In this document: positions 1-64,000 of the stretch, one piece after another | Layout of the letters: each line of letters begins with the position of its first letter | Numbering within the stretch: the stretch's first letter is position 1 | Position numbers and translations under genes: made by a program | Assembly (NCBI RefSeq): GCF_900403705.1 | Contig: NZ_OUNR01000019.1 | Span: 62,001-126,000, forward strand | Reading direction: 5' to 3' | Source of the DNA: Nitrospira lenta | GTDB taxonomy: Bacteria; Nitrospirota; Nitrospiria; Nitrospirales; Nitrospiraceae | DNA length: 64,000 bases | The notes under the pieces: generated by a model | The model's input: the letters and a program-made list of their open reading frames with translations, nothing else | Told to the model about the DNA's origin: nothing | Database searches by the model: none

Positions 1-2
1 CG

Positions 3-968
3 ACGGCCAACTTCCTCGCCAAGGCCGCTCTCGGACTGGCGGATGATGTCCTTTCGACCATGCTCCTTACCAGCCGCTGTCCCTTGATTGTGGTACCAGC
101 CATGGACGGCGACATGTGGACTCATCCCACCGTCCAAGACCATGTCCGGACACTTCGATCACGAGGGGTGACTGTCCTCGACCCGGAGGAAGGGCCGCTC
201 GCTTCCGGGTTGATCGCCCAAGGTCGGCTTGCCGCCGAAACTCGAATCCTGGAAGCCATTGAACAGATTCTCCTCCCGCTCGCCGATTTGAAAGGCCAGA
301 GGATCCTCGTCTCAGCCGGCCCCACGCAAGAAGCCATCGATCCGGTTCGCTACATATCCAATCGCTCGTCTGGAAAGATGGGCTACGCCATTGCGGAAGC
401 GGCCAGAAGCCGAGGCGCCGAAGTCATCCTCGTCAGCGGCCCCACCGCGCTGATACCTCCAGCCGGCATCCGAGTCGTCCCGATTACCACCGCCAAAGAA
501 ATGGCGGAAGCCATGTCGGCTCAATTCGGCTGGTCCTCCATCGTCATCATGGCTGCAGCCGTGGCGGACTTTCTCCCCAAGGCTCCCGCAACTCAAAAGC
601 TGAAAAAGGGAACCGCCGCCGTACCGCCGCTTGAGTTGGAACGGGCCCCCGATATCCTGGCCATGCTCTCGGCCAAACGAACCGCCCAAATCCTGGTCGG
701 CTTCGCCGCCGAGACACAGGACCTCATCGAACATGCAACCGGCAAGCTCACGGCGAAAGGCCTCGATCTGATCGTCGCCAACGATGTGACACAAGCAGGG
801 GCGGGGTTCGGCAGTGAACAAAATGCGGCTATCATCCTCTCTCGCACCGGCACTCGACAGACCTTCGACCTCCGCCCAAAATCACAATTAGCTCACGATA
901 TCCTCTCGGCCATTGTAGAATTTGCGAAGAACGAACCTCGCAAACAGACTCCGGCTTCCGTGCGATAG
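3..968 (+). CDS. coaBC: CoaBC, phosphopantothenoylcysteine decarboxylase / phosphopantothenate-cysteine ligase (5' partial)
   Basis: Bifunctional enzyme making 4'-phosphopantetheine from 4'-phosphopantothenate and cysteine in coenzyme A synthesis; cytoplasmic. The reading frame is open to the left window edge, and the first visible residues (TANFLAKAALGLADD) are internal to the CoaC flavoprotein domain, so the true start lies outside the window. The CoaC part shows PAMDGDMW where the Escherichia coli enzyme has PAMNxxMW, and LASG where it has a cysteine. I recall the PAMD/LASG variant from other phyla, so it need not mean loss of function. The CoaB synthetase part has SAGPTQEAIDPVRYISN, RSSGKMGYA, AAAVADF, KLKK and ANDV. 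It is followed after 8 bp by the TPR gene, so the two are probably co-transcribed. Confidence 0.95.
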   Translation, partial: TANFLAKAALGLADDVLSTMLLTSRCPLIVVPAMDGDMWTHPTVQDHVRTLRSRGVTVLDPEEGPLASGLIAQGRLAAETRILEAIEQILLPLADLKGQRILVSAGPTQEAIDPVRYISNRSSGKMGYAIAEAARSRGAEVILVSGPTALIPPAGIRVVPITTAKEMAEAMSAQFGWSSIVIMAAAVADFLPKAPATQKLKKGTAAVPPLELERAPDILAMLSAKRTAQILVGFAAETQDLIEHATGKLTAKGLDLIVANDVTQAGAGFGSEQNAAIILSRTGTRQTFDLRPKSQLAHDILSAIVEFAKNEPRKQTPASVR

Positions 969-976
969 GAGCCTCA

Positions 977-1804
977 ATGGCATCAGCATCCCGGGCCAAC
1001 GCCGCTGAAATCGATCGCCTGGCCATCACCCTGGCAAAAGACCCTTCTTCCAAAGCCTTTATTCCATTGGCTGAGGAATATGGCAAAGCCGGCATGTGGG
1101 CTGAAGCGGCAGGCGTCCTCGAAGACGGGCTGAAATACTACCCTGGATTTATCACCGCGATGGTTGCGCTGGGGCGCGCCTACGACCAACTCGGCCAACC
1201 GACCAAAGCCAAAGCCATCCTGGAAGAAGCGATCAAGATGAGTCCGGAAAACCTCCGGGCGCATCGAACCTTAGCAAAGATTTACACAGCCGAAGGCGCC
1301 ACCACCCAAGCGCTCCGTTCATGCGATGTCATTCTGGCGCTCAATCCCTTAGATCAAGAATCGCTCTCGCTACGCGCCAGCCTGGGCGCCGCCAGCCCCA
1401 ACGTATCCGAAACATCTACGGCACCGGCTGCAAAAGCATCCATCGTCCAGCCCCAAGCTGCGGTTGAAGCGCCGCCACATACGCCAACGGTTGCAGAACA
1501 GCCAGCCCTCGCGCAAGAAATAGAACCCGCTGCATTCGCGGTGGAATTAGCCCTACCGGACGTCGTAGCCGATGCCACCACCACTATGGCCTCCGCTCTT
1601 GAAGCAGATCCGCCCCAAGCACAAGCCCCGTCACCCGTTGACGCTGTAATGGCAGCTGATCTCGTCATCGAACCGACGCCAGCGCCGTCTCCATCGAGAA
1701 ACCAAATCGCCGCTCGTCGACTGGAGCAGATGCTGCAATCCATCGACGCGCGCCGCCGTGACCGACCTGCTCCCGAAGCCACCGCAGCCGCCTCTCAATC
1801 CTAA
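977..1804 (+). CDS. TPR-repeat protein with Ala/Pro-rich tail
   Basis: 275-residue protein of unknown specific role. The first ~130 residues form about three tetratricopeptide repeats (for example AGMWAEAAGVLEDGLKYYPG, GRAYDQLGQPTKAKAILEEA and AKIYTAEGATTQALRSCD), a protein-interaction scaffold. Residues ~135-250 are low-complexity and rich in Ala, Pro, Glu and Val, probably disordered, and a short basic segment (RNQIAARRLEQMLQSIDARRRDR) lies near the C terminus. No signal peptide is seen, so it is probably cytoplasmic. It starts 8 bp after coaBC and ends just before the promoter of the aroQ operon. The function cannot be assigned from sequence. Confidence 0.85.
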   Translation: MASASRANAAEIDRLAITLAKDPSSKAFIPLAEEYGKAGMWAEAAGVLEDGLKYYPGFITAMVALGRAYDQLGQPTKAKAILEEAIKMSPENLRAHRTLAKIYTAEGATTQALRSCDVILALNPLDQESLSLRASLGAASPNVSETSTAPAAKASIVQPQAAVEAPPHTPTVAEQPALAQEIEPAAFAVELALPDVVADATTTMASALEADPPQAQAPSPVDAVMAADLVIEPTPAPSPSRNQIAARRLEQMLQSIDARRRDRPAPEATAAASQS

Positions 1805-1812
1805 CCAAAGGT

Positions 1813-1841
1813 TTGACCCTCTCCGACAGGGCTGCTAGAAT
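1813..1841 (+). promoter_or_regulatory. Sigma70-type promoter of the aroQ-efp-accBC operon
   Basis: TTGACC (1813-1818) and TAGAAT (1836-1841) are separated by exactly 17 bp. They lie between the TPR gene and aroQ and leave a leader of about 60 nt before the aroQ ATG. Assigned by inspection only. Confidence 0.6.
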
Positions 1842-1909
1842 GCCGCCGCTGAGCAGCTTGTTCGTGCTCCCAATCTTTTTCGCAACTTCGGAGGCAGTGC
1901 GTACCAGCA

Positions 1910-2410
1910 ATGGTTCGAATCCTTGTGCTACATGGGCCCAATCTCAACCTGCTCGGGTCCCGGGAGCAATCTATTTACGGCACGACCACGCTGGATGAAA
2001 TCGATGCCGCCATTGCCCAGGCAGCCGAGAGCTTGAATATTGCAGTCGATACCCGCCAATCGAATGTGGAAGGGGAGTTAGTGACCTGGATCCAGGAGGC
2101 GCGGACGGGTTATCACGGCATCATCATCAATCCGGCCGCCTACACCCATACCAGCGTAGCCATTCGAGATGCCCTAGCCGCCGTCGCCCTGCCGACCGTG
2201 GAAGTGCATCTCTCGAACATTTACCAGCGGGAAGCATTCCGGCATCATTCCTACATCGCAGGCGTGGCGATGGCGCAACTCTCCGGTTTCGGACCAGCCG
2301 GCTATCTCCTCGCCCTCCAGGGCCTCCTCGAACATCTCCTGGAGCAGGGCACTAAAACAGGCGCGGCCGCATCACAACCCGTCCGCCGAACCCGCCGACG
2401 AAAAGCATGA
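1910..2410 (+). CDS. aroQ: Type II 3-dehydroquinate dehydratase
   Basis: Dehydrates 3-dehydroquinate to 3-dehydroshikimate in the shikimate pathway; a dodecameric cytoplasmic enzyme of the AroQ family. The N-terminal signature HGPNLNLLGSRE is followed by the catalytic-loop tyrosine in IYG. QSNVEGELVTWIQEA, NPAAYTHTSVAIRDAL and VEVHLSNIYQREAFRHHS carry the substrate-binding Asn and His residues. At 166 residues it is slightly longer than the usual ~145-150, the surplus being a basic C-terminal tail (PVRRTRRRKA). It is the first gene after the promoter at 1813-1841; efp follows after 44 bp. Confidence 0.95.
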   Translation: MVRILVLHGPNLNLLGSREQSIYGTTTLDEIDAAIAQAAESLNIAVDTRQSNVEGELVTWIQEARTGYHGIIINPAAYTHTSVAIRDALAAVALPTVEVHLSNIYQREAFRHHSYIAGVAMAQLSGFGPAGYLLALQGLLEHLLEQGTKTGAAASQPVRRTRRRKA

Positions 2411-2454
2411 GCACCACGCATTGAATCACCGTGTGAGGACGAAGGGAGTCTGCA

Positions 2455-3015
2455 GTGATTTCGACAGTTGATTTTCGCAATGGCGTTCGCCTCATGGTCG
2501 AAGGCGACCCTTTTTACATCGTCGAGTTTCAGCATGTGAAACCGGGCAAAGGCGGCGCCTTCGTTCGGACCAAACTGAAGAGCTATCTGACCGGCAACTT
2601 ACTCGACCGCACGTTCCGATCCGGCGAGCGCTTCGATGAACCGAAGCTCGATGAACGGGAAATGCAGTTCCTCTATGCCACCGACGACGACTACACCTTC
2701 ATGGATAACGAGAGCTATGAACAGCTCACGTTTGCCAAGAAGACGTTGGGGGAGAACGCGGATCTGATCAAGGAAAACATGCTCGTGAAGATTCTCGTCT
2801 ACGAGCATCGACCGATCGATGTCGAACTCCCCAATTTTATCGAACTCAAAGTCGTGGACGCCGATCCGGGCGTGCGCGGGGACACCGCCTCCGGCGGCAC
2901 CAAGCCCGCCACGGTCGAAACCGGCGCGATCATCAAAGTTCCCCTCTATCTGGAGGTAGGCACCGTGATTAAGATCGACACCCGCACCAGATCCTATGTG
3001 GAGCGCGTCAGGTGA
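2455..3015 (+). CDS. efp: Elongation factor P
   Basis: 186-residue translation factor that binds between the ribosomal P and E sites and relieves stalling at polyproline. The three-domain length is typical. The N-terminal loop carries the conserved lysine in [13 protein letters not shown], the residue that is post-translationally modified in many bacteria; no epmA or epmB is visible nearby. The C-terminal signature [20 protein letters not shown] is intact. The start is GTG, preceded by GAAGGGAG. The stop overlaps the GTG start of accB by 4 bp, so translational coupling is likely. Confidence 0.96.
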
Positions 3016-3584
3016 GCAAGCGGAAACCGGCTCGTCCGAAAACCAAACAGCCTCGCCCGATCGTGCTGCCTCAGACTTTTCCTGGAATGCAGGGGCAGGC
3101 CGACACGATCTTGACCGGCTCGCAGACCAAGCAGATTCAGGACCTGATCGATCTGCTCCGCCGGAATAATCTGACGGAGTTGGAACTCGAACGGCAGGGC
3201 GTCCGCATCCGCGTGCGGCATGAAGTCGGGATGAAGACCGTCACCACGTCGGTGCAGGAAGCAGCCCCGGCGTCGACACAGTCCGGCAACCAGCCGGCGC
3301 CGTCCTCCGGCCCCTCGGCTGAAGAAACCGCCGGCATGGTCACCATCACCTCGCCGATCGTCGGCACCTTTTATCGGTCGCCGTCGCCCGATGCCGATCC
3401 CTATGTCGAAGACGGGGATTACGTCAAGAAGGGCCAGGTGCTGTGCATCGTCGAAGCCATGAAGCTGATGAACGAAATCGAATCTGAAACCGACGGGCGT
3501 ATCGTGAAGATCCTGGCGGAGAGCACGAAGTCCGTCGAGTACGGACAGGCGCTGTTCCTGATCGATCCCAAAGCGACGCAATAG
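3012..3584 (+). CDS. accB: Biotin carboxyl carrier protein of acetyl-CoA carboxylase
   Basis: Carries the biotin that AccC carboxylates and the carboxyltransferase uses to make malonyl-CoA. The biotinyl domain has the signature EAMKLMNE, with the acceptor lysine at about residue 151. A basic N terminus ([15 protein letters not shown]) and a Pro/Ala/Ser-rich linker (residues ~85-105) precede it. At 190 residues it is a little longer than many homologues because of the N-terminal extension. GTG start; the overlap with efp and the closely following accC indicate one operon. Confidence 0.95.
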
Positions 3585-3616
3585 TTCGCCTCATCGATAC
3601 ACCTCGGAGTGACTGC

Positions 3617-4957
3617 GTGTTCAAGAAAGTTCTGATTGCGAATCGCGGAGAGATCGCCCTTCGGGTCATCCGCGCCTGTAAAGAGCTCGGCATCAAGACC
3701 GTCGCCATCCATTCGGAAGCCGACGCCGCCAGCCTGCACGTCCGCGCCGCCGATGAAAAAGTCTGCGTGGGTCCGGCCGAAGCGGCCCTGAGCTATCGCA
3801 ATATTCCCAATGTCCTGAGCGCGGCGGAAATCTCCGGCGCCGATGCCATCCACCCCGGCTACGGATTCTTGTCCGAGAACGCCCACTTCGCCGAAGTCTG
3901 CGAATCCATCGGCATCAAATTCATCGGCCCGTCGTCCGAGAACATCGCCATGCTCGGCGACAAAGCCAAGGCGCGCGAAATTGTGATGAAGCGCGGCCTG
4001 CCCGTGACCCCCGGCAGCCCCGGCGAACTCCGAAGCGAAGAAGAGGCCCTGCAGGCCGCACAGAAAATCGGTTTCCCCGTCATCATCAAGGCCACCGCCG
4101 GCGGCGGCGGACGCGGCATGCGCGTCGTCAACAAAGCCGAGGACCTGGCCCGCGCGTTTCAAGCCGCCCAGGCCGAAGCCAAATCGACCTTCGGCAACGA
4201 AAGCGTGTATCTGGAACGATATTTCCTTGAACCACGCCATATCGAAGTGCAGGTCATGGCCGACAATCGCGGCCATGTCATCCACCTGGGCGAACGGGAT
4301 TGCTCCATCCAGCGGCGACACCAGAAGCTACTGGAAGAAACTCCGTCACCGGCGATTGATGACAAGCTGCGAAAAGAAATCGGACGCGTCGCGGTCGAAG
4401 CCGTGAAAGCCGCCCACTACCGAAACGTCGGCACGGTGGAATTCCTCCTCGACAAGGATCGCAATTTCTTTTTCATGGAAGTGAACACCCGCATTCAGGT
4501 CGAACATCCGATCACCGAAATGGTGACCGGCGTCGATTTGATTAAGGAACAAATCCGTCTGGCCGCCGGGCTTCCCTTGCCCCTCCGGCAGCAAGACGTG
4601 GTCATGAACGGCCACAGCATGGAATGCCGGATCAACGCCGAAGACCCGGAGAAATTCACGCCATCGCCAGGACTCATTACGAAATACAATCCGCCCGGCG
4701 GATTCGGCGTGCGCGTCGACTCCGTGATGCAAACCGGCGCGATTGTGTCACCGCACTACGATTCGATGATCGCCAAGCTGATCACGCACGGCCGCGACCG
4801 GCAAGAATGCATGGCCCGCATGCGCCGCGCCCTCGATGAATTCGTTATCGAAGGCATCAAGACCACCATCCCGCTCCACCGCCGCATCCTCGACGACCCC
4901 GACTTCCAAAAAGGCCACGTCTCCACGACCTTCTTGGAACGCTTCCTAGCGAGCTAA
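3617..4957 (+). CDS. accC: Acetyl-CoA carboxylase, biotin carboxylase subunit
   Basis: 446-residue ATP-grasp enzyme that carboxylates the biotin on AccB with bicarbonate and ATP; length normal for the family. Visible motifs are the N-terminal [22 protein letters not shown], the glycine-rich ATP-binding loop [10 protein letters not shown], the HIEVQV strand, and the active-site segment [18 protein letters not shown] start, 32 bp after accB. It is the last gene of the aroQ-efp-accB-accC operon; carboxyltransferase genes are not in the window. Confidence 0.96.
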
Positions 4958-5074
4958 AACCCGCTGCTGAAACTCCACCTCTTGGCTTGAATCAAGAAAT
5001 TCTCGTCTAGGCGAACCAAACTCCCGACAGAGAGATGCAAGGTCAAGCAACGACCCCGGCTCTGCCTCTCAGGG

Positions 5075-5749
5075 CTAGTAGATGCGCCAGATTGGAGCGC
5101 TAGGATCGTGCTTGGGAATATCGGAATCCCGACAGCGGAACTGTCCCTTGTAAATGAATGGAATCTTCATGAAGACGGGAATGCAGGAATCAGTGAGGGT
5201 GGCTTCGACGATCAAAGCCTCTTTGCGAACTTGAATAATCCCGCCATTCTTCAAATACAGTTTGACAAGTCTACAGACAATGCTGGGGTCTGCTCCCTGG
5301 GAAGTGGACTCGCCAACGGCACCTTCATAGCAGACCAAGTTGGGAGACACCGTGATACGTCTCTTGCCGCCGACAGCCATACCATTCAATCCCAAGATGA
5401 TTCCTTGTTGCTGCAAAGACAGGATGCCACTCTCGACAACGTCATTGTGAATGAATACATCACCTTGCATTCCAAAATAGCTGATGGCGGGACCGCGATA
5501 AATGGGCTTGCTATCCCCGGAGGCATAGCGGACTTCGATGTCCGCAGTGACTTTGCGGCCCACGGCAGCGAGGGGGCCGTCACCGATCTTGACATCCTCG
5601 ATCATAAGGAGCTTTCGCTTCAACTGTTCGAGGGCCTGTCGCCATTCGGAGGAAAGTTCGACGGGTTTGTAACCTCCACTTTCTTCACTAATGTAACACC
5701 CAACTTGGGTCATGCCGAGAATAAGAATAATCAAAGCGTGCTTCAGCAT
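5075..5749 (-). CDS. Lipoprotein with FKBP-like peptidyl-prolyl isomerase fold
   Basis: 224 residues from the chosen ATG, which has a GGAGAG Shine-Dalgarno site and opens a lipoprotein signal peptide (MLKHALIILILGMTQVGCYIS, lipobox VGC). An upstream in-frame ATG exists but would bury this signal. The middle resembles FKBP-type isomerases: a start like VKIGDGPLAAVGRKVTADIEVRY and a later GLNGMAVGGKRRITVSPNLVCYEG that matches the family's GMxVGGKRxLxIPPxLAYG. The aromatic active-site residues are not clearly conserved, so catalysis is uncertain and a chaperone-like or structural role is equally possible. It stands alone, convergent with accC and divergent from thiE. Confidence 0.7.
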   Translation of the reverse strand: MLKHALIILILGMTQVGCYISEESGGYKPVELSSEWRQALEQLKRKLLMIEDVKIGDGPLAAVGRKVTADIEVRYASGDSKPIYRGPAISYFGMQGDVFIHNDVVESGILSLQQQGIILGLNGMAVGGKRRITVSPNLVCYEGAVGESTSQGADPSIVCRLVKLYLKNGGIIQVRKEALIVEATLTDSCIPVFMKIPFIYKGQFRCRDSDIPKHDPSAPIWRIY

Positions 5750-5878
5750 AGTCTCTCCTTCGGTAGCCAAACTGTATCGACTGATCGAAAGATGGTCAAC
5801 GAAAGATGTGTCTTCAACGCACCCCTCGCAGTCTGAGCAGTAGCCGCTTGGCTTCGGCCTCCTGTACAATGCGCCTCC

Positions 5879-6529
5879 ATGCGAACCGCACATTCTCTTC
5901 ATCTACTCACCGGGCTCTACCTCATTCTCGATCCGTCGGTGGCATCGACCAGATCGTTACGTGATGCGCTACGGCAATCCGCTCAAGCCGGGGTGAAGAT
6001 CGTTCAATACCGCAATAAGAACGCCTCAATGAAAGAGGCTTACGCGGAAGCGTTGCCACTCAGGAAGCTTGCGGAGGAGTTGGGCGTCCTGTTCATTGTG
6101 AATGACCGCTGCGATTTGGCGCTGGCGGTGGATGCGGACGGGGTACATCTGGGACAGGGAGATCTACCACTCGATCTTGCGAGAAAGGTGATGGGACCGG
6201 ACAAGCTAATCGGCATCTCGACTCACAATGCCGATCAGGTTCGGGAGGCGAGTGCCGGTAAGCCGGACTATCTCGGGTTCGGTCCGATCTTCAAACCGGG
6301 CTCAAAGCAGGATCACGATCCGGTCGTAGGGATTGAAGGCCTGCGGGCGATTCGTACACTCACGTCATTGCCGGTCTTTGCCATCGGCGGGATTGCAGTG
6401 GAGAACGTCGGTGACGTAATGAAGGCAGGCGCGAACGGAGTCGCCGTCATCTCGGCCATTCTGAAAGCACCGGACATCAAGCAAACAGTCAGCGAGTTCC
6501 TCTCACAGATGCCAGCACCAGCTTCGTAA
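5879..6529 (+). CDS. thiE: Thiamine-phosphate synthase
   Basis: Joins HMP-pyrophosphate and the thiazole phosphate to give thiamine phosphate; a 216-residue TIM barrel of normal length. Signatures: VQYRNKNAS (substrate loop), VNDRCDLALAVDADGVHLGQGDLPL (metal and pyrophosphate binding), ISTHNADQ, DYLGFGPIFKPGSK and FAIGGI. The 3' end overlaps the 3' end of bioD on the other strand by 41 bp, so the two genes converge with no room for a separate terminator. Confidence 0.95.
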   Translation: MRTAHSLHLLTGLYLILDPSVASTRSLRDALRQSAQAGVKIVQYRNKNASMKEAYAEALPLRKLAEELGVLFIVNDRCDLALAVDADGVHLGQGDLPLDLARKVMGPDKLIGISTHNADQVREASAGKPDYLGFGPIFKPGSKQDHDPVVGIEGLRAIRTLTSLPVFAIGGIAVENVGDVMKAGANGVAVISAILKAPDIKQTVSEFLSQMPAPAS

Positions 6530-7217
6530 GCTTCTTCATCTCGCTACTCGCTGCCAGCTTTCCTACAGCCCAATCATACCGCGCATCAACGCCAGCCATG
6601 TAGGGGAGTGGTCCTATTACCGGCACTCCGGCAGACTCCCGCAGCAATTCTAGGGTCGAACGTTCCTGTCGTCGTGCCACAGGGGTTTTCGCTGGAACCG
6701 TTTGATTCAATACCAGTGCAAGGATCGGAATCTTGCACGCACGTAATGCATTGAGCGTGAGCATGGCGTGATTCACTCCGCCAAGTCCGGCTCGTCCGAC
6801 AACCAGCACCGGGGCCTTCAGCTTCTCGATCAAATCCAGCACATCGACCGTTGAAGTGATCGGCACATGCACACCACCCGCGCCCTCAACCAATAGGAGA
6901 TCATGCAGTGCTTGCAGCTTGCGATACGCCTGCACGATCGTCGAGATCTTGATCGTTCGCCGTTCAGCCCGGGCGGCATCCAGCGGCGCAACCGGAAGCC
7001 GGAAAGAATAGGGCCGGACAAGATCGAGGGCATCCGAGACCTGCGCCGCCTGTACGAGCCGACCGGCATCGGAGGGTCGGCCTTTCACCACACCGGTTTC
7101 GACCGGCTTCATCACGCCCACAGATAGTCCACGACGGCGCAAGGCCACGGCCAGCGTTGCCGTTGTCAGGGTCTTTCCCACACCGGTATCAGTCGCCGTG
7201 ATAAAGAGAGCCGTCAT
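6489..7217 (-). CDS. bioD: Dethiobiotin synthetase
   Basis: ATP-dependent carboxylation of 7,8-diaminopelargonate to dethiobiotin. The P-loop is at the very N terminus (FITATDTGVGKT), which decides the start at 7217 rather than further upstream. Other family segments are VMKPVETG, LLVEGAGGVHVPI and ALVLNQ. At 242 residues it is normal. It follows the SDR gene by 16 bp on the same strand, so the two form a pair; other bio genes are not in the window. Confidence 0.93.
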   Translation of the reverse strand: MTALFITATDTGVGKTLTTATLAVALRRRGLSVGVMKPVETGVVKGRPSDAGRLVQAAQVSDALDLVRPYSFRLPVAPLDAARAERRTIKISTIVQAYRKLQALHDLLLVEGAGGVHVPITSTVDVLDLIEKLKAPVLVVGRAGLGGVNHAMLTLNALRACKIPILALVLNQTVPAKTPVARRQERSTLELLRESAGVPVIGPLPYMAGVDARYDWAVGKLAASSEMKKLTKLVLASVRGTR

Positions 7218-7233
7218 GCCTTCCTCTCTCGCG

Positions 7234-8007
7234 TCAGACATTCCGGCTGTCGCAATTCCAGACCTGGCCCGACAGATCGTGGAGCTGCGCCATGTGCACA
7301 ATCGTCCTCGCGACCTCTTCAATCGCGGGTGGACGACGGAGTGCATGGTCAGGCCAGTTAGGATCATCGGGCATCGTTCCCTCTGAGAGGCCGGTCCGAT
7401 GCCACCCCGGCAAGACCAGATTCACCCGTACGTTCTGCGGCCCCCATTCCTGCGCCGCTGTCTTGACCAATCCAATCAAGCCTGCCTTCGACGCCGCATA
7501 CGCTGCTTGACCGGCTGATCCATGGTATCCCGCGTGCGAACCGATCACGACAATTGAACCGCCGCCTTGAATCAGCAGGGGAGAGGCCATCGCCTGAAGA
7601 CAATGAAAGGTGCCGGTGAGATTCGTGTGTATGACACTCATCCATGCATCTTCTTGCTGCCGCAGCACCAGACTACTTGCCGCAATCCCTGCATTGCAGA
7701 TAAAGGCGGCCGGCGGTGACGCCTGATCGCTGAACATCTCGACCATCTGTCGAACGGATTCTCCCTCACGCACATCCGCTTGATAGAGACCGCCGGTTCC
7801 ACCGGTCACGCGGACGGCGCGTAACGTCTTGGCAGCCTCTGCCTTCTGCCGGTGATAATGCACCCCGACGTACCAACCGGCTGCCGCAAAGGCCCGGCAA
7901 ATTGCGCGCCCGATACCCCCTGATGCTCCCGTCACCAGGACCGATTGCCGGTTTGGTTTCCGCGTCACCATTCGCGTCGCTGATTTGATTCGCCTTGGGG
8001 AAGCCAT
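7234..8007 (-). CDS. Short-chain dehydrogenase/reductase (FabG-like) in a bioD operon
   Basis: 257-residue classical SDR. The NADP(H)-binding glycine motif is TGASGGIGRA, NAG is present in FICNAGIA, and the catalytic Ser-Tyr-Lys set lies in VVIGSHAGYHGS and YAASK. The start chosen (MASPRR) is the first giving a normal N terminus. It is placed directly before bioD, so a role in reducing a 3-oxoacyl intermediate of pimeloyl synthesis is a reasonable inference, but a general FabG-type function cannot be excluded. Confidence 0.85.
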   Translation of the reverse strand: MASPRRIKSATRMVTRKPNRQSVLVTGASGGIGRAICRAFAAAGWYVGVHYHRQKAEAAKTLRAVRVTGGTGGLYQADVREGESVRQMVEMFSDQASPPAAFICNAGIAASSLVLRQQEDAWMSVIHTNLTGTFHCLQAMASPLLIQGGGSIVVIGSHAGYHGSAGQAAYAASKAGLIGLVKTAAQEWGPQNVRVNLVLPGWHRTGLSEGTMPDDPNWPDHALRRPPAIEEVARTIVHMAQLHDLSGQVWNCDSRNV

Positions 8008-8126
8008 GATGACGGGATTATGTCGGCAGCCATTCGACAACGCAAGCCTGGGGAATCCGCATCGCCCCATGCCTTGCTGCCTCCTCAATGCCTATGGTAC
8101 GGTCCTTCCAACAGAGGAGGATCCTG

Positions 8127-8918
8127 ATGCCGCACGTCCCCCAAGCCTTGCCCCATGTGTTGTCGTCACTCGCGTTGACCGCCGTGCTGTTCGCCGTTGG
8201 ACCATTCGCGACCACGCCGCTGGCAGCAGAGGAGCCCTCGCACATCGACCAATCCGCCGATTACTTTCCCGACCAGATCGGCACCCGCTGGCATTACCGC
8301 GGGCAGATCTCCGAAGGCCCGGTACAGGTGATCGATAATAAGTTCTTCGTCAACACGTCCTCGGTCACTGGAACCAAGAAGCTCAACGGAGTGACGGTCA
8401 CCATCTTCCACGATACGAACCCCGGCAACCACGGTGAATCCGACAGCTACTACCGCCGCGACAGCGTCGGCATGGTGTACTACGGATCCGATCCCGGCAC
8501 GCCGCTGGAACGACAGATCGTGCCCTATCAAATCGTCCGTTTTCCCATCACCATTCCATCGTCGTTTCAGCAATTCAACCGGAGCGGGCTCGACTTCGGC
8601 AGCGATATGGATCGAGACGGCGTGAATGAAAAAGTCGATATGGTCGGCACGACGAGTGCGATCGGTCGCGAAACGATCACCGTCCCGGCCGGAACCTATT
8701 CGAATGCCGTGAAAGTAGAAGCCCGCATGACCATGCAGATCCATCTGTCCGGCGGAGACAGACCGGCCCGTGGCACCGATGTGATGACCGCCTGGTTTGC
8801 CAAAGGGGTCGGGCTGGTTAAATATGTCGAACGGCAGGAATTGTCCGCTTCGAAGGAAGATCGCGGCATGGTGACGGAGATTACCGAAGAGTTGGAAGAA
8901 TTTACGCCGGCTCGCTAG
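8127..8918 (+). CDS. Exported protein of unknown function
   Basis: 263 residues. The ATG at 8127 has a strong AGAGGAGG site; an in-frame ATG upstream lacks one. The N terminus is a signal peptide (hydrophobic LSSLALTAVLFAVGPFA, cleavage near LAAEE). The mature part, beginning with YFPDQIGTRWHYRGQI, contains segments rich in beta-strand character and a NAVKVEARMT stretch, as seen in small secreted proteins of unknown role. No catalytic motif recognised. It converges with putA across a hairpin. Confidence 0.75.
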   Translation: MPHVPQALPHVLSSLALTAVLFAVGPFATTPLAAEEPSHIDQSADYFPDQIGTRWHYRGQISEGPVQVIDNKFFVNTSSVTGTKKLNGVTVTIFHDTNPGNHGESDSYYRRDSVGMVYYGSDPGTPLERQIVPYQIVRFPITIPSSFQQFNRSGLDFGSDMDRDGVNEKVDMVGTTSAIGRETITVPAGTYSNAVKVEARMTMQIHLSGGDRPARGTDVMTAWFAKGVGLVKYVERQELSASKEDRGMVTEITEELEEFTPAR

Positions 8919-8940
8919 CAGGCTGCTCAGGATCAGCCTG
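8919..8940. terminator. Hairpin between convergent genes
   Basis: CAGGCTG, 8-nt loop, CAGCCTG: a perfect 7-bp stem starting right after the stop codon of the exported-protein gene and 16 bp from the putA stop. It could terminate in both directions; no long T run follows. Confidence 0.45.
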
Positions 8941-8955
8941 TAACCTTGTCACGAA

Positions 8956-11907
8956 TCAGTCCGTCGCCTCAAATCCGCGGCGCAGCGTATTTTCGCTGAT
9001 CACACGGGCCACCATAAACTGCGGCAGATACTCGTCGCCTCCCGCCTTTGCGCCGACTCCGGAAAGCCGGTGGCCGCCGAACGGTTGCCGGCCGACTAGT
9101 GCCCCGGTGATCGGACGGTTCACATATAGATTCCCGACATCGAACCGCTCCCGCGCCAGCGCCAGGTTCATCGGGCTGCGCGAGTAGATACCGCCAGTCA
9201 GGGCGTAACTGGTGGAGTTGGCCATCTCCAGCGCGGCTGTCACCGTCGCCGCCTTCATCACCGCCAACACCGGGCCGAAGATTTCCTCTTGCGCCAGACG
9301 ATGGTGCGATGACACATCCGCAAACACGGTCGGCCCCACGAAATGCCCCGGCCATTCGGTCGATCGGCGAATGAGCAGCCGGCCTTCTTGCTGGCCCATC
9401 GCGATGAACGCCTCGATTCGTTCCTTTGCTCGGGCATCGATCACCGGACCCACTTGCGTTCCAGGGTCGAGCGGATCGCCGATGGAGAGGCTCATCACCG
9501 CGTCATGCAGTCGCGAGAGAAATTGGTCATACACACTCTCCAGTACGATGGCTCTCGAACAGGCCGAACATTTCTGCCCGGCATATCCGGTAAAGGACGT
9601 CACCACACCTGCGATCGCCTCATCGAGATCCGCCGTATCATCGACAATGATCGCATTCTTGCCACCCATCTCGGCGATCACCCGTTTCACCACAGACCGG
9701 CCAGGCGGCATGGCCGCAGCACCGGCGATCAACTGCAAGCCGACATCCTGTGACCCGGTAAACGCAATAGTCGATATCTCCGGGCTCGCGGCCAGTGCCC
9801 GGCCGATTTCAGGCCCTCCCGGCAAACAGATCACTGCACCGGATGGGACGCCGGCCTCATGCAGGATGTCGGTGAGCAACCGCCCCATGAGCGGGGACCG
9901 TTCCGATGGCTTGAAGAGGACCGTATTGCCGGTGACGAGAGCGGCGCTGACCATGCCGGCCGGAATCGCGAGGGGGAAATTCCACGGTGCAATCACCGCC
10001 GCCACGCCACGCGGTGCATAGACCCGATGATTGCGCTCTCCCGGGTAATCGCCCAGTTGAAGCGGGGAGGCCAACCGGTCCATCTGCCCGGCATAGAATT
10101 CAAGGAAGTCGATGGCCTCGGCCACATCCGCGTCCGCGTCGCGCCACGGCTTGCCGACTTCAAGAATTTCCCAGGCAGCGAGCTCGTCCCTGCGTTCCCG
10201 CATGAGGGCCGCCGCACGCCGCATAATGGCACTGCGCTCTGTCCCAAGTTGAGACCGCCAATCCGCCGCCGAAGACACCGCCAAGGCCGCTGCCGCTGCC
10301 ACATCGGGAACAGCAGCGGAGGGCACCAGTGCCACAACCTCATCGGAGTGCGCAGGATTGCGTGACTCCATGCGTGCTCCGGTCAACCGAAGTTCCCGAT
10401 GCGGCAGGTCCCAACTATGCCCCGTCTGCGAACAAACCTTGCCGATGGCCGCTTGCATCGCCGTTCGACTGGCGATCCTTGAAAAATCACGCGGCGGTTC
10501 ATTCAGAAACGCATCGGCGGGGCGGGAAGACAGTATCGGGGATGAAGCCGCCGGTACCGGAGGAGCTAAGAGCCTGTGCAACGATTGCGACTCCACATAT
10601 TCCTTGCGTAGAAAGGATTCGTTGGACGTGTTCTCCAGCAAGCGTCTGACGAGATAGGCCATGCCCGGCAGAAGCCGTCCGACCGGCGTATAGAGCCGCA
10701 CGCGCCGGCCATACGCCGCCATCGCCTGCTGAAAGGGTTCGGCCATGCCATAGATCATCTGATATTCAAGCGCCTCCGGTGGAACCGTGAGTGATTCTGC
10801 CACGGCCTCGATCACGGCTAAGGTTCGAAGATTGTGAGTGCCGAACGCCGGACGAATCAGATCGCGATGCCGCAGCAGCAACGGAATCAGCGCCTCATAG
10901 TTCGCGTCTGTCTCGGCTTTCTGCACAAACAACGGCACCGGCCATCCGGCCTGCCGATAGCGAACGGTGTCTGAATCCCAATAGGCGCCCTTCACCAAAC
11001 GGATGGTGATCGGCGTGCCACGCCGTTCTACCCATGCGATCACGTCATGGATATCGCGCTCCGTCTCCCGATGGTAGGCCTGCATGGCCACGCCGGCATG
11101 CGCAAAGGAACGGTAGGGCTCTTCTGCGAACAGCCGGCGAAAGATATCCAACAGCAGGTCTTTGCTGTCGGCCTGCTCCATGTCGAAAATCAGTCCGCAC
11201 GCCGTTGCCGCCGCCAGATCGACGATCGGCCGCAGGCGCGCTGCCACCGCCTGATAGGTCCCGTCGGGATCAATGGGATCCAACCGTGAAGTGAGTGCGG
11301 AGATCTTCAGCGAGAGTTGGACCCGTGGAAGCACCCCGAGATGGTCCTGTTCCAAGCGGGACACTGCCGGCCATCGAGCGGCCTCGTGCGCGAGTTCGGA
11401 CAACGCCGCGAGGCAACGATCGCGATATTGATCGGCTTCCAGGTTGCTGATCGTCGCCTCACCCAACAGATCAACAGACCAGGCCCGTTCCTCCTTCCAC
11501 AATCCCGCAAGGACGGGGAGGGCATCGGCCACCGATCCTCCGGCTATGAACGTCCGCGCCATCTGCTCGACTTGATGGCGAATCGATTTCCCTGTGATCG
11601 CGGCCCCCAGACTTGTGGCGGCAAGGGCCTTCATCCCCCAGTGTAGTCCCCACACATGGCCATGGCTCGCGCCGAAATATTCTTCCGCCAGCTTCACGAC
11701 TGCCTGGTCCGACGCCAGGGCAGGGAGCACATCGATGAACCGGAATAGCTGCACCTTGAAGGCCGGATCTTTCATGGCGAGATTGATCACGCCTTGCGAC
11801 CACCAACGCCCCTCGAACAGGGTGGGCGCGCGTCCGGCAGAAAGTTGCGAGAGATGGGTTCCAATGCGAGTGATGGCGGGTTCAAGCGATGCAGCGTGCG
11901 GCACCAT
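8956..11907 (-). CDS. putA: Bifunctional proline dehydrogenase / L-glutamate-gamma-semialdehyde dehydrogenase
   Basis: 983-residue PutA oxidising proline to glutamate. The FAD-binding proline dehydrogenase barrel occupies residues ~130-450 (LSLKISALTSRLDP, IRLVKGAYWDSDT, FGTHNLRT and the RVRLYTPVGRLLPGMAYLVRRLLENTSN tail cluster). The NAD-dependent aldehyde dehydrogenase follows at ~480-960 (PWNFPLAIP, FTGSQDVG, AEMGGKNAIIVDDTADL, catalytic Cys in GYAGQKCSACSRAI). No N-terminal ribbon-helix-helix DNA-binding domain is present, so this is the shorter, purely catalytic form. AGGAGG precedes the ATG. It stands alone. Confidence 0.95.
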   Translation of the reverse strand: MVPHAASLEPAITRIGTHLSQLSAGRAPTLFEGRWWSQGVINLAMKDPAFKVQLFRFIDVLPALASDQAVVKLAEEYFGASHGHVWGLHWGMKALAATSLGAAITGKSIRHQVEQMARTFIAGGSVADALPVLAGLWKEERAWSVDLLGEATISNLEADQYRDRCLAALSELAHEAARWPAVSRLEQDHLGVLPRVQLSLKISALTSRLDPIDPDGTYQAVAARLRPIVDLAAATACGLIFDMEQADSKDLLLDIFRRLFAEEPYRSFAHAGVAMQAYHRETERDIHDVIAWVERRGTPITIRLVKGAYWDSDTVRYRQAGWPVPLFVQKAETDANYEALIPLLLRHRDLIRPAFGTHNLRTLAVIEAVAESLTVPPEALEYQMIYGMAEPFQQAMAAYGRRVRLYTPVGRLLPGMAYLVRRLLENTSNESFLRKEYVESQSLHRLLAPPVPAASSPILSSRPADAFLNEPPRDFSRIASRTAMQAAIGKVCSQTGHSWDLPHRELRLTGARMESRNPAHSDEVVALVPSAAVPDVAAAAALAVSSAADWRSQLGTERSAIMRRAAALMRERRDELAAWEILEVGKPWRDADADVAEAIDFLEFYAGQMDRLASPLQLGDYPGERNHRVYAPRGVAAVIAPWNFPLAIPAGMVSAALVTGNTVLFKPSERSPLMGRLLTDILHEAGVPSGAVICLPGGPEIGRALAASPEISTIAFTGSQDVGLQLIAGAAAMPPGRSVVKRVIAEMGGKNAIIVDDTADLDEAIAGVVTSFTGYAGQKCSACSRAIVLESVYDQFLSRLHDAVMSLSIGDPLDPGTQVGPVIDARAKERIEAFIAMGQQEGRLLIRRSTEWPGHFVGPTVFADVSSHHRLAQEEIFGPVLAVMKAATVTAALEMANSTSYALTGGIYSRSPMNLALARERFDVGNLYVNRPITGALVGRQPFGGHRLSGVGAKAGGDEYLPQFMVARVISENTLRRGFEATD

Positions 11908-12026
11908 GCGGCCTCCTGGACGATGACCACTCTTGACTCGATCAGTATACGCCGATCATTCGCCGGCTGCGCCATTCAGAACGCAATTTCACGGCTCAAA
12001 CGGTCGCAAATGGAATGAAGAAGCAG

Positions 12027-12055
12027 TTGTAAAGCATGAGTGTGTTCGCTAACAT
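12027..12055 (+). promoter_or_regulatory. Possible promoter of the desaturase gene
   Basis: TTGTAA (12027-12032) and TAACAT (12050-12055) with a 17-bp spacer, about 70 bp before the desaturase start. Both hexamers are imperfect. Confidence 0.3.
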
Positions 12056-12123
12056 AAGAAGAAAATTCACGTTCATCGCCACATTGCCGGTGAACGATAG
12101 ACTCTCCAGCTTCAGGAGGATGA

Positions 12124-12987
12124 ATGGCCGCGCCTGATCACGCCGTATCGACTGATTACCGTGGGTTTTCGTACATGAACTTCGTGCTGTTTTGCGCCGT
12201 CGTCGCGGCCACCGTCATTGGCATTCCGCTATACGGATACTTTGTCGGGTTCACCCTCTTCGATTGGATTCTCTCCTTCGTCATGTATATCGTGACCGGC
12301 ATGGGAATTACCGTCGGATACCATCGTCTCGTCTCCCATCAGAGCTTCGAATGTCCCAACTGGGTCAAGCGATGCGCACTGGTTGCGGGAGGATGGGCGT
12401 TGCAAAACTCGGCGCTCCTGTGGTGCGCGGACCACATTCGCCACCATGCCCGCACGGATACGGATGAAGATCCGTACAACGCCAGCCGAGGGTTTTGGCA
12501 CAGCCACTGCGGCTGGCTTTTTTACGAAACCCCTCACCGCACCAACAAGTATGAAATCCGGCTGCGCCGCGACCCCGTAATCCTCTGGCAACACCGCTAC
12601 TATTGGGTGATCGTGGCATCCGGATTGGCGATCCCCTTTGCCCTGGGCGTGTGGTGGCATCAAACCTGGATGGGCGGGGTCAGCGCACTGCTGCTCGGCG
12701 GACTCTTCCGCATGTTCATGGTGCTGAACTCCACCTTTACCATCAATTCGCTCTGTCACATGATCGGCAGTCAGCCGCACGGGACACAGGACAGCAGCCG
12801 CGACAGCTGGCTGATCTCCTTCGTGAGCTTCGGCGAGGGCTATCACAACTATCACCACACCTATGCACGCGACTACCGCAACGGACCCAAGTGGTATAAT
12901 TTCGACCCCTCGAAGTGGATCATCTACACGCTCTCGCTGTTCGGATTAGCGACCAATCTGCGTCGGCTCGACCCCTCGGTGTTCTAG
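12124..12987 (+). CDS. Membrane fatty-acid (acyl-CoA) desaturase
   Basis: 287-residue integral membrane di-iron desaturase of the stearoyl-CoA desaturase type. The three histidine boxes are intact: HRLVSH, HIRHH and HNYHH. Hydrophobic segments flank them (FVLFCAVVAATVIGIPLYGY, ILSFVMYIVTGMGITVGY, VIVASGLAIPFALGVWW). It would introduce a cis double bond, probably at delta-9, into membrane acyl chains; electron donor not visible here. TCAGGAGG precedes the ATG. Single gene, ended by a strong hairpin. Confidence 0.9.
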   Translation: MAAPDHAVSTDYRGFSYMNFVLFCAVVAATVIGIPLYGYFVGFTLFDWILSFVMYIVTGMGITVGYHRLVSHQSFECPNWVKRCALVAGGWALQNSALLWCADHIRHHARTDTDEDPYNASRGFWHSHCGWLFYETPHRTNKYEIRLRRDPVILWQHRYYWVIVASGLAIPFALGVWWHQTWMGGVSALLLGGLFRMFMVLNSTFTINSLCHMIGSQPHGTQDSSRDSWLISFVSFGEGYHNYHHTYARDYRNGPKWYNFDPSKWIIYTLSLFGLATNLRRLDPSVF

Positions 12988-13004
12988 ATTCTTCTCCCGT
13001 TTCC

Positions 13005-13038
13005 CCAGTCGGGCCATAGCCGCCTATGGTCCGACTGG
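13005..13038 (+). terminator. Terminator after the desaturase gene
   Basis: 14-bp stem CCAGTCGGGCCATA / TATGGTCCGACTGG (one G-T type mismatch) around a 6-nt loop, followed by the pyrimidine-rich CCCATTTCCTTTCT. Confidence 0.7.
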
Positions 13039-13155
13039 CCCATTTCCTTTCTCCCGGCGCATCGCTTATGATGGCCAGAGTACGGTGACGACATCTCTCT
13101 TGGCCGCTATCGCAGAGCTGCGCGCGGACACGACGATATAGCGGAGGATTGATCC

Positions 13156-14031
13156 ATGGCAGACGAACATACCCACGAAGCACAGCAGGCCCCGGCAAAA
13201 GACAATCTCATTCCCGGCGTGAAACATGTCATTGCCGTCAGCAGCGGCAAAGGCGGCGTCGGCAAATCGACGGTCGCCTCGAATCTGGCCTGTGCACTGG
13301 CTCTGACCGGGGCAAAAGTCGGGCTGATGGACGCAGACCTGTATGGCCCCAACATCCCCATGATGATGGGCAGCTCTAAGGGGCCGGAACAAAAAGACGG
13401 CAAGATCGTCCCGGTTGAAAATTACGGCGTCAAATTAATCTCGATGGCCTACCTGGTGCCGGAAGAAGCGCCGCTCGTGTGGCGGGGCCCGATGGTCCAT
13501 CAATATCTGCAGGCATTTTTCCGCGACGTGCTGTGGGGCGATCTGGATTACTTGCTGCTCGACTTGCCTCCCGGTACCGGAGATGTCCAACTCTCCATTT
13601 CGCAAATGGTGCCGTTAGCCGGCGCCATTACGGTGACCACGCCGCAGGAAGTGGCGCTCTACGATGTCCGCAAGGGCATGGCCATGTTCCAGAAGGTGAA
13701 CGTCCCGCTGCTCGGCATCGTCGAAAACATGAGCTCGTTCGTCTGCGGCCATTGCGGCGAACGCACCGATATTTTTTCGCATGGCGGCGGAGAACGCGCC
13801 GCGGAGAAGCTGGGTATTCCCTTCCTCGGGCGCATTCCCATCGATCCGGCGATTCGCGACGGAGGCGATTCAGGCCATCCCATCGTGGTGGGCAATCCCG
13901 CCTCTCCCCAGGCAGCCGCGTTTCGCGACATTGCACAAAAGATCATCGCCGCGTTGGGCGGGACGGAACAGAGCGGCTCGTCCATCGACAGCCTGCTGAA
14001 GAAGATCAAGCAACCATTTACCAATAGCTAA
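13156..14031 (+). CDS. mrp: Mrp/NBP35-family Fe-S cluster carrier ATPase
   Basis: 291-residue deviant-Walker-A P-loop protein (SSGKGGVGKST) that carries and delivers [4Fe-4S] clusters to apo-enzymes. DADLYGPNIPMMMG, LLLDLPPGTGD and the bridging-cluster CxxC in CGHCGE are all present. The N-terminal DUF59 extension found in some Mrp proteins is absent; instead there is a short His/Gln-rich leader. It precedes Rieske and lipA genes. The link to LipA, which consumes Fe-S clusters, makes joint function plausible but is inferred from order only. Confidence 0.92.
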   Translation: MADEHTHEAQQAPAKDNLIPGVKHVIAVSSGKGGVGKSTVASNLACALALTGAKVGLMDADLYGPNIPMMMGSSKGPEQKDGKIVPVENYGVKLISMAYLVPEEAPLVWRGPMVHQYLQAFFRDVLWGDLDYLLLDLPPGTGDVQLSISQMVPLAGAITVTTPQEVALYDVRKGMAMFQKVNVPLLGIVENMSSFVCGHCGERTDIFSHGGGERAAEKLGIPFLGRIPIDPAIRDGGDSGHPIVVGNPASPQAAAFRDIAQKIIAALGGTEQSGSSIDSLLKKIKQPFTNS

Positions 14032-14059
14032 CAGGACAGCTCACAGCGGAGGAACGGCA

Positions 14060-14365
14060 ATGGGAGACTATGTACGAGTCGCGGGCACCGCGGATGTGAA
14101 ACCGGGGCATGCCATCGTCGCCGAAGTCAACGGCAAGACCTTGGCGGTCTTCAATGTCGATGGCACCTTTCACGCGATCGACAATACCTGCGTGCATCGT
14201 GGCGGACCGTTGGGTGAAGGGGACGTCGAAGGCAATGTCGTGACCTGCCCCTGGCACGGCTGGCAGTTCAACGTCACGACGGGAGAATGCCTCAAAAACC
14301 CTGCGGCGAAAGTCGAAGTATATCCCGTCAAGGTCGAAGGCGATGACATCACAGTCCTCGCGTAA
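14060..14365 (+). CDS. Rieske-type [2Fe-2S] ferredoxin
   Basis: 101-residue soluble Rieske protein. Cluster ligands are in CVHRGGPLGEG and CPWHGWQF, the two Cys-X-His boxes. It is the length of the small ferredoxin subunits that serve dioxygenases or nitrite reductase small subunits (NirD-like), but no oxygenase lies nearby. A stand-alone electron carrier is the safest call. GGAGGAACGGCA precedes the ATG; 28 bp after mrp. Confidence 0.92.
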   Translation: MGDYVRVAGTADVKPGHAIVAEVNGKTLAVFNVDGTFHAIDNTCVHRGGPLGEGDVEGNVVTCPWHGWQFNVTTGECLKNPAAKVEVYPVKVEGDDITVLA

Positions 14366-14392
14366 TCTTCTCACACGAAAAGAGGCACACTG

Positions 14393-14758
14393 ATGACGAC
14401 CACCACAAAAGATCAGACCGAGATCGCCGCGGCTTTGGTGCGGCTCTATGTGTTCCTGGCGCAATACCTCGACCGCTGCTTCGATGAAGCCGCCCGCAAG
14501 AGTTATCCGGACGCAGAACTGCAGGCCCACCTGACGGAGACACGCCGGCAGCTCATGGACATTCTCTCCGTGAACCCCGTCGTCAAAAAGAAACTCGGAG
14601 AAGAATGCGACCGGATCCTGGCGCTGGGTGCGACCTGCTTGAAATCCGGCGGCGGCGAACCGAGCATCCGTGAATCGATTCAGGCGGAGCGGGTAGTCCT
14701 CAAAAGCAAAATGCTCGCGCTGAGCGATCTCGTCGCGGTATTCCGCGCATTGGAGTAG
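14393..14758 (+). CDS. Small helical protein of unknown function
   Basis: 121 residues, no signal peptide, predicted all-helical from its composition and heptad-like pattern (LVRLYVFLAQYLDRCFDEAARKSY, LTETRRQLMDILSVNP). Two cysteines are not in a CxxC. It sits in the mrp-Rieske-lipA cluster, 27 bp after the Rieske gene and 13 bp before the next, with a plausible GAGGCACACTG leader. Function unknown; its constant company could be tested by gene-neighbourhood comparison. Confidence 0.75.
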   Translation: MTTTTKDQTEIAAALVRLYVFLAQYLDRCFDEAARKSYPDAELQAHLTETRRQLMDILSVNPVVKKKLGEECDRILALGATCLKSGGGEPSIRESIQAERVVLKSKMLALSDLVAVFRALE

Positions 14759-14771
14759 GATCTCGCAGGCG

Positions 14772-15143
14772 ATGGCAGAGGGCGGCCTCGACAAGCATCA
14801 ACTGGCGGGATTGGACCATCGAGAGCGGGGCTTCAGCCGTCCCGTCGAATTCGAGCACACAGGCGGCTCCTTGTGCGCCATCTTGCGGTATGAAACGATT
14901 CGCTTCAGCACCGAGCCGCAGCCGTCGCAGGACGCGGCGCTCCTCGCACTGATTCAAGTGTTGCACGCGCAGGGCTATCGACAACTCAGAACCCAGGTCA
15001 GTTTTCGCAACGGCACCTACCTCGGCTCGCAAGAACTGTGGGTCGAATATCCGGACCCGGCGGCGCCGGTCAAACCGAAGGGGTGGCTGTCCACAATCGC
15101 CGGATGGTTTCGGCCTCGGACGCAGAGCGATACTCCCTCATGA
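14772..15143 (+). CDS. Small protein of unknown function coupled to lipA
   Basis: 123 residues with no recognised domain. The centre resembles a mixed alpha/beta fold ([55 protein letters not shown]) and the C terminus is basic (WFRPRTQSD). The stop overlaps the lipA start as ATGA, so the two are translationally coupled. Confidence 0.75.
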
Positions 15144-16033
15144 GCTTGATTTCCATCGACCAACTCCGATCGTCTGAACGCCCGCGCTTGCCGGCCTGGT
15201 TCAAAGTCAACGCCCAGACCGGGCCGGATTATCTCGACATCAAGCAGACGATGGATCGCCTCGCGCTCCACACCATCTGCGAAGAAGCCCGCTGCCCCAA
15301 TCGATGGGAATGTTGGAACGCGCGCACTGCCACCTTTCTGATTCTGGGCGACATCTGCACCAGGCGCTGCCATTACTGCTCCGTCGAAACAGGGAGACCG
15401 CATGCCGTCGATCACGGAGAGCCAATGCGGGTCGCCGAAGCCGTGCAGGCGCTCGGCCTCCGGCATGCCGTCGTCACCTCGGTAAATCGTGACGAACTGC
15501 CGGACGGTGGCGCCGCGATCTTCGCGGAAACGATCCGACACACGAGACAGCTGAGCCCGACCTGTACGATTGAAGTCTTGATCCCTGATTTCGAAGGGAA
15601 CGACGCCGCGCTCACAACAATCTGTCGGGAGAAGCCGGAGATCCTGAACCACAACATTGAAACCGTCCGGCGGTTGTTTCCCTCGCTCAGACCGCAAGGC
15701 AAATATCAACGGTCGATTGAATTACTCGGCAGCGCCAAGCAGCAGGGGATGACCACCAAGTCCGGCTTGATTCTGGGCATGGGAGAAACGCTCGACGAAG
15801 CCCGCCAAGTCATGCGCGACCTGCGAGCCGTCGATTGTGACATCATGACGATCGGACAATATCTCCAACCGACGAGAGAGCATCTCCCGGTCGCCCGGTA
15901 TTACGATCCCGCCGACTTCGCCCTCTTAAAAGAGGAGGGACTCGCCATGGGCTTTACCCATGTCGAATCAGGACCGCTGGTGAGAAGCTCCTATCATGCC
16001 GAACAACAGGTCGTTCGCACGACACCCTCCTAG
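15140..16033 (+). CDS. lipA: Lipoyl synthase
   Basis: Radical-SAM enzyme inserting two sulfurs into octanoyl groups on E2 and GcvH proteins. Both clusters can be located: the auxiliary-cluster [12 protein letters not shown] (CX4CX5C) and the radical-SAM CTRRCHYC (CX3CX2C). The C-terminal RSSYHA carries the conserved serine ligand segment. The start at 15140 gives 297 residues, the family length, and overlaps the previous stop; an earlier in-frame ATG would add an unrelated 34 residues. lipB is not in the window. Confidence 0.95.
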
Positions 16034-16224
16034 CGTTGCTGTTCCCTCGACACCATCCCCCTTCTTCCCCTCTATTATTTTTCTGATCACCACGTGAAAG
16101 CATCCAGATACTTTCTGGCGTTAGTGTCTACATTAATAGACGGGTCCACCACTTAAGCTCCAACCAAATAGTCCGATAGATGTGCACACGGATGGCCGGT
16201 CCGGCTTGAGCAATGGGGACATGC

Positions 16225-16251
16225 TGAGCTAGCCCGGGTTTGACGGACACC
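16225..16251 (+). repeat. IS left inverted repeat
   Basis: Begins TGAGCTAGCCCGGGTTT; 24 of 27 positions match the reverse complement of 17443-17469, the mismatches being three adjacent bases. Confidence 0.9.
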
Positions 16252-16288
16252 TCAAATGGGGGCACGATAGCTCCCGAGGAGGTGCGAC

Positions 16289-16579
16289 ATGGGCCAACGA
16301 CGACGGTTCACCCCCGAGTTTAAGCGGCAAGCCGTGCAATTGCTCAATGCCGGGCAACGCCCCGCGGCTGAGATTGCCCGTGAGCTGGGCGTCCCACGCA
16401 ATCGTCTCTATAAATGGCAAAAAGAAGTGGCCACACATGGTGGGGCCTTCCCGGGGTCCGGTCGGCACGCCGAACCCGCTGCGGAACTCGCACGGCTCCA
16501 GCGAGAATTGGCGCGGGTCACGGAGGAGCGCGACATTTTAAAAAAAGCCGCCGCGTTCTTTGCGAGGGAGTCCACGTGA
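16289..16579 (+). CDS. IS3-family transposase OrfA
   Basis: 96-residue DNA-binding subunit: an N-terminal helix-turn-helix (RRFTPEFKRQAVQLLNAGQRPAAEIARELGVPRNRLYKWQKE) and a C-terminal leucine-zipper-like helix (AELARLQRELARVTEERDILKKA). GAGGAGG precedes the ATG. The stop overlaps the orfB GTG as GTGA. Confidence 0.92.
   Translation: MGQRRRFTPEFKRQAVQLLNAGQRPAAEIARELGVPRNRLYKWQKEVATHGGAFPGSGRHAEPAAELARLQRELARVTEERDILKKAAAFFAREST
16540..16546 (+). other. Programmed -1 frameshift site
   Basis: A run of seven A, read as A AAA AAA in the orfA frame, lies 33 bp before the orfA stop. A -1 shift here joins orfA (frame 2) to the open orfB frame (frame 1), giving the OrfAB transposase as known for IS3-family elements. 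Confidence 0.8.
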
Positions 16580-17439
16580 GATACGCGTGTATTCGGACGC
16601 AGGAACGGATCCATCGTGTCAGTCGCTTGTGTGCCGCCCTCGCGGTCAGTCGCAGCGGCTACTACGCTTGGCGGGACCGACCCGTGAGTGCACGAGTTGC
16701 AGCGGATCAACACCTGCTCCCAGTCCTGCGGGACGTACATCAGCAGACACGCGAAGGGTACGGCGCCGTGAAACTCTGGCAGGTGCTGAAGGCGCGTGGC
16801 ATTCGATGCGGCCGCCATCGGGTGGCCCGACTGCGGAAACTCGCGGGACTCGAAGCTCGACGGGTTCGGCGCTTCCGCGTCATCGTCGCACACCATCAGT
16901 TGCCTCCACCGGCACCCAACCAGCTTCAGCAGTGTTTTGTCACAACGGGACTCAATCGCGTGTGGGTTGGGGACATGACCCACGTGCCCACGCGAGCGGG
17001 CTGGCTCTATGTCGCGGTGCTCCTGGATTTGTATTCGCGCCGAGCGATCGGCTGGGCCATGAGTGCCCGGCCCGATCAACAGCTGACGCTGGATGCCCTG
17101 GCAATGGCGGTCCGCCAACGCCGCGTCCGGCCCGGCCTGATTCATCACTCCGATCAGGGGGCGCAATATAGCTGCTTGGCCTATCAACGGCAGCTCGTGA
17201 GGCTCGGCATGATTCCGAGCATGAGCCGGAAGGGCAACTGCTATGACAACGCGGTGGCAGAGAGTTTCTTCAGCACGCTCAAGAATGAGTTGGTCCATCA
17301 CCAGGCGTATCACACGCGGGAGGAGGCGAGCCGAGAGATCTTTGCGTTTATCGAAGGGTTCTACAATCGCCAGCGGCTCCATCAGAGTCTGGCGTATCTC
17401 AGTCCACTGGAGTTTGAGCGACGGAGCAGTGACTCTTAA
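16576..17439 (+). CDS. IS3-family transposase OrfB (DDE integrase catalytic domain)
   Basis: 287 residues from the GTG; mostly made as the OrfAB fusion. An HTH-21-like N-terminal part (VSRSGYYAWRDRP, REGYGAVKLWQVLKARG) precedes the integrase core with the DDE triad in VWVGDMTHV, HHSDQGAQYS and NAVAESFFSTLKNEL. The final YNRQRLHQSLAYLSPLEFE is the typical family end. No disruption seen, so the element may be active. Confidence 0.93.
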   Translation: MRYACIRTQERIHRVSRLCAALAVSRSGYYAWRDRPVSARVAADQHLLPVLRDVHQQTREGYGAVKLWQVLKARGIRCGRHRVARLRKLAGLEARRVRRFRVIVAHHQLPPPAPNQLQQCFVTTGLNRVWVGDMTHVPTRAGWLYVAVLLDLYSRRAIGWAMSARPDQQLTLDALAMAVRQRRVRPGLIHHSDQGAQYSCLAYQRQLVRLGMIPSMSRKGNCYDNAVAESFFSTLKNELVHHQAYHTREEASREIFAFIEGFYNRQRLHQSLAYLSPLEFERRSSDS

Positions 17440-17442
17440 CCT

Positions 17443-17469
17443 GGTGTCCACGAAACCCGGGCTAGCTCA
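17443..17469 (-). repeat. IS right inverted repeat
   Basis: Ends AAACCCGGGCTAGCTCA, followed by TGC, the second copy of the target duplication. Confidence 0.9.
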
Positions 17470-17543
17470 TGCTCCCTCCATGCCAGGCCCATTTCAAATT
17501 GAGCACTGCCAGAGACCGAGACCGTCTCTTGCGAGGAGTGACT

Positions 17544-17945
17544 ATGTCCCTAGCTGAAGTGAAAGACAGCTACAGCCGTTGCTGTGTGAACCCGAAGTTC
17601 TTCGATATGTTCTACGGCAACTTCCTGGCCAGCCATCCCACGATTGCTCCGATGTTTGCCAAAACCGAAATGTCCAAACAGAAGTCGCTCCTCAGGCAGG
17701 GGATCTCGATGATGTTTATGCATTTAGGCGGCAATGGCGTGGGCACAACCGGCATCGATCGAATCGGGGAGAGTCATAGCAAGAAGAAGATGAACATCGA
17801 TCCGAATCTGTATCACTTTTGGATCAATTCGCTCGTCAAGAGCGTGAAAGAATGTGATGCGGAGTTCACCCCTGCGCTTGAGACTGAATGGCGAAAAACA
17901 CTCCGGAGTGGAGTGGATCGCATTGTGTCGTTCTACAATACATGA
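17544..17945 (+). CDS. Single-domain globin
   Basis: 133-residue globin-fold haem protein. The ATG at 17544 has GCGAGGAG upstream; the longer reading frame would begin in the IS end. The proximal histidine is probably the one in GESHSKKK, followed by the helix-G-like PNLYHFWINSLVKSV; FDMFYGNFLASHP fits helices B-C. Possible roles are O2 or NO binding, detoxification or sensing. The IS element ends 74 bp upstream, so its native promoter may be displaced. A strong hairpin follows. Confidence 0.8.
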   Translation: MSLAEVKDSYSRCCVNPKFFDMFYGNFLASHPTIAPMFAKTEMSKQKSLLRQGISMMFMHLGGNGVGTTGIDRIGESHSKKKMNIDPNLYHFWINSLVKSVKECDAEFTPALETEWRKTLRSGVDRIVSFYNT

Positions 17946-17975
17946 ACACCATCCTTTAAGCAGATCGCAGGCAGA

Positions 17976-18000
17976 GCCGCCATCACCGATTGATGGCGGC
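17976..18000. terminator. Bidirectional terminator hairpin
   Basis: Perfect 10-bp stem GCCGCCATCA / TGATGGCGGC with a 5-nt loop, placed between the convergent globin and small membrane-protein genes. Confidence 0.7.
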
Positions 18001-18020
18001 CCTGTCAGTTGAAGACATAT

Positions 18021-18236
18021 TCATCCCCGCACAAAATACGGAATCGCCATCAACACCACACCGACTAAGACCAGCACATAGACGTTGGCAATAAAGTAGG
18101 GGAAGACACAGAGGGCAACGCCGACGCAGAGCGGGACCACAGCCCGTTGCTTTCTGCCATAGATAAAGAAGCCAACGCCGATCGATCCAAAGAGCATCCC
18201 CCACATCAATACAGCCGTACTGCCCAATTCAAACAT
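18021..18236 (-). CDS. Small integral membrane protein
   Basis: 71 residues with two to three hydrophobic segments (VLMWGMLFGSIGVGFFIYG, VVPLCVGVALCVFPYFI, YVLVLVGVVLMAIPYFV) and a basic loop GRKQRA. No catalytic residues. It begins 11 bp after the pgm stop on the same strand, so it is probably co-transcribed with pgm. Similar small proteins are widespread and unassigned. Confidence 0.75.
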   Translation of the reverse strand: MFELGSTAVLMWGMLFGSIGVGFFIYGRKQRAVVPLCVGVALCVFPYFIANVYVLVLVGVVLMAIPYFVRG

Positions 18237-18247
18237 GGCTCAGGGTC

Positions 18248-19897
18248 TCACTGTGCTGAGGCAAACACCTTGGCGATCAGCTCCTGGGCCTCACCTTGAA
18301 TCCGCTTCAAATGCTCCTTGCCGCGAAAGCTCTCCGCGTACAGCTTATACACATCTTCGGTGCCCGATGGCCTGGCCGCGAACCAGCCGTGATCCGTCAC
18401 GACTTTCAATCCGCCGATTGCCGCCCCGTTGCCTGGCGCCGTCGTCAGCATGGCGAGGATCCGGTCACCGGCCAATTCCGTGGCGCGCACCTGGGCAGGG
18501 GAGAGCTTGGAGAGAATCACCTTCTGTTCAGGCGTCGCGACGGCATCGATTCGCTCGTATACCGGCTCACCCAACTCCTGAGTCAGATCGCGATAGAGTT
18601 CCGCCGGATTCTTACCGGTTGTCGCCATCATCTCGGCCGCCAGTAGATCCATAATAATGCCGTCTTTGTCGGTAGACCACACCGTTCCATCCCGTCGTAA
18701 GAATGACGCCCCGGCGCTTTCTTCACCGCCGAATCCCAGCGAGCCGTCCAACAGTCCACTCACAAACCACTTGAAGCCGACCGGCACCTCAACCAACTTC
18801 CTGGTCAGTTTGGCGGCGACCCGATCGATGAGGCTGCTGCTGACCAACGTCTTGCCGATCCCCGCATCGGATTTCCAGCCGGGACGATTGGCAAACAAAT
18901 ACGCGATCGATGCCGCGAGGTAATGATTGGGATTCATCAAGCCGGCGGTTTTGGTCACAATCCCATGACGATCATTATCGGCATCGTTGCCGAAGGCGAC
19001 ATCGAAACGATCCTTCAGCGCAATCAGATTCGCCATGGCATAGGGCGAGGAACAATCCATTCTGATTTTTCCATCCCAGTCCAACGGCATGAACCGAAAC
19101 GTCGGATCGACCGTGGGGTTCACCGTTTCAATATTTAGTCCGTAGCGCTCGGCGATCGGCTGCCAATAGGCCACGCCGGACCCGCCCAACGGATCGATCC
19201 CAAGCTTCAGATTGGCCGACTTGATCACGTCCATATCGATGACGTTCCTCAGATCGCTCACGTAGGCGCGGATATAGTCATGCCGGTGCGTCGTCGCGGC
19301 ATTCCGAGCCCGTTCAGGAGAAAACCTTTTCACCCCATGGAGCTTGGCAGCCAAAAGCGCATTCGCCCGATCTTCAATCCATTTGGTGGCCTGCGTATCG
19401 GCCGGTCCGCCATGGGGCGGGTTGTACTTGATCCCGCCGTCTTCCGGCGGATTGTGCGACGGGGTGATGACAATGCCGTCCGCCAGACCGGAGAGGCGGC
19501 CGCGGTTGTAGCTCAGGATTGCATGCGAGATGACCGGCGTTGGGGTAAATCCGCCATCCAGATCGATCATCACCTCGACACCGTTGGCCGCAAGCACTTC
19601 GAGCGCCGTGATGAAGGCAGGCTCCGAGAGTGCATGGGTATCTTTGCCCAGGTACAGCGGTCCCGTCGTCTGCTGTGCAGCACGGTACTCGCTGACGGCC
19701 TGCGCAATCGCGAGGATATGCTGTTCATTGAAGCTTCTTTTGAAGGAGGACCCGCGATGGCCGGAGGTCCCAAATGCCACCCGCTGGTCGCGCACAGTGA
19801 CATCCGGCGAATCCGCCGTGTAGGCAGACAGCAGCCGGCGGACATCGACGAGATTGGATTCTGGAGCCGGCTGACCGGCCAAGGGATGAAGGGACAT
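18248..19897 (-). CDS. pgm: Alpha-D-glucose phosphate-specific phosphoglucomutase
   Basis: 549 residues, the length of the E. coli Pgm type. It interconverts glucose 1-phosphate and glucose 6-phosphate for glycogen, trehalose or envelope sugar synthesis. Key segments are [16 protein letters not shown], the phosphoserine loop [18 protein letters not shown], the metal-binding [11 protein letters not shown], the sugar-binding [10 protein letters not shown] and the phosphate-binding [16 protein letters not shown]. Confidence 0.95.
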
Positions 19898-20145
19898 CGA
19901 TCACCTCACGCAACGCCATGAGCCGAGTTGCTACAGACTGTTGCATGTACGCTTTGGCGGCGCGCCTGTCAATCGGCGAGGAATCGCGGCGAACACACCG
20001 TGGCCGCACAAGTTGCGGGGACGGCTTGAGCTGGAACGATCGAGAAGAATATACTCCCCCAAAAGACACTAGAGAATGTTGCAGCGTGGCGCGGTTGCAG
20101 CCCCTCCTGCAAGGCATTCGTTATACACAGGCGGAGGATGTTCGT

Positions 20146-21129
20146 ATGAGCCCAGCCAACGAAGAAGAATTCCCACCGACTCCACAGCCCGTTCTTGCGC
20201 CGCTCACCAGCGCGGCGATATTCCTCACCGTCTGTATCAAGCCGGACCGTGAGAGTTACGCAACTGTGCGCGCGCTCTGCGCCAGTCTCCCGGGAATTTT
20301 TCGCGCGGTCGATTTCCGTCGCCTCGAGGCAGGCCTTTCGTGCGTCATGGGATTCGGAGCGAATGCGTGGGATCAACTGTTTGGACAACCTCGGCCGGCT
20401 GAACTCCATCCGTTTCGTGAGATCCGATCGGGTGAACGCCATGCCGTCTCGACGCCCGCCGACGTGTTGTTCCACATCCGCGCCGCGCACATGGATATGT
20501 GTTTCGAGTTGGCGACCCACATCATGGAGCGGCTGGGAGAAGCCGTCTCTGCGGTGGATGAGACCCACGGCTTCCGCTACTTCGATGATCGCGACCTGCT
20601 TGGATTCGTCGACGGGACGGAAAACCCCCGTGGGGAGGCCGTTCGTCAGGCGGCGCTCGTCGCCGGAGAAGACCCTTCGTTTACCGGCGGAAGCTATGTC
20701 ATCGTTCAAAAATACCTCCACGACATGCCTCGCTGGAATGCGCTTTCAACAGAGGCGCAAGAGCGCATCATCGGGCGCAAAAAGCTTTCCGACATCGAGC
20801 TGGACGATGCCGTGAAGCCATCGTCAGCCCACAGTGCGCTGACCACCATTGTCGAGAACGGAAAACAAGTTCAGATTCTGAGAGACAACATGCCCTTTGG
20901 CCGACCCGGCCACGGCGAATTCGGCACATACTTTATCGGATACAGCCGGTCTCCGCGGACGACTGAACAAATGCTCGAGAACATGTTCATCGGGCGCCCC
21001 GCCGGCAACTACGACCGGCTATTGGATTTTAGCCGAGCCGTCACGGGCAGCTTGTTTTTTGCTCCATCAGCGACGTTTCTTGAAAATGCCGGGCCTGAAG
21101 AATCTTCTCCAGCGCCCACCGGCCCGTAG
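20146..21129 (+). CDS. Dyp-type haem peroxidase
   Basis: 327-residue dye-decolourising-type peroxidase. The catalytic Asp is in GFVDGTENP, and the distal region has NMPFGRPGHGEFGTYFIGYSRSP with the conserved Arg and the peroxide-site Phe. No Tat signal is present at the chosen ATG (20146, preceded by GCGGAGG), so it is cytoplasmic or a cargo protein; no encapsulin gene lies nearby. Its length fits the short YfeX-like class. Monocistronic. Confidence 0.92.
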   Translation: MSPANEEEFPPTPQPVLAPLTSAAIFLTVCIKPDRESYATVRALCASLPGIFRAVDFRRLEAGLSCVMGFGANAWDQLFGQPRPAELHPFREIRSGERHAVSTPADVLFHIRAAHMDMCFELATHIMERLGEAVSAVDETHGFRYFDDRDLLGFVDGTENPRGEAVRQAALVAGEDPSFTGGSYVIVQKYLHDMPRWNALSTEAQERIIGRKKLSDIELDDAVKPSSAHSALTTIVENGKQVQILRDNMPFGRPGHGEFGTYFIGYSRSPRTTEQMLENMFIGRPAGNYDRLLDFSRAVTGSLFFAPSATFLENAGPEESSPAPTGP

Positions 21130-21280
21130 CCGATGGAGCCGGATCGCCATCACCTTCGAAGAAGTGACACCTGAATACGTCCCATCGGAGACTGGCTCCC
21201 ATTTCAGACACGGCAAAAGAACAGCGCGAATCCGAGACCGCGCACAGGAGCCGCACTTTCATTCACCTGTGAGACGCGAC

Positions 21281-22606
21281 ATGCACCATCGATCGGCTCT
21301 GATCATTTTTGCGATAGTGGTCCTGTATGCAACCGGGTGCAGCATCGCTCCGCGCATTCTGGAATCGGACGGCGTGACTCAACGCACTCAGGCACTGCAA
21401 GATCTTCAAATCAAGGTCATGCGCTTCGCCGACGAGTATGTCGGACGAATTGTTGACCCCATCACGGCACTCGAATCCCGCAACGCCGCGGAACGCAGCC
21501 AAGCTCAAAATTGGAAGATTTCACAAGCAACATCGGCCTATATGATCGGGGCCGGGCCCAGTCCCGTTACCAACGCCGTGGACTTCGTGGTGCTCGCCAC
21601 GCTGAGCCATATGGTGATTAACGATGTCTGGAGAAAAGGCGCGTACGGCGAACGCGCCGCTGCCCTGGATGAAGTCTACCGCCAACTGGAAACCCGTTCC
21701 TGGGAGTTGGTCGGGCAGGCGATCAGCAGCGTGCAGCAGCAACAGCTGCGCGCACTCATTGACGACTGGCGGACACACCATCCGCATATAGAAGCTGTCC
21801 CCTACACGCACTTTTCTGAGTTTGCACGATCGACGGCAGAGCCGGACAAACCGCTGGACATAAGCTTGCTGCCGCTCCTGGGCCTAGACCCACTGTCGGA
21901 GCTCGATCCAGCGGTGCGGGAGATCGCTCAAACTCGCCACCTGGCTGAGCGCGCCATCTACTACGGACAACGGGCGCCACATTTACTCGACATGCAAATT
22001 GAGCGTTTGACGTATCAGCTGGCCGACATGCCCGAAATGCAACGCATGTTCACCGCCGTGGACCAAGCCAGCCGGGCCGTGGATCGAGCCGGAACGCTGG
22101 CTGACAAGCTCCCCGGCGTCTTCGCGAATGAGCGCGCGGCGACAATCCGACAACTGCTGGCCGGCCTTGCCGATCAAGAGCAACGGATGGGTCAACTCGC
22201 CGTCGAGTTGCGCCAGACGTTCCACGCAGGGGCCACCACCTCCGATTCTCTCAATGCGACGATCAAGTCGTTTGAATCGCTCCTGGCGCACATGAAGGAT
22301 GCGTCGCCGGCATCCGAACCATCCGCCGGGCCGTCCAAACCGTTCGACATTGCCGAGTACACGGACGCCGCGCGCGCATTCACTACGGCCACGCGCCAAC
22401 TCGATGAGCTGATTCGCACTATGAATACAGATGTTCCGACCGCCGTTGCGTTGACACAGAGCATGGTCGGTGAGGCCAAAGCCGTAGTCGACTATGCGTT
22501 CTGGCGTCTCACCACGTTATTATTTCTTTCCGTCGGAATGTTGTTGGTCGCCGCTCTCGGCTATCGGGTCCTGTCATACCGGATCAGATCGCGACGGGAT
22601 GAGTAG
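21281..22606 (+). CDS. Lipoprotein with long helical region and C-terminal membrane helix
   Basis: 441 residues from the ATG at 21281 (a GTG at 21269 is a possible alternative; neither has a good Shine-Dalgarno site). The N terminus is a lipoprotein signal (ALIIFAIVVLYATGCS). Residues ~60-400 are largely helical and Gln/Arg/Ala-rich, with heptad-like stretches. The C terminus has one clear membrane segment (LTTLLFLSVGMLLVAALGYRVL) followed by a basic end. A protein anchored at both ends, possibly spanning the periplasm, is inferred. No family recognised. Confidence 0.7.
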   Translation: MHHRSALIIFAIVVLYATGCSIAPRILESDGVTQRTQALQDLQIKVMRFADEYVGRIVDPITALESRNAAERSQAQNWKISQATSAYMIGAGPSPVTNAVDFVVLATLSHMVINDVWRKGAYGERAAALDEVYRQLETRSWELVGQAISSVQQQQLRALIDDWRTHHPHIEAVPYTHFSEFARSTAEPDKPLDISLLPLLGLDPLSELDPAVREIAQTRHLAERAIYYGQRAPHLLDMQIERLTYQLADMPEMQRMFTAVDQASRAVDRAGTLADKLPGVFANERAATIRQLLAGLADQEQRMGQLAVELRQTFHAGATTSDSLNATIKSFESLLAHMKDASPASEPSAGPSKPFDIAEYTDAARAFTTATRQLDELIRTMNTDVPTAVALTQSMVGEAKAVVDYAFWRLTTLLFLSVGMLLVAALGYRVLSYRIRSRRDE

Positions 22607-22687
22607 CGTCCGGCCCTATGTTACGATGGCCTGAGACCTCGACGCGCTGAGAGTGGCCCGCGCAGACATCGCCAAGGAGAATACGCG

Positions 22688-23572
22688 ATGAGCATACGAG
22701 ATGACCTACGCGGTGAGCCGGCTGAGCAGCTCGAACAGCGAGTGGTCGGCATGACCCTGGAACGGTGGAGCGGCTCCGACGTGTTGCCCGGCCGAGATCT
22801 GTTGGCCGTCGAGGAAGCGCTTGAGATTCGCCTGGTGTATGGCGCCGCGCATCAGCGCACGCACAAGACCATCTCCGTGACGATGCGCACCCCGGGCAAC
22901 GATCTGGAGTTGGCGATCGGGTTTCTCTTTGCCGAAGGCCTCGTTCATGGGGCCGAAGACGTTCAGACCATGCAGCACTGCGGCCCTCCCGCGGGGCCCC
23001 TTCAGCTCCAAAACGTCGTGCGCATCGAGTTGCGGCCCGAGGCACAGATCGACCAGGCCGGCCTGGAACGGAATTTCCTCTCGACATCAAGCTGCGGGGT
23101 CTGCGGGAAAGCCTCGCTTGAAGCCCTGCCGACGTTGCGCCACACTCGGCTACCCGATGGCTTCGTCGTGCCGGCGTCCATCATCCATGCGCTCCCTAAC
23201 GTGCTGCGTCACTCGCAGACGGTCTTTGATTCTACGGGGGGCTTGCACGCAGCCGCGCTCTTCGACCGATACGGACAGATGCAGGACCTGAAGGAAGACG
23301 TAGGCCGGCACAACGCGCTCGACAAGCTGATCGGCCGGCAATTCCTCGATGGAACAGTCCCCCTGTCTGATCGAGTGCTCCTCGTCAGCGGGCGGGTGGG
23401 GTATGAGCTGGTCCAAAAAGCCGCCGCCGCAGGCATCCCTGTCCTGGCCGCCGTCGGCGCTCCGTCGAGTCTCGCGGCGGACCTTGCCAGAGATGCCAAT
23501 ATGACACTGATCGGCTTTGTGCGAGATCGCCGGTGCAACGTCTACAGCGCCCCGCAGCGGATCTGCACCTAG
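22688..23572 (+). CDS. fdhD: Formate dehydrogenase accessory sulfurtransferase FdhD
   Basis: Transfers sulfur from a cysteine desulfurase to the Mo-bis-MGD cofactor of formate dehydrogenase-type enzymes. The catalytic CxxC loop is in STSSCGVCGKAS; FDSTGGLHAAALF, EDVGRHNALDKLIG and the C-terminal AGIPVLAAVGAPSSLA segment are typical. 294 residues. It lies just before an FdhF/YdeP-type oxidoreductase, its probable client. Confidence 0.95.
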   Translation: MSIRDDLRGEPAEQLEQRVVGMTLERWSGSDVLPGRDLLAVEEALEIRLVYGAAHQRTHKTISVTMRTPGNDLELAIGFLFAEGLVHGAEDVQTMQHCGPPAGPLQLQNVVRIELRPEAQIDQAGLERNFLSTSSCGVCGKASLEALPTLRHTRLPDGFVVPASIIHALPNVLRHSQTVFDSTGGLHAAALFDRYGQMQDLKEDVGRHNALDKLIGRQFLDGTVPLSDRVLLVSGRVGYELVQKAAAAGIPVLAAVGAPSSLAADLARDANMTLIGFVRDRRCNVYSAPQRICT

Positions 23573-23609
23573 GCGAATGGCGGCTGAACCTTTTCACCAT
23601 GAGGGACTC

Positions 23610-25967
23610 ATGAACGCAGACCATAATCCCATGCATGAAAAACCCAGCGCCGATCAGGTGAACGCACAGCTCGCACAGCCTCCCGAAGAGCCGGCGGCTA
23701 CGCAGGGGGAGGCCTCGCAATACGCTGCGGGCATCCCGGCTATCCTCAAAACCTTTGAGTTCGGCCTGGGCCAAATGGGGGCCGTGAACAGCCTCAAGGC
23801 GTTTCTCAAGGTCAATAAGAAAGACGGATTCGACTGTCAAGGATGCGCCTGGCCGTCTCCCGATGGGACTCGCCACATTGCGGAGTTTTGTGAGAATGGG
23901 GCAAAGGCCATGGCGTCGGAAGCGACGACGCGCCGCGTGACGCCGGAATTCTTCAAGCAATGGTCGATCGAGCAGCTCGCGGAACAATCCGATTACTGGC
24001 TCAACGAGCAAGGCCGTCTGACCCATCCCATGATCCGAAGGCCAGGGGCAACGCATTACGAACCGATTGAATGGGACGAGGCCTTCGCCTGTCTGGCCAC
24101 GGAACTGAACCGGCTCGCGTCGCCGGATGAAGCCACGTTTTATACGTCCGGTAAAGTCACCAACGAGGCCGCATTCCTCTATCAACTATTTGTCCGCCAA
24201 TTCGGCACGAATAACTTACCCGACTGCTCGAACCTCTGCCACGAATCCTCCGGCACGGCCTTGATGGAGAGTATCGGGATCGGGAAAGGAACCGCCACGC
24301 TTCACGATTTCGACTTGGCGGACCTGATCGTCATCATCGGCCAGAACCCGGGCACCAATCACCCGCGCATGATGACCGCCCTCGAGCACGCCAAGCGCCA
24401 CGGCGCGAAAATGATCGCCATCAACCCGCTTCCGGAAGTCTCCTTGCGGCGGGTAAAAAACCCCAATCCCCAAGAATACAGCAATCCGCTGGCGTGGGCC
24501 TCCGACCTCTTCGGAGAAGGGGTGGCGCTCTCCGACCTGCTCATTCAAGTCCGTATCAACGGCGATCTGGCGATACTCAAAGGCATCATGAAAGAGATGC
24601 TGGAGGAAGAGGACCGCCGCCCTGGGCAGGTCTTCGATCGCGAGTTTATCCGCGCCCACACCGCCGGGTTTGACGACTTTATCGCCGATCTTCGCCGCAC
24701 GAGTTGGGATGAGATCGTGGAGGGGAGCGGCGTGCCGCTCGACCAAATCCGCGCCGCCGGCCAAATGGCGGCCGGATCCAAACGCATGATTTGCTGCTGG
24801 GCCATGGGGCTCACCCAGCACAAGAACGCGGTGGAGACGATCCAACAAGTCATCAATCTGCTGCTGCTCGGCGGGCACATCGGAAAGCCCGGCGCCGGCG
24901 CGTGCTGTGTGCGTGGACACTCGAATGTGCAGGGCGATCGCACCATGGGCATTTGGGAACAAGTCCCGCCCGAATTCCTGGACGCCTTGGAGCGTGAGTT
25001 TCATTTTAGCCCTCCACGGAGGAACGGGTATGCGGCGGTGGATACCATCCGAGCGATGCACGCACACGAGATCAAGGTGTTCGTTGGATTGGGGGGAAAC
25101 TTTCTGTCCGCCTCCCCGGACACGACCTACACCGCGGAGGCCATGCAACGTTGCCGGCTCACCGCGCAGGTCTCGACCAAGCTCAACCGCGGACATCTCA
25201 TCACCGGCCAACAAGCGTTGATCCTTCCCTGTATCGGCCGGTCAGAGAAAGATCGCAGACCCACGGGCGAGCAGTTCGTGACGGTCGAAGACTCGATGGG
25301 TGTCATCAGTTCCTCGCGCGGCATGCTGGAGCCGGCCTCTCCCCATCTGCTCAGCGAACCGGCCATCGTCGCAGGATTGGCGAAAGCGACATTGGGCGCG
25401 AACAGCACCGTGGATTGGGACGCGCTCGGGGCAGACTACAATTTGATTCGCGACCGCATCGCCCGTGTCATTCCCGGATTCGACAACTTCAACGAGCGCA
25501 TCCGCAAGGATATTTTTTATTTACCCAATGCCGCGCGCGACCGCACGTTTGTGACCAGGACGGGAAAGGCGAACTTTGTGGCCGCTGCGATTACACACCA
25601 CACCATGGCTTCCGGAGAATTTCTCATGACAACCATCCGGAGCCACGATCAGTTCAACACGACGATCTATGGGCTGGATGACCGCTATCGCGGAATCTAT
25701 GGCGGACGACATGTCATCTTTCTCAATCCTGAAGACATCAAAGAAGCGGGGCTGAGCGTAAACCAGTGGGTCGACATCACCAGCCATTTTGAAGGGGAGA
25801 AACGGGTCGCGTGCCGGTTCCAAGTGGTGCCATACCAGATTCCCAGGAGATGCGCCGCGACATATTACCCGGAGACCAATGTGCTGGTGCCGGTCAGAAG
25901 CGTGGCGGAGAGGTGCAATCAACCCACGTCCAAATCGATCCGCATTACGCTCACGCCGTCGCGTTGA
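23610..25967 (+). CDS. FdhF/YdeP-family molybdopterin oxidoreductase
   Basis: 785-residue bis-MGD enzyme with segments DGFDCQGCAWPSP, TSGKVTNEAAFLYQLFVRQ and DCSNLCHESSGTAL. The last is the cofactor-ligand region, a cysteine rather than selenocysteine. GQNPGTNHPRMMTALEHAK and GGHIGKPGAGACCVRGHSNVQGDRTMG follow. It lacks the ferredoxin-like N-terminal extension of NAD-linked formate dehydrogenases and matches the YdeP-like group, whose substrate is poorly defined. The gene begins 38 bp after fdhD, whose product would activate it. A terminator-like hairpin follows. Confidence 0.88.
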   Translation: MNADHNPMHEKPSADQVNAQLAQPPEEPAATQGEASQYAAGIPAILKTFEFGLGQMGAVNSLKAFLKVNKKDGFDCQGCAWPSPDGTRHIAEFCENGAKAMASEATTRRVTPEFFKQWSIEQLAEQSDYWLNEQGRLTHPMIRRPGATHYEPIEWDEAFACLATELNRLASPDEATFYTSGKVTNEAAFLYQLFVRQFGTNNLPDCSNLCHESSGTALMESIGIGKGTATLHDFDLADLIVIIGQNPGTNHPRMMTALEHAKRHGAKMIAINPLPEVSLRRVKNPNPQEYSNPLAWASDLFGEGVALSDLLIQVRINGDLAILKGIMKEMLEEEDRRPGQVFDREFIRAHTAGFDDFIADLRRTSWDEIVEGSGVPLDQIRAAGQMAAGSKRMICCWAMGLTQHKNAVETIQQVINLLLLGGHIGKPGAGACCVRGHSNVQGDRTMGIWEQVPPEFLDALEREFHFSPPRRNGYAAVDTIRAMHAHEIKVFVGLGGNFLSASPDTTYTAEAMQRCRLTAQVSTKLNRGHLITGQQALILPCIGRSEKDRRPTGEQFVTVEDSMGVISSSRGMLEPASPHLLSEPAIVAGLAKATLGANSTVDWDALGADYNLIRDRIARVIPGFDNFNERIRKDIFYLPNAARDRTFVTRTGKANFVAAAITHHTMASGEFLMTTIRSHDQFNTTIYGLDDRYRGIYGGRHVIFLNPEDIKEAGLSVNQWVDITSHFEGEKRVACRFQVVPYQIPRRCAATYYPETNVLVPVRSVAERCNQPTSKSIRITLTPSR

Positions 25968-25986
25968 CAGGCCGACCACCGTATGA

Positions 25987-26009
25987 GGCCGTGAGCTGAC
26001 GTCACGGCC
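25987..26009 (+). terminator. Hairpin after the fdhD-molybdoenzyme pair
   Basis: Perfect 8-bp stem GGCCGTGA / TCACGGCC with a 7-nt loop, 20 bp after the stop codon; no T tract. Confidence 0.45.
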
Positions 26010-26023
26010 GGACAACGAGGCTT

Positions 26024-26242
26024 ATGATGACGAAGACGTTTACCATTGGCGATCGCGTAACCTGGAACTCCGAGGCGGGGTGGGTGACCGGAACGATTAT
26101 CGCCATCCACACGAAAGATTTTCCCTATAAGGGTTACGTACATCACGCCTCCCCGGACGATCCGCAATACGAAATCCAAAGCGATAAGACCGATCATATC
26201 GCTGCCCATAAGGGCAGCGCCCTTCACCACCTACCTGCGTAA
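26024..26242 (+). CDS. DUF2945-type small protein
   Basis: 72 residues matching the DUF2945 (Tudor-like, hypervirulence-associated) pattern: FTIGDRVTWNSEAGWVTGTII at the N terminus and YEIQSDKTDHIAAHKGSALHHL at the end. Molecular role unknown. Either of two adjacent ATG codons could start it. The DUF488 gene begins 7 bp after its stop, so the two are co-transcribed. Confidence 0.85.
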   Translation: MMTKTFTIGDRVTWNSEAGWVTGTIIAIHTKDFPYKGYVHHASPDDPQYEIQSDKTDHIAAHKGSALHHLPA

Positions 26243-26249
26243 AGGCGGC

Positions 26250-26786
26250 GTGAACCCTCCGTTCTTCACCATCGGCCATTCCAACCGCAGCCTCGAGGAG
26301 TTTATCGCGCTGTTGAAAGAAGCCGAGATTGCGCTCGTCGTGGATATCAGAACAATGCCGCGGTCGAGAGCCAATCCGCAGTTCAATACGGATACGCTTT
26401 GCGACCCATTGGCCGACTTCCACATTTCCTATGAACACATGGCCGCACTCGGCGGTCTCCGAGGAAAGACGCGAACCGTCTCTCAGAGCGTCAACGGATT
26501 CTGGACTAACACGAGCTTCCATAACTACGCCGACTATGCACTCTCCGAGCAGTTTCACACGGGCCTCGAACATCTGCTCGATGCGGGACACCACCGGCGT
26601 TGCGCGATCATGTGCTCAGAAGCCGTCTGGTGGCGCTGCCATCGCCGCATCGTCGCCGATTATCTTATTGCCCGCGGGGAAATCGTGATCCACCTGATGG
26701 GAAAGAACCGCTTGGAACCTGCTCGCCTGACTCCGGGCGCTGTGATTCAACCAGACGGGACCGTCCTCTATCCTGAAGCCCAATGA
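26250..26786 (+). CDS. DUF488 family protein
   Basis: 178 residues with the family signatures FFTIGHSNRSLEEFIALLKE, VVDIRTMPRSRANPQFN and the cysteine region CAIMCSEAVWWRCHRRIVADYL. GTG start 7 bp after the DUF2945 gene. DUF488 proteins are of unknown function, and the paired Cys and His residues suggest redox or metal chemistry only by inference. Confidence 0.9.
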   Translation: MNPPFFTIGHSNRSLEEFIALLKEAEIALVVDIRTMPRSRANPQFNTDTLCDPLADFHISYEHMAALGGLRGKTRTVSQSVNGFWTNTSFHNYADYALSEQFHTGLEHLLDAGHHRRCAIMCSEAVWWRCHRRIVADYLIARGEIVIHLMGKNRLEPARLTPGAVIQPDGTVLYPEAQ

Positions 26787-26943
26787 TCGAATCCGCGCAG
26801 AGCACTAAATAGACCGCATCACAGACCTCAGCCTACGGTGAGAAGAGCCTTCACACAGAATTGACCCAGAGCGAGAGGACAAGATAGGGTTGGGACATCA
26901 CCGAATAAGAAAGGGAATGATTCCTACACGTTCAGGAGGGCCT

Positions 26944-27567
26944 ATGCCGCACGAACCCGATACTATTCACATCGTCATCATCAACGGCAGTGTGCGTCCT
27001 GGTAACTATACAAGGATGGCGTCCGCACTGGTCCTGGATGAATTGAAGAAACACCGGCAGGTCACGACCGAGGTCATCGACCCGGCCACGTTGAATCTGC
27101 CGCCGCCTGGGACAGACCCACAATCCGCAGCAACCAAAGACCTCCAGCAGAAGGTGGGGCAGGCCACCGGAGTCATCCTGACCACACCCGAGTACTACGG
27201 CAGCTTCAGCAGCGTGATGAAACTCGTGATCGAAAGTCTCGGATACCCATCGGCCCTGTCCGGAAAACCGGTCGCATTACTGGGCATCGCTGGCGGCATG
27301 ATCGGGGCCGTGAAGTCGTTGGAGCATTTGCGTAGCGTAGTCTCGCATGTCGAAGGGATTGTGTTGCCGTTGCCAATTTCGGTTGCGAATGTCCAAGAAG
27401 TATTCGACACCGAGGGTCGCTGCCTGGACCCAGGCGCTGAGCAGCTCATCCGCGGGGTCGGCACAAACCTGCTCACCTACATCGAATACAATGTTTGTCC
27501 TCGGCTGACGCTCGAACGGCTGCGCAAAGAAAAAGAACAAGTTCCGCCAAAGATCATCGCGGTGTAG
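26944..27567 (+). CDS. NAD(P)H-dependent FMN reductase
   Basis: 207-residue flavodoxin-fold reductase. FMN phosphate is bound by INGSVRPGNYTRM and the isoalloxazine by TPEYYGSFSSVMKLVIE. The TCAGGAGGG site fixes the ATG at 26944. Similar proteins reduce quinones, chromate or azo dyes or supply FMNH2; the substrate cannot be told. It is the last ordinary chromosomal-looking gene before the accessory stretch. Confidence 0.88.
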   Translation: MPHEPDTIHIVIINGSVRPGNYTRMASALVLDELKKHRQVTTEVIDPATLNLPPPGTDPQSAATKDLQQKVGQATGVILTTPEYYGSFSSVMKLVIESLGYPSALSGKPVALLGIAGGMIGAVKSLEHLRSVVSHVEGIVLPLPISVANVQEVFDTEGRCLDPGAEQLIRGVGTNLLTYIEYNVCPRLTLERLRKEKEQVPPKIIAV

Positions 27568-28436
27568 GCAATTCCAGGGTAATCGAGCGACGTTGCGAAA
27601 CAGGGAGGGGATTTCAACGGCGAAATGATCTGAACACGATGGCTCACAGCCTGATCCAACGCTGCGGATTGCGCCGAAACATCCAGACCGGTCGCTCGAC
27701 AAACCATCCGGTCATTTGCTTTGCCTGACCTGTTGCGATATGAAGTATTTGCCTCAAGATCGTGGGCGTGCAATCTCAGATGGAACTAAATGATTGTCGT
27801 GAGACTGAGGCCTGTTGGGGGAAAGAGTTCGAGAGAGACGAGGGAGTTGCTTCCACAGACAAGCGATGAAATGTCCGATGAAGGAATAATTCTCGAATCG
27901 TGATGTTGTAAGTGGTTGAAAATTAAGACTTACTCTGTTCTGCCAGAATTCTCTGCATTCCACAGCTGCGAAGTTAATCTTTGTGACAGAGGAGCGGTCG
28001 GAACCAAGACTTCTGACAGAGGTTCTTCCTGTCTTCTCAGCTACTTACCTCGCGACAACTTGGGTGCCAATATGCTAAAGAGTGTTTGGTCCAGCACATT
28101 TCATGGCGGACAAAAATGGTGCCTTCCAACTGACCATGTGGGAGCGAAATGCATTAACGAAAAAGGAATGCTGGCAAATCTTCCAGCAACTCTTCCCCAA
28201 CGGGCTACAAGATCCTTCACTCAATCTTGGAGGTTAGCCACGGCTCGTCGGGCTTGCTGACCTGAGTAAGAAGCTGCGCTACAGCTTCCCCGTTTAGCGC
28301 ATTGCTAAGCGTATCCGCAGATGTTCGCGTTCGTTGAAATCACCTGTCAGGTGTATTTCCAAGCTGGCAGGAATACCTGCCATTTCACCAGTCTCAGCCA
28401 CACTACTCTTCTTCAAAGACCAGCTGGGAGGTGAAG
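27568..28436. other. Gene-poor, AT-richer stretch
   Basis: About 870 bp without a convincing gene, tRNA or transposase. An open frame at 27916-28260 has a non-ATG start, no Shine-Dalgarno site and unusual composition. The stretch marks the left edge of the accessory region. Confidence 0.5.
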
Positions 28437-28856
28437 ATGTTGCAGCCTCTGACTTCGTTATTCCAAATAGAGCGACCACCACGGTCTTACTCCACCATTG
28501 AACCAGGCATTGCTCCTTTGGTGGCAACCATGAACCACACCGGTCTCATGCGCACGATCGCTTCATGTGAAGGGCATTGGTATCGTGGCCTCGATCCGTA
28601 TGTCGTGTTTGAAGCCTCGATTCAGATCAGTCGTGAATTGGCTCGCCTTCTTCGCGAAGACCCGAGTGCTCAACCATCACAACTGTTTTACCATTGGTGT
28701 CTCGAACCATATTTTGATCAGGATTATGACATTCGTTTCAGACTGTCATCTCCCCAGTTATCCAGTCTTTACATCTGGCGGGCAAAGCGATTACAGCATG
28801 ACTTTGAGACTCTTGCCTCAATGATCCAGAAACTGAGCTTTCAGCTCAGGCAATAG
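28437..28856 (+). CDS. Hypothetical protein, orphan
   Basis: 139 residues; GGGAGG five bases before the ATG makes it a credible gene. The segment IAPLVATMNHTGLMRTIASCEGHWYRGLDPYVVFEASI recalls conserved proteins of accessory islands that share an ASCEGH motif, but I cannot name a family. No membrane segment. It converges with the zinc-ribbon gene, overlapping it by 39 bp. Confidence 0.6.
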   Translation: MLQPLTSLFQIERPPRSYSTIEPGIAPLVATMNHTGLMRTIASCEGHWYRGLDPYVVFEASIQISRELARLLREDPSAQPSQLFYHWCLEPYFDQDYDIRFRLSSPQLSSLYIWRAKRLQHDFETLASMIQKLSFQLRQ

Positions 28857-29030
28857 GACCATCCACCCATACAACACACCACCTAACAAAAGAAGTCCGG
28901 GAATAATAAAAGAAACAAGCATATGGCGCCGATACTTTTGGATATTCGGAAACTTTTCGCCACAACCAGGACACTTTTCTGCAGTTGTGCTTAGAGGCCG
29001 TCCGCATACTCGGCAAGGGAAAAGTGACAT
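28818..29030 (-). CDS. Small zinc-ribbon membrane protein
   Basis: 70 residues: a four-cysteine zinc ribbon (CRVCGRPLSTTAEKCPGCGEKFP) followed by one membrane helix (MLVSFIIPGLLLLGGVLYGWMVLL). A GGAGGG site precedes this ATG; longer in-frame starts lack one. Such proteins are common and unassigned. Confidence 0.65.
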   Translation of the reverse strand: MSLFPCRVCGRPLSTTAEKCPGCGEKFPNIQKYRRHMLVSFIIPGLLLLGGVLYGWMVLLPELKAQFLDH

Positions 29031-29227
29031 ACCTTGGCCCTCCATACAAAGCTTATCCAGAATGCTCGGACTCTGTATCGACAAACTTATGAAAATCTTG
29101 AGTGACTCACATTGCTGTTGGTACAACCATAGGGGGCAGGTCAAATAAAAACCGTTTCATCAGTGGCTCAGGAAAGTCGTGCCCAGGACCTGTTGACATG
29201 AAGAGGCAGTGGCGAGATAGTCCTCCG

Positions 29228-29392
29228 ATGGGAAAGAAGCAGAGCAATACCACTAGAAAACATCAGCAGGAGGTTGTCGTGTTATCCGAGCGTGATCGCG
29301 CCGTCTTTGTTGACGCGCTTGTGAATCCGCGTGCTCCCAGTAAGCGTCTCGCTAAAGCGTTCATGGCATTCTGGAAGAACAAGAAGAGATGA
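29228..29392 (+). pseudogene. DUF1778 (TacA-like) antitoxin C-terminal remnant
   Basis: 54 residues. VVLSERDRAVFVDALVNPRAPSKRLAKAF closely follows the C-terminal toxin-binding half of DUF1778 antitoxins (LSExDxxxFxxxLxxPPxPxxxL), but the N-terminal ribbon-helix-helix is missing and replaced by a short basic, Gln-rich leader. No GNAT toxin follows. Probably a decayed antitoxin; an upstream in-frame start exists but adds unrelated sequence. Confidence 0.5.
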
Positions 29393-29568
29393 ATGACGGG
29401 GAGTCAAGGACTGCACGTTTCGTGAGCTTGTACCCACTTCTTTGGCTTACTCGGAACCCATAACCTTCAAATAGCTGAAATCATTGTGGTTGTTAACGCC
29501 TGGTTTTACCGAGGGCGAAGACCGCTAATGCAACGCCATACCTGACGTAGTGTTTCGCCGCCCCAAAG

Positions 29569-29583
29569 TTGGCATCTTGCCAA
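29569..29583. promoter_or_regulatory. Inverted repeat upstream of the chimeric antitoxin gene
   Basis: TTGGCA-TCT-TGCCAA, perfect 6-3-6 dyad about 90 bp before the start; possible operator. Confidence 0.3.
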
Positions 29584-29627
29584 GTAAATGGGGGGGACTC
29601 GATTACGACGACACAGAAATGGGGTTT

Positions 29628-29642
29628 CGTATTCTTAATACG
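29628..29642. promoter_or_regulatory. Inverted repeat close to the chimeric antitoxin start
   Basis: CGTATT-CTT-AATACG, perfect 6-3-6 dyad, 32 bp before the start. Antitoxins usually bind such dyads to control their own operons; inferred only. Confidence 0.35.
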
Positions 29643-29674
29643 GTCTAGCTTCTGTGTAATGGCGATATCTCATC

Positions 29675-30490
29675 GTGGTATGGTCGGACGTGGCCAAGAA
29701 GACAACTGGCAAAGTTAAAAGACTTCGTTCCACTCACCGTAAATACGGCGAGCTTCCCTCTACTGACGAGCTGAATGCGGAGGCTCTGTCTTACCTGTTG
29801 AAGCAGCTACAAGCTGCACAGCGACGAATGAAGCGTAGCTTGGAGGCCGCAATCGTTTTTTGTGACGAGTCCAACGCAAGAATTGAGCAATTAGAACGAT
29901 GGAAGTCTGGACGTCATAATGGCAGTTTTTCTGACTCTGGTGGAATAGGATTGAATCGGCAGATTGATGAAGATCTTCTATCAACAGCGATGAAAATCAC
30001 TGGACATCGTTCGAAACGTGCTGTAATGGACGAGGCACCTCGTATGTTGGTTCAGATCAAGAAACAAGCTGGTATTCGAAAGATGAAGGGTAAGATTCAC
30101 GTCAATACCGATCCTGAGAGGCGCTCGTCTGGATCGGGAGGACAAGAACTTTTCCTCCCCAAAGACGTCCGCCGGGGTCGGTCTACCGCCGCCAAGGACC
30201 GTACGGCCAAGGTGGCACGATTGAAGGAAGCCGATAGGCAGCTTGACCGTAACCTGGGCCGTCTGAAGGGCCGCTTGGGCCTGCGCAGGCCGTTTTGGGA
30301 GTTCGATCCGGATGAAGTAACGCGGCTGGCCAGGAAGACATTTGGCTCTGCGCAGAAGGCACACGCATGGTTGAATCGGCCAAACCGAGCACTCGGAGGG
30401 CACACGCCACTAAGTCTCTTGACTAACCAGGCTGGTGCGGATCGGGTCAGGATGATCCTCGGTCGGATCGAACACGGTGTGTACAGCTAG
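29675..30490 (+). CDS. Chimeric antitoxin-like protein: VapB-like plus MbcA/ParS-like domains
   Basis: 271 residues in one open frame. Residues ~35-75 form a helical, coiled-coil-like region. Residues ~91-142 match VapB-type antitoxins (IDEDLLSTAMKITGHRSKRAV, LVQIKKQAGIRKMKGKI). Residues ~210-271 match the Xre/MbcA/ParS toxin-binding domain (VTRLARKTFGSAQKAHAWLNRPN, ALGGHTPLSLL, ILGRIEHGVYS). Two antitoxin modules that normally act in separate systems are thus joined. No PIN or RES toxin follows: the next gene is on the other strand and overlaps its end. GTG start with weak ribosome site; GTG at 29690 is an alternative. Confidence 0.7.
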   Translation: MVWSDVAKKTTGKVKRLRSTHRKYGELPSTDELNAEALSYLLKQLQAAQRRMKRSLEAAIVFCDESNARIEQLERWKSGRHNGSFSDSGGIGLNRQIDEDLLSTAMKITGHRSKRAVMDEAPRMLVQIKKQAGIRKMKGKIHVNTDPERRSSGSGGQELFLPKDVRRGRSTAAKDRTAKVARLKEADRQLDRNLGRLKGRLGLRRPFWEFDPDEVTRLARKTFGSAQKAHAWLNRPNRALGGHTPLSLLTNQAGADRVRMILGRIEHGVYS

Positions 30491-31395
30491 CTAGTCCTGC
30501 ACGAGTCGCTTTAGCATCCCGCCGTAACGCCGGGGGTTCGTGCATCAGCATATTGATTTCCCATTGCTCACCCAGGATTGGCACAGCGGCTATGGCGCCC
30601 ACAAACGGCGCGATGGAAAAGAATCCTGCTTCGCGAGCGGCTCCCAATAGGCGAAGGGCTCGCATGTCCAGCACAAGACTGACTCCGTAGCTCACTAGCC
30701 CGAGCAGCAAGGTCGCAATGAGGATCGTGGGCCGAGGCAGGCTCTGGCCGGTGAGGAGCGCCATGCTAACCGTGCCCCCCCGCACTTAGTGCCTTGATCC
30801 GTGTCACGACAACGGGATCGCGAAGGGACACTCGTTGGCTCAGGTTATTGTCGATCGCCCACCAGAGGCATGCACTTGCTATCGCAAAGAATCCCCATGC
30901 GTCAGGGCGCAGCTCTTCAGGCCGGTACCGGAGGATCGCCGCTGCACTTACAATGAGCAGGGCTCCTGCCATTCCACGACGACCGAGGTGCTCTCGAAAT
31001 AGTAGAACGGCCAATCCAATGGTAAAGGGAGCCTCTAAGTTCAAGAGCAATGTCCCAAGTACACCAGAGAGACGCTGAAGCCCCCAGAGCATGCAGACTG
31101 GTCCAAGAAGGCCTCCAGTCAATACCATGCCTCCCAATAACCATCGATCAGCAGGCCCGACAGAAGACTCTCGCCGTGAGACTTCGGTTTTCCGGTAGAA
31201 CAATACTTCAAACGCCAGCAGTCCGAGGCCAGCTCCGAAATACAGCAGGCCCGCAATGAGTAGGGGACTGGCTTCAGGAAGCAGCAGCTTGGCAAGCGGG
31301 GGACTTACGCCAAATAGCGCGGCGGCGGTGAATCCATACACCCCGCCCAGCAACTGCGGAGAAAAATGGAATGTATGTCGTTCAGATGGCGTCAA
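30447..31395 (-). pseudogene. EamA/DMT-family transporter, frameshifted
   Basis: The N-terminal half (31395 to ~30766) and C-terminal half (30785 to 30447) of one drug/metabolite exporter lie in different frames. They meet at a run of seven C (30775-30781). The N-terminal part has GFTAAALFGVSPPLAKLL and about six membrane segments; the second has ILIATLLLGLVSYGVSLVLDMRALRLLGAAREAGFF. After GEQWEI the sequence loses the family pattern, so the end is also altered and overlaps the antitoxin gene by 44 bp. The homopolymer could be a sequencing error, but the damaged end argues for decay. Confidence 0.75.
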
Positions 31396-31755
31396 TTACT
31401 CTTCGCTTGTATGTTGGCACATCCAGGGGTGGTGGTATCTGGATATAGACAAATTGTTTGAATTACAATCAGCGGGTTGCACATTCGGAGACTCTCCCAA
31501 CTATTGTGTATCTGGAAATACTTTGGCCGGTGATTGATGGTTAGGAATAGGGTGAGTATCAATTGGCATAGATGCCAGCCTTCGCTTCCATGCCTGCCGT
31601 GACACTTGAAACAATCGCATACTAGAGTCCTCTTATTCCTCGCTTCACGTTGTATCCTGGTGCTCTCTCCAGACTCCGGTACGTGGGGTTCTCGTGCCTC
31701 GTGCGGGGATGTTCTTTGGGGTCATCCGTGTTGGCCCCTAGTAGGAGGGCCCTTG
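31396..31755. other. Intergenic stretch without a recognised gene
   Basis: About 360 bp between the transporter remnant and the first metal-resistance promoter. No credible frame, tRNA or repeat seen. Confidence 0.4.
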
Positions 31756-31784
31756 TTGACGCCTAAGATGCAGGGGATTAGACT
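31756..31784 (+). promoter_or_regulatory. Promoter of the first RND operon
   Basis: TTGACG (31756-31761) and TAGACT (31779-31784) with a 17-bp spacer. The expected start of transcription (~31791) coincides with the ATG of the next gene, so the messenger may be leaderless. Confidence 0.55.
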
Positions 31785-31790
31785 GGCGCT

Positions 31791-32162
31791 ATGCATGTAC
31801 GTGTTCAGCACTCCTATTCTGTTCTAGCCTGCACGCTCGTCGTGCTCTTGCTCGGGTTGAGCTTCAATGCCTATGCCTGCCTCCTGCCTGTAAGTGGCGT
31901 CCCGGACGCTGCCATGGGCAATGGCTGTTCGACACCAGATGAACAACCAGTCTATCAGTTCTGCGATACGTTTAAGACGCTCGGCGTGCAGTCTGCCGAT
32001 AAGCTCCACCTCACCAGTGACTGTCAGACGATCTGTTCTGAAGACACCGCCTCGTTAGCGCTGCTTGTCCTGCTCACCTCAGACAGCAGCCGCTTGTATG
32101 ATCATCCCATAGTCGGTCCGCCCCAGGATCTCCTGCTCAAGATTTCCGTGCTTCGCATCTGA
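31791..32162 (+). CDS. Small exported cysteine-containing protein heading RND operon 1
   Basis: 123 residues: signal peptide (VLACTLVVLLLGLSFNAYA), then a short mature part with cysteines in CLLP, NGCS, QFCDTF and DCQTIC, and a hydrophobic C-terminal portion ending ISVLRI. No family name known to me. It precedes the TolC/CusB/CusA-like genes in the same orientation. Similar-sized exported proteins stand in the same place before the other two RND operons, so a periplasmic metal-binding or sensing role is inferred. No Shine-Dalgarno site; the promoter lies immediately upstream. Confidence 0.65.
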   Translation: MHVRVQHSYSVLACTLVVLLLGLSFNAYACLLPVSGVPDAAMGNGCSTPDEQPVYQFCDTFKTLGVQSADKLHLTSDCQTICSEDTASLALLVLLTSDSSRLYDHPIVGPPQDLLLKISVLRI

Positions 32163-32320
32163 TCTTCCCAGCCCGCACCTCGTAATCGCTTCTGTGTCAT
32201 CACGTGTGCCGTTCGACGCTCGGTTTCAGCGTCCGGCCTGCCGTCTCGTGCTCCTGGCCACGAACAGCCAGAGCGCCGACCGGGCTTCGAACGACTGGGA
32301 ACTTCTGGGAGGTCATTACC

Positions 32321-33610
32321 ATGAAATGGAATACACGACGTCAGGGTGTGACAGTCGCGTCAGTGCTGGTGCTGTGTTTCACCAGCGCACTGTCGAGGGC
32401 ACAGGATCCCGACTCTGTGCTGCGCAATACGTTGGTGCTGCCGGAATTAGTTCAAGAAGCACTGGCTCGGAATCCTGAGATTGTCGCTGCGCGCAAGCAA
32501 TGGGACGCCGCCACGAATCGAATTACGCAGGCGCGGTCAATGGATGATCCGACCCTGTCAGTCCAATGGTGGAATGCCCCGGAATCCTTCAACCTGGGCC
32601 GCGCAGAGAACACCCTCATCGGGCTGTCCCAAAAATTCCCTTTTCCCGGAAAACTCGCTCTGAAGGAACAAGTGGCCAGTCGGTCGGCCGACATGACGGA
32701 GCAGGCTGTGCGCGCCAAGGAGCGGGACCTCATCGCCCGCCTCAAGCAGACCTACTACGATCTGTTCCTTGCCCATAAGGCGATCCAGATTCACCATGAG
32801 CAGATTGACTTGCTCAAACAGTTTTTCGAGATCACCAACGCGAAGTTTCGGGCAGGGAAAGGCAGCCAGGTCGATGTGCTCAAGGCCCAGGTCGAGCTGT
32901 CCACCCTGCACCAACAACTCCCTGTCCTGGAACAACGCCGTGACACCGCCCAGGGCAAGCTGAACATGCTGCTGGATCGGGATCCACGGTTTCCGCTGGC
33001 GCCTCCACAGGAGCCGCGTGAAGGGCGGTTTGACCAGGACCTTGAAGATCTCTATCACGCGGCGACGACCGCTAGACCCGAGCTCAAAGCTGCGGATTTG
33101 GCTATCCAACGGAATGAGCAGTCGCGTGCGCTGGCACTCCGCGAGTACTACCCGGATATCAACGTGGGTGTTCAGCGCTTTCAAAACTTTCAGGCTCCCA
33201 ACGGGTTCGGCGCGGTGGTGTCGATCAACCTCCCCTTCGCGTTCTGGACCAAGCCGAAGTATGACGCGGGGGTGCAGGAGGCGGCGGCGGCGGTCGCGGC
33301 CGCGCGCGCAGAGCATCGCACCCTGGAAAACCTCACCCGCTTCCAGATCCGGGATCTGCTGGCCAAAGTCCGAGCCAGTTGGGAGGTGGCCGTGCTGTAC
33401 CGAACCACCGTGTTGCCGCAAGCTGAACAAGGCGTGGAGGCCGCACGGGCAGGCTATCGGACAGGGAGAACCGGCTTTTTGGATCTAATCGAGGCCGATC
33501 GGGCCTGGCGAGGATTTCAGCTTGAATACTACCGAGCACTCGTCGAGCGGGAGCATCGCTTGGCTGAACTCGAACAGGTGATTGGCGCTGATCTGAATGG
33601 AAACAGCTAA
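32321..33610 (+). CDS. TolC-family outer-membrane factor (CusC-like)
   Basis: 429-residue outer-membrane channel of the first tripartite metal exporter. Signal peptide MKWNTRRQGVTVASVLVLCFTSALSRA; GGGAGG precedes the ATG at 32321. Two repeats of the outer-membrane efflux fold are visible (LVQEALARNPEIVAARKQWDAA; LYHAATTARPELKAADLAIQRNEQ), with a long periplasmic helical part and the end segment AGYRTGRTGFLDLIEADRAW. It would dock to the following CusB-like adaptor. Confidence 0.9.
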   Translation: MKWNTRRQGVTVASVLVLCFTSALSRAQDPDSVLRNTLVLPELVQEALARNPEIVAARKQWDAATNRITQARSMDDPTLSVQWWNAPESFNLGRAENTLIGLSQKFPFPGKLALKEQVASRSADMTEQAVRAKERDLIARLKQTYYDLFLAHKAIQIHHEQIDLLKQFFEITNAKFRAGKGSQVDVLKAQVELSTLHQQLPVLEQRRDTAQGKLNMLLDRDPRFPLAPPQEPREGRFDQDLEDLYHAATTARPELKAADLAIQRNEQSRALALREYYPDINVGVQRFQNFQAPNGFGAVVSINLPFAFWTKPKYDAGVQEAAAAVAAARAEHRTLENLTRFQIRDLLAKVRASWEVAVLYRTTVLPQAEQGVEAARAGYRTGRTGFLDLIEADRAWRGFQLEYYRALVEREHRLAELEQVIGADLNGNS

Positions 33611-33627
33611 GAAGGGAGGAATGTGTC

Positions 33628-35361
33628 ATGAATCACGACATGCACAGAAAGGGTCTGGTTGCGAGTGTTGCAGCCGTCAGCCTGTTGGTCGGAATCATCG
33701 CCGGATTCTTCGCCGCGCATCGGATGATGGGCGACATGTTCGGGATGACTACGGGGAAAGGGGGCATCTCGGGATCCTTAGAGCGGGCGGGTGAGATGAG
33801 AGACATGGAGCAGATGGATATGAAGGCGATGGCTCCGGCGGGCGCGAAATCTATGGAAGGAATGGAAGGCATGCCCGCAGCGCCGTCCGGGGCTGTGGTG
33901 GTTCCGGCTGTGATGAGACAGTTGATCGGAGTGCGGAGCGCCCAGGCTGCCCGCGCGACGTTGGAGCAGGAAATTCGTACCGTCGGCACGGTCGGCTATG
34001 ACGAACGCGGGTTCACGCAGGTCACGCTGAAAATTTCCGGGTGGGTGCGAGAGGTCTTCGTCAATTCGATCGGTCGACCAGTACGCAAAGGCGAACCACT
34101 CTTTACCCTCTATTCGCCGGATCTCCTGATCACGCAGGATGAGTATCTCTTAGCCTTGAAAACGCAGGCCCAACTGACAGCCAGTCCGCTCGCCGAGGCC
34201 AAGGCCAACGCGGGCGCCCTCGTGGCCAGCGCGCGGGAGCGTCTCCGGCTCTGGGATTTGACCGAAGAGCAGATTATAGCCCTGGAGCGTCGCGGCAAAG
34301 CTGAGCCGAGCCTCACCGTCTATGCGCCGGCCTCCGGCATCGTTCTCAAACGAGAAGCTGTGCCGGGGAAATATGTAGAGCCGGGAACGGCATTGTATGA
34401 GGTGGCCGATCTGTCCAGGGTGTGGATCTCTGCTGATATCTATGAGTCCGAGGTGAAGGCCGTGACACTCAATCAACAAGCCTCCGTGACGCTCGCGGCT
34501 TACCCGGGAGAAACCTTTCCGGGCACGGTGGCGTATATCTATCCGACACTGAATGCCGAGGCGCGCACGGTACGAGTGCGGCTGGAATTGCCGAATCCCG
34601 GGCTGAAGCTGAAGCCGGGCATGTTTGGCAACGTCAGGTTGCAAACCGAGGTGGTCAAGACCCTCGTCGTGCCCAAGGAAGCGGTGTTGGAGACGGGGCT
34701 TCGTCAACTCGTGTTTATGGACAGGGGGCAAGGTCGCTATGAGCCGGCGTCAGTCAAGCTGGGGCGTCGAAGTCAGGATGACGTGGAAGTATTGGAGGGA
34801 CTGAAAGAAGGAGATCAGATTGTGACCTCGGCCAATTTTTTGTTGGACGCAGAGAGCAAGCTGGCCTCGGCCTCGAGCATGCAGGCCATGATGGGTCGGA
34901 TCGGCATGGCCGATTGGCAAATGCGCGGCGCATATGAGGGCAAGATGGAAGGGATGGACATGGGCAGCATGAAAGGAATGGAGGGTATGAGCGGAATGCC
35001 GGGCATGGCTTCGGGCTCAGCCAAAGCCATCACTGAAACTCGCAAGGTAGCGGGATACGTGCTGACCTTCACGACCATTCCCGAAACGCCCAAGGCCGGT
35101 GACGTGCTGCTCCGGCTCAATGTGATAGATCAGGCCGGCAAGCCGGTGACCAATGCGCAAGTATTCTTTGTCTATACCATGCCGATGCCGGGGATGACCG
35201 ATTCCAAGGCGACGGCTCGCCACACCAAAGAGGGGCTCTACGAAGGGACGGTGCTGTTCGGCATGGGCGGCACCTGGGTGGTGACGGTCAACGTGACGAT
35301 TCCGGGACGACCATCGATCGTAGAAAAGTTTCAGTTCTCGGTCGCCGGCGGGGGTATGTAA
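33628..35361 (+). CDS. cusB: CusB-like periplasmic adaptor with Met-rich segments and YtkA-like C-terminal domain
   Basis: 577 residues, longer than the ~400 usual for CusB. After a membrane/signal segment comes a Met-rich stretch (residues ~34-85, many MxxM). Then come the adaptor domains: beta-barrel and lipoyl-like GTVGYDERGFTQVTLKISGWVREVFV, helical hairpin with QDEYLLALKTQAQ, and VYAPASGIVLKREAVPGKYVEPG. A second Met-rich cluster lies at ~425-460, followed by a YtkA-like beta-sandwich (residues ~465-577). Met clusters fit Cu(I)/Ag(I) capture. It passes metal to the CusA-like pump. Confidence 0.9.
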   Translation: MNHDMHRKGLVASVAAVSLLVGIIAGFFAAHRMMGDMFGMTTGKGGISGSLERAGEMRDMEQMDMKAMAPAGAKSMEGMEGMPAAPSGAVVVPAVMRQLIGVRSAQAARATLEQEIRTVGTVGYDERGFTQVTLKISGWVREVFVNSIGRPVRKGEPLFTLYSPDLLITQDEYLLALKTQAQLTASPLAEAKANAGALVASARERLRLWDLTEEQIIALERRGKAEPSLTVYAPASGIVLKREAVPGKYVEPGTALYEVADLSRVWISADIYESEVKAVTLNQQASVTLAAYPGETFPGTVAYIYPTLNAEARTVRVRLELPNPGLKLKPGMFGNVRLQTEVVKTLVVPKEAVLETGLRQLVFMDRGQGRYEPASVKLGRRSQDDVEVLEGLKEGDQIVTSANFLLDAESKLASASSMQAMMGRIGMADWQMRGAYEGKMEGMDMGSMKGMEGMSGMPGMASGSAKAITETRKVAGYVLTFTTIPETPKAGDVLLRLNVIDQAGKPVTNAQVFFVYTMPMPGMTDSKATARHTKEGLYEGTVLFGMGGTWVVTVNVTIPGRPSIVEKFQFSVAGGGM

Positions 35362-35367
35362 TCCATC

Positions 35368-38300
35368 ATGATTGCGCGACTCATTGAAGGAAGCGCCCGC
35401 AATCCTGTCCTGGTCATCCTCTGTGTGGTGCTGTTGACCGCCTGGGGGGCCTGGGCGGTCTTGCAGGTTCCGCTGGATGCGATACCGGATCTATCGGATG
35501 TTCAGGTGATCATCTATACCGAATGGTCGGGGCGCAGTCCTACGTTGATTGAAGACCAGATCACCTATCCCATCGTTACGTCCCTGCTCGCTGGGCCGAA
35601 AGTCAAACGGGTGCGGGGGGTGTCGGAATACGGGGTCTCTTACGTGTACGTGATCTTCGAAGATCGGACGGACTTGTATTGGGCGAGGAGTCGCGTGCTG
35701 GAATATCTTCAGAAGCTCGCCGGGAAGCTGCCGTCCGGCGTCACGCCGACGTTGGGACCTGATGCTACGGGAGTTGGGTGGGTCTATCAGTATGCATTGG
35801 TGGACGAGTCCGGGACACATGATCTGGCTCAGCTCCGTAGTCTCCAAGATTGGCACCTGCGCTATCAACTGGAAAGTGTGCCCGGGGTGGCAGAAGTGTC
35901 AGCGATCGGCGGGTTCGTCAAACAATATCAAATCGAGGTGGACCCGAACACGTTGGCCGCCTATCGGTTGCCGATCAAGACGATCATCGAGGCGGTTCGC
36001 AACAGCAATGCAGAGGTGAGCGGCCGTGTCCTGGAGATGGCCGGCACGGAATACGTGATCCGAGGGCGCGGCTATCTGCGTTCGATTGAGGATATTGAAT
36101 TAATCCCTGTCGGGACAGATGGCCGCGGCACGCCTATCTTGATTCGAGATATCGCCCATGTCCACATCGGGCCGGATCAGCGGCGAGGGATTGCTGAGTT
36201 GGACGGCAAGGGCCAGACGGTGGGCGGCATCGTCATCATGCGGGCCGGCGAGAATGCGTTGGCGGTGATCGAACGAATTAAAGCACGACTGGCAGAAATC
36301 ACACCAGCCCTGCCCAACGGTGTGCGCATGATTCCCACGTATGATCGGTCTGACCTTATTCATCGGGCCATCGCCGTGCTCCGCGAGAAGCTCGTGGAGG
36401 AGAGTGTCATCGTCAGCCTGGTCGCGCTGGTTTTCCTGTTTCACGTACGCAGCGCATTCGTGGCCATCCTCATTCTGCCAGTGGCCGTGCTCCTTGCCTT
36501 CATTCCGATGGCCTATTTGAAGATTACGTCCAACATCATGTCGCTCGGTGGGATTGCCATTGCCATCGGTGCGATGGTCGATGCCGCCATTGTGATGGTG
36601 GAGAACGCGCACAAGCGGTTGGAACAAAATCCTCATTCAGACAGGATCGAGACCATCATCGCGGCGGCCAAAGAAGTCGGACGTCCCTTGTTCTTCTCGC
36701 TGCTGGTGATCGCCGTGTCGTTTCTGCCGATCTTCGCGCTGGAAGCCCAGGAGGGGAGATTGTTTACGCCGTTGGCCTACACCAAGACCTTCGCGATGCT
36801 GTTCGCCACAGCGCTCTCGGTGACCTTGGCTCCTGTACTGATGGTTCTGCTTATACGGGGACGCATCCGGGCGGAAACCAAGAATCCGTTGAACTGGCTG
36901 CTGATCGCGCTGTATCGACCCATCATCTCCGGCGCGTTGCGTGCCCGGTGGCTGACGCTTGGATTGGCGGTGGTGGTAGTGGGATTCACGGTGCCGATCT
37001 TTTCCCGCCTCGGCGCGGAATTCATGCCCCCGCTGAATGAGGGGACCATCCTCTACATGCCGACCACCGTCCCCGGCCTCTCGATTCCTGAATCGGCCAA
37101 AGTGTTGCAGGTCCAGGATCAGTTGCTCACGACCTTCCCGGAAGTGGAACGAGTGTTCGGCAAAATGGGGAAGGCCCCGACGGCCACCGATCCGGCCTTT
37201 GTCGGGATGGCCGAGATCACGGTCACCCTCAAACCGGAAGCGCAATGGCGGCCTGGTATGACCTGGGACCGACTATTGGATGAAATGGATGCCACGCTGC
37301 GCATTCCTGGATTTCCGAACATCTGGTGGATGCCGATTCAGACTCGCACCGAGATGATCACGACCGGAGTGCGAAGCCCGGTCGGCATAAAAGTCCTGGG
37401 GCCGGATCTGAAGACCATTGAAAAAATCGGCTTGGAGATCGAACAAGCCCTGGCCAATGTGCCTGGCACGAAAAGCGCGTTTGCCGAACGGTTGAATGAA
37501 GGTTATTACCTGGATTTGACTGTGAATCGACGCGAGGCGGCCCGCTATGGCTTGACGGTGGGAGATGTGCAAGCAGTTATCACCACAGCCATCGGCGGCG
37601 AGACCGTGACGACCACGGTCGAGGGGCGTGAGCGGTATCCTGTCAATGTTCGCTACTCGCGCGAACTGCGCGATGACCCGGACCGGCTCAAGCGGGTGCT
37701 GATTCCCACGCCGAGCGGCGCGCAGATTCCCCTCGGACAGATCGCGGAGATGGTGATCACGCAGGGGCCGACGTCGATCGCAGATGAGGCCGGGGCGCTG
37801 GCCGGGCTGGTGTCGGTCTCGGTCAGTGGGCGCGACCTGCGCGGCTATGTCGAAGACGCCCAACACGCGGTGCGAGACCGAGTGACAGTACCCTCCGGCT
37901 ACCGGCTGATCTGGACCGGTCAGTACGAACATCTGGTGCGGGCAGAAGAGCGGTTAAAGCTGGTCGTTCCTGTCACCATTGGCATCATTCTCTTGCTGCT
38001 CTACCTCAACTTCGGTTCGTTGGCGAAATCACTCATCGTGCTCCTGTCCGTTCCCTTCGCCGCGATCGGGGCGATCTGGTATCTCGACTATCTGGGCTAC
38101 AACTTGAGTGTGGCGGTGTGGGTGGGCATCATCGCCCTGGCCGGTGTGGCGGCAGAGACGGGGGTGGTGATGCTCGTCTATCTCGACGAAGCATATGAAC
38201 GACGAGTGCATGAAGGCCGCATGACGACGGCTCACGATCTGCGTGAGGCCATTATGGAAGGCGCAGTCCAGCGGGTACGACCCAAGATGATGACGGTCGC

Positions 38301-38583
38301 CGCGATTATGGGCGGGTTGCTTCCCATTATGTGGTCCACCGGCACGGGCGTCGACGTCATGAAACGAATTGCCGCGCCGATGATCGGTGGCATGGTGAGT
38401 TCCACGATCCTCACCCTGCTGGTAATCCCCGTCCTCTATGCCTTGTGGCGTGGGTGGTCTGTGTCCATCGGGGCTTCGCCCCGACTCACCGGTACCGACC
38501 GTTTTCCGCAAGAGCAGGAGGATACAGCGTTTCGGACCGGCGACACACTTGACGTGCGGGGAGCTGGACCGCAGACGGGTTGA
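35368..38583 (+). CDS. cusA: CusA-like heavy-metal RND pump (Cu/Ag type)
   Basis: 1071-residue inner-membrane proton-driven exporter of the HME-RND family with about 12 membrane helices. The HME signature IAIGAMVDAAIVMVENAHKRLE carries the transmembrane acidic residue. The periplasmic MPIQTRTEMITTGVRSPVGIKVLG matches the Cu(I)-site region of E. coli CusA, including a methionine of the three-Met site. So monovalent Cu/Ag is the likely substrate. It starts 6 bp after cusB. The C-terminal ~30 residues are hydrophilic. Confidence 0.93.
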   Translation: MIARLIEGSARNPVLVILCVVLLTAWGAWAVLQVPLDAIPDLSDVQVIIYTEWSGRSPTLIEDQITYPIVTSLLAGPKVKRVRGVSEYGVSYVYVIFEDRTDLYWARSRVLEYLQKLAGKLPSGVTPTLGPDATGVGWVYQYALVDESGTHDLAQLRSLQDWHLRYQLESVPGVAEVSAIGGFVKQYQIEVDPNTLAAYRLPIKTIIEAVRNSNAEVSGRVLEMAGTEYVIRGRGYLRSIEDIELIPVGTDGRGTPILIRDIAHVHIGPDQRRGIAELDGKGQTVGGIVIMRAGENALAVIERIKARLAEITPALPNGVRMIPTYDRSDLIHRAIAVLREKLVEESVIVSLVALVFLFHVRSAFVAILILPVAVLLAFIPMAYLKITSNIMSLGGIAIAIGAMVDAAIVMVENAHKRLEQNPHSDRIETIIAAAKEVGRPLFFSLLVIAVSFLPIFALEAQEGRLFTPLAYTKTFAMLFATALSVTLAPVLMVLLIRGRIRAETKNPLNWLLIALYRPIISGALRARWLTLGLAVVVVGFTVPIFSRLGAEFMPPLNEGTILYMPTTVPGLSIPESAKVLQVQDQLLTTFPEVERVFGKMGKAPTATDPAFVGMAEITVTLKPEAQWRPGMTWDRLLDEMDATLRIPGFPNIWWMPIQTRTEMITTGVRSPVGIKVLGPDLKTIEKIGLEIEQALANVPGTKSAFAERLNEGYYLDLTVNRREAARYGLTVGDVQAVITTAIGGETVTTTVEGRERYPVNVRYSRELRDDPDRLKRVLIPTPSGAQIPLGQIAEMVITQGPTSIADEAGALAGLVSVSVSGRDLRGYVEDAQHAVRDRVTVPSGYRLIWTGQYEHLVRAEERLKLVVPVTIGIILLLLYLNFGSLAKSLIVLLSVPFAAIGAIWYLDYLGYNLSVAVWVGIIALAGVAAETGVVMLVYLDEAYERRVHEGRMTTAHDLREAIMEGAVQRVRPKMMTVAAIMGGLLPIMWSTGTGVDVMKRIAAPMIGGMVSSTILTLLVIPVLYALWRGWSVSIGASPRLTGTDRFPQEQEDTAFRTGDTLDVRGAGPQTG

Positions 38584-38788
38584 AACAGGAGTCGGGGATA
38601 AGGACATTCGTGCCCATTCCACCAATTATGCAGAGGAAGGAGGTGATGATAGACCGCGGCGAAACCGGTGGGAACTGAGCGGAGGAAGCAGCCCACCTTC
38701 TAGGTGCGTGGGGTAGAAACCTGATCAGATCCATAACCATCAGCTGGCGCTCGAACAGGATGCGCCATAACAAAGGAGGGGAGAAATC

Positions 38789-39127
38789 ATGACAAAGAAT
38801 GGGAACCTATTGAGAGGTGTCGTCGCGGCTCTGATGATGGTGAGCGTCGTGGCTTGCGCGGTGATTGCCAGTCCGCCTCAAGACCTGGTTGCCAAGAACG
38901 ACCACGCGGGGTTGGAAACCTGGTATGTGAAGGAGGCCGCCCATCTCCGACAACGTGCGAAGGACATGCTGGTCATGGCGGAGGAGTATAAGAAAAATCC
39001 TGAAGCGGGTTCGCGCGGGGTGCTGTCCTCCAAGATCGATATGGTCCAGCACTGCCAAAGCCTCGCGGCCATCTACGCCAAGGCGGCTGATGAGGCAGAG
39101 GTTATCGCCCGCGCGCATCGAGACTGA
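38789..39127 (+). CDS. Small lipoprotein after RND operon 1
   Basis: 112 residues with a lipoprotein signal (LMMVSVVACAVIAS) and a helical mature part (HAGLETWYVKEAAHLRQRAKDMLVMAEEYKKNP, SLAAIYAKAADEAEVIA). AAAGGAGGGG precedes the ATG. No metal motif beyond one His-Cys pair (VQHCQSL). Function unknown; the location suggests an envelope role connected with metal export. Confidence 0.75.
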   Translation: MTKNGNLLRGVVAALMMVSVVACAVIASPPQDLVAKNDHAGLETWYVKEAAHLRQRAKDMLVMAEEYKKNPEAGSRGVLSSKIDMVQHCQSLAAIYAKAADEAEVIARAHRD

Positions 39128-39182
39128 GGGCCATTCGTAGAACAGGATTCACGAGAGCAGCACACAATTGGCAGGTCGTCTG

Positions 39183-39212
39183 TGCCCGACAGGGAAAACG
39201 CCTTGTCGGGCA
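39183..39212 (+). terminator. Hairpin after the small lipoprotein gene
   Basis: Perfect 9-bp stem TGCCCGACA / TGTCGGGCA with a 12-nt loop, 56 bp after the stop; no T run. Confidence 0.4.
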
Positions 39213-39333
39213 GAGGCTGAATGGATGACCCTCGATCAGACCTGCGTTCAGGCTTTCGGTCGATCGCACAAGGAGATATCGAATGTCTCGTGTGGAGCCC
39301 AGCTGTTATAGGTGTAGATAAGCCTGGGTTGGG

Positions 39334-39540
39334 ATGAGCGCGCTGGCCGGCGTGGCGGCGGAGACGGGGGTCGTGATACTCGTCTATCTTGACGAGGGGG
39401 ATGAGCGGAGAGTGCGTGCAGGCCGAACGGCGACCGTTCACGACCTGCGTGAGGTCACCAAGGAAGGAGCAGTCCAGCGGATGCGGCCCAAGATGATGAC
39501 CGGAACTGCCATCATGGGCGAGTGGCTCCCAGCGGTCAGG
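39334..39540 (+). pseudogene. CusA C-terminal fragment 1
   Basis: About 65 codons equivalent to the TM10 region of the complete CusA just upstream: LAGVAAETGVVILVYLDEGDERRVRAGR, VHDLREVTKEGAVQRMRPKMMT. It lacks everything before and ends abruptly. No longer a pump; a recombination leftover. Confidence 0.85.
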
Positions 39541-39578
39541 AATGGGCTAGGATTGTCTTGGTCCTTGTCCCATTCGCC

Positions 39579-39607
39579 TTGATCGAAGGAAGTGTGCTAT
39601 CTTTAAT
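39579..39607 (+). promoter_or_regulatory. Promoter of the second RND operon
   Basis: TTGATC (39579-39584) and TTTAAT (39602-39607), 17-bp spacer, about 28 bp before the first gene. Confidence 0.45.
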
Positions 39608-39634
39608 TAGTTTTCATCAACAGGGACGCAGCGG

Positions 39635-39958
39635 ATGACTACGCGCAAGCTCCATCAAATGGCGACGTTCATACTGATGGGTCTTCTCTTTCTTCAACTC
39701 ACGGGGCTTACATGCCTGGGTGAGGAAGTGGCTGGCTCTGCCCAAGCGTCCGTTTACTCAGAGGATCACACGAGAAGTTCTGTAGATCGCGCAGTTGATG
39801 CCGACCAAGACGGCTGTCCCTGTCACTTGCAATTTAGTGCGGTGGAACCTGTGTATCACGAAGCGATGTACCGGGTGAATCTCGCTCCAGCAATCACACC
39901 TCTTTCCTATGCGCCCTTGTTCCCCTTCAATCTGCTCCGTCCGCCTCTGGGCAACTAA
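39635..39958 (+). CDS. Small exported protein heading RND operon 2
   Basis: 107 residues: signal peptide (FILMGLLFLQLTGLTCLG), then an acidic stretch, CPCHLQF, and a C-terminal hydrophobic, proline-rich end (LSYAPLFPFNLLRPPLGN). Unrecognised family. It occupies the same place as the small exported genes before RND operons 1 and 3, and the CPCH motif could bind metal. Confidence 0.6.
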   Translation: MTTRKLHQMATFILMGLLFLQLTGLTCLGEEVAGSAQASVYSEDHTRSSVDRAVDADQDGCPCHLQFSAVEPVYHEAMYRVNLAPAITPLSYAPLFPFNLLRPPLGN

Positions 39959-40044
39959 CTCCCAACTCGTGCCTCGTTATCCATTTCAGTCGGGAATCAT
40001 TCCTGGTTGGCCCAGGAATGTCGATTCTTCTTGGGAGGACATCA

Positions 40045-41304
40045 ATGCGTACAGGAGCAATCCATTTCATTTCCACTGCGATTTTCTTGCACATCCTTGG
40101 CGCGAGCCTTCCCGTGAGTCAGGCCGCGGAACCGAGTCCAACACCCTATAGTCTGAATACCATTATCGAGTTGGCGCTTGAGCGCAACCCGACCATTACC
40201 GGTGCGGAAGCGTCGATTGAGCAGAGTCGCGGGCAACAGGCGACCGCTGGTGCGTATCTCAACCCATCCATTACCGGATCAGCCGGCCGCGGGTCGCTTC
40301 GCGATCCCAGCACCGGTGTCTCCGTCACCGAACGGACCATCACCGTGGAGCAACCGCTGGAGTGGCTGGGCAAACGCGCAGCCCGACAACGCGCCGCTGA
40401 CGCGGGATTGGCCGGCGCCCTCGCCGGCATGGACGAAATAAAAGTGATCGTCATGGCCGAGGTGAAAGGGGCGTTTTTCCAATTGCTCTTGGCGCAACAA
40501 GATGCACAGCTCGCGAGGGAGAACCTGAAGACGGTCGAAGACCTTGTGAAATTGGTGGGTGCGCGTGTCAGCACGCGGGAAGCGCCGAAATTCGAGTTGG
40601 TCAAGGCGACCGTCGAACTCCAAAAATCACGGAAGGATCTGGCGAGGGCGGACAATGCGCTGCTCGTGGCCCGTGCCAAACTCAATACGGTCACAGGCAA
40701 GGCCCTCGGAGAATCATTTGCCATCCAAGGAGAATTTGAAACGGTGAGGTCGGGACTGGAACTACGTGTCCTGATGGATCAGGCCCTCGACCGACATCCC
40801 GCACTCCGCCGACAACAGAAAGCGGTCGAGCAGGCCGAATTCACGATCGAACAGGAGCGCGCATCGCGCATGCCGAACGTGGCGGTGATCGGCCAGTATC
40901 ATCGGGAAGCCGGGGATGAATCCATCACGGCGGGGCTGAGCGTGCCGCTGCCCATTTGGTATCGCCGACAGGGAGAAATCGGCGCGGCGATGGGCGCGCA
41001 TCGCAAAGCGCAAGCCGAACGGGCTCGGGTGCAACAGGACCTGGAGCAGACCATCACGCAGCATTTTCAGGAGGTGCGGACCGCTCAAGAACAGATGCAG
41101 GTCTTCGAGCAAGGACTTCTCTATCAAGCCAAAGAAGCGTTCGACATCGCTCAGTTCAGTTTTCGCCATGGAGTGGCGAGTTTGCTCGAAGTCATCGATG
41201 CGCAGCGCGTCTACCGCCAGACACTCCTCGAATATGCCCAGGCACGCGCCGATCATTCCATCGCGCTGGCCCGGTTGGAGCGGGCGGTGGGAGGGTTGCC
41301 ATGA
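40045..41304 (+). CDS. czcC: TolC-family outer-membrane factor (CzcC-like)
   Basis: 419 residues; the ATG at 40045 has GGGAGG and opens a signal peptide (HFISTAIFLHILGASLPVSQA). Outer-membrane efflux repeats start with IIELALERNPTITGAEASIEQSRG, and the end has FRHGVASLLEVIDAQRVYRQTL. It forms the outer-membrane duct of the second exporter. The stop overlaps the adaptor start as ATGA. Confidence 0.9.
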   Translation: MRTGAIHFISTAIFLHILGASLPVSQAAEPSPTPYSLNTIIELALERNPTITGAEASIEQSRGQQATAGAYLNPSITGSAGRGSLRDPSTGVSVTERTITVEQPLEWLGKRAARQRAADAGLAGALAGMDEIKVIVMAEVKGAFFQLLLAQQDAQLARENLKTVEDLVKLVGARVSTREAPKFELVKATVELQKSRKDLARADNALLVARAKLNTVTGKALGESFAIQGEFETVRSGLELRVLMDQALDRHPALRRQQKAVEQAEFTIEQERASRMPNVAVIGQYHREAGDESITAGLSVPLPIWYRRQGEIGAAMGAHRKAQAERARVQQDLEQTITQHFQEVRTAQEQMQVFEQGLLYQAKEAFDIAQFSFRHGVASLLEVIDAQRVYRQTLLEYAQARADHSIALARLERAVGGLP

Positions 41305-42521
41305 ACGGTGGCATGATGCGGCGTTCCTCACCAGTAGCACCCCGAATCGCCATCGTTCTGTTGGTCGCCATTGCACAGACGGCGTGTCAGGCCAAGCAAG
41401 AAGACGCGCCGAAGACGTTCCCTCCGGCAACTAAAGCGTCCCATGAATCCGGTGTCATAGAACTCCCCGAGGGCAGTCCGACCCTTGCCCAGCTTCAGAC
41501 GGATCGAATCGCTCTCCGTCCGATCCGGACGGCCCTCAAGGCCCAAGCGGGGAAGATTTTGGCCAACGAGAATCGATTAGCGCACCTCAGCGCGCGAGTC
41601 CCGGGCAGTATCGTGGCTGTGTACGCCAACCTTGGCGACCGAGTCAAGGAAGGTGACCGGCTTCTCCTGCTCGATAGCCCCGCCTTTGGAGCAGCCCAGT
41701 TGGAATATCGCAAAGCGAGGATCACGTTGCACGTGACGGAACAGGCGCTCGAACGGGCCCAAGCGCTGCTGGATCGCGGCGCAATCGGCGCGGGCGAACA
41801 GCAACGGCGCGATGCCGACTATGAGAACGCTCGAGCCGATCTTCACGTGGCAGAGGAAAAGCTGCATTTACTCGGCATGACGGAACGGGAGATCCAGCGG
41901 CTGGCTGCCAAGACCTTGCCCCATGCGGAGGTCGCGCAAGTCTCCCTGCGCGCCCCCTTTACCGGTGATGTGATCGAACGGAACGCGACCATGGGCGAAG
42001 TCATCGATCCCAATAAAACGCTCTTCACGGTGGCAGATCTCTCGACCGTCTGGGTGCGTGCCGATTTCCCAGAGCAACAGGCCGGTCGGCTGAAGACCGG
42101 CCTCATGATCGAGCTGCGGGTGTCAGCCTATCCGGACACGATGTTTCGAGGCGCTATTACCTATGTTGGCGCGGTGATCGATCCGGCCACGCGGACGGTC
42201 ACGGCGCGTGCGGATGTGTCCAATCCTGATGGCCGATTGCGGCCCGAGATGTTCGCCGAGGTCACGTTGATGACGGACGAGCAATCCGTCTTGAGCGTGC
42301 CGCGCGGGGCGGTGCAGCAGGTCGGCAGCCGGACGGTCGTGTTCGTTGTGCGGGGACTGCGTCGGTTCGAATCCCGCGAGGTGACGATCGCCCAGGCCTC
42401 GGGCGACTACATCCAGGTTGTCGCTGGGCTAACTTCGGGAGATGAAGTGGTGACGCAGGGCAGTTACGCCCTGAAGTCCGAGTTGCTCCGCGAGCAGATG
42501 CCGTCGGAGGGCGCGCCATGA
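41301..42521 (+). CDS. czcB: CzcB-like periplasmic adaptor lipoprotein
   Basis: 406-residue membrane-fusion protein, lipoprotein-anchored (IAIVLLVAIAQTACQAK). Lipoyl halves LSARVPGSIVAVYANLGDRVKEGD and VSLRAPFTGDVIERNATMGEV, then the beta-barrel LFTVADLSTVWVRADFPEQQ. It lacks the Met-rich segments of the CusB-like protein of operon 1, in line with divalent rather than Cu/Ag export. Overlaps both neighbours by 4 bp. Confidence 0.9.
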   Translation: MNGGMMRRSSPVAPRIAIVLLVAIAQTACQAKQEDAPKTFPPATKASHESGVIELPEGSPTLAQLQTDRIALRPIRTALKAQAGKILANENRLAHLSARVPGSIVAVYANLGDRVKEGDRLLLLDSPAFGAAQLEYRKARITLHVTEQALERAQALLDRGAIGAGEQQRRDADYENARADLHVAEEKLHLLGMTEREIQRLAAKTLPHAEVAQVSLRAPFTGDVIERNATMGEVIDPNKTLFTVADLSTVWVRADFPEQQAGRLKTGLMIELRVSAYPDTMFRGAITYVGAVIDPATRTVTARADVSNPDGRLRPEMFAEVTLMTDEQSVLSVPRGAVQQVGSRTVVFVVRGLRRFESREVTIAQASGDYIQVVAGLTSGDEVVTQGSYALKSELLREQMPSEGAP

Positions 42522-45500
42522 TCGAACGGCTGATCCGCACCGCGCTCGAACAACGACTCATCGTGCTGCTCGTCGTTTTTGGGCTCATCGTGAGCGGCGT
42601 GGTGGCATTCCGCCATCTGCCGATTGATGCCTTTCCCGACGTGACTCCGGTCCAGGTCCAAGTGATCACCCGGGCGCCGTCTCTGGCTCCTTCAGAAATC
42701 GAACGCCTCGTGACCTTTCCCTTGGAGATCGAGTTGACGAACCTGCCGGGCAAAACGGAACTGCGGTCGGTGTCACGGTTCGGGCTCTCGGTGATCACGG
42801 TGGTTTTTGAGGACAGGATGGATATCTATTTCGCCAGACAACTCGTCTTGGAACGGGTGCTTCAGGCGCGATCCCGGCTTCCACAAAGCGCCGAGCCGGT
42901 ACTCGGACCGGTAAGTACGGGACTGAGCGAAGTCTTCATGTATCTCGTCGAGGGCTCGACGCAGACCCTCATGGACTTGCGGACCCTCCAAGATTGGGTC
43001 ATCCGCCCGATGCTGCGAGCGGTCCCAGGCCTCGCGGATGTCGATACGTTGGGTGGCCTGGCGAAGCAGTATGAAGTGCTCGTCGATCCCAATCGATTGA
43101 CGAGCTTTGGTCTCACGTTGCGCCAAGTACACGCGGCTGTAGCAGGGAACAACCAGAATGCCGGGGGCAGCTACATCGAGCAGGGCGGAGATAAGTTGGT
43201 CGTCTACGGCGTGGGACTGGCCCGCTCTGCGGCGGATTTGGAACAGATCGTGGTGGCGGCCCACAAGGGCACACCGATTTATCTCCGGGACGTCGCTCAG
43301 GTTCGCCAAGGGACCGCGATCCGGTTGGGAGGGGTTACGCGTGACGGGAAGGGCGAGGTGCTCGAAGGGATTGCCGTCATGCTGCGCGGCGGCAATAGCC
43401 GGGAGATTGTCTCAGGGGTGAAAGACAAGGTCGAGCTGATCAACCGGGTGTTACCGGCCGGCGTGAAGATGGTCCCCTTCCATGACCGCATCGAACTGGT
43501 GGCGCGGGCACTTGATACCGTCGAGCGTGCCCTGCTGGAGGGTGCCGCGGTCGTCATCCTTGTACTGTATCTCTTTCTCCGGAATCTTCGCGGTGCCCTT
43601 GTCGTAGCCATGACGTTGCCGCTGGCCACGTTGGCCACGTTCCTGATCATGCAACAGGTCGGCCTGTCGGCGAATCTGATGTCACTGGGCGGCTTGGCCA
43701 TCTCGCTGGGGATGATCGTCGATGCGGCCATCGTGCAGGTGGAGAATGTCGAGCGCCATCTGGGCGAGCAGACAAAGGGCCGGACCCTCTCGGTTACCGA
43801 CCGTGTGCCGGTCGTCTTACGCGCCGTTCTGGAAGTGCGGCGGCCGAGCCTCTTCGGAGAGCTGATCATCGCGTTGACCTTCGTCCCGCTCCTGACTCTA
43901 CAAGGCATGGAAGGTAAGATGTTCATCCCGCTGGCCCTGACGGTGGTGATCGCCCTCCTGAGTTCCTTAGTGCTCTCGATGACGGTGGTTCCGGTGCTGG
44001 CGGCGATGCTCATGAAGCCTCGTGTCACACCCGAGGGTGGGTGCCTGTTGGAGCGAGGTCGGTGGCTGTATCGCAAGTTATTGGAGGGGGCCATTCGCAG
44101 AACTCGCCTGGTCACCCTTGTGGCGGCTGGTGTGCTCGTCGGCGGGGCGGCCCTGGTCCCGTTCATTGGACGGGAATTCGTCCCGATCATGGACGAAGGA
44201 ACGATTGTGGTGAATGTGATGCGGCTCCCGAGCATCAGCCTGAGCGAATCGCTGAAAATTTCGGGGGAAGTCGAACGACTCTTGCTGGAGATACCGGACG
44301 TGCGTTCTGTGGTCTCCCGTACGGGCGCCAACGAGCTGGGTACCGATCCGATGGGGATGGAACTCAGCGACATGTATGTCTTGCTCAAGCCCGAATCCGG
44401 ATGGCAAGCCGGGTCCAAAACCGAAATCGAAGAGCAGATCCGTCGGCGGCTGGCGCAAGTGCCTGGCATCGCCTTCGGCTTGTCCCAGCCGATCGCCATG
44501 CGCGTCGATGAACTGGTGTCGGGGGTCCGGTCCCAGGTCGCGGTCAAACTATTCGGCGATGAGCTTGAGACGTTGCGGTCAAAGGCAGACGAGATTGCCC
44601 GAGTGATGCGCCAGGTGCGAGGCATGTCAGATCTTCGGGTCGAGCAGGTATGGGGCCTCTACTATCTGAAGATCGACATTGATCGTACTAAGATCGCGCG
44701 TCATGGGATCAACGTGGCCGAGATCACGGAGGTCATTGAAGCCGTCGGTGGCGGGATTGCCGCCGGGGAAGTCTTTGAAGGGCAATGGCGTTTTCCGATC
44801 ATGGTGCGATTTCCGGATGATCGGCGTGCCGATGTGGAGACGATTGCGGCACTCTGGGTGATGGCACCGGATGGCTCCCGTATTCCGCTCCGGGATCTGG
44901 CCGAGATTCGAATTGTGGAAGGGCCGGCACAGGTCAGCCGTGAGCACGCGAGCCGCCGGATTGTGATCGAAGCCAATGTGGTCGGACGCGATCTGGTCGG
45001 CGCGGTGGAAGAGGCTCAAGCAGCAGTGGGTCGTCTGGTGCAGCTCCCGCCAGGCTATTACCTGACCTGGGGCGGCCAATTCGAAAACCAACGACAGGCG
45101 ATGGCACGACTGGCCGTGGTCGTTCCTCTGGTCATTGGACTAATCTTTCTGCTGCTCTTTTTCACGTTCGGAAACCTGAGACAAGCCGCGCTCATTCTCC
45201 TCGCGATTCCGTTTGCGATGGTCGGCGGCCTGCTGGCGCTGTGGTTCGGCGGGCTGTATCTCTCGGTTCCGGCCTCCGTCGGCTTTATTGCCTTGTTCGG
45301 TGTGGCGGTGCTTAACGGGGTGGTGAAGATCGCCTACATCAACCAGCTGCGGGAACAGGGCATGGCATTGGACGAGGCGGTGCTGACCGGCATGGTCCTC
45401 CGTTTGCGGCCTGTTCTGATGACTGCGGTCGTGGCGATGATGGCGCTCATTCCGCTGCTGCTGGCGACCGGCCCGGGCTCCGAGATCCAGCGGCCCCTCG

Positions 45501-45655
45501 CGACGGTTGTGGTCGGTGGGTTGTTCTCATCCACGGCCCTGACGTTGGTCGTGCTTCCCGTGCTCTATCGGTGGGTCGAGCAACGAATCGCGCCACGGCG
45601 CGCCTCGGAGGCAGCCGTACTCAAAATGGCTTCTGACAGAGAGGTGGCAACATGA
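42518..45655 (+). CDS. czcA: CzcA-like heavy-metal RND pump (divalent type)
   Basis: 1045-residue HME-RND pump. LAISLGMIVDAAIVQVENVERHLGE is the membrane signature, and FGLSQPIAMRVDELVSGVRSQVAVKLFG is the region typical of CzcA/CnrA/NccA-type pumps for Co, Zn, Cd or Ni. It lacks the CusA three-methionine pattern. The neighbouring PIB ATPase and CDF transporter support a divalent-metal group. Stop overlaps the next gene. Confidence 0.92.
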   Translation: MIERLIRTALEQRLIVLLVVFGLIVSGVVAFRHLPIDAFPDVTPVQVQVITRAPSLAPSEIERLVTFPLEIELTNLPGKTELRSVSRFGLSVITVVFEDRMDIYFARQLVLERVLQARSRLPQSAEPVLGPVSTGLSEVFMYLVEGSTQTLMDLRTLQDWVIRPMLRAVPGLADVDTLGGLAKQYEVLVDPNRLTSFGLTLRQVHAAVAGNNQNAGGSYIEQGGDKLVVYGVGLARSAADLEQIVVAAHKGTPIYLRDVAQVRQGTAIRLGGVTRDGKGEVLEGIAVMLRGGNSREIVSGVKDKVELINRVLPAGVKMVPFHDRIELVARALDTVERALLEGAAVVILVLYLFLRNLRGALVVAMTLPLATLATFLIMQQVGLSANLMSLGGLAISLGMIVDAAIVQVENVERHLGEQTKGRTLSVTDRVPVVLRAVLEVRRPSLFGELIIALTFVPLLTLQGMEGKMFIPLALTVVIALLSSLVLSMTVVPVLAAMLMKPRVTPEGGCLLERGRWLYRKLLEGAIRRTRLVTLVAAGVLVGGAALVPFIGREFVPIMDEGTIVVNVMRLPSISLSESLKISGEVERLLLEIPDVRSVVSRTGANELGTDPMGMELSDMYVLLKPESGWQAGSKTEIEEQIRRRLAQVPGIAFGLSQPIAMRVDELVSGVRSQVAVKLFGDELETLRSKADEIARVMRQVRGMSDLRVEQVWGLYYLKIDIDRTKIARHGINVAEITEVIEAVGGGIAAGEVFEGQWRFPIMVRFPDDRRADVETIAALWVMAPDGSRIPLRDLAEIRIVEGPAQVSREHASRRIVIEANVVGRDLVGAVEEAQAAVGRLVQLPPGYYLTWGGQFENQRQAMARLAVVVPLVIGLIFLLLFFTFGNLRQAALILLAIPFAMVGGLLALWFGGLYLSVPASVGFIALFGVAVLNGVVKIAYINQLREQGMALDEAVLTGMVLRLRPVLMTAVVAMMALIPLLLATGPGSEIQRPLATVVVGGLFSSTALTLVVLPVLYRWVEQRIAPRRASEAAVLKMASDREVAT

Positions 45656-46065
45656 GGCGCAATTGTCGTGACGCTCCTGCGTTGGTCTTACTCACGTTGC
45701 TGCTGGCTCTCACTCCTGCCGCGATCAGTAGCTGCATCGAGACACCTTCCTCTCGCCTCGTCACTGCTAAGGACACGCTGCTCGGCAAATCGGAGTCGGA
45801 GGTCGTGGCCTGTGCCGGGGCACCGCGGACAGCCTCGTCACAAGACAGAGTAAAGGTCCTAACGTACCAGAAAAGTTCAGGACCATTGGAAGGTTCATTC
45901 CCAGGAATCAAAGGCAGCCGTCCCGAGGGAGCCAGGCACGGGTGTACGGCGACCCTGACACTACAAGACGATCGCGTCATCCAGGTTCAGTACCGGACAA
46001 CACCGGATTCATCTGACTTGCATGAGCATTGTGAGGAGATTTTCCGGTGCTGTGTGCCGCAGTAA
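45652..46065 (+). CDS. Small lipoprotein, BamE/OmlA-like pattern
   Basis: 137 residues coupled to czcA by ATGA. Lipoprotein signal ending ISSCIET. The mature part has LLGKSESEVVACAGAPRTASSQDRVKVLTYQ and CTATLTLQDDRVIQVQYR, a layout recalling the SmpA/OmlA/BamE fold, and a Cys/His-rich tail (LHEHCEEIFRCC). Function not known; the tail could bind metal. Confidence 0.7.
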   Translation: MRRNCRDAPALVLLTLLLALTPAAISSCIETPSSRLVTAKDTLLGKSESEVVACAGAPRTASSQDRVKVLTYQKSSGPLEGSFPGIKGSRPEGARHGCTATLTLQDDRVIQVQYRTTPDSSDLHEHCEEIFRCCVPQ

Positions 46066-46092
46066 GAAGAGATCTTCGAGAAGGGAAGTGCC

Positions 46093-47025
46093 GTGACTTG
46101 TTCTGGTGTTGTCGGGATGAAAGTGGGTTGGCCGGGACGTTCTGAGCAACGGGAGGGGAAGCCAGGAGCGCTCCCTCTGCTTAGTGCCTTTCTCCTATTC
46201 GTGGTCTTGGCTAGCGGCGGATGCGCTGGCTGGTGGTCCAGGACACTGCCGCCGCCGGATCCTCCGCTGACGATCATGGTGGCGCAATTCCTGGTGGAAG
46301 CCCCGATTACGAAGAGCACGCAAATGCAGACGTTCGAGGAGACCCCGTCTCCAGAGGTCGAACCGGTCATCCGGGCTCAGCTCATCGAGGAGGTCGAGCT
46401 CAGAGCGTAGCGGCTGATGACGGAGCAGTTGGCCGTGCAACCGGGATTCCGGGTCGTGCCATTCGGCGAGGCCAGGCGTATGGTCGGCAATCTCGGCGTT
46501 CGGCGGGAACGGCTCAGCGACGCGCACGTCCGTGCCCTGGTCGATGAGAGCCGGGCCGATCTCATTGTCACCGGACGCATCCCGGATTATGGTGCCGTGC
46601 GCTGGCAGTACTGGGTGGGAGGGTGGGCGATGACGGCGACCGCTCATCTCCTGACCGTCGGGTTCGCCTCAGGCTGGAACCCGGCTGTCGTGGGCAGCTT
46701 CATGGCGCTCGATCTGTCCACGGATCTGCCCTTTTGGTGGGGCGGGGCCTATGCCTTTGGCTGGGGACTTCGATCCGTGCGGGTCCAAGTCGAGGCCGTG
46801 CAGACAGAGCTCTGTGGCGGACCGCTTTGGAGGACGCAGACGGTCATGGTCCTGATTCCCGGGAAAACGCTTGCCGTGTTCCCTCCCGAAGAGCAACGGC
46901 GGAAAGAGGTCCAGCTCGGGGTCAACCTGGAACGCGCCATCAGAGACGTTGCGGATGCAGCGGGCCAGTCGCTTCGACTGAAGTCTTGTGGGCCAGAACC
47001 GGAACCAGGAGACACGCGGCGATGA
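46093..47025 (+). pseudogene. Lipoprotein gene interrupted by an in-frame TAG
   Basis: A GTG-started frame (GAAGGGAAG site) encodes a lipoprotein signal (LFVVLASGGCAGWW) and continues in the same frame to 47025. It is broken only by TAG at 46408-46410 (ELRA-stop-RLMTEQLAV). The sequence reads through naturally, so a CAG-to-TAG change is likely. The second part contains a membrane-like segment (WVGGWAMTATAHLLTVGFASG) and ends basic. No family recognised. Truncation, suppression or a sequencing error are all possible. Confidence 0.7.
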
Positions 47026-47055
47026 GGAGTTAATGGAAAGCGGAAGGAGACAGCC

Positions 47056-47289
47056 ATGCACGAACCAATGATGGGGCTCTGGGGCTGGGTGGGTTATGTC
47101 TTGATGGTCGTCTTTTGGACGTTGGTGATCCTCGCGCTAGTCCTATGGATCAAGTCGTGGTTGGAACAAAAGGGATTTGGGTCAGCCTCTCGCGAGCCGG
47201 AATCGGCCTTGGAGATTTTGAAAAAGCGCTACGCCCGCGGGGAGATCAATAAGCAGGAGTTCGAAGAGAAGCGCAAGGATCTTCTTTAA
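47056..47289 (+). CDS. Small membrane protein with SHOCT domain
   Basis: 77 residues: one membrane helix (VGYVLMVVFWTLVILALVLWI) and a C-terminal SHOCT motif (SALEILKKRYARGEINKQEFEEKRKDLL), found at the ends of many oligomerising proteins. GGAAGGAGA precedes the ATG. Lies directly before the PIB ATPase gene. Confidence 0.88.
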   Translation: MHEPMMGLWGWVGYVLMVVFWTLVILALVLWIKSWLEQKGFGSASREPESALEILKKRYARGEINKQEFEEKRKDLL

Positions 47290-47410
47290 AGACTTCGTAT
47301 CGCACTGATTGGAACGCCGTGAAGCTCTCGCACCAGAGAGGGGGGTGGCGACTCTCAAAAGGAAGCGCCTTCTGAGCGTGACCAGTCTGGGCGACCAAGG
47401 GAGGAACAAC

Positions 47411-49363
47411 ATGTGTGAGAGCAGGATGGGCCCAGTGAGGCCGGAAGGAAACGATCACCAAGATGGCTTTGACGGGCCATGGTGGCGCTATCCCGTGCTT
47501 CGCAACGCGCTCATGGCCGGCGCACTGGCAGGTGCGGGATTCGTCCTGGCCCATCTCGGGCTGATCTCGTCGCAAATTGAGGGCCTGTGCTACCTCCTGG
47601 CGATCCCCTTAGGCGGGTATCACTGGGGTCGCGAGGCGGTGGAGGCACTCGTTCGCGAACGGGTTGTGGGGATCGACCTCTTGATGCTCGCCGCGACGGT
47701 GGGGTCCGGTATCTTGGGCCTCTGGGATGAAGCGGCCTTTCTCGTCTTTCTCTACGGGTCCGCTGAAGGTTTGGAGGAGTACACGTACGCCCGGACGCGG
47801 TCGGCGATTCGGGCCTTGCTCGATCTCGCGCCGAAGGAAGCTCACGTCCTGCGCAACGGAGAGGAGCTGACCATCCCGGCTGAACGCCTCCAAGTGGGCG
47901 ATCACTTTCTGATTCGCCCTGGCGAGGGGCTCCCCACCGACGGGATCATCCGGTCAGGCAGCTCGAGTCTCGATGAATCCCCAATTACGGGAGAATCCCT
48001 TCCCGTGGACAAGGGGCTGGGGATGAAGGTCTTCGCCGGATCGCTCAACCGGCAGGGCCTCTTAGAAGTCGAAGCGACGGCCCCATTTCAGGACAATACC
48101 CTGGCGAAGATCATTCATCTGGTCGAAGAAGCGCAGGAACGCAAAGGCGCGGCCCAGCAATGGATCGAACGGTTTGGGCGACGGTACAGCCCGGCGGTCT
48201 TGTTGGTGGCCCTCGGATTCCTCATTGTGCCCTATCTCTTGGGATTGCCGCTGGCCGACTGGGCGATGCGAGCCGTGGTCCTGCTCGTCGCCGCGGCACC
48301 CTGCGCCCTGGTGATGTCGACGCCGGTCGCGACCGCCGCCGCGATCGGCACGGCAGGCAAGCGCGGCATCCTCATTAAAGGAGGCGCGCATCTGGAACAC
48401 CTCGGCCGGATTCGCGCGGTCGCGTTCGACAAAACCGGGACCCTCACCTACGGGAGACCAGTGGTGACGGATCTCATTCCGTTCACCGGTTCCGAAGAAG
48501 AACTGCTCGCGTTGGCCGCTGGAATGGAATATGGCTCGGAGCATCCACTGGCCAGGGCGATTGTGGAACGAGCGCGGGCGGCCGAGATCGTGCCAGTGGA
48601 GGTGCGAACGTTTCACGCGCTCATGGGTGCGGGAGCGACCGCGGTCGTGGGAGACCAGAGCTGGTACGTGGGGAGCCCCGATCTGTTCCAACAGCTCGGC
48701 GTGGACCTGACGACGATCGAGGGCCATGTGCGAGCGCTTCAGGCAGAGGGGAAGACCGTGGTCCTCGTGGGCAATCAACACACCCTGCGAGGCCTGTTCG
48801 CGCTGCAGGACCGCATCCGCGAGGGCGTGCGCGAGGTCATCGCGGGCCTGCATACGATGGGCGTCCGCGTCGTCATGCTGACAGGGGACAATGCGCGAAC
48901 AGCGCGGAGCGTCGCCCAGGCGCTGGGAATCGACTCCTACTTGGCGGATCTCAAGCCGGAAGACAAAGTCCGAGCGGTGCACGACCTGGAAGCCCGCTAC
49001 GGCGCTGTGCTGATGGTGGGGGACGGGGTCAACGATGCGCCGGCCCTGGCCGCCGCCACCTGCGGGGTGGCGATGGGTGCGGCGGGGACCGATGCCGCTA
49101 TCGAAGCCGCCGACGTAGCTCTAATGGCCGATGATCTCTCGAAGGTGGGGGAGGCGCTGCGGCTGGGAGCCAAAGCGAGGCAGATCAGCATGGAGAACAT
49201 TGTCTTCTCCCTCGTGCTGCTCGCGGTCCTTATTCCCTTGGCGGTCGGCGGCTTCCTCAGCGTCGCCGTTGCGGTTCTGGTGCATGAAGTCAGTGAGCTT
49301 CTGGCCGTGGCGAATGGGCTCCGGGTCGGCTGGCCAGCAGCCCGCGTCTCAACCTCGGAGTAG
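47411..49363 (+). CDS. PIB-type heavy-metal P-type ATPase with APC motif
   Basis: 650-residue metal exporter. Phosphorylation loop DKTGTLTYG, TGES in the actuator domain, HP in SEHPLARAIV, MLTGDN and VGDGVNDAPAL are all present. There is no N-terminal metal-binding domain. The membrane metal site reads APCALVMSTP where Zn/Cd/Pb pumps have CPC, and the last helices have HEVSELLAVANGLR. Overall it resembles the ZntA/CadA group, but the altered motif leaves the substrate open (Zn, Cd, Pb, Co). The ATG at 47411 has CAAGGGAGG. Placed between czcCBA and czcD-like genes. Confidence 0.88.
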   Translation: MCESRMGPVRPEGNDHQDGFDGPWWRYPVLRNALMAGALAGAGFVLAHLGLISSQIEGLCYLLAIPLGGYHWGREAVEALVRERVVGIDLLMLAATVGSGILGLWDEAAFLVFLYGSAEGLEEYTYARTRSAIRALLDLAPKEAHVLRNGEELTIPAERLQVGDHFLIRPGEGLPTDGIIRSGSSSLDESPITGESLPVDKGLGMKVFAGSLNRQGLLEVEATAPFQDNTLAKIIHLVEEAQERKGAAQQWIERFGRRYSPAVLLVALGFLIVPYLLGLPLADWAMRAVVLLVAAAPCALVMSTPVATAAAIGTAGKRGILIKGGAHLEHLGRIRAVAFDKTGTLTYGRPVVTDLIPFTGSEEELLALAAGMEYGSEHPLARAIVERARAAEIVPVEVRTFHALMGAGATAVVGDQSWYVGSPDLFQQLGVDLTTIEGHVRALQAEGKTVVLVGNQHTLRGLFALQDRIREGVREVIAGLHTMGVRVVMLTGDNARTARSVAQALGIDSYLADLKPEDKVRAVHDLEARYGAVLMVGDGVNDAPALAAATCGVAMGAAGTDAAIEAADVALMADDLSKVGEALRLGAKARQISMENIVFSLVLLAVLIPLAVGGFLSVAVAVLVHEVSELLAVANGLRVGWPAARVSTSE

Positions 49364-49382
49364 CCGATCGAAGGAGGAATTG

Positions 49383-49790
49383 ATGCTGAGCAAGACGATG
49401 GTGATTGTTCCAATCGCATTAATCATGTGGAGCGGATGTCAGTCGACAGCCCCGCCTACGTTGTTGTCCGCGCCGACAGGTGTGAGCGCACCAGCAGCAC
49501 AGCATAATGAAGAGGGGATCCTCGCGTACAAGCAGAATCGGTGGGCCGAAGCCCAGCAGCATTTCGAAGCCGCGATCACAACAGTGCCGATCCTGGCGGA
49601 AGCGCATTACAACCTCGGGAAGACCCTGTACAAACTGAACGCCTTCAAAGAAGGCGATGCCCATTTTATTGAGGCGGCCAACTTGGCACCGGGGAATAAA
49701 GTAATTTGGGATTCTCCAGCCCTCAAGCATGTAACGGTTCCGGAGAAAGAGCCTCCAGGGGGGTCCGACGGGCACGGCCACGGCCACTAA
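49383..49790 (+). CDS. TPR lipoprotein with His-rich C terminus (copy A)
   Basis: 135 residues: lipoprotein signal (VPIALIMWSGCQS), two tetratricopeptide repeats (NEEGILAYKQNRWAEAQQHFEAA, AHYNLGKTLYKLNAFKEGDAHFIEAA), and a tail ending GHGHGH. A periplasmic protein that could bind divalent metal by its tail. GAAGGAGGAATTG gives a strong start. A close paralogue lies at 57973-58383. Confidence 0.85.
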   Translation: MLSKTMVIVPIALIMWSGCQSTAPPTLLSAPTGVSAPAAQHNEEGILAYKQNRWAEAQQHFEAAITTVPILAEAHYNLGKTLYKLNAFKEGDAHFIEAANLAPGNKVIWDSPALKHVTVPEKEPPGGSDGHGHGH

Positions 49791-49877
49791 CGTTCGCCAA
49801 GCCTGGCGTTCATGACGAGGCTTCGTACGTCGTGCACCGCTTGGAAGATAATCGGCAGCTTAGAAAGACGAGGTTCC

Positions 49878-50759
49878 ATGCATAACAATTCAGAGAGTAG
49901 ACCCACGCAGCAAAAGAATCTGCTACGCGTCTTGCTGATCACGGGGACGTTTATGATCATCGAGGTGGTCGGCGGTCTGCTCACGGGAAGTTTGGCATTG
50001 TTGGCGGACGCAGGCCATATGCTGACGGATGTGGCGGCGCTAAGCCTGAGCGCCTTTGCCATATGGATGGCCGCCAGGCCTTCGACACCGGACAAGTCGT
50101 ATGGTTATCACCGGGCAGAAATCCTCGCCGCGGCTATCAATGCCGCAGTGTTGTTGATGCTGGCGATCTGGATCGTCGTTGAGGCCTACCGTCGTTTTTT
50201 CGAACCGCCCCACGTCGCCGGCATTCCGATGTTGTTAATCGGCTTCGTCGGCTTGGCGGTGAATCTTGTCAGCCTGAAGGTACTCGAAGACCATGGGAAC
50301 GAGACCTTGAATATCCGCAGTGCCTACTTAGAAGTGCTCAGTGATGCGATCAGTTCGATCGGAGTTATTCTTGGCGGGGCGACGATATGGTTGACCGGAT
50401 GGTTTCCCATTGATCCGTTGCTCAGTGTCGGCATCAGCCTCTTTATTGTATGGCGCACGTGGGCACTCCTTTCTCAGGCTGTGCACGTCCTCATGGAGGG
50501 GGTGCCGACTCGCCTGAACGCCAGAGAGGTCGGACAAGCGATGGTCGCCGTGCCTGGCGTGAAGGGGATTCATGATCTTCACATCTGGACCATTACCTCC
50601 GGTCTCGACGCCCTCAGTGCCCATGTGGTGGTCCCTGTTGGGGAGGATCGGAACGCAGTGTTGGGACACCTCCAACAGCTTCTACGAGATCGCTTCGGAA
50701 TTGATCATGCCACACTGCAGATTGTGGAGGAACGATCAGACCGAGTTCAGGTGGAATAA
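49878..50759 (+). CDS. czcD: Cation diffusion facilitator (CzcD-like)
   Basis: 293-residue six-helix antiporter exporting Zn, Co or Cd. First metal-site helix LLADAGHMLTDVAALSLS (HxxxD); the second contains YLEVLSDAISSIG, where the usual His is replaced in the HxxxD position by Tyr/Glu context. A C-terminal cytoplasmic domain starts at MEGVPTRLNAREV and has HDLHIWTITSGLDALSAHV. The second site should be examined for altered metal preference. It belongs to the divalent-metal cluster. Confidence 0.92.
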   Translation: MHNNSESRPTQQKNLLRVLLITGTFMIIEVVGGLLTGSLALLADAGHMLTDVAALSLSAFAIWMAARPSTPDKSYGYHRAEILAAAINAAVLLMLAIWIVVEAYRRFFEPPHVAGIPMLLIGFVGLAVNLVSLKVLEDHGNETLNIRSAYLEVLSDAISSIGVILGGATIWLTGWFPIDPLLSVGISLFIVWRTWALLSQAVHVLMEGVPTRLNAREVGQAMVAVPGVKGIHDLHIWTITSGLDALSAHVVVPVGEDRNAVLGHLQQLLRDRFGIDHATLQIVEERSDRVQVE

Positions 50760-50813
50760 ATATCCGAGAAGGTTCGGACTGGGTGAGTATATCTTGACTT
50801 TCTTTTCCCCGAT

Positions 50814-51182
50814 TTGAGCGTGGCCTCAGCCGGAGTGGCATCAACTATCGGAGTTGTCATGCCGGTCTATCTCAACGAAGCGTATGAACGGCGAGTGCGT
50901 GAAGGCCGCAGGACGACAGTTCAAGACCTGCGTGAGGTCATGATGGAAGGAGTAGTTCAGCGGGTGCGGCTCAAGGTGATGACCGTCACTGCCGTCATGG
51001 GCGGGTTATTGCCAATCATGTGGACCACCGGTCCCGACGCCGATATGATGAAACGGATCGCTGCACCGATGATTGGTGGTATGGCCGACTCGACCATCCT
51101 TACGCTGATCTTTCTTCCGATCCTCTATGCCATGTGGCGACGCGTTCAGCTCTGTTGCGTGATTCCGAGTCCTGTATCGTAG
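50814..51182 (+). pseudogene. CusA C-terminal fragment 2
   Basis: About 120 codons matching the last three membrane helices of CusA (ASTIGVVMPVYLNEAYERRVREGR, GGLLPIMWTTGPDADMMKRIAAPMIGG, ILYAMWRR), followed by an unrelated end (VQLCCVIPSPVS). It begins at almost the same CusA residue as fragment 1. The 3' part is the start of a segment duplicated at 58.5 kb. Confidence 0.88.
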
Positions 51183-51374
51183 AGAGTTGCGGTAGGAAGC
51201 CATGAACCAGAGCAAATATAAATGTGCTTTACCTGAATGAGCGGAGACACAGAAGGGCGGCACATTGAGAAGCCGACCTTCTGCCCTCTCAGCGGTCAGC
51301 TCACGAGGTTATGCACCCACTGCCACGCCTTGGAAGCGGCCTCATAGGGGCAAAAGCCAAACTGTTCTACCCAG
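51026..51374 (+). repeat. Duplicated segment, copy A
   Basis: Closely similar to 58533-58880: the CusA 3' fragment, a hairpin, and the peptide-gene remnant read on the minus strand. Beyond 51374 the similarity jumps to 59579, so about 700 bp (peptide start, divergent promoters, merR, 5' part of ahpD) is missing in this copy. Confidence 0.85.
51296..51374 (-). pseudogene. Remnant of the 28-residue peptide gene
   Basis: Reads VEQFGFCPYEAASKAWQWVHNLVS and a stop, differing from the intact copy by Glu to Gln and Ile to Val. The start codon, ribosome site and promoter are lost at the breakpoint near 51374. Confidence 0.75.
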
Positions 51375-51392
51375 TAGAAGCTCCTGACTGCG

Positions 51393-51617
51393 ATGGCTAT
51401 CTCGATGGCGATTCGTTGCAAACCCTGTATCAGGGCTTATGTGAGGATGGCCTATGATAAGGGCGTCTCACAGGAGGAGCTGATTGAATTCCTCGAAGTG
51501 GCCATGACGATGCAAGGCTGTCCGGGGGAAGAATGGGCGCTCAAGGCGTATCGTGGCTACAAGGAATGTCTGATGGGCGGGCCCACAGACAAGACCGCGT
51601 TGTGCTGCGAACACTGA
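51393..51617 (+). pseudogene. AhpD-like protein, N-terminally truncated
   Basis: 74 residues equivalent to residues ~45-118 of the intact protein at 59460. CKPC and VSQEELIEFLEVAMTMQGCPGEEWALKA are kept, but the first ~45 residues are lost by the deletion. It still has an ATG, so expression is not excluded. Confidence 0.75.
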
Positions 51618-51725
51618 GCTTCCGACGCATCAGGGAGTAAGAGGGGCCTCGCATAGTATTTTGAACATATAGACCTGTTGCGCCGCTGGAGGACTGACGA
51701 TAGGCTACGCAGAGAGAGGAACTCC

Positions 51726-52343
51726 ATGAACAAGAAGAAGCAGGCAGTTCCACAAGACGAGCTCTCCTTCACCGCATCAAACGCGACTCCTGAACCTCAC
51801 CTGAACGATATGATCCAACGGCTTCTAGAGCACGAGTCTGCGTTTCGAGTGTTCTTACATCGTCGTGTCGGTGATGAGGCGGTGGCGGAGGACTTATTGC
51901 AACAAAGTATGATTCGAGCCGTTCAACGTCACCATTCTGTGCGAAATGATGACAGTGTGGTGGCCTGGTTCTATAAAATCATTCGCCACACACTCATCGA
52001 CTATTATCGATCGAAAAGTGCAGAAGCTCGTCGCAATGAAGCCTTTCTCCAAGAACTGACTCTCTCTGGAGACGATAAGGAGCCTCCGATCGATGAGATG
52101 AAAACCACCGTCTGCACTTGCCTTCACCGTCTCCTTCCGAAGTTGCGTTCGAACTATGCCGAGCTCATCCGGCGCATTGATCTCGAGGACGAATCTCCGA
52201 AACGCGTGGCGGAGGAGTTGAAGATCTCTCAAAGCAATCTCACGGTTCGGTTGCACCGAGCCCGTCAAGCCTTGCGCGCCAGCCTGGAACAGTCCTGCGG
52301 GGTCTGCAGTACACACGGCTGCCTGAATTGCACGTGCGACTAA
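51726..52343 (+). CDS. ECF sigma factor with cysteine-rich C-terminal tail (CorE-like)
   Basis: 205 residues. Sigma-2 region: FRVFLHRRVGDEAVAEDLLQQSMIRAVQ and VAWFYKIIRHTLIDYYRSKSA. Sigma-4 region: LIRRIDLEDESPKRVAEELKISQSNLTVRLHRARQALR. The tail has Cys 191, 194, 199, 202 and 204 (CGVCSTHGCLNCTC), and a CTC motif (130, 132) lies between the two regions. This layout matches the metal-sensing ECF class known from Myxococcus CorE, which needs no anti-sigma protein, and none is encoded here. It stands upstream of copZ and copA, so direct metal control of these genes is inferred. AGAGAGGAAC precedes the ATG. Confidence 0.85.
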   Translation: MNKKKQAVPQDELSFTASNATPEPHLNDMIQRLLEHESAFRVFLHRRVGDEAVAEDLLQQSMIRAVQRHHSVRNDDSVVAWFYKIIRHTLIDYYRSKSAEARRNEAFLQELTLSGDDKEPPIDEMKTTVCTCLHRLLPKLRSNYAELIRRIDLEDESPKRVAEELKISQSNLTVRLHRARQALRASLEQSCGVCSTHGCLNCTCD

Positions 52344-52400
52344 ACAGCGGCACCGTCCGCAACGATGAGTCCTCGCCTCATACCCACGCCCAATCGTATC

Positions 52401-52413
52401 TACAGGCACTGTA
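52401..52413. promoter_or_regulatory. Dyad upstream of copZ
   Basis: TACAG-GCA-CTGTA, perfect 5-3-5 inverted repeat about 90 bp before copZ, next to an AT-rich TAATAATT. Possible operator; identity of the regulator unknown. Confidence 0.25.
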
Positions 52414-52504
52414 ATAATTGGCGTCCTCTTCCGTCTGAAGGGGTGAAGGATGCGCGTTTCTTGAATGTGAGATGCGCGAAACCCACTCACTGAGGAGGTT
52501 CGAC

Positions 52505-52723
52505 ATGGACGAATTGACCCTGAAGATCGCCGGAATGAGCTGCGGGCATTGCGTCGGACAGGTCACGAAGGCGCTGACCCGGCTCGACGGTGTGCGGGTG
52601 AACAGCGTGAAGGTCGGCGAAGCAATCGTCGTTTATGACCCGAGGGAGATCGTTCCCACGGAGATTATCCAAGCTGTGAACGAGGCGGGATATGAGGCCG
52701 AGTTGGTCAGGAGGGTGGCATGA
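52505..52723 (+). CDS. copZ: CopZ-like copper chaperone (HMA domain)
   Basis: 72-residue ferredoxin-like HMA protein with the metal site GMSCGHC and the family end NEAGYEAEL. Delivers Cu(I) to the CopA ATPase encoded two genes later. GAGGAGG precedes the ATG; its stop overlaps the next start (ATGA). Confidence 0.93.
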   Translation: MDELTLKIAGMSCGHCVGQVTKALTRLDGVRVNSVKVGEAIVVYDPREIVPTEIIQAVNEAGYEAELVRRVA

Positions 52724-53099
52724 GCATGATGGAATGGATGGTCATCATCGGCGGCATCGCGGCGATGATCTGGATCAACTGGTACTTCTTTCTGGCCCGA
52801 CAGACGGTGTCGAACGCCGCGATCAATGTGGAGGGAGTCCAGGAGGTCGCCATTGTGGTTGAAGGCGGCTATCACCCAGCCGTGGTGAGCGTGAGAGGGA
52901 CAGGCCGGTCCGGCTCGTCTTTGACCGACGAGAACGGTCAGGTTGCTCGGAAGAGATCGTCTTTCCAGATTTTGGGGTCCACAAGTGCTTGCCCGCCTTC
53001 CGAAAGACCACGATCGAGCTGACGCCGACACAGACAGGCGATTTCGTGTTCACCTGCGGGATGAGCATGTTGCGCGGCCGGCTCATCGTGCAAGACTGA
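52720..53099 (+). pseudogene. Cupredoxin-domain membrane protein, frameshifted
   Basis: Starts in frame with a membrane helix (MEWMVIIGGIAAMIWINWYFFLA) and VVEGGYHPAVVSVR. The cupredoxin ending then continues in another frame from about 52905 to 53099: [49 protein letters not shown] one-base deletion near 52890-52905 explains both parts. If intact it would hold a Cu site (Cys-Ser-Glu, Cys, Cys-Gly-Met-Ser-Met) next to copZ and copA. A sequencing error cannot be excluded. Confidence 0.8.
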
Positions 53100-53112
53100 C
53101 GAGGAGGAAACC

Positions 53113-55539
53113 ATGCCGACCACGACTCCCTTGATACTGATAGAGAAACGGAACCCAAAAAATACGGCTCAACAAACCGGGACCAATGCAGTGACTGCCC
53201 ATGAGAAGGTCACAATTCCCGTGAAGGGAATGACCTGCGCCGCCTGTCAGGCGCGCGTGCAACGGGCGCTACAGGCAAAACCGGGCGTCTTCGACGCCTC
53301 AGTGAATCTCATGCTGAAGAATGCCGCCGTCACGTACGATCCTGTGGTGACCTCCCCCAAGGCCCTGGTCGAGACGATCCGCGAGACCGGGTATGGTGCA
53401 GAACTCGCCGCGCAGGATCAGACTGCGTTCGATGAACAGGAGGCACAGGATCGGGCGCAGGAGGAAGAGTATCGGGAACTCAGGCACAAGGCGTTATTGA
53501 GTGGAAGCATCGGTTTGTTGGCCATGACACTCTCCATGCCGCTTATGGGGGCTGCCGATGCAGATGTCCATGGACCGGTTGCCGATCTGTTCATGCGATG
53601 GGCGATGGAATCAATGACCCCCGCCATCCATGCCGTCGCTCCCTGGCTCTATACGTTCACCCCATGGGTATTATCGTACGCGCTGCTCGCGCTGACCCTG
53701 CTCGTCATGGGTTGGGCGGGGCGGCATTTCTATGTGCGCGCCTGGTCCGCCTTCCGACATCACTCGGCGAACATGAACACACTCATCGCCGTGGGCACAG
53801 GGGCCGCCTTCCTCTACTCCGTGCTGGCGACTGTGGCGCCGGAGTTCTTCCTGAGTCGGGGCGTGCTGCCGGACCTCTATTATGAGGCGGTGATCATGAT
53901 CATTGCGCTGATCCTGACCGGCAACGCGCTGGAAGCGCGGGCCAAACGACAGACTTCCGTGGCCTTGAGGCGCCTGGTGGAACTCCAACCGAAAACGGCG
54001 CGGGTGGTGCGGGCCGGCGCTGAGGTCGACATCCCAGTGAACGACGTGCAGAGCGAGGAGATCGTGATCGTGCGGCCGGGAGAACGCATCCCTGTGGACG
54101 GAGCAATCATTTCCGGGACGAGCGCGGTCGATGAATCGATGGTGACGGGCGAATCATTGCCGGTCGAAAAACAGCCGGGGGATCGCCTCATCGGTGGCAC
54201 GATCAATAGGACCGGCGCCTTCCGGTATCGCGCGACGACGCTGGGGTCGGACAGCGTCCTGGCCCACATCGTCAAGCTGATGTGTGATGCTCAGGGCTCA
54301 CGGGCTCCCATCCAGAGGCTCGCCGATCAGGTCAGCGGGATCTTCGTGCCGATCGTGCTGTCACTCGCGATCGCGACGTTTGTGATCTGGTTTGTTACGG
54401 CTGACCAGGCGCCGGCCATGCGTGCGTTTGCCGCGGCGGTTGCGGTCCTGATCATTGCCTGCCCCTGCGCAATGGGACTTGCCGTGCCGACTGCCGTCAT
54501 GGTGGCGACCGGCAAGGGAGCCGAAAGGGGTATCCTGATCAAGGGCGGTGAGGCGTTGCAGCGGGCTGGGCAGATTAACACCGTCGTGTTGGATAAGACC
54601 GGCACGATCACCGAGGGACGGCCGACCGTCACGGACGTGGTACCGGTTTGGGGTACGGAGTGGTCTGAAAAAGATCTCGTACGGCTGGTCGCCTCGATCG
54701 AGGCCTCCTCTGAACATCCGCTGGCTGAGGCGATCGTGCGCTATGCGAACGAGCAGTCGTTGCCCCTGGCGACGGCAGACTCGTTCCAATCGGTCACGGG
54801 ACAGGGAGCAACTGGCGTGGTAGATGGTGCCGCGCTGGCTGTTGGCAATGAGGCGCTCATGGCTGATTATGCGGTGGATCTCACCGCAGTGAAAGAGGAG
54901 GTGGAACGTCTAGCCGGTGAAGGAAAAACGCCGATGTATATCGCGATCAACGGGAAGTTGGCAGGGTTGATTGCCGTAGCCGACCCGATCAAGCCCACAT
55001 CTCGTGAGGCCATTCAAAAATTGAACCAGCTGGGGCTCATGGTGGTGATGCTGACTGGGGATCACCGCCGCACGGCGGAGGCCATCGCACGGCAGGCCGG
55101 GATTGACCGCGTGGTCGCTGGGGTGTTGCCGGAAGGCAAAGTGGCCGAGGTCCGTCGCCGACAGCAGGCGGGAGAGGTCGTCGCGATGGTGGGCGATGGC
55201 ATCAACGATGCTCCTGCCCTGGCACAGGCCGATGTCGGGTTCGCAATCGGCACCGGCACCGATATCGCTATGGAAGCGAGCGACGTGACATTGATGCGGA
55301 ACGATCTCCGCGGCGTCGTGTCGGCTATTTTGCTAGCCAGGCGAACGATGCGGACGATGAAACAAAATTTGTTCTGGGCATTTGTCTACAACGTCGTGGG
55401 CATTCCCGTCGCGGCCGGTATTCTCTACCCGGCCTTCGGTATTCTGCTCAGCCCCATTCTTGCCAGTGCGGCCATGGCGTTCAGTTCAGTCAGCGTGGTG
55501 ACGAACAGCCTCCGCCTCCGGCATGCGCGGGTGGCGTGA
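53113..55539 (+). CDS. copA: Cu(I)-exporting P1B-1 ATPase
   Basis: 808 residues. N-terminal HMA domain with [11 protein letters not shown] (residues ~36-46), eight membrane helices, TGES, the metal-site [47 protein letters not shown], and the P1B-1 markers [11 protein letters not shown] and [15 protein letters not shown]. Exports cytoplasmic Cu(I) to the periplasm. An extended N-terminal leader before the HMA is unusual but short. Transcribed with copZ and the cupredoxin gene. Confidence 0.96.
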
Positions 55540-55744
55540 GGAGTTCGGATGCGAGGTGAGAGCGATCAACAGATCAATGAAAACCTATAAACCAAGACGC
55601 CCAAGAAGCCATACACGATCACCGTTATCGAGTACGAGGAACGATCGATCCAAGAAAGATCCCCTATGGTCCAACTGGGCAGCATCTTGGATATGGCCCT
55701 TGCCGCTTTGTGAAGGCTCACGTTCTGAAGTGGGCACCGTTCAT

Positions 55745-55773
55745 TTGACCAAGCACAGGTGCTGATGTATTAT
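55745..55773 (+). promoter_or_regulatory. Promoter with internal palindrome
   Basis: TTGACC (55745-55750) and TATTAT (55768-55773), 17-bp spacer. The spacer contains the perfect palindrome AGCACAGGTGCT (55752-55763), a likely operator. The expected transcription start lies within a few bases of the ATG at 55784, so translation may be leaderless. Confidence 0.6.
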
Positions 55774-55783
55774 CAGCCTCGTT

Positions 55784-56038
55784 ATGACTAAACTCTTCCT
55801 TCTCGGTCTGCTGTGTCTGTCAGTGTTGTGCATGGTCCCGCTCATGGGGAGCCATCATCTGGCCTCAGACCATCTGCACCACGATGCGTCAGTCTCCTGC
55901 TCTACCTGCATGGGATCTGCGGCCATGAGTACGGTCGGTGTTCTCTTCGCCTTGCTGGGCTTTTCGAGTCTCATCATTCCGGCTGCGCCTCTTCTCACAC
56001 TGGTCGTCGATCAGTTCCATCCTCCCCGCGTGCGCTGA
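55784..56038 (+). CDS. Small exported/membrane protein with His and Cys cluster
   Basis: 84 residues: signal-like helix (LFLLGLLCLSVLCMVPLMG), then SHHLASDHLHHDASVSCSTCMGS, which carries five His and a CxxC. A second hydrophobic segment (VGVLFALLGFSSLIIPAAPLLTLVV) and a short tail follow. A periplasmic-loop metal binder is inferred. First gene of a likely transcript with the next two. Confidence 0.65.
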   Translation: MTKLFLLGLLCLSVLCMVPLMGSHHLASDHLHHDASVSCSTCMGSAAMSTVGVLFALLGFSSLIIPAAPLLTLVVDQFHPPRVR

Positions 56039-56159
56039 CGCTGTAACGCCGTTTCGTCTTCCAGAAAGCATTATCAGAAAACAGCCGTGACAGGTTCACG
56101 TGTGCTGGTCAGCTGTGTTTGAACAGCGGATCCGCTCAGGCGTTCCAGGAGAGAACATC

Positions 56160-57170
56160 ATGCGTACGCGACAACTGTTGGCATTGTTCGGCGTCACGAT
56201 CCTCATCGCCGGCATCACGGGGGCCTGTGCCCCGGTCGAGCAACGGGATAAGCGGTTCTATTACCGCGCCCTGTGGAATTTTGCATTGCGGGAGCAGTTG
56301 AAAGAACTGGATATTGAATTCAATGGCGTCGACTTTGGGCACTCGAACCTCTATGAAAATCTCCTGTTGACGGGAGCCAAAGATGTGTCGGCCATTGAGG
56401 ACAGGGCAAGGAAGGAGACGCTCCGGTTTATTTATTCTCGGCCAGTTCTCAACCCGAATGAAGAAGCGATTGCGCCAAACTATATGAAATTGGCGTGGAA
56501 GGCGCAGAATACGTTTGATGAAGCCCATGCGCTTCACCGGGCCACCTACGATATCTATGTCTCGGACATCGAAGACAAAAAGACGGCCATCCACAACGTA
56601 TTGGCGTTTTACAAGGAGAGTCAGTATGCGATCACCGCGAAGCAGCTGGATCATCAACGGTTGGATACCTTCCCGTACTCGAAATCGTTTCGCCGAAAGT
56701 TTCCGCTCTTCAACGCCACAATTTGGGCCTACCACTATCTCCAGGTTGTGGTCTATGACGCGTTAGCTGTGGCTCCGGACCTTCCGGCAAAACAAAAAGC
56801 TGTCGAGCCGATCCTGAGGACCTATCATGGCTATTTGCAGAAGCCACCGGTGGAATGGACGTTCATGCCGATGACGGCAGAGCTGAGTCCGAAGTTCGCG
56901 GCGGAGTATCCCGAGATCGCCAACATCTTCGATAACCTCCACATGATGCATGACAACATCAGTGACATTCTCACCAGCGATCTCCTCCCGACCTGGGAGG
57001 GAAAGCGCCAGGAAATCTACCGCGTGACCCAGACCTACTACTGGACCAGTGCGGATGCCACGAACCCCTTCTTCGTTCGTGAGGGACAACCCCACCACTC
57101 TGGCTTGACCCCAGGGGTAGAACCCGGAGCGCCGGGCGAACAGTCCGGACACTCAGGAGGTCACCAGTGA
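56160..57170 (+). CDS. Lipoprotein of unknown function
   Basis: 336 residues; AGGAGAG precedes the ATG. Lipoprotein signal (LIAGITGACAPVEQ) and a mostly helical mature part rich in Tyr, His and Met (YPEIANIFDNLHMMHDNISDIL), with a His/Gly-rich tail (HSGGHQ). No family recognised. The stop overlaps the GTG of the outer-membrane protein gene, so the two probably act together. Confidence 0.75.
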   Translation: MRTRQLLALFGVTILIAGITGACAPVEQRDKRFYYRALWNFALREQLKELDIEFNGVDFGHSNLYENLLLTGAKDVSAIEDRARKETLRFIYSRPVLNPNEEAIAPNYMKLAWKAQNTFDEAHALHRATYDIYVSDIEDKKTAIHNVLAFYKESQYAITAKQLDHQRLDTFPYSKSFRRKFPLFNATIWAYHYLQVVVYDALAVAPDLPAKQKAVEPILRTYHGYLQKPPVEWTFMPMTAELSPKFAAEYPEIANIFDNLHMMHDNISDILTSDLLPTWEGKRQEIYRVTQTYYWTSADATNPFFVREGQPHHSGLTPGVEPGAPGEQSGHSGGHQ

Positions 57171-57940
57171 AAAGGAATACTTCCAGGGGTGTCGTACTGT
57201 TCCTGCTGATGGTGCCGACCGTCGTCTGGGCGTTGGACCACGACAATCTGGACCCCAACCGTCCCATTGCGATTGAAGATGCTTATGTGGTTCCGAAAGG
57301 AGAGATCGGGGTCGAGGGAGGACTATTATTTAGTGACCGCAAGCGAGGGGACAGCCGACTCGTGTTCCAGCCTCAGCTGATCATCGGGGCATTCAACAAT
57401 ACCCAATTGGAGCTGAGTAGCGATGTGTCGACGGACCCGAGGTCCGTCGTAGGGGATGATAAATCAGGCAATCTCACGGTCGGCGCGCTGTATAACTTCA
57501 ATACCGAGACCCTGAGCCTGCCAGCCTTTGCAGCCCGCGTACAACTGGGGTTTCCCACCGGTGTGAGTGCGAAGGGAGTCGATACCGCGCTGACCGGCGT
57601 GATGACGCGCTCGTTCGGGCAATGGCGAACCCATGTGAATGTGGGGTATACGTTTCTGGGATCTCCACAGGGGATGGAACGGGTGGGAGCGTACCGTGTG
57701 GTAGCGGCGGTCAGTTATCCGCTCGGATATCCCACAAGTTTTCGCGATACCATTATTGCCAACGTCTTCACCCGCCAGTCTGATCTCCTGGGCCAACGGA
57801 ATCCGACAGGCATTGGGATCGGTCTTCGGCATCAAGTCAGTTCCCGAGTCGTCGCTGATGTAGGCATCGGGAGTGAATTAATCGGGCCAGCAGATCGATC
57901 CGTGTTCTTCAGCACCATCGGACTGTCGGTGGGATTCTGA
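57167..57940 (+). CDS. Outer-membrane beta-barrel protein
   Basis: 257 residues: signal peptide (GVVLFLLMVPTVVWA) and a mature part with many alternating amphipathic strands and the aromatic C-terminal Phe of outer-membrane barrels (FFSTIGLSVGF). Resembles the transporter-like barrel proteins annotated near metal resistance genes, but the substrate is unknown. AGGAGG site; GTG start coupled to the lipoprotein. Confidence 0.75.
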   Translation: MKRNTSRGVVLFLLMVPTVVWALDHDNLDPNRPIAIEDAYVVPKGEIGVEGGLLFSDRKRGDSRLVFQPQLIIGAFNNTQLELSSDVSTDPRSVVGDDKSGNLTVGALYNFNTETLSLPAFAARVQLGFPTGVSAKGVDTALTGVMTRSFGQWRTHVNVGYTFLGSPQGMERVGAYRVVAAVSYPLGYPTSFRDTIIANVFTRQSDLLGQRNPTGIGIGLRHQVSSRVVADVGIGSELIGPADRSVFFSTIGLSVGF

Positions 57941-57972
57941 GAGAGGAGAAGCCTCTGGCACTCAACACTTTC

Positions 57973-58383
57973 ATGCCCCGAATCGCCCTCGTTGCAGTGG
58001 CCCGGTTGGTGAGCGAGGGCTGCCAGTCCTCGCTAAAACCCAAGCAGATGGTGTTACCTGCACCAGTCGGCACGACTGCAACTGCAGTCCGCCACAATGA
58101 CGAGGGCATTCTAGCCTATCAGCAGGGACAGTGGGAGAGCGCGAAGCAACATTTCGAAGCGGCAATCGCTGTGTTGCCAGAGTTGACCGAAGCTCACTAC
58201 AACCTCGGGATGGCATTGTACCGCCTTGGAGCCCTGCGTGAAGGAGATGCGCATTTCATCAAGGCAGCCAATTTAGCGCCGGGCAACAAGGTGATCCGGG
58301 ATTCGCCCCCGCTCGGAGGCGTGTCGGTTCCAGAGAAAGAGATCAAAATGCCTGGCAGCGATGGACATGGCCACAGTCACTGA
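57973..58383 (+). CDS. TPR protein with His-rich C terminus (copy B)
   Basis: 136 residues. Paralogue of the protein at 49383: NDEGILAYQQGQWESAKQHFEAA, AHYNLGMALYRLGALREGDAHFIKAA, tail GHGHSH. The N-terminal signal is degenerate (ALVAVARLVSEGCQS), with a possible lipobox but a weak hydrophobic core, and the ribosome site is weak. It may be decaying or use a different start. Confidence 0.7.
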   Translation: MPRIALVAVARLVSEGCQSSLKPKQMVLPAPVGTTATAVRHNDEGILAYQQGQWESAKQHFEAAIAVLPELTEAHYNLGMALYRLGALREGDAHFIKAANLAPGNKVIRDSPPLGGVSVPEKEIKMPGSDGHGHSH

Positions 58384-58529
58384 CGCGTGTCCTTGCAGTC
58401 GGATGTTGTCTGGGGAGTGAAAAGAGTCAGGCTAAGAAATGTTAACAGTCACATAGCGAGGTGTAGAGTGCGGTGTGGGTTGGCCTCGACTGCGCGTGTT
58501 GCGACCCGCTGTATTCAAAGGCCAGCAGA

Positions 58530-58688
58530 TCTTCCGGCACCGACGCCGATATGATGAAACGGATCGCTGCACCGATGATCGGAGGTAGGGCCAGCTCGAC
58601 CATCCTGACGCTGATCGTTATTCCGATCCTCTATGCCATGTGGCGACGCGTTCAGCTCTGTTGCGTGATTCCGAGTCCTGTATCGTAG
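58530..58688 (+). pseudogene. CusA C-terminal fragment 3
   Basis: GTDADMMKRIAAPMIGGRASSTILTLIVIPILYAMWRR followed by the same unrelated end as fragment 2 (VQLCCVIPSPVS). Only the last membrane helix region remains. Confidence 0.88.
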
Positions 58689-58880
58689 AGAGTTTCGGTA
58701 AGAAGTTCTGAACCAGAACATGTATAGATGTGCTTCGCCTGAATACGAGAAGCCACAGAAGGGCGGCATATTGAGAAGCCGCCCTTCTGCTCTCTCAGCG
58801 GTCAGCTCACGAGGTTATGCACCCACTCCCACGCCTTGGAAGCGGCCTCATAGGGGCAAAAGCCAAACTGTTCTATCCAG
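58533..58880 (+). repeat. Duplicated segment, copy B
   Basis: Similar to 51026-51374. In this copy the following peptide start, promoters, merR and full ahpD are retained. Confidence 0.85.
58756..58789 (-). terminator. Terminator of the 28-residue peptide gene
   Basis: Perfect 12-bp stem CAGAAGGGCGGC / GCCGCCCTTCTG with a 10-nt loop, 13 bp beyond the stop codon on the minus strand; a weakly T-rich tract follows. Confidence 0.65.
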
Positions 58881-58888
58881 GGACACAT
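58802..58888 (-). CDS. 28-residue Cys-containing peptide, MerR-type promoter
   Basis: MCPWIEQFGFCPYEAASKAWEW then VHNLVS. Two Cys-Pro pairs, four Trp and one His; no membrane segment. Support for a real gene: GGGAGGTGATG eight or so bases before the ATG, a promoter with 20-bp spacer 27 bp upstream, a terminator downstream, and a second copy in which the frame is kept with conservative changes. Divergent from merR. Function unknown. Metal binding or thiol chemistry with the AhpD-like partner is only an inference. Confidence 0.65.
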   Translation of the reverse strand: MCPWIEQFGFCPYEAASKAWEWVHNLVS

Positions 58889-58914
58889 AGTCATCACCTC
58901 CCTTCGTGCACACT

Positions 58915-58946
58915 ATCCTACGGCCTATACCGTGGTACGGGGTCAA
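58915..58946 (-). promoter_or_regulatory. MerR-type promoter of the peptide gene
   Basis: On the minus strand TTGACC (58946-58941), 20-bp spacer, TAGGAT (58920-58915). The spacer holds a CCGTACCACGG dyad, close in layout to the mercury operon promoter. Long 19-20-bp spacers are the mark of MerR-activated promoters. Confidence 0.7.
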
Positions 58947-58972
58947 GGGGTATCAGCTGTTTGTTGAGGCGC

Positions 58973-59004
58973 TTGACTCTATACCAGAGTACAAGGTGTA
59001 GACT
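58973..59004 (+). promoter_or_regulatory. MerR-type promoter of merR-ahpD
   Basis: TTGACT (58973-58978), 20-bp spacer, TAGACT (58999-59004), with the dyad CTATACC / GGTGTAG (58979-58985, 58995-59001). Shares the CTATACC half-site with the divergent peptide promoter. Confidence 0.75.
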
Positions 59005-59022
59005 GTCTCCCATGGTGGTGAC

Positions 59023-59463
59023 ATGGCTGCTCAACTAACGATCGGTCAGCTTGCCAGAATTGTCGGAGTGAATGTCCAAACCGTCCGCTACTACGAGCGT
59101 CTGAATCTGCTCAGGCCATCAGCAAGGAGGCCTTCGGGGTACAGACTGTACAGTCATGAAGAGGAACGACGTCTCCGGTTCATCAGGAACGCCCAAGCGC
59201 TCGGCTTCACGCTGCACGAGATCGCTGAGTTGCTCGTTCTCCGGGTTGCCTCAACGACTCGCTGTGGTGAAGCGCGGGAAAAGGCTCGGGCGAAACTGGT
59301 GCAGGTGGAATCCAAAATTGACGACTTACAGGCACTGGCCCGCGCACTGAACAGTTTGATCCGGGCTTGCAGGGTTGGCCGGCCCACCGGCCACTGTTCG
59401 ATTCTGATGAGCCTTGAAGAAGAAATAAAATCTGGCGCGAAGAAGGGAGTGGCAAAAGGATGA
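59023..59463 (+). CDS. MerR-family metal-responsive regulator
   Basis: 146 residues. N-terminal helix-turn-helix (LTIGQLARIVGVNVQTVRYYERLNLL) and long dimerisation helix (EKARAKLVQVESKIDDLQALARALNSL). Cys at 81, 116 and 125 fall within one residue of the Hg(II) ligands of Tn501 MerR (82, 117, 126), with the same spacing. A thiophilic metal (Hg, Pb, or Cd) or thiol stress is therefore likely as inducer. No merT, merP or merA lies nearby. Overlaps the ahpD start by 4 bp. Confidence 0.92.
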   Translation: MAAQLTIGQLARIVGVNVQTVRYYERLNLLRPSARRPSGYRLYSHEEERRLRFIRNAQALGFTLHEIAELLVLRVASTTRCGEAREKARAKLVQVESKIDDLQALARALNSLIRACRVGRPTGHCSILMSLEEEIKSGAKKGVAKG

Positions 59464-59816
59464 CAACGGAACGCGAGAGGCTGTTCGCGGAATTACGTCG
59501 CTTGAGTCCGAAGGTAACCGGCGGCTTACTACGCATGCGCCAGGTGACCTATCGGGATGCGGCTGTCGCAGCCAAATACAAACTGCTGACGGCCATGGTC
59601 GTCTCCATTGCGATTCGTTGCGAACCCTGTATCAGGGCGTATGTGAGGATGGTCTATGATAAGGGTGTCTCACAGGAGGAGCTGATTGAATTCCTCGAAG
59701 TGGCCATGACGATGCAAGGCTGTCCTGGGGAAGAGTGGGCGTTAAAAGCTTTCGCGGCCTTCAAGGAATGTGTGAGCGGGCAGCAGGCGGCAGATGCTGT
59801 GTGCTGCGTTCACTAA
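59460..59816 (+). CDS. AhpD/carboxymuconolactone-decarboxylase-like protein
   Basis: 118-residue all-helical protein of the AhpD-like family. The redox CxxC is in IRCEPCIRAYVRM, followed by SQEELIEFLEVAMTMQGCPGEEW; two further Cys close the chain (CCVH). Such proteins reduce peroxides or act as thiol oxidoreductases. Translationally coupled to merR, so it belongs to the metal or thiol-stress response. Confidence 0.88.
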   Translation: MTTERERLFAELRRLSPKVTGGLLRMRQVTYRDAAVAAKYKLLTAMVVSIAIRCEPCIRAYVRMVYDKGVSQEELIEFLEVAMTMQGCPGEEWALKAFAAFKECVSGQQAADAVCCVH

Positions 59817-60338
59817 ATGAATCAATGCCCGACGACGATTCCTGTCAAACGTGCAAGGGGCCCGGCTTAAAACGGAACAGCCATTGGTGAGACCAGTTTT
59901 CCCCGGCTTAATGATCTTCCCATCGACCTTCTTGATCGAGAGTGGCCACTTTGACTGATTCTAGGTAGCCACATTCCGTGATTGTATTCAGACGTGCCCA
60001 CTTTCATTTTTCATCCAGCACAACAACATAAGAATACTCGCGGCTGAACTCTTTAACAGGCTCCAGGATCTCCTCAGCTGACGCGCTTTGCCACGGATAT
60101 CGATATGGAGACTGACCCGAAATGCCTCAGTGGCATCCAATGATGAGGTCCGAGGCGCGGCCTGCTGGTTTGCATAAGCTCATGAAATCAAATGAGGTTT
60201 CTAGAATGTCTGGCAGCCGTTATTTCTGGCACCGCTGATGCTTAGACAATATTACGTGTGGTCGGTGAGACTTGATGTGTCAGCTGCAGTTGATAGAGCC
60301 TGGGCATCGAAGTTGACAGGTCTCAGGTCTTGTAGGAA
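59817..60338. other. Gene-free stretch with possible insertion-sequence remnant
   Basis: 520 bp without a credible gene. GTGGCCAC, GTGGCTAC and GTGGGCAC (read on the minus strand) recur at ~59944-60002, like the repeated end sequences of IS21-type elements, but no transposase is left. Confidence 0.35.
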
Positions 60339-60707
60339 ATGGTCAATCCCATGATTCGACGAGTTAATACGCAATACGTTGCCCTGGTGCTCTTCTTCAC
60401 CTTGTGCCAGGTGATCGGGATGATGTGTATGTCGCCGGATCTCTCGTCGATGGAAGGTGCGGCGCTGCTTGTGGAAGAGGAAATGGCCTGTCCAATGGAT
60501 GGGACCACCATGTGCCCACCGTCACTCACCTCGTCTCCCGAACGTCAGATTAAGAACAGCATGGTCATGGATGTTGATCATGAGGCGATCCCGCTTAGTC
60601 CTGCTGCCGTGCGCACAGTTCCCTCGGCCCCGACGCTGTGGTCCTGGAGTCGCGCGTGGTCCATTGTCCCTCTCTCCATAGGTTCTTCCTCGGTCCTCCG
60701 AATCTGA
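60339..60707 (+). CDS. Small exported Met/Cys-rich protein heading RND operon 3
   Basis: 122 residues: signal-like helix (YVALVLFFTLCQVIG), then MMCMSPDLSSMEG and EEEMACPMDGTTMCPPS, rich in Met and Cys, and a hydrophobic end SSVLRI that resembles the end of the operon-1 counterpart (ISVLRI). The ATG at 60351 is an alternative start. No family known; a Cu/Ag-binding role is inferred from composition and position. Confidence 0.65.
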   Translation: MVNPMIRRVNTQYVALVLFFTLCQVIGMMCMSPDLSSMEGAALLVEEEMACPMDGTTMCPPSLTSSPERQIKNSMVMDVDHEAIPLSPAAVRTVPSAPTLWSWSRAWSIVPLSIGSSSVLRI

Positions 60708-60802
60708 TTCCACCTCTTCAGTGCTTTCGCTCGCCGCTCGGCTGATTATGTTGAGCGGGCGATGCCTCCTTTCTTTCTTCAATGTCGTCTGGAGGTGCTG
60801 CC

Positions 60803-62146
60803 GTGAAACCATCACTCGTTCATATTCCGGCGTGGGTCTTCTCTGCCCTCACGCTCTCCGTCGTAGGTCTCACCCCGCTGTGCGCCAGCGGCGCGCAAGA
60901 GACTGGTGGTGCCACACGCCCGGATAGCGTGGTCCACATGGCACCCGGTGACGATCGGATTACTCTCCAGAGTCTCATCGAGGAAGTGGTCGCCCGGAGT
61001 CCGGAAATTAAGGCGGCCAGAGAACGGTGGGAGGCAGCCAAGGCCGTCGTACCGCAAGTCCAAACACTCCCTGATCCGAGATTGCAGTTGGGGTATCAGC
61101 GGATGCCGATGACCGATCCGCTTCAGGGCGCGATGTATGGATTCGGCCAGGAGATTCCGTTCCCAGGGAAGCTCAGATTGAAGGGCGAGGTGGCGCAAAG
61201 CGACGTCGACCGGCTGGAGCAGGAATTCAATGCCACGCGGCTGAGGCTCATTGCGACGTTGAAAGAAGCCTATTTCAACCTCCACTACGTGCACAAGAGC
61301 ATCGAGATCGTCGAAAAGAACAAAGTCCTCTTGATGCAGTTCGAGAAGACGGCCAAGGCTCGGTACAGTGTCGGCCAAGCCGCGCAGCAGGATGTCTTCC
61401 GCGCCCAGGTCGAGATCTCGCGGGTGCTCGATCGCCTTGCCGTGTTGGATCAGCAAAAGGAGAGTTTGCATGCCGCGATCAATCGTCTCGTGAATCGACC
61501 GCCGGCTGGACCATTGGGAACACCGGAGGAAATTCAAACCACGATTATGACGATCCCATTACAGGAACTCAGCCGCCGCGCCGACGAGTTCTCCCCCGCG
61601 TTGTTGGCGACGGCAAAGAGCATTGATCGTTCGGAGCGGTCCGTTTCGCTGGCCAAACGCCAATATTACCCGGATTTTGATCTGACGGCCTTGGGACTTC
61701 GGAATGATCGGACCAACGACAACGGGTACCAGGTGATGGTGGGGATCAAGATCCCGCTGTTCTACGAAACGAAGCAGAAGCAAGGCGTGCGGGAGGCGCG
61801 CGCCAGCTTGGAGGGCGCGCGGGAGGATTTTACGGCGACTCGCCAGGACCTGTTATTTCAGGTGAAGGATGGGTTCGTGCAAGCGCAGCGCGCCGAGCGG
61901 CTGATCACCATCCTGCGCGATGCCATCATTCCCCAGGCAACGCTTGGCCTGCAGGCCGCGCAAGCCGGGTACGCGGTGGGGAAAGTAGATTTTTTGACGC
62001 TGCTCAATAGTCTCTTGACGCTCCAGGACAGCCAGCTAGAACTGCATGGCGAGATGGTGAACCACGAGAAAGCGCTCGCTCGGCTCGAAGCCGTAACCGG
62101 TGGACCGTTAGGTGGCCCGCAGCCGGAAAGGAAACCGGGATCATGA
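60803..62146 (+). CDS. TolC-family outer-membrane factor (CusC-like)
   Basis: 447 residues from the GTG at 60803, which has CTGGAGGTGC upstream and a signal peptide (AWVFSALTLSVVGLTPLCASG). Repeats LIEEVVARSPEIKAARERWEAA and LSRRADEFSPALLATAKSIDR, end VGKVDFLTLLNSLLTLQD. Outer-membrane duct of the third exporter; coupled to the adaptor by ATGA. Confidence 0.9.
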   Translation: MKPSLVHIPAWVFSALTLSVVGLTPLCASGAQETGGATRPDSVVHMAPGDDRITLQSLIEEVVARSPEIKAARERWEAAKAVVPQVQTLPDPRLQLGYQRMPMTDPLQGAMYGFGQEIPFPGKLRLKGEVAQSDVDRLEQEFNATRLRLIATLKEAYFNLHYVHKSIEIVEKNKVLLMQFEKTAKARYSVGQAAQQDVFRAQVEISRVLDRLAVLDQQKESLHAAINRLVNRPPAGPLGTPEEIQTTIMTIPLQELSRRADEFSPALLATAKSIDRSERSVSLAKRQYYPDFDLTALGLRNDRTNDNGYQVMVGIKIPLFYETKQKQGVREARASLEGAREDFTATRQDLLFQVKDGFVQAQRAERLITILRDAIIPQATLGLQAAQAGYAVGKVDFLTLLNSLLTLQDSQLELHGEMVNHEKALARLEAVTGGPLGGPQPERKPGS

Positions 62147-63396
62147 CTCGTCAGCGTCTCATCGGCATGGGGATCGTGCTCATTGCGGCTGGCGCCGCAC
62201 TCGTCTGGCTGATGTCACGGCCGGTGGTGCTGCCACCGGCGGATTCCCGACAGGACGAGATGGCCGGGATGGACATGCCGTGGATGGGAAAGGAGCAACA
62301 GAAGAAGCCGGCCCTGGTGGAGGAAGCGGTTGGACCAGGGACTCCCCTCGAGTCCGAAGGTGTGCCAGGCATCGTGACCATTGCACCGGATCGCCTCCAA
62401 ACGATCGGCGTAAAGTATGAGCCGGTGGCGCGTCGTCCTCTGGAAAAGATCATCCGGACCGTCGGGCGCGTTGCCGTGGATGAGCGCAAGCTGGCCAAAG
62501 TCACGATCAAGTTTCACGGGTGGATCGAGCAACTATTCGTCAGCGCGACCGGAGACCACGTCAAGAAAGGGCAGCAGCTCTTCACGATCTACAGCCCCGA
62601 TCTGGTCGCCACTCAGGAGGAGTATCTCCTGGCGTTGCAAGGCCGCAAGCAAATGGGGGAGAGTGAATTTCCGGAAGTGGCTCGGGGGTCACAGGACCTG
62701 CTGGAAGCGACCAAGCGCCGTTTTCAGCTCTGGGATATCACGGATGATCACATCCGAGAACTCGAAAAGACCGGTAAGGTGTTGAAGACTCTGCCGATCC
62801 ATTCGCCCATCACCGGGACAGTCATCAAGAAGGACGCTCTCGCCGGGGCGCATGTGGATCCTGGCCAGGAGCTCTACACTATCGCGGATCTCTCCCATAT
62901 CTGGATCTTGGCGGACATTTACGAATACGAACTCTCGTTCGTGAAGAAAGATCAGAAAGCGGCCGTCACCCTGTCCTATGATCCGAGCACGGTCCTGACC
63001 GGACACGTGGGTTTCATCTATCCCACCTTGGACCCGAAGACCCGCACCGCCAAAGTGCGGTTCGAACTCGACAACCGTGATGAAACGCTCAAGCCGGACA
63101 TGTATGCCAACGTGGAACTGCGGGTCAGCCTGGGCACACGACTCGCGATTCCACAAGAAGCGGTCATCGAGTCTGGTCAGAAGCAAGTGGTATTTCTGCA
63201 TCACGGCGGGGGAAAGTTGGAGCCGCGATTGATCAAGACCGGGGTGAAGACCGGGGAGTGGTCTGAAGTGCTGGAAGGACTTAAAGAAGGCGAGCACATT
63301 GTGACCTCGGCCAACTTTCTGATCGACAGCGAAAGCCGGCTCAAGTCCGTGGTCGAAGGCATGGGTGGCATGCCGGGTATGAAGATGAAGGATTAA
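62143..63396 (+). CDS. cusB: CusB-like periplasmic adaptor
   Basis: 417 residues: N-terminal anchor (GIVLIAAGAALVWLMS), a short Met cluster (MAGMDMPWMG), barrel and lipoyl halves (FHGWIEQLFVSATGDHVKKGQ, IHSPITGTVIKKDALAGAHV), LYTIADLSHIWILADIYEYE, and a Met-rich end (MGGMPGMKMKD). Shorter than the operon-1 adaptor because it lacks the YtkA-like domain. Confidence 0.92.
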   Translation: MTRQRLIGMGIVLIAAGAALVWLMSRPVVLPPADSRQDEMAGMDMPWMGKEQQKKPALVEEAVGPGTPLESEGVPGIVTIAPDRLQTIGVKYEPVARRPLEKIIRTVGRVAVDERKLAKVTIKFHGWIEQLFVSATGDHVKKGQQLFTIYSPDLVATQEEYLLALQGRKQMGESEFPEVARGSQDLLEATKRRFQLWDITDDHIRELEKTGKVLKTLPIHSPITGTVIKKDALAGAHVDPGQELYTIADLSHIWILADIYEYELSFVKKDQKAAVTLSYDPSTVLTGHVGFIYPTLDPKTRTAKVRFELDNRDETLKPDMYANVELRVSLGTRLAIPQEAVIESGQKQVVFLHHGGGKLEPRLIKTGVKTGEWSEVLEGLKEGEHIVTSANFLIDSESRLKSVVEGMGGMPGMKMKD

Positions 63397-63402
63397 GCGG
63401 AC

Positions 63403-64000
63403 ATGGTTGCACAGATCATCGAATTCAGCGCGCGAAACCGCTTCATTGTCTTCCTCCTGGTCTTTGCGTTTTCCGTCGTCGGACTCTGGGCGATGTGGGA
63501 GACACCAATCGACGCGTTGCCGGATATTTCCGACACGCAAGTCATCGTCTACACCACCTGGCCAGGGCGCTCGCCTGATCTCGTGGAAGATCAAATCACC
63601 TATCCGATCGTCACTGCCTTGCTTTCCGCGCCCAAAGTCACCGTCGTCCGGGGCTTCTCGGACTTTGGCTATTCCTACGTCTATATTCTCTTCAAGGACG
63701 GCACGGATATTTATTGGGCCAGGTCGCGCATCCTCGAACGGTTGAGCCAACTCTCCGGCCGCATGCCGGAAGGGGTCACACCGCAGCTCGGGCCAGACGC
63801 GACGGGCGTGGGCTGGGTCTTTCAGTACGCTTTGGTCGATGAAGCCGGACAGCACGATCTCGCCGCTCTGCGCAGTTTCCAGGATTGGTATTTGCGGTAC
63901 TGGCTGCGGGCCGTGGAAGGCGTGGCCGAGGTGGCCAGTATCGGCGGGTTTGTCAGGCAGTACCAAGTGAACCTTGATCCGACCAAAGTATTAGCCTATC
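63403..64000 (+). CDS. cusA: CusA-like heavy-metal RND pump (3' partial)
   Basis: First 199 residues of an HME-RND pump cut by the window end. First membrane helix (FIVFLLVFAFSVVGLWAMWETP), then DALPDISDTQVIVYTTWPGRSPDLVEDQITYPI, VYILFKDGTDIYWARSRILE and GPDATGVGWVFQYALVDE, all matching the CusA of operon 1. The start is an ATG 6 bp after the adaptor stop. Confidence 0.93.
   Translation, partial: MVAQIIEFSARNRFIVFLLVFAFSVVGLWAMWETPIDALPDISDTQVIVYTTWPGRSPDLVEDQITYPIVTALLSAPKVTVVRGFSDFGYSYVYILFKDGTDIYWARSRILERLSQLSGRMPEGVTPQLGPDATGVGWVFQYALVDEAGQHDLAALRSFQDWYLRYWLRAVEGVAEVASIGGFVRQYQVNLDPTKVLAY

Follow-up and report, generated by a model that had tools for sequence, protein, structure and literature searches.

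The window, by which we mean the whole 64,000-nucleotide stretch of Nitrospira lenta DNA analysed here, carries at 51726..52343 on the plus strand (ATG at 51726, stop at 52343) a corE-like gene for an ECF sigma factor of 205 residues (P0001). It is followed on the same strand by a gene for a copZ-like HMA copper chaperone (52505..52723), the first gene after the predicted promoter described below, by a gene for a membrane-anchored cupredoxin-like protein (52720..53100, 3' end approximate) and by copA (53113..55539), which encodes a Cu-type P1B ATPase (TIGR01511, 630.7 bits; cut-off 397). The start of copZ was picked by its ribosome-binding site, the mechanical open reading frame (ORF) starting at 52472. 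The initial annotation had placed the sigma factor next to a copZ-cupredoxin-copA unit; copZ and copA do follow corE, but the cupredoxin gene (52720-53022) is frameshifted relative to the related loci L036-L038. In the window the reading frame of its first ~59 codons differs from that of its C-terminal half, whereas the gene is one 126-codon ORF in L036 and L038 and reads through into copA in L037; the frameshift may be either real decay or a sequencing error.

Two more plus-strand genes, for a conserved lipoprotein that fits none of the Pfam and NCBIfam families (56160..57170; poor structure model, 45.1) and for an outer-membrane-like protein of the Phenol_MetA_deg family (57167..57940), possibly belong to the copZ-copA unit by predicted read-through. 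The same pair also follows DUF4396 behind corE in L046, L048, L050 and L031/L052 (one locus), which suggests that the two proteins are an unknown copper-handling pair.

Upstream of corE lies a 5'-truncated ahpD-like (CMD) gene (51393..51617, plus strand). The segment before corE (51028-51573) duplicates 58534-58880 (91%) and 59577-59775 (87.5%), an RND-tail/merR/ahpD segment, and the copy beside corE lacks 696 bp with merR and the 5' end of ahpD. L037 retains merR-ahpD-corE intact, so corE in the window has lost an adjoining regulator. Genes of Cd/Zn type are present in the window too, namely a P1B ATPase at 47309 (TIGR01512, 513 bits; cut-off 313.5) and a CDF gene at 49812.

Domain composition and cysteine motifs of the sigma factor

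Pfam analysis of the corE product gave matches to Sigma70_r2 (1.1e-11) and Sigma70_r4_2 (3.6e-08) and none to a sigma-3 domain, so that the protein has the sigma-2/sigma-4 build of the CorE-like (ECF44) factors, and the proposed ECF sigma factor is a real ORF of 205 residues. The absence of an adjoining anti-sigma gene was likewise borne out, as no Pfam anti-sigma domain was found in the 14 window ORFs scanned around corE (9 + 5; other families or none). The best NCBIfam match was SigZ (TIGR02959) at 114.5 bits, under its cut-off of 168.65. An AlphaFold model (mean pLDDT 72.9) was uninformative about the metal site, with pLDDT below 50 in the tail (192-205) and at 115-128, just ahead of the linker motif, and a PDB profile search with corE returned 14 ECF sequences, none of which matches past profile position 175 of 182.

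All seven cysteines of the protein (130, 132, 191, 194, 199, 202 and 204) fall inside two motifs, in agreement with the five-cysteine tail and the CTC motif between sigma-2 and sigma-4 that had been noticed at the outset. The linker between sigma-2 and sigma-4 contains the CxC of CorE-like (ECF44) factors as C130-T-C132 (codons at 52113..52121, plus strand), and the tail reads C191-X2-C194-X4-C199-X2-C202-X-C204 (codons at 52296..52337, plus strand), a spacing that did not arise in 300000 shuffles of the corE protein. In Myxococcus xanthus CorE, the tail cysteines are 181, 184, 189, 192, 194 and 206, of which C184 is clearly required for inactivation, whereas activation is affected most strongly by C189, and C181 and C206 play minor roles (PMC3107203, cited throughout from parts of its text). 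Compared by these published positions, the first five tail cysteines of the window protein stand at identical spacing: the four invariant CRD cysteines (CorE 181, 184, 192 and 194) correspond to C191, C194, C202 and C204, and the fifth (CorE 189), which marks the copper subtype, to C199. In CorE2, which responds to Cd/Zn, the tail is C-C-X3-C-X2-C-X-C and its second cysteine sets specificity (PMC9023288, available sections); the window protein has a serine (S195) instead of a cysteine at this metal-selecting position and no extra cysteine next to the CorE 184 position. In an alignment of the window protein with 39 of the 43 fetched loci, both linker cysteines, the five tail cysteines and H197 show no variation, an invariance biased by the use of the peptide HGCLNCTC as one fetch probe; the four loci left out were two C-terminal fragments, one partial ORF and one unrelated ECF. 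The published cysteine rules and the gene context point to copper as the signal and to direct metal binding by the corE product.

Relatives and phylogenetic placement

The nearest relatives come from Nitrospira sp. and N. defluvii, and three relatives share 86-87% identity with the corE product over 204-205 residues. A scan with one genome per species yielded 43 loci. Searching 98 Nitrospirales genomes returned many ordinary ECFs, and 46 places at E <=9.4e-26 in 37 genomes were taken as corE-like, including three of CorE2 type and three from genome G084 with other tails. We also searched 188 genomes of Myxococcota, the phylum of the genome that holds locus L063, and obtained matches at E <=1e-15 in 31 of them. 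Among 100 distinct ORFs (tblastn E <=1e-8, identical DNA removed), 76 have the full CorE spacing, 3 the CorE2 spacing, 3 lack the fifth cysteine and 18 have other or truncated tails. The CorE spacing with the sixth cysteine (C194-X11-C206) occurs in none of the fetched tails.

In a midpoint-rooted tree of 97 rows, among which M. xanthus CorE and CorE2 are not represented, the window protein groups with L036-L038 (100/98) within a Nitrospirota clade (99/96) beside Bdellovibrionota. SigZ and two ordinary ECFs of the N. lenta genome fall outside the CorE-like clade, as does L116, which passes the SigZ cut-off (182.6 bits) and has another tail. The 83-row clade around the window protein (branch support 88/71) includes two plasmid proteins, from Phenylobacterium zucineum HLK1 and Roseobacter litoralis Och 149, organisms that are on the 2011 CorE list (PMC3107203); judged by organism and replicon these would be the listed genes, under different locus tags. 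At this support the window protein appears to go with CRD-bearing CorE-like factors, apart from SigZ, and no grouping with a class that uses an anti-sigma factor was seen.

A predicted CorE promoter before copZ

Aligning ten corE-copZ spacers revealed two conserved islands, ACTGTAA(T/G)A and CCGTCT (TCGTCT in one spacer), and from these we derived a motif. In the window it marks a predicted CorE promoter at 52409..52436 on the plus strand, between corE and copZ, with CTGTAATA as -35 and CCGTCT as -10 (CTGTAATA-N-CCGTCT) and 17 bp between TGTAA and CGTC. The pattern CTGTAAN{15,18}CGTCT has one match in the window, at this position, against 0.04 in shuffles, and a scoring matrix built from 39 relatives, with the window's own site excluded, scores it at 35.1, compared with 7.1 for the second best place in the 64 kb and at most 8.3 in shuffled or reversed sequence. 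The spacing between TGTAA and CGTC is 17 bp in 39 of 40 sites. Several bases outside the finding pattern are nearly fixed as well: the C before TGTAA (39/40), the T and C before CGTC (39/40 and 38/40) and the T after CGTC (38/40). No inverted repeat of at least 8 bp was found in the corE-copZ spacer. A looser form, CTGTAAN{15,18}CGTC, occurred 20 times in the N. lenta genome against 34 for the reversed control, and since it shows no excess, only the strict form is informative.

The initial annotation had envisaged a regulon in this locus, with a motif shared by the metal genes of the island. One strong promoter-like site does stand directly before copZ, so a regulon in this locus is not lacking, but no other metal gene of the window has the site. 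We therefore rejected a regulon common to the whole metal island: no place in the window apart from the copZ site scores (35.1 versus 7.1), and accordingly neither the RND pumps nor the P1B ATPase at 47309 nor the CDF at 49812 is a predicted member. CorE would read the 52409-52436 site and, by analogy with M. xanthus, control would take the form of activation by metal.

A TGTAA/CGTC motif within 600 bp upstream of corE was found in none of 52 Nitrospirota rows (3 of them with less than 560 bp of upstream DNA), and therefore corE is probably expressed by other means. The upstream regions of 25 corE loci have no obvious element common across clades. In four Myxococcota loci (L094, L097, L098 and L100), the motif lies behind corE before copA, and a second copy (TGTAACC...CGTCT) lies ~460-500 bp upstream, possibly marking a second target.

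Co-occurrence of the site with corE and copper genes

Of 36 Nitrospirota CorE-type loci held out from deriving the motif, 29 carried the site no more than 333 bp behind corE; among other windows of these loci, which served as background, 11 of 1557 had it. The strict pattern CTGTAAKAN{12,16}CCGTCT yielded 38 sites in the 98 Nitrospirales genomes (18 for the reversed control), of which 26 lie within 1 kb downstream of a corE-like place on the same strand. By genome, a strict site was found in 29 of 37 genomes with a corE-like place but in only 4 of 61 without one (Fisher 1.6e-13, a value that overstates independence because the counted loci and genomes are related).

The remaining 12 strict sites fall outside that 1-kb range, and 4 are known to precede copper genes. 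In G022 and G043 such trans sites stand before copZ-copA (copA matches of 68%) and in G052 before YHS-copA (51%), at ~0.8-0.9 Mb from corE in G022 and G052 and on another contig in G043; in G089 the site is ~4 kb from corE, before copZ. The strict sites of G034, G011 and G084 contig 2 fall before or inside genes unlike copper genes (7 of the 12 were inspected).

At seven Nitrospirota loci whose flank is long enough, the motif is missing from the 333 bp behind corE. In L009 it differs by a single base (CCGTTT) and stands before YHS-copA. L027, L030 and L032, from G052, G022 and G043, have the site elsewhere, before YHS-copA, copZ-copA and copZ-copA, respectively. It is ~4 kb away and before copZ in L148, and ~1.8 kb away and before copZ in L076, a corE fragment at a contig end; in L075 a TGTAA/CGTCT match lies on the opposite strand, ~0.7 kb behind corE. 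In L030 and L032, where corE is unlinked from the copper genes, the site behind corE looks decayed (e.g. TATAATAATCC...CCGTCT), as if perhaps no longer selected.

Of the 41 Nitrospirota CorE-type loci whose site lies no further than 333 bp behind corE, 39 continue with copZ (9), a YHS-domain CopA (19), DUF4396 (10, fused to HMA in L060) or an HMA-DUF4396 fusion (1, L055). As to the other two, in L008 a second motif copy ~900 bp further on precedes YHS-CopA, and in the plasmid locus L083 the next ORF, annotated as hypothetical, matches CopA at 35%. In other phyla, the site turned up in 9 of 26 loci, each time ahead of a CopA-like gene (6 loci from the Myxococcota search and 3 from Bdellovibrionota), while 17 of the 26 CorE-type loci, all with enough flank, lack the motif behind corE, so that it does not mark the family as a whole.

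In L028, L029, L031, L046, L048, L049, L050, L053, L054, L055 and L060, the predicted CorE promoter is followed first by a gene for DUF4396, a membrane family without known function whose members in these loci have His-rich ends. DUF4396 was called by the motif HCL[ST]GC, and Pfam confirmed one protein, from L031 (1.5e-42). Its fusion to a copZ-like HMA domain in L055 and L060 suggests a role in copper handling; PMC7760498, in the part of its text available, mentions both DUF4396 and copper.

Among other copper regulators, a search for CsoR had no success in any of 35 same-genus genomes and succeeded in 2 of the 59 genomes searched in all. In the N. lenta genome, no MerR-type protein scored above the CueR cut-off, two match the CueR profile below it, and the window MerR at 59023 scores best, below the cut-offs, as a Zn- or Hg-type regulator.

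CorE2-type paralogs on the same contig

Outside the window, 16.5 kb behind corE, the contig encodes a CorE2-type paralog (C19:130879-131532; L079:4879-5532) with 50% identity, whose tail CGPCCERNCRNCMC has the CorE2-type arrangement CC-X3-C-X2-C-X-C. The remnant of another CorE2-type copy, with a tail reading CDPCCERDCRDCTC, lies ~17 kb further on (L080:3604-3770). Paralog and remnant each have a variant promoter at the 3' end (TGTAATG...AACGTCTAT; matrix scores of 15.0 and 13.2), and G021 and G051 have a CorE2-type factor with the identical promoter variant. The gene next behind the three intact CorE2-type factors encodes a small protein, lipoprotein-like in two cases and no known pump. The three factors form one clade (100/100) inside the Nitrospirota CorE clade at 90/94, and this nesting makes an origin within Nitrospirota possible but not secured.

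For the RND pump beside the paralog, of which the window holds the N-terminal part (63403 onwards), we dropped a CzcA-type reading, as this part presumably is CusA-like by its signature. The neighbourhood thus gives the Cd/Zn reading of the paralog no support, and the published cysteine rule is its sole basis. We also noticed a small lipoprotein-like family, likened by eye, at L079:3721-4101 (minus strand), L079:4384-4773, L079:5687-6031 and window 38789-39127; one small lipoprotein-like copy in the metal island lies directly behind a CorE2-type promoter.

Discussion

Computation at this locus established the class of the sigma factor, its cysteine spacing, the absence of an anti-sigma gene among the tested neighbours, and a conserved site that co-occurs with corE and copper genes. 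Taken together, we propose that the corE product is very probably a CorE-type (former ECF44) factor acting as its own copper sensor and driving copZ-copA from the 52409-52436 site. Cytoplasmic copper would be bound by the five tail cysteines, probably with H197, jointly with the C-T-C pair of the linker, and binding would release or stabilise the DNA-binding form of CorE. CorE with RNA polymerase would then read the 52409-52436 site and transcribe copZ, copA and possibly the genes after copA, whose copZ and copA products would remove copper. A drop in copper, or its reduction, would return CorE to the inactive form, and such a switch would not require an anti-sigma factor.

Metal choice is where this proposal is most open to challenge. 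It is conceivable, though in our judgement unlikely, that the corE product answers mainly Cd, Zn, Ag or thiol oxidation and that copZ-copA induction is part of a general response to metals. In M. xanthus, induction of a CorE target was also seen with Cd and Zn, at a weaker level (PMC3107203), and the window holds a Cd/Zn-type P1B ATPase (47309) and a CDF (49812) as well; the site, however, stands before none of the window's Cd/Zn genes and precedes copper genes in 39 of 41 Nitrospirota loci, while in the other two a copper-type ATPase lies further on or is recognised by BLAST. In addition, the corE tail lacks the extra cysteine that sets CorE2 for Cd/Zn (PMC9023288, in part) and has the copper-critical fifth cysteine (CorE C189).

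We consider it very improbable that some other sigma factor or regulator, such as a CueR-like MerR or the housekeeping sigma factor, recognises the conserved site, with corE a mere neighbour. Such a reading could appeal to the two MerR-type proteins of the genome that match the CueR profile below cut-off, to the merR directly upstream of ahpD-corE in L037 and to the strict sites in 4 of 61 genomes without a corE-like place, a number near chance level. Against it, the site tracks corE by genome (29 of 37 versus 4 of 61), also where the two are unlinked, and it persists in the window even though the merR copy beside corE has been deleted. Its layout is ECF-like (TGTAA / CGTC), with the 17-bp spacing in 39 of 40 cases, and the corE-copZ spacer contains no dyad. 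Slightest of all is the chance that the protein is a SigZ-like or ordinary ECF whose cysteine tail binds Zn structurally and which an unlinked anti-sigma factor controls: SigZ is its best NCBIfam match (114.5 bits) and the anti-sigma scan covered neighbouring window ORFs, leaving room for an unlinked partner, but the score is under the cut-off of 168.65, L116, which passes that cut-off, lies outside in the tree with another tail, and overexpression of M. xanthus CorE gave no sign of an anti-sigma factor in the available text of PMC3107203.

Beyond the copper sensor proposed here, we tentatively offer a wider reading, which we would rate, all parts together, at somewhat short of an even chance. 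In Nitrospirota, corE and its promoter may form a portable switch with an exchanged load, the same promoter feeding copZ-copA, YHS-type CopA, DUF4396 or HMA-DUF4396 and following copper genes that move. The N. lenta genome may run a copper switch and a CorE2 (Cd/Zn) switch side by side, the latter with a shifted -10 (AACGTCTAT), and the metal-selecting cysteine of the CorE2 type was possibly gained within Nitrospirota, independently of Myxococcus. On this view CorE, in place of CueR or CsoR, may be the chief regulator of cytoplasmic copper in these nitrifiers.

Nitrospira are nitrite oxidisers, some of which also oxidise ammonia, in soil and water treatment. A recent study (PMC13374858, 2026) ties copper supply to niche separation between comammox Nitrospira and ammonia-oxidising bacteria; by a word search of the part of its text available, it seems not to treat the sensing of copper excess in Nitrospira. 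A one-protein sensor with a predicted 28-bp promoter offers a testable copper switch for organisms that are hard to manipulate, and the natural pair of CorE-type and CorE2-type factors is useful for learning how cysteine spacing sets metal choice.

Neither the type of sensor nor its connection with copper ATPases is new, since PMC3107203 defines the family, includes a Nitrospira member in its list and shows CorE targets. In the part of the literature covered, we found no account of a CorE promoter or regulon in Nitrospira, of exchanged targets or of the sigma pair, and the well-supported addition made here is a promoter prediction for a known sensor type. The pairing with copZ-copA had been called notable at the outset; it was indeed found, but it is less unusual than supposed, as in M. 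xanthus cuoB, copB and an HMA gene depend on CorE (PMC3107203). For M. xanthus copA, only the early induction is CorE-dependent, and the authors want more work.

Like CorE, a former ECF44 factor that is unclassified in the new scheme (PMC8999054, consulted in part), the window protein has a sigma-2/sigma-4 build, a CxC linker, a tail of C-X2-C-X4-C-X2-C-X-C, no linked anti-sigma gene and adjoining copper genes; the portion of PMC3107203 used here likewise reports no anti-sigma gene linked to any of its 21 CRD-bearing ECFs. Unlike CorE, it lacks the sixth tail cysteine (C206, of minor role in CorE), and whereas CorE is partly autoregulated, corE in the window has no such site upstream. The -35 element of the window site reads TGTAAT; in M. 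xanthus the search was made with AAC and a conserved G 16-18 bases further along. The Cd/Zn-responsive CorE2 of M. xanthus has the same architecture, and the second paralog of N. lenta shares its CC-X3-C-X2-C-X-C tail. SigZ (TIGR02959) is the best curated family by score, but the match is under cut-off and the tail is different. OrbS of Burkholderia, an on-board iron sensor, is likewise an ECF with a metal-binding C-terminal cysteine cluster, but its cysteine spacing is another one and Fe(II) inhibits rather than activates it (PMC9023288, in part). Of the same family and genus is NIDE1902 of Candidatus Nitrospira defluvii, a CRD-bearing ECF known from its listing in the legend of Figure 9 of PMC3107203, which is likely orthologous to corE of the window.
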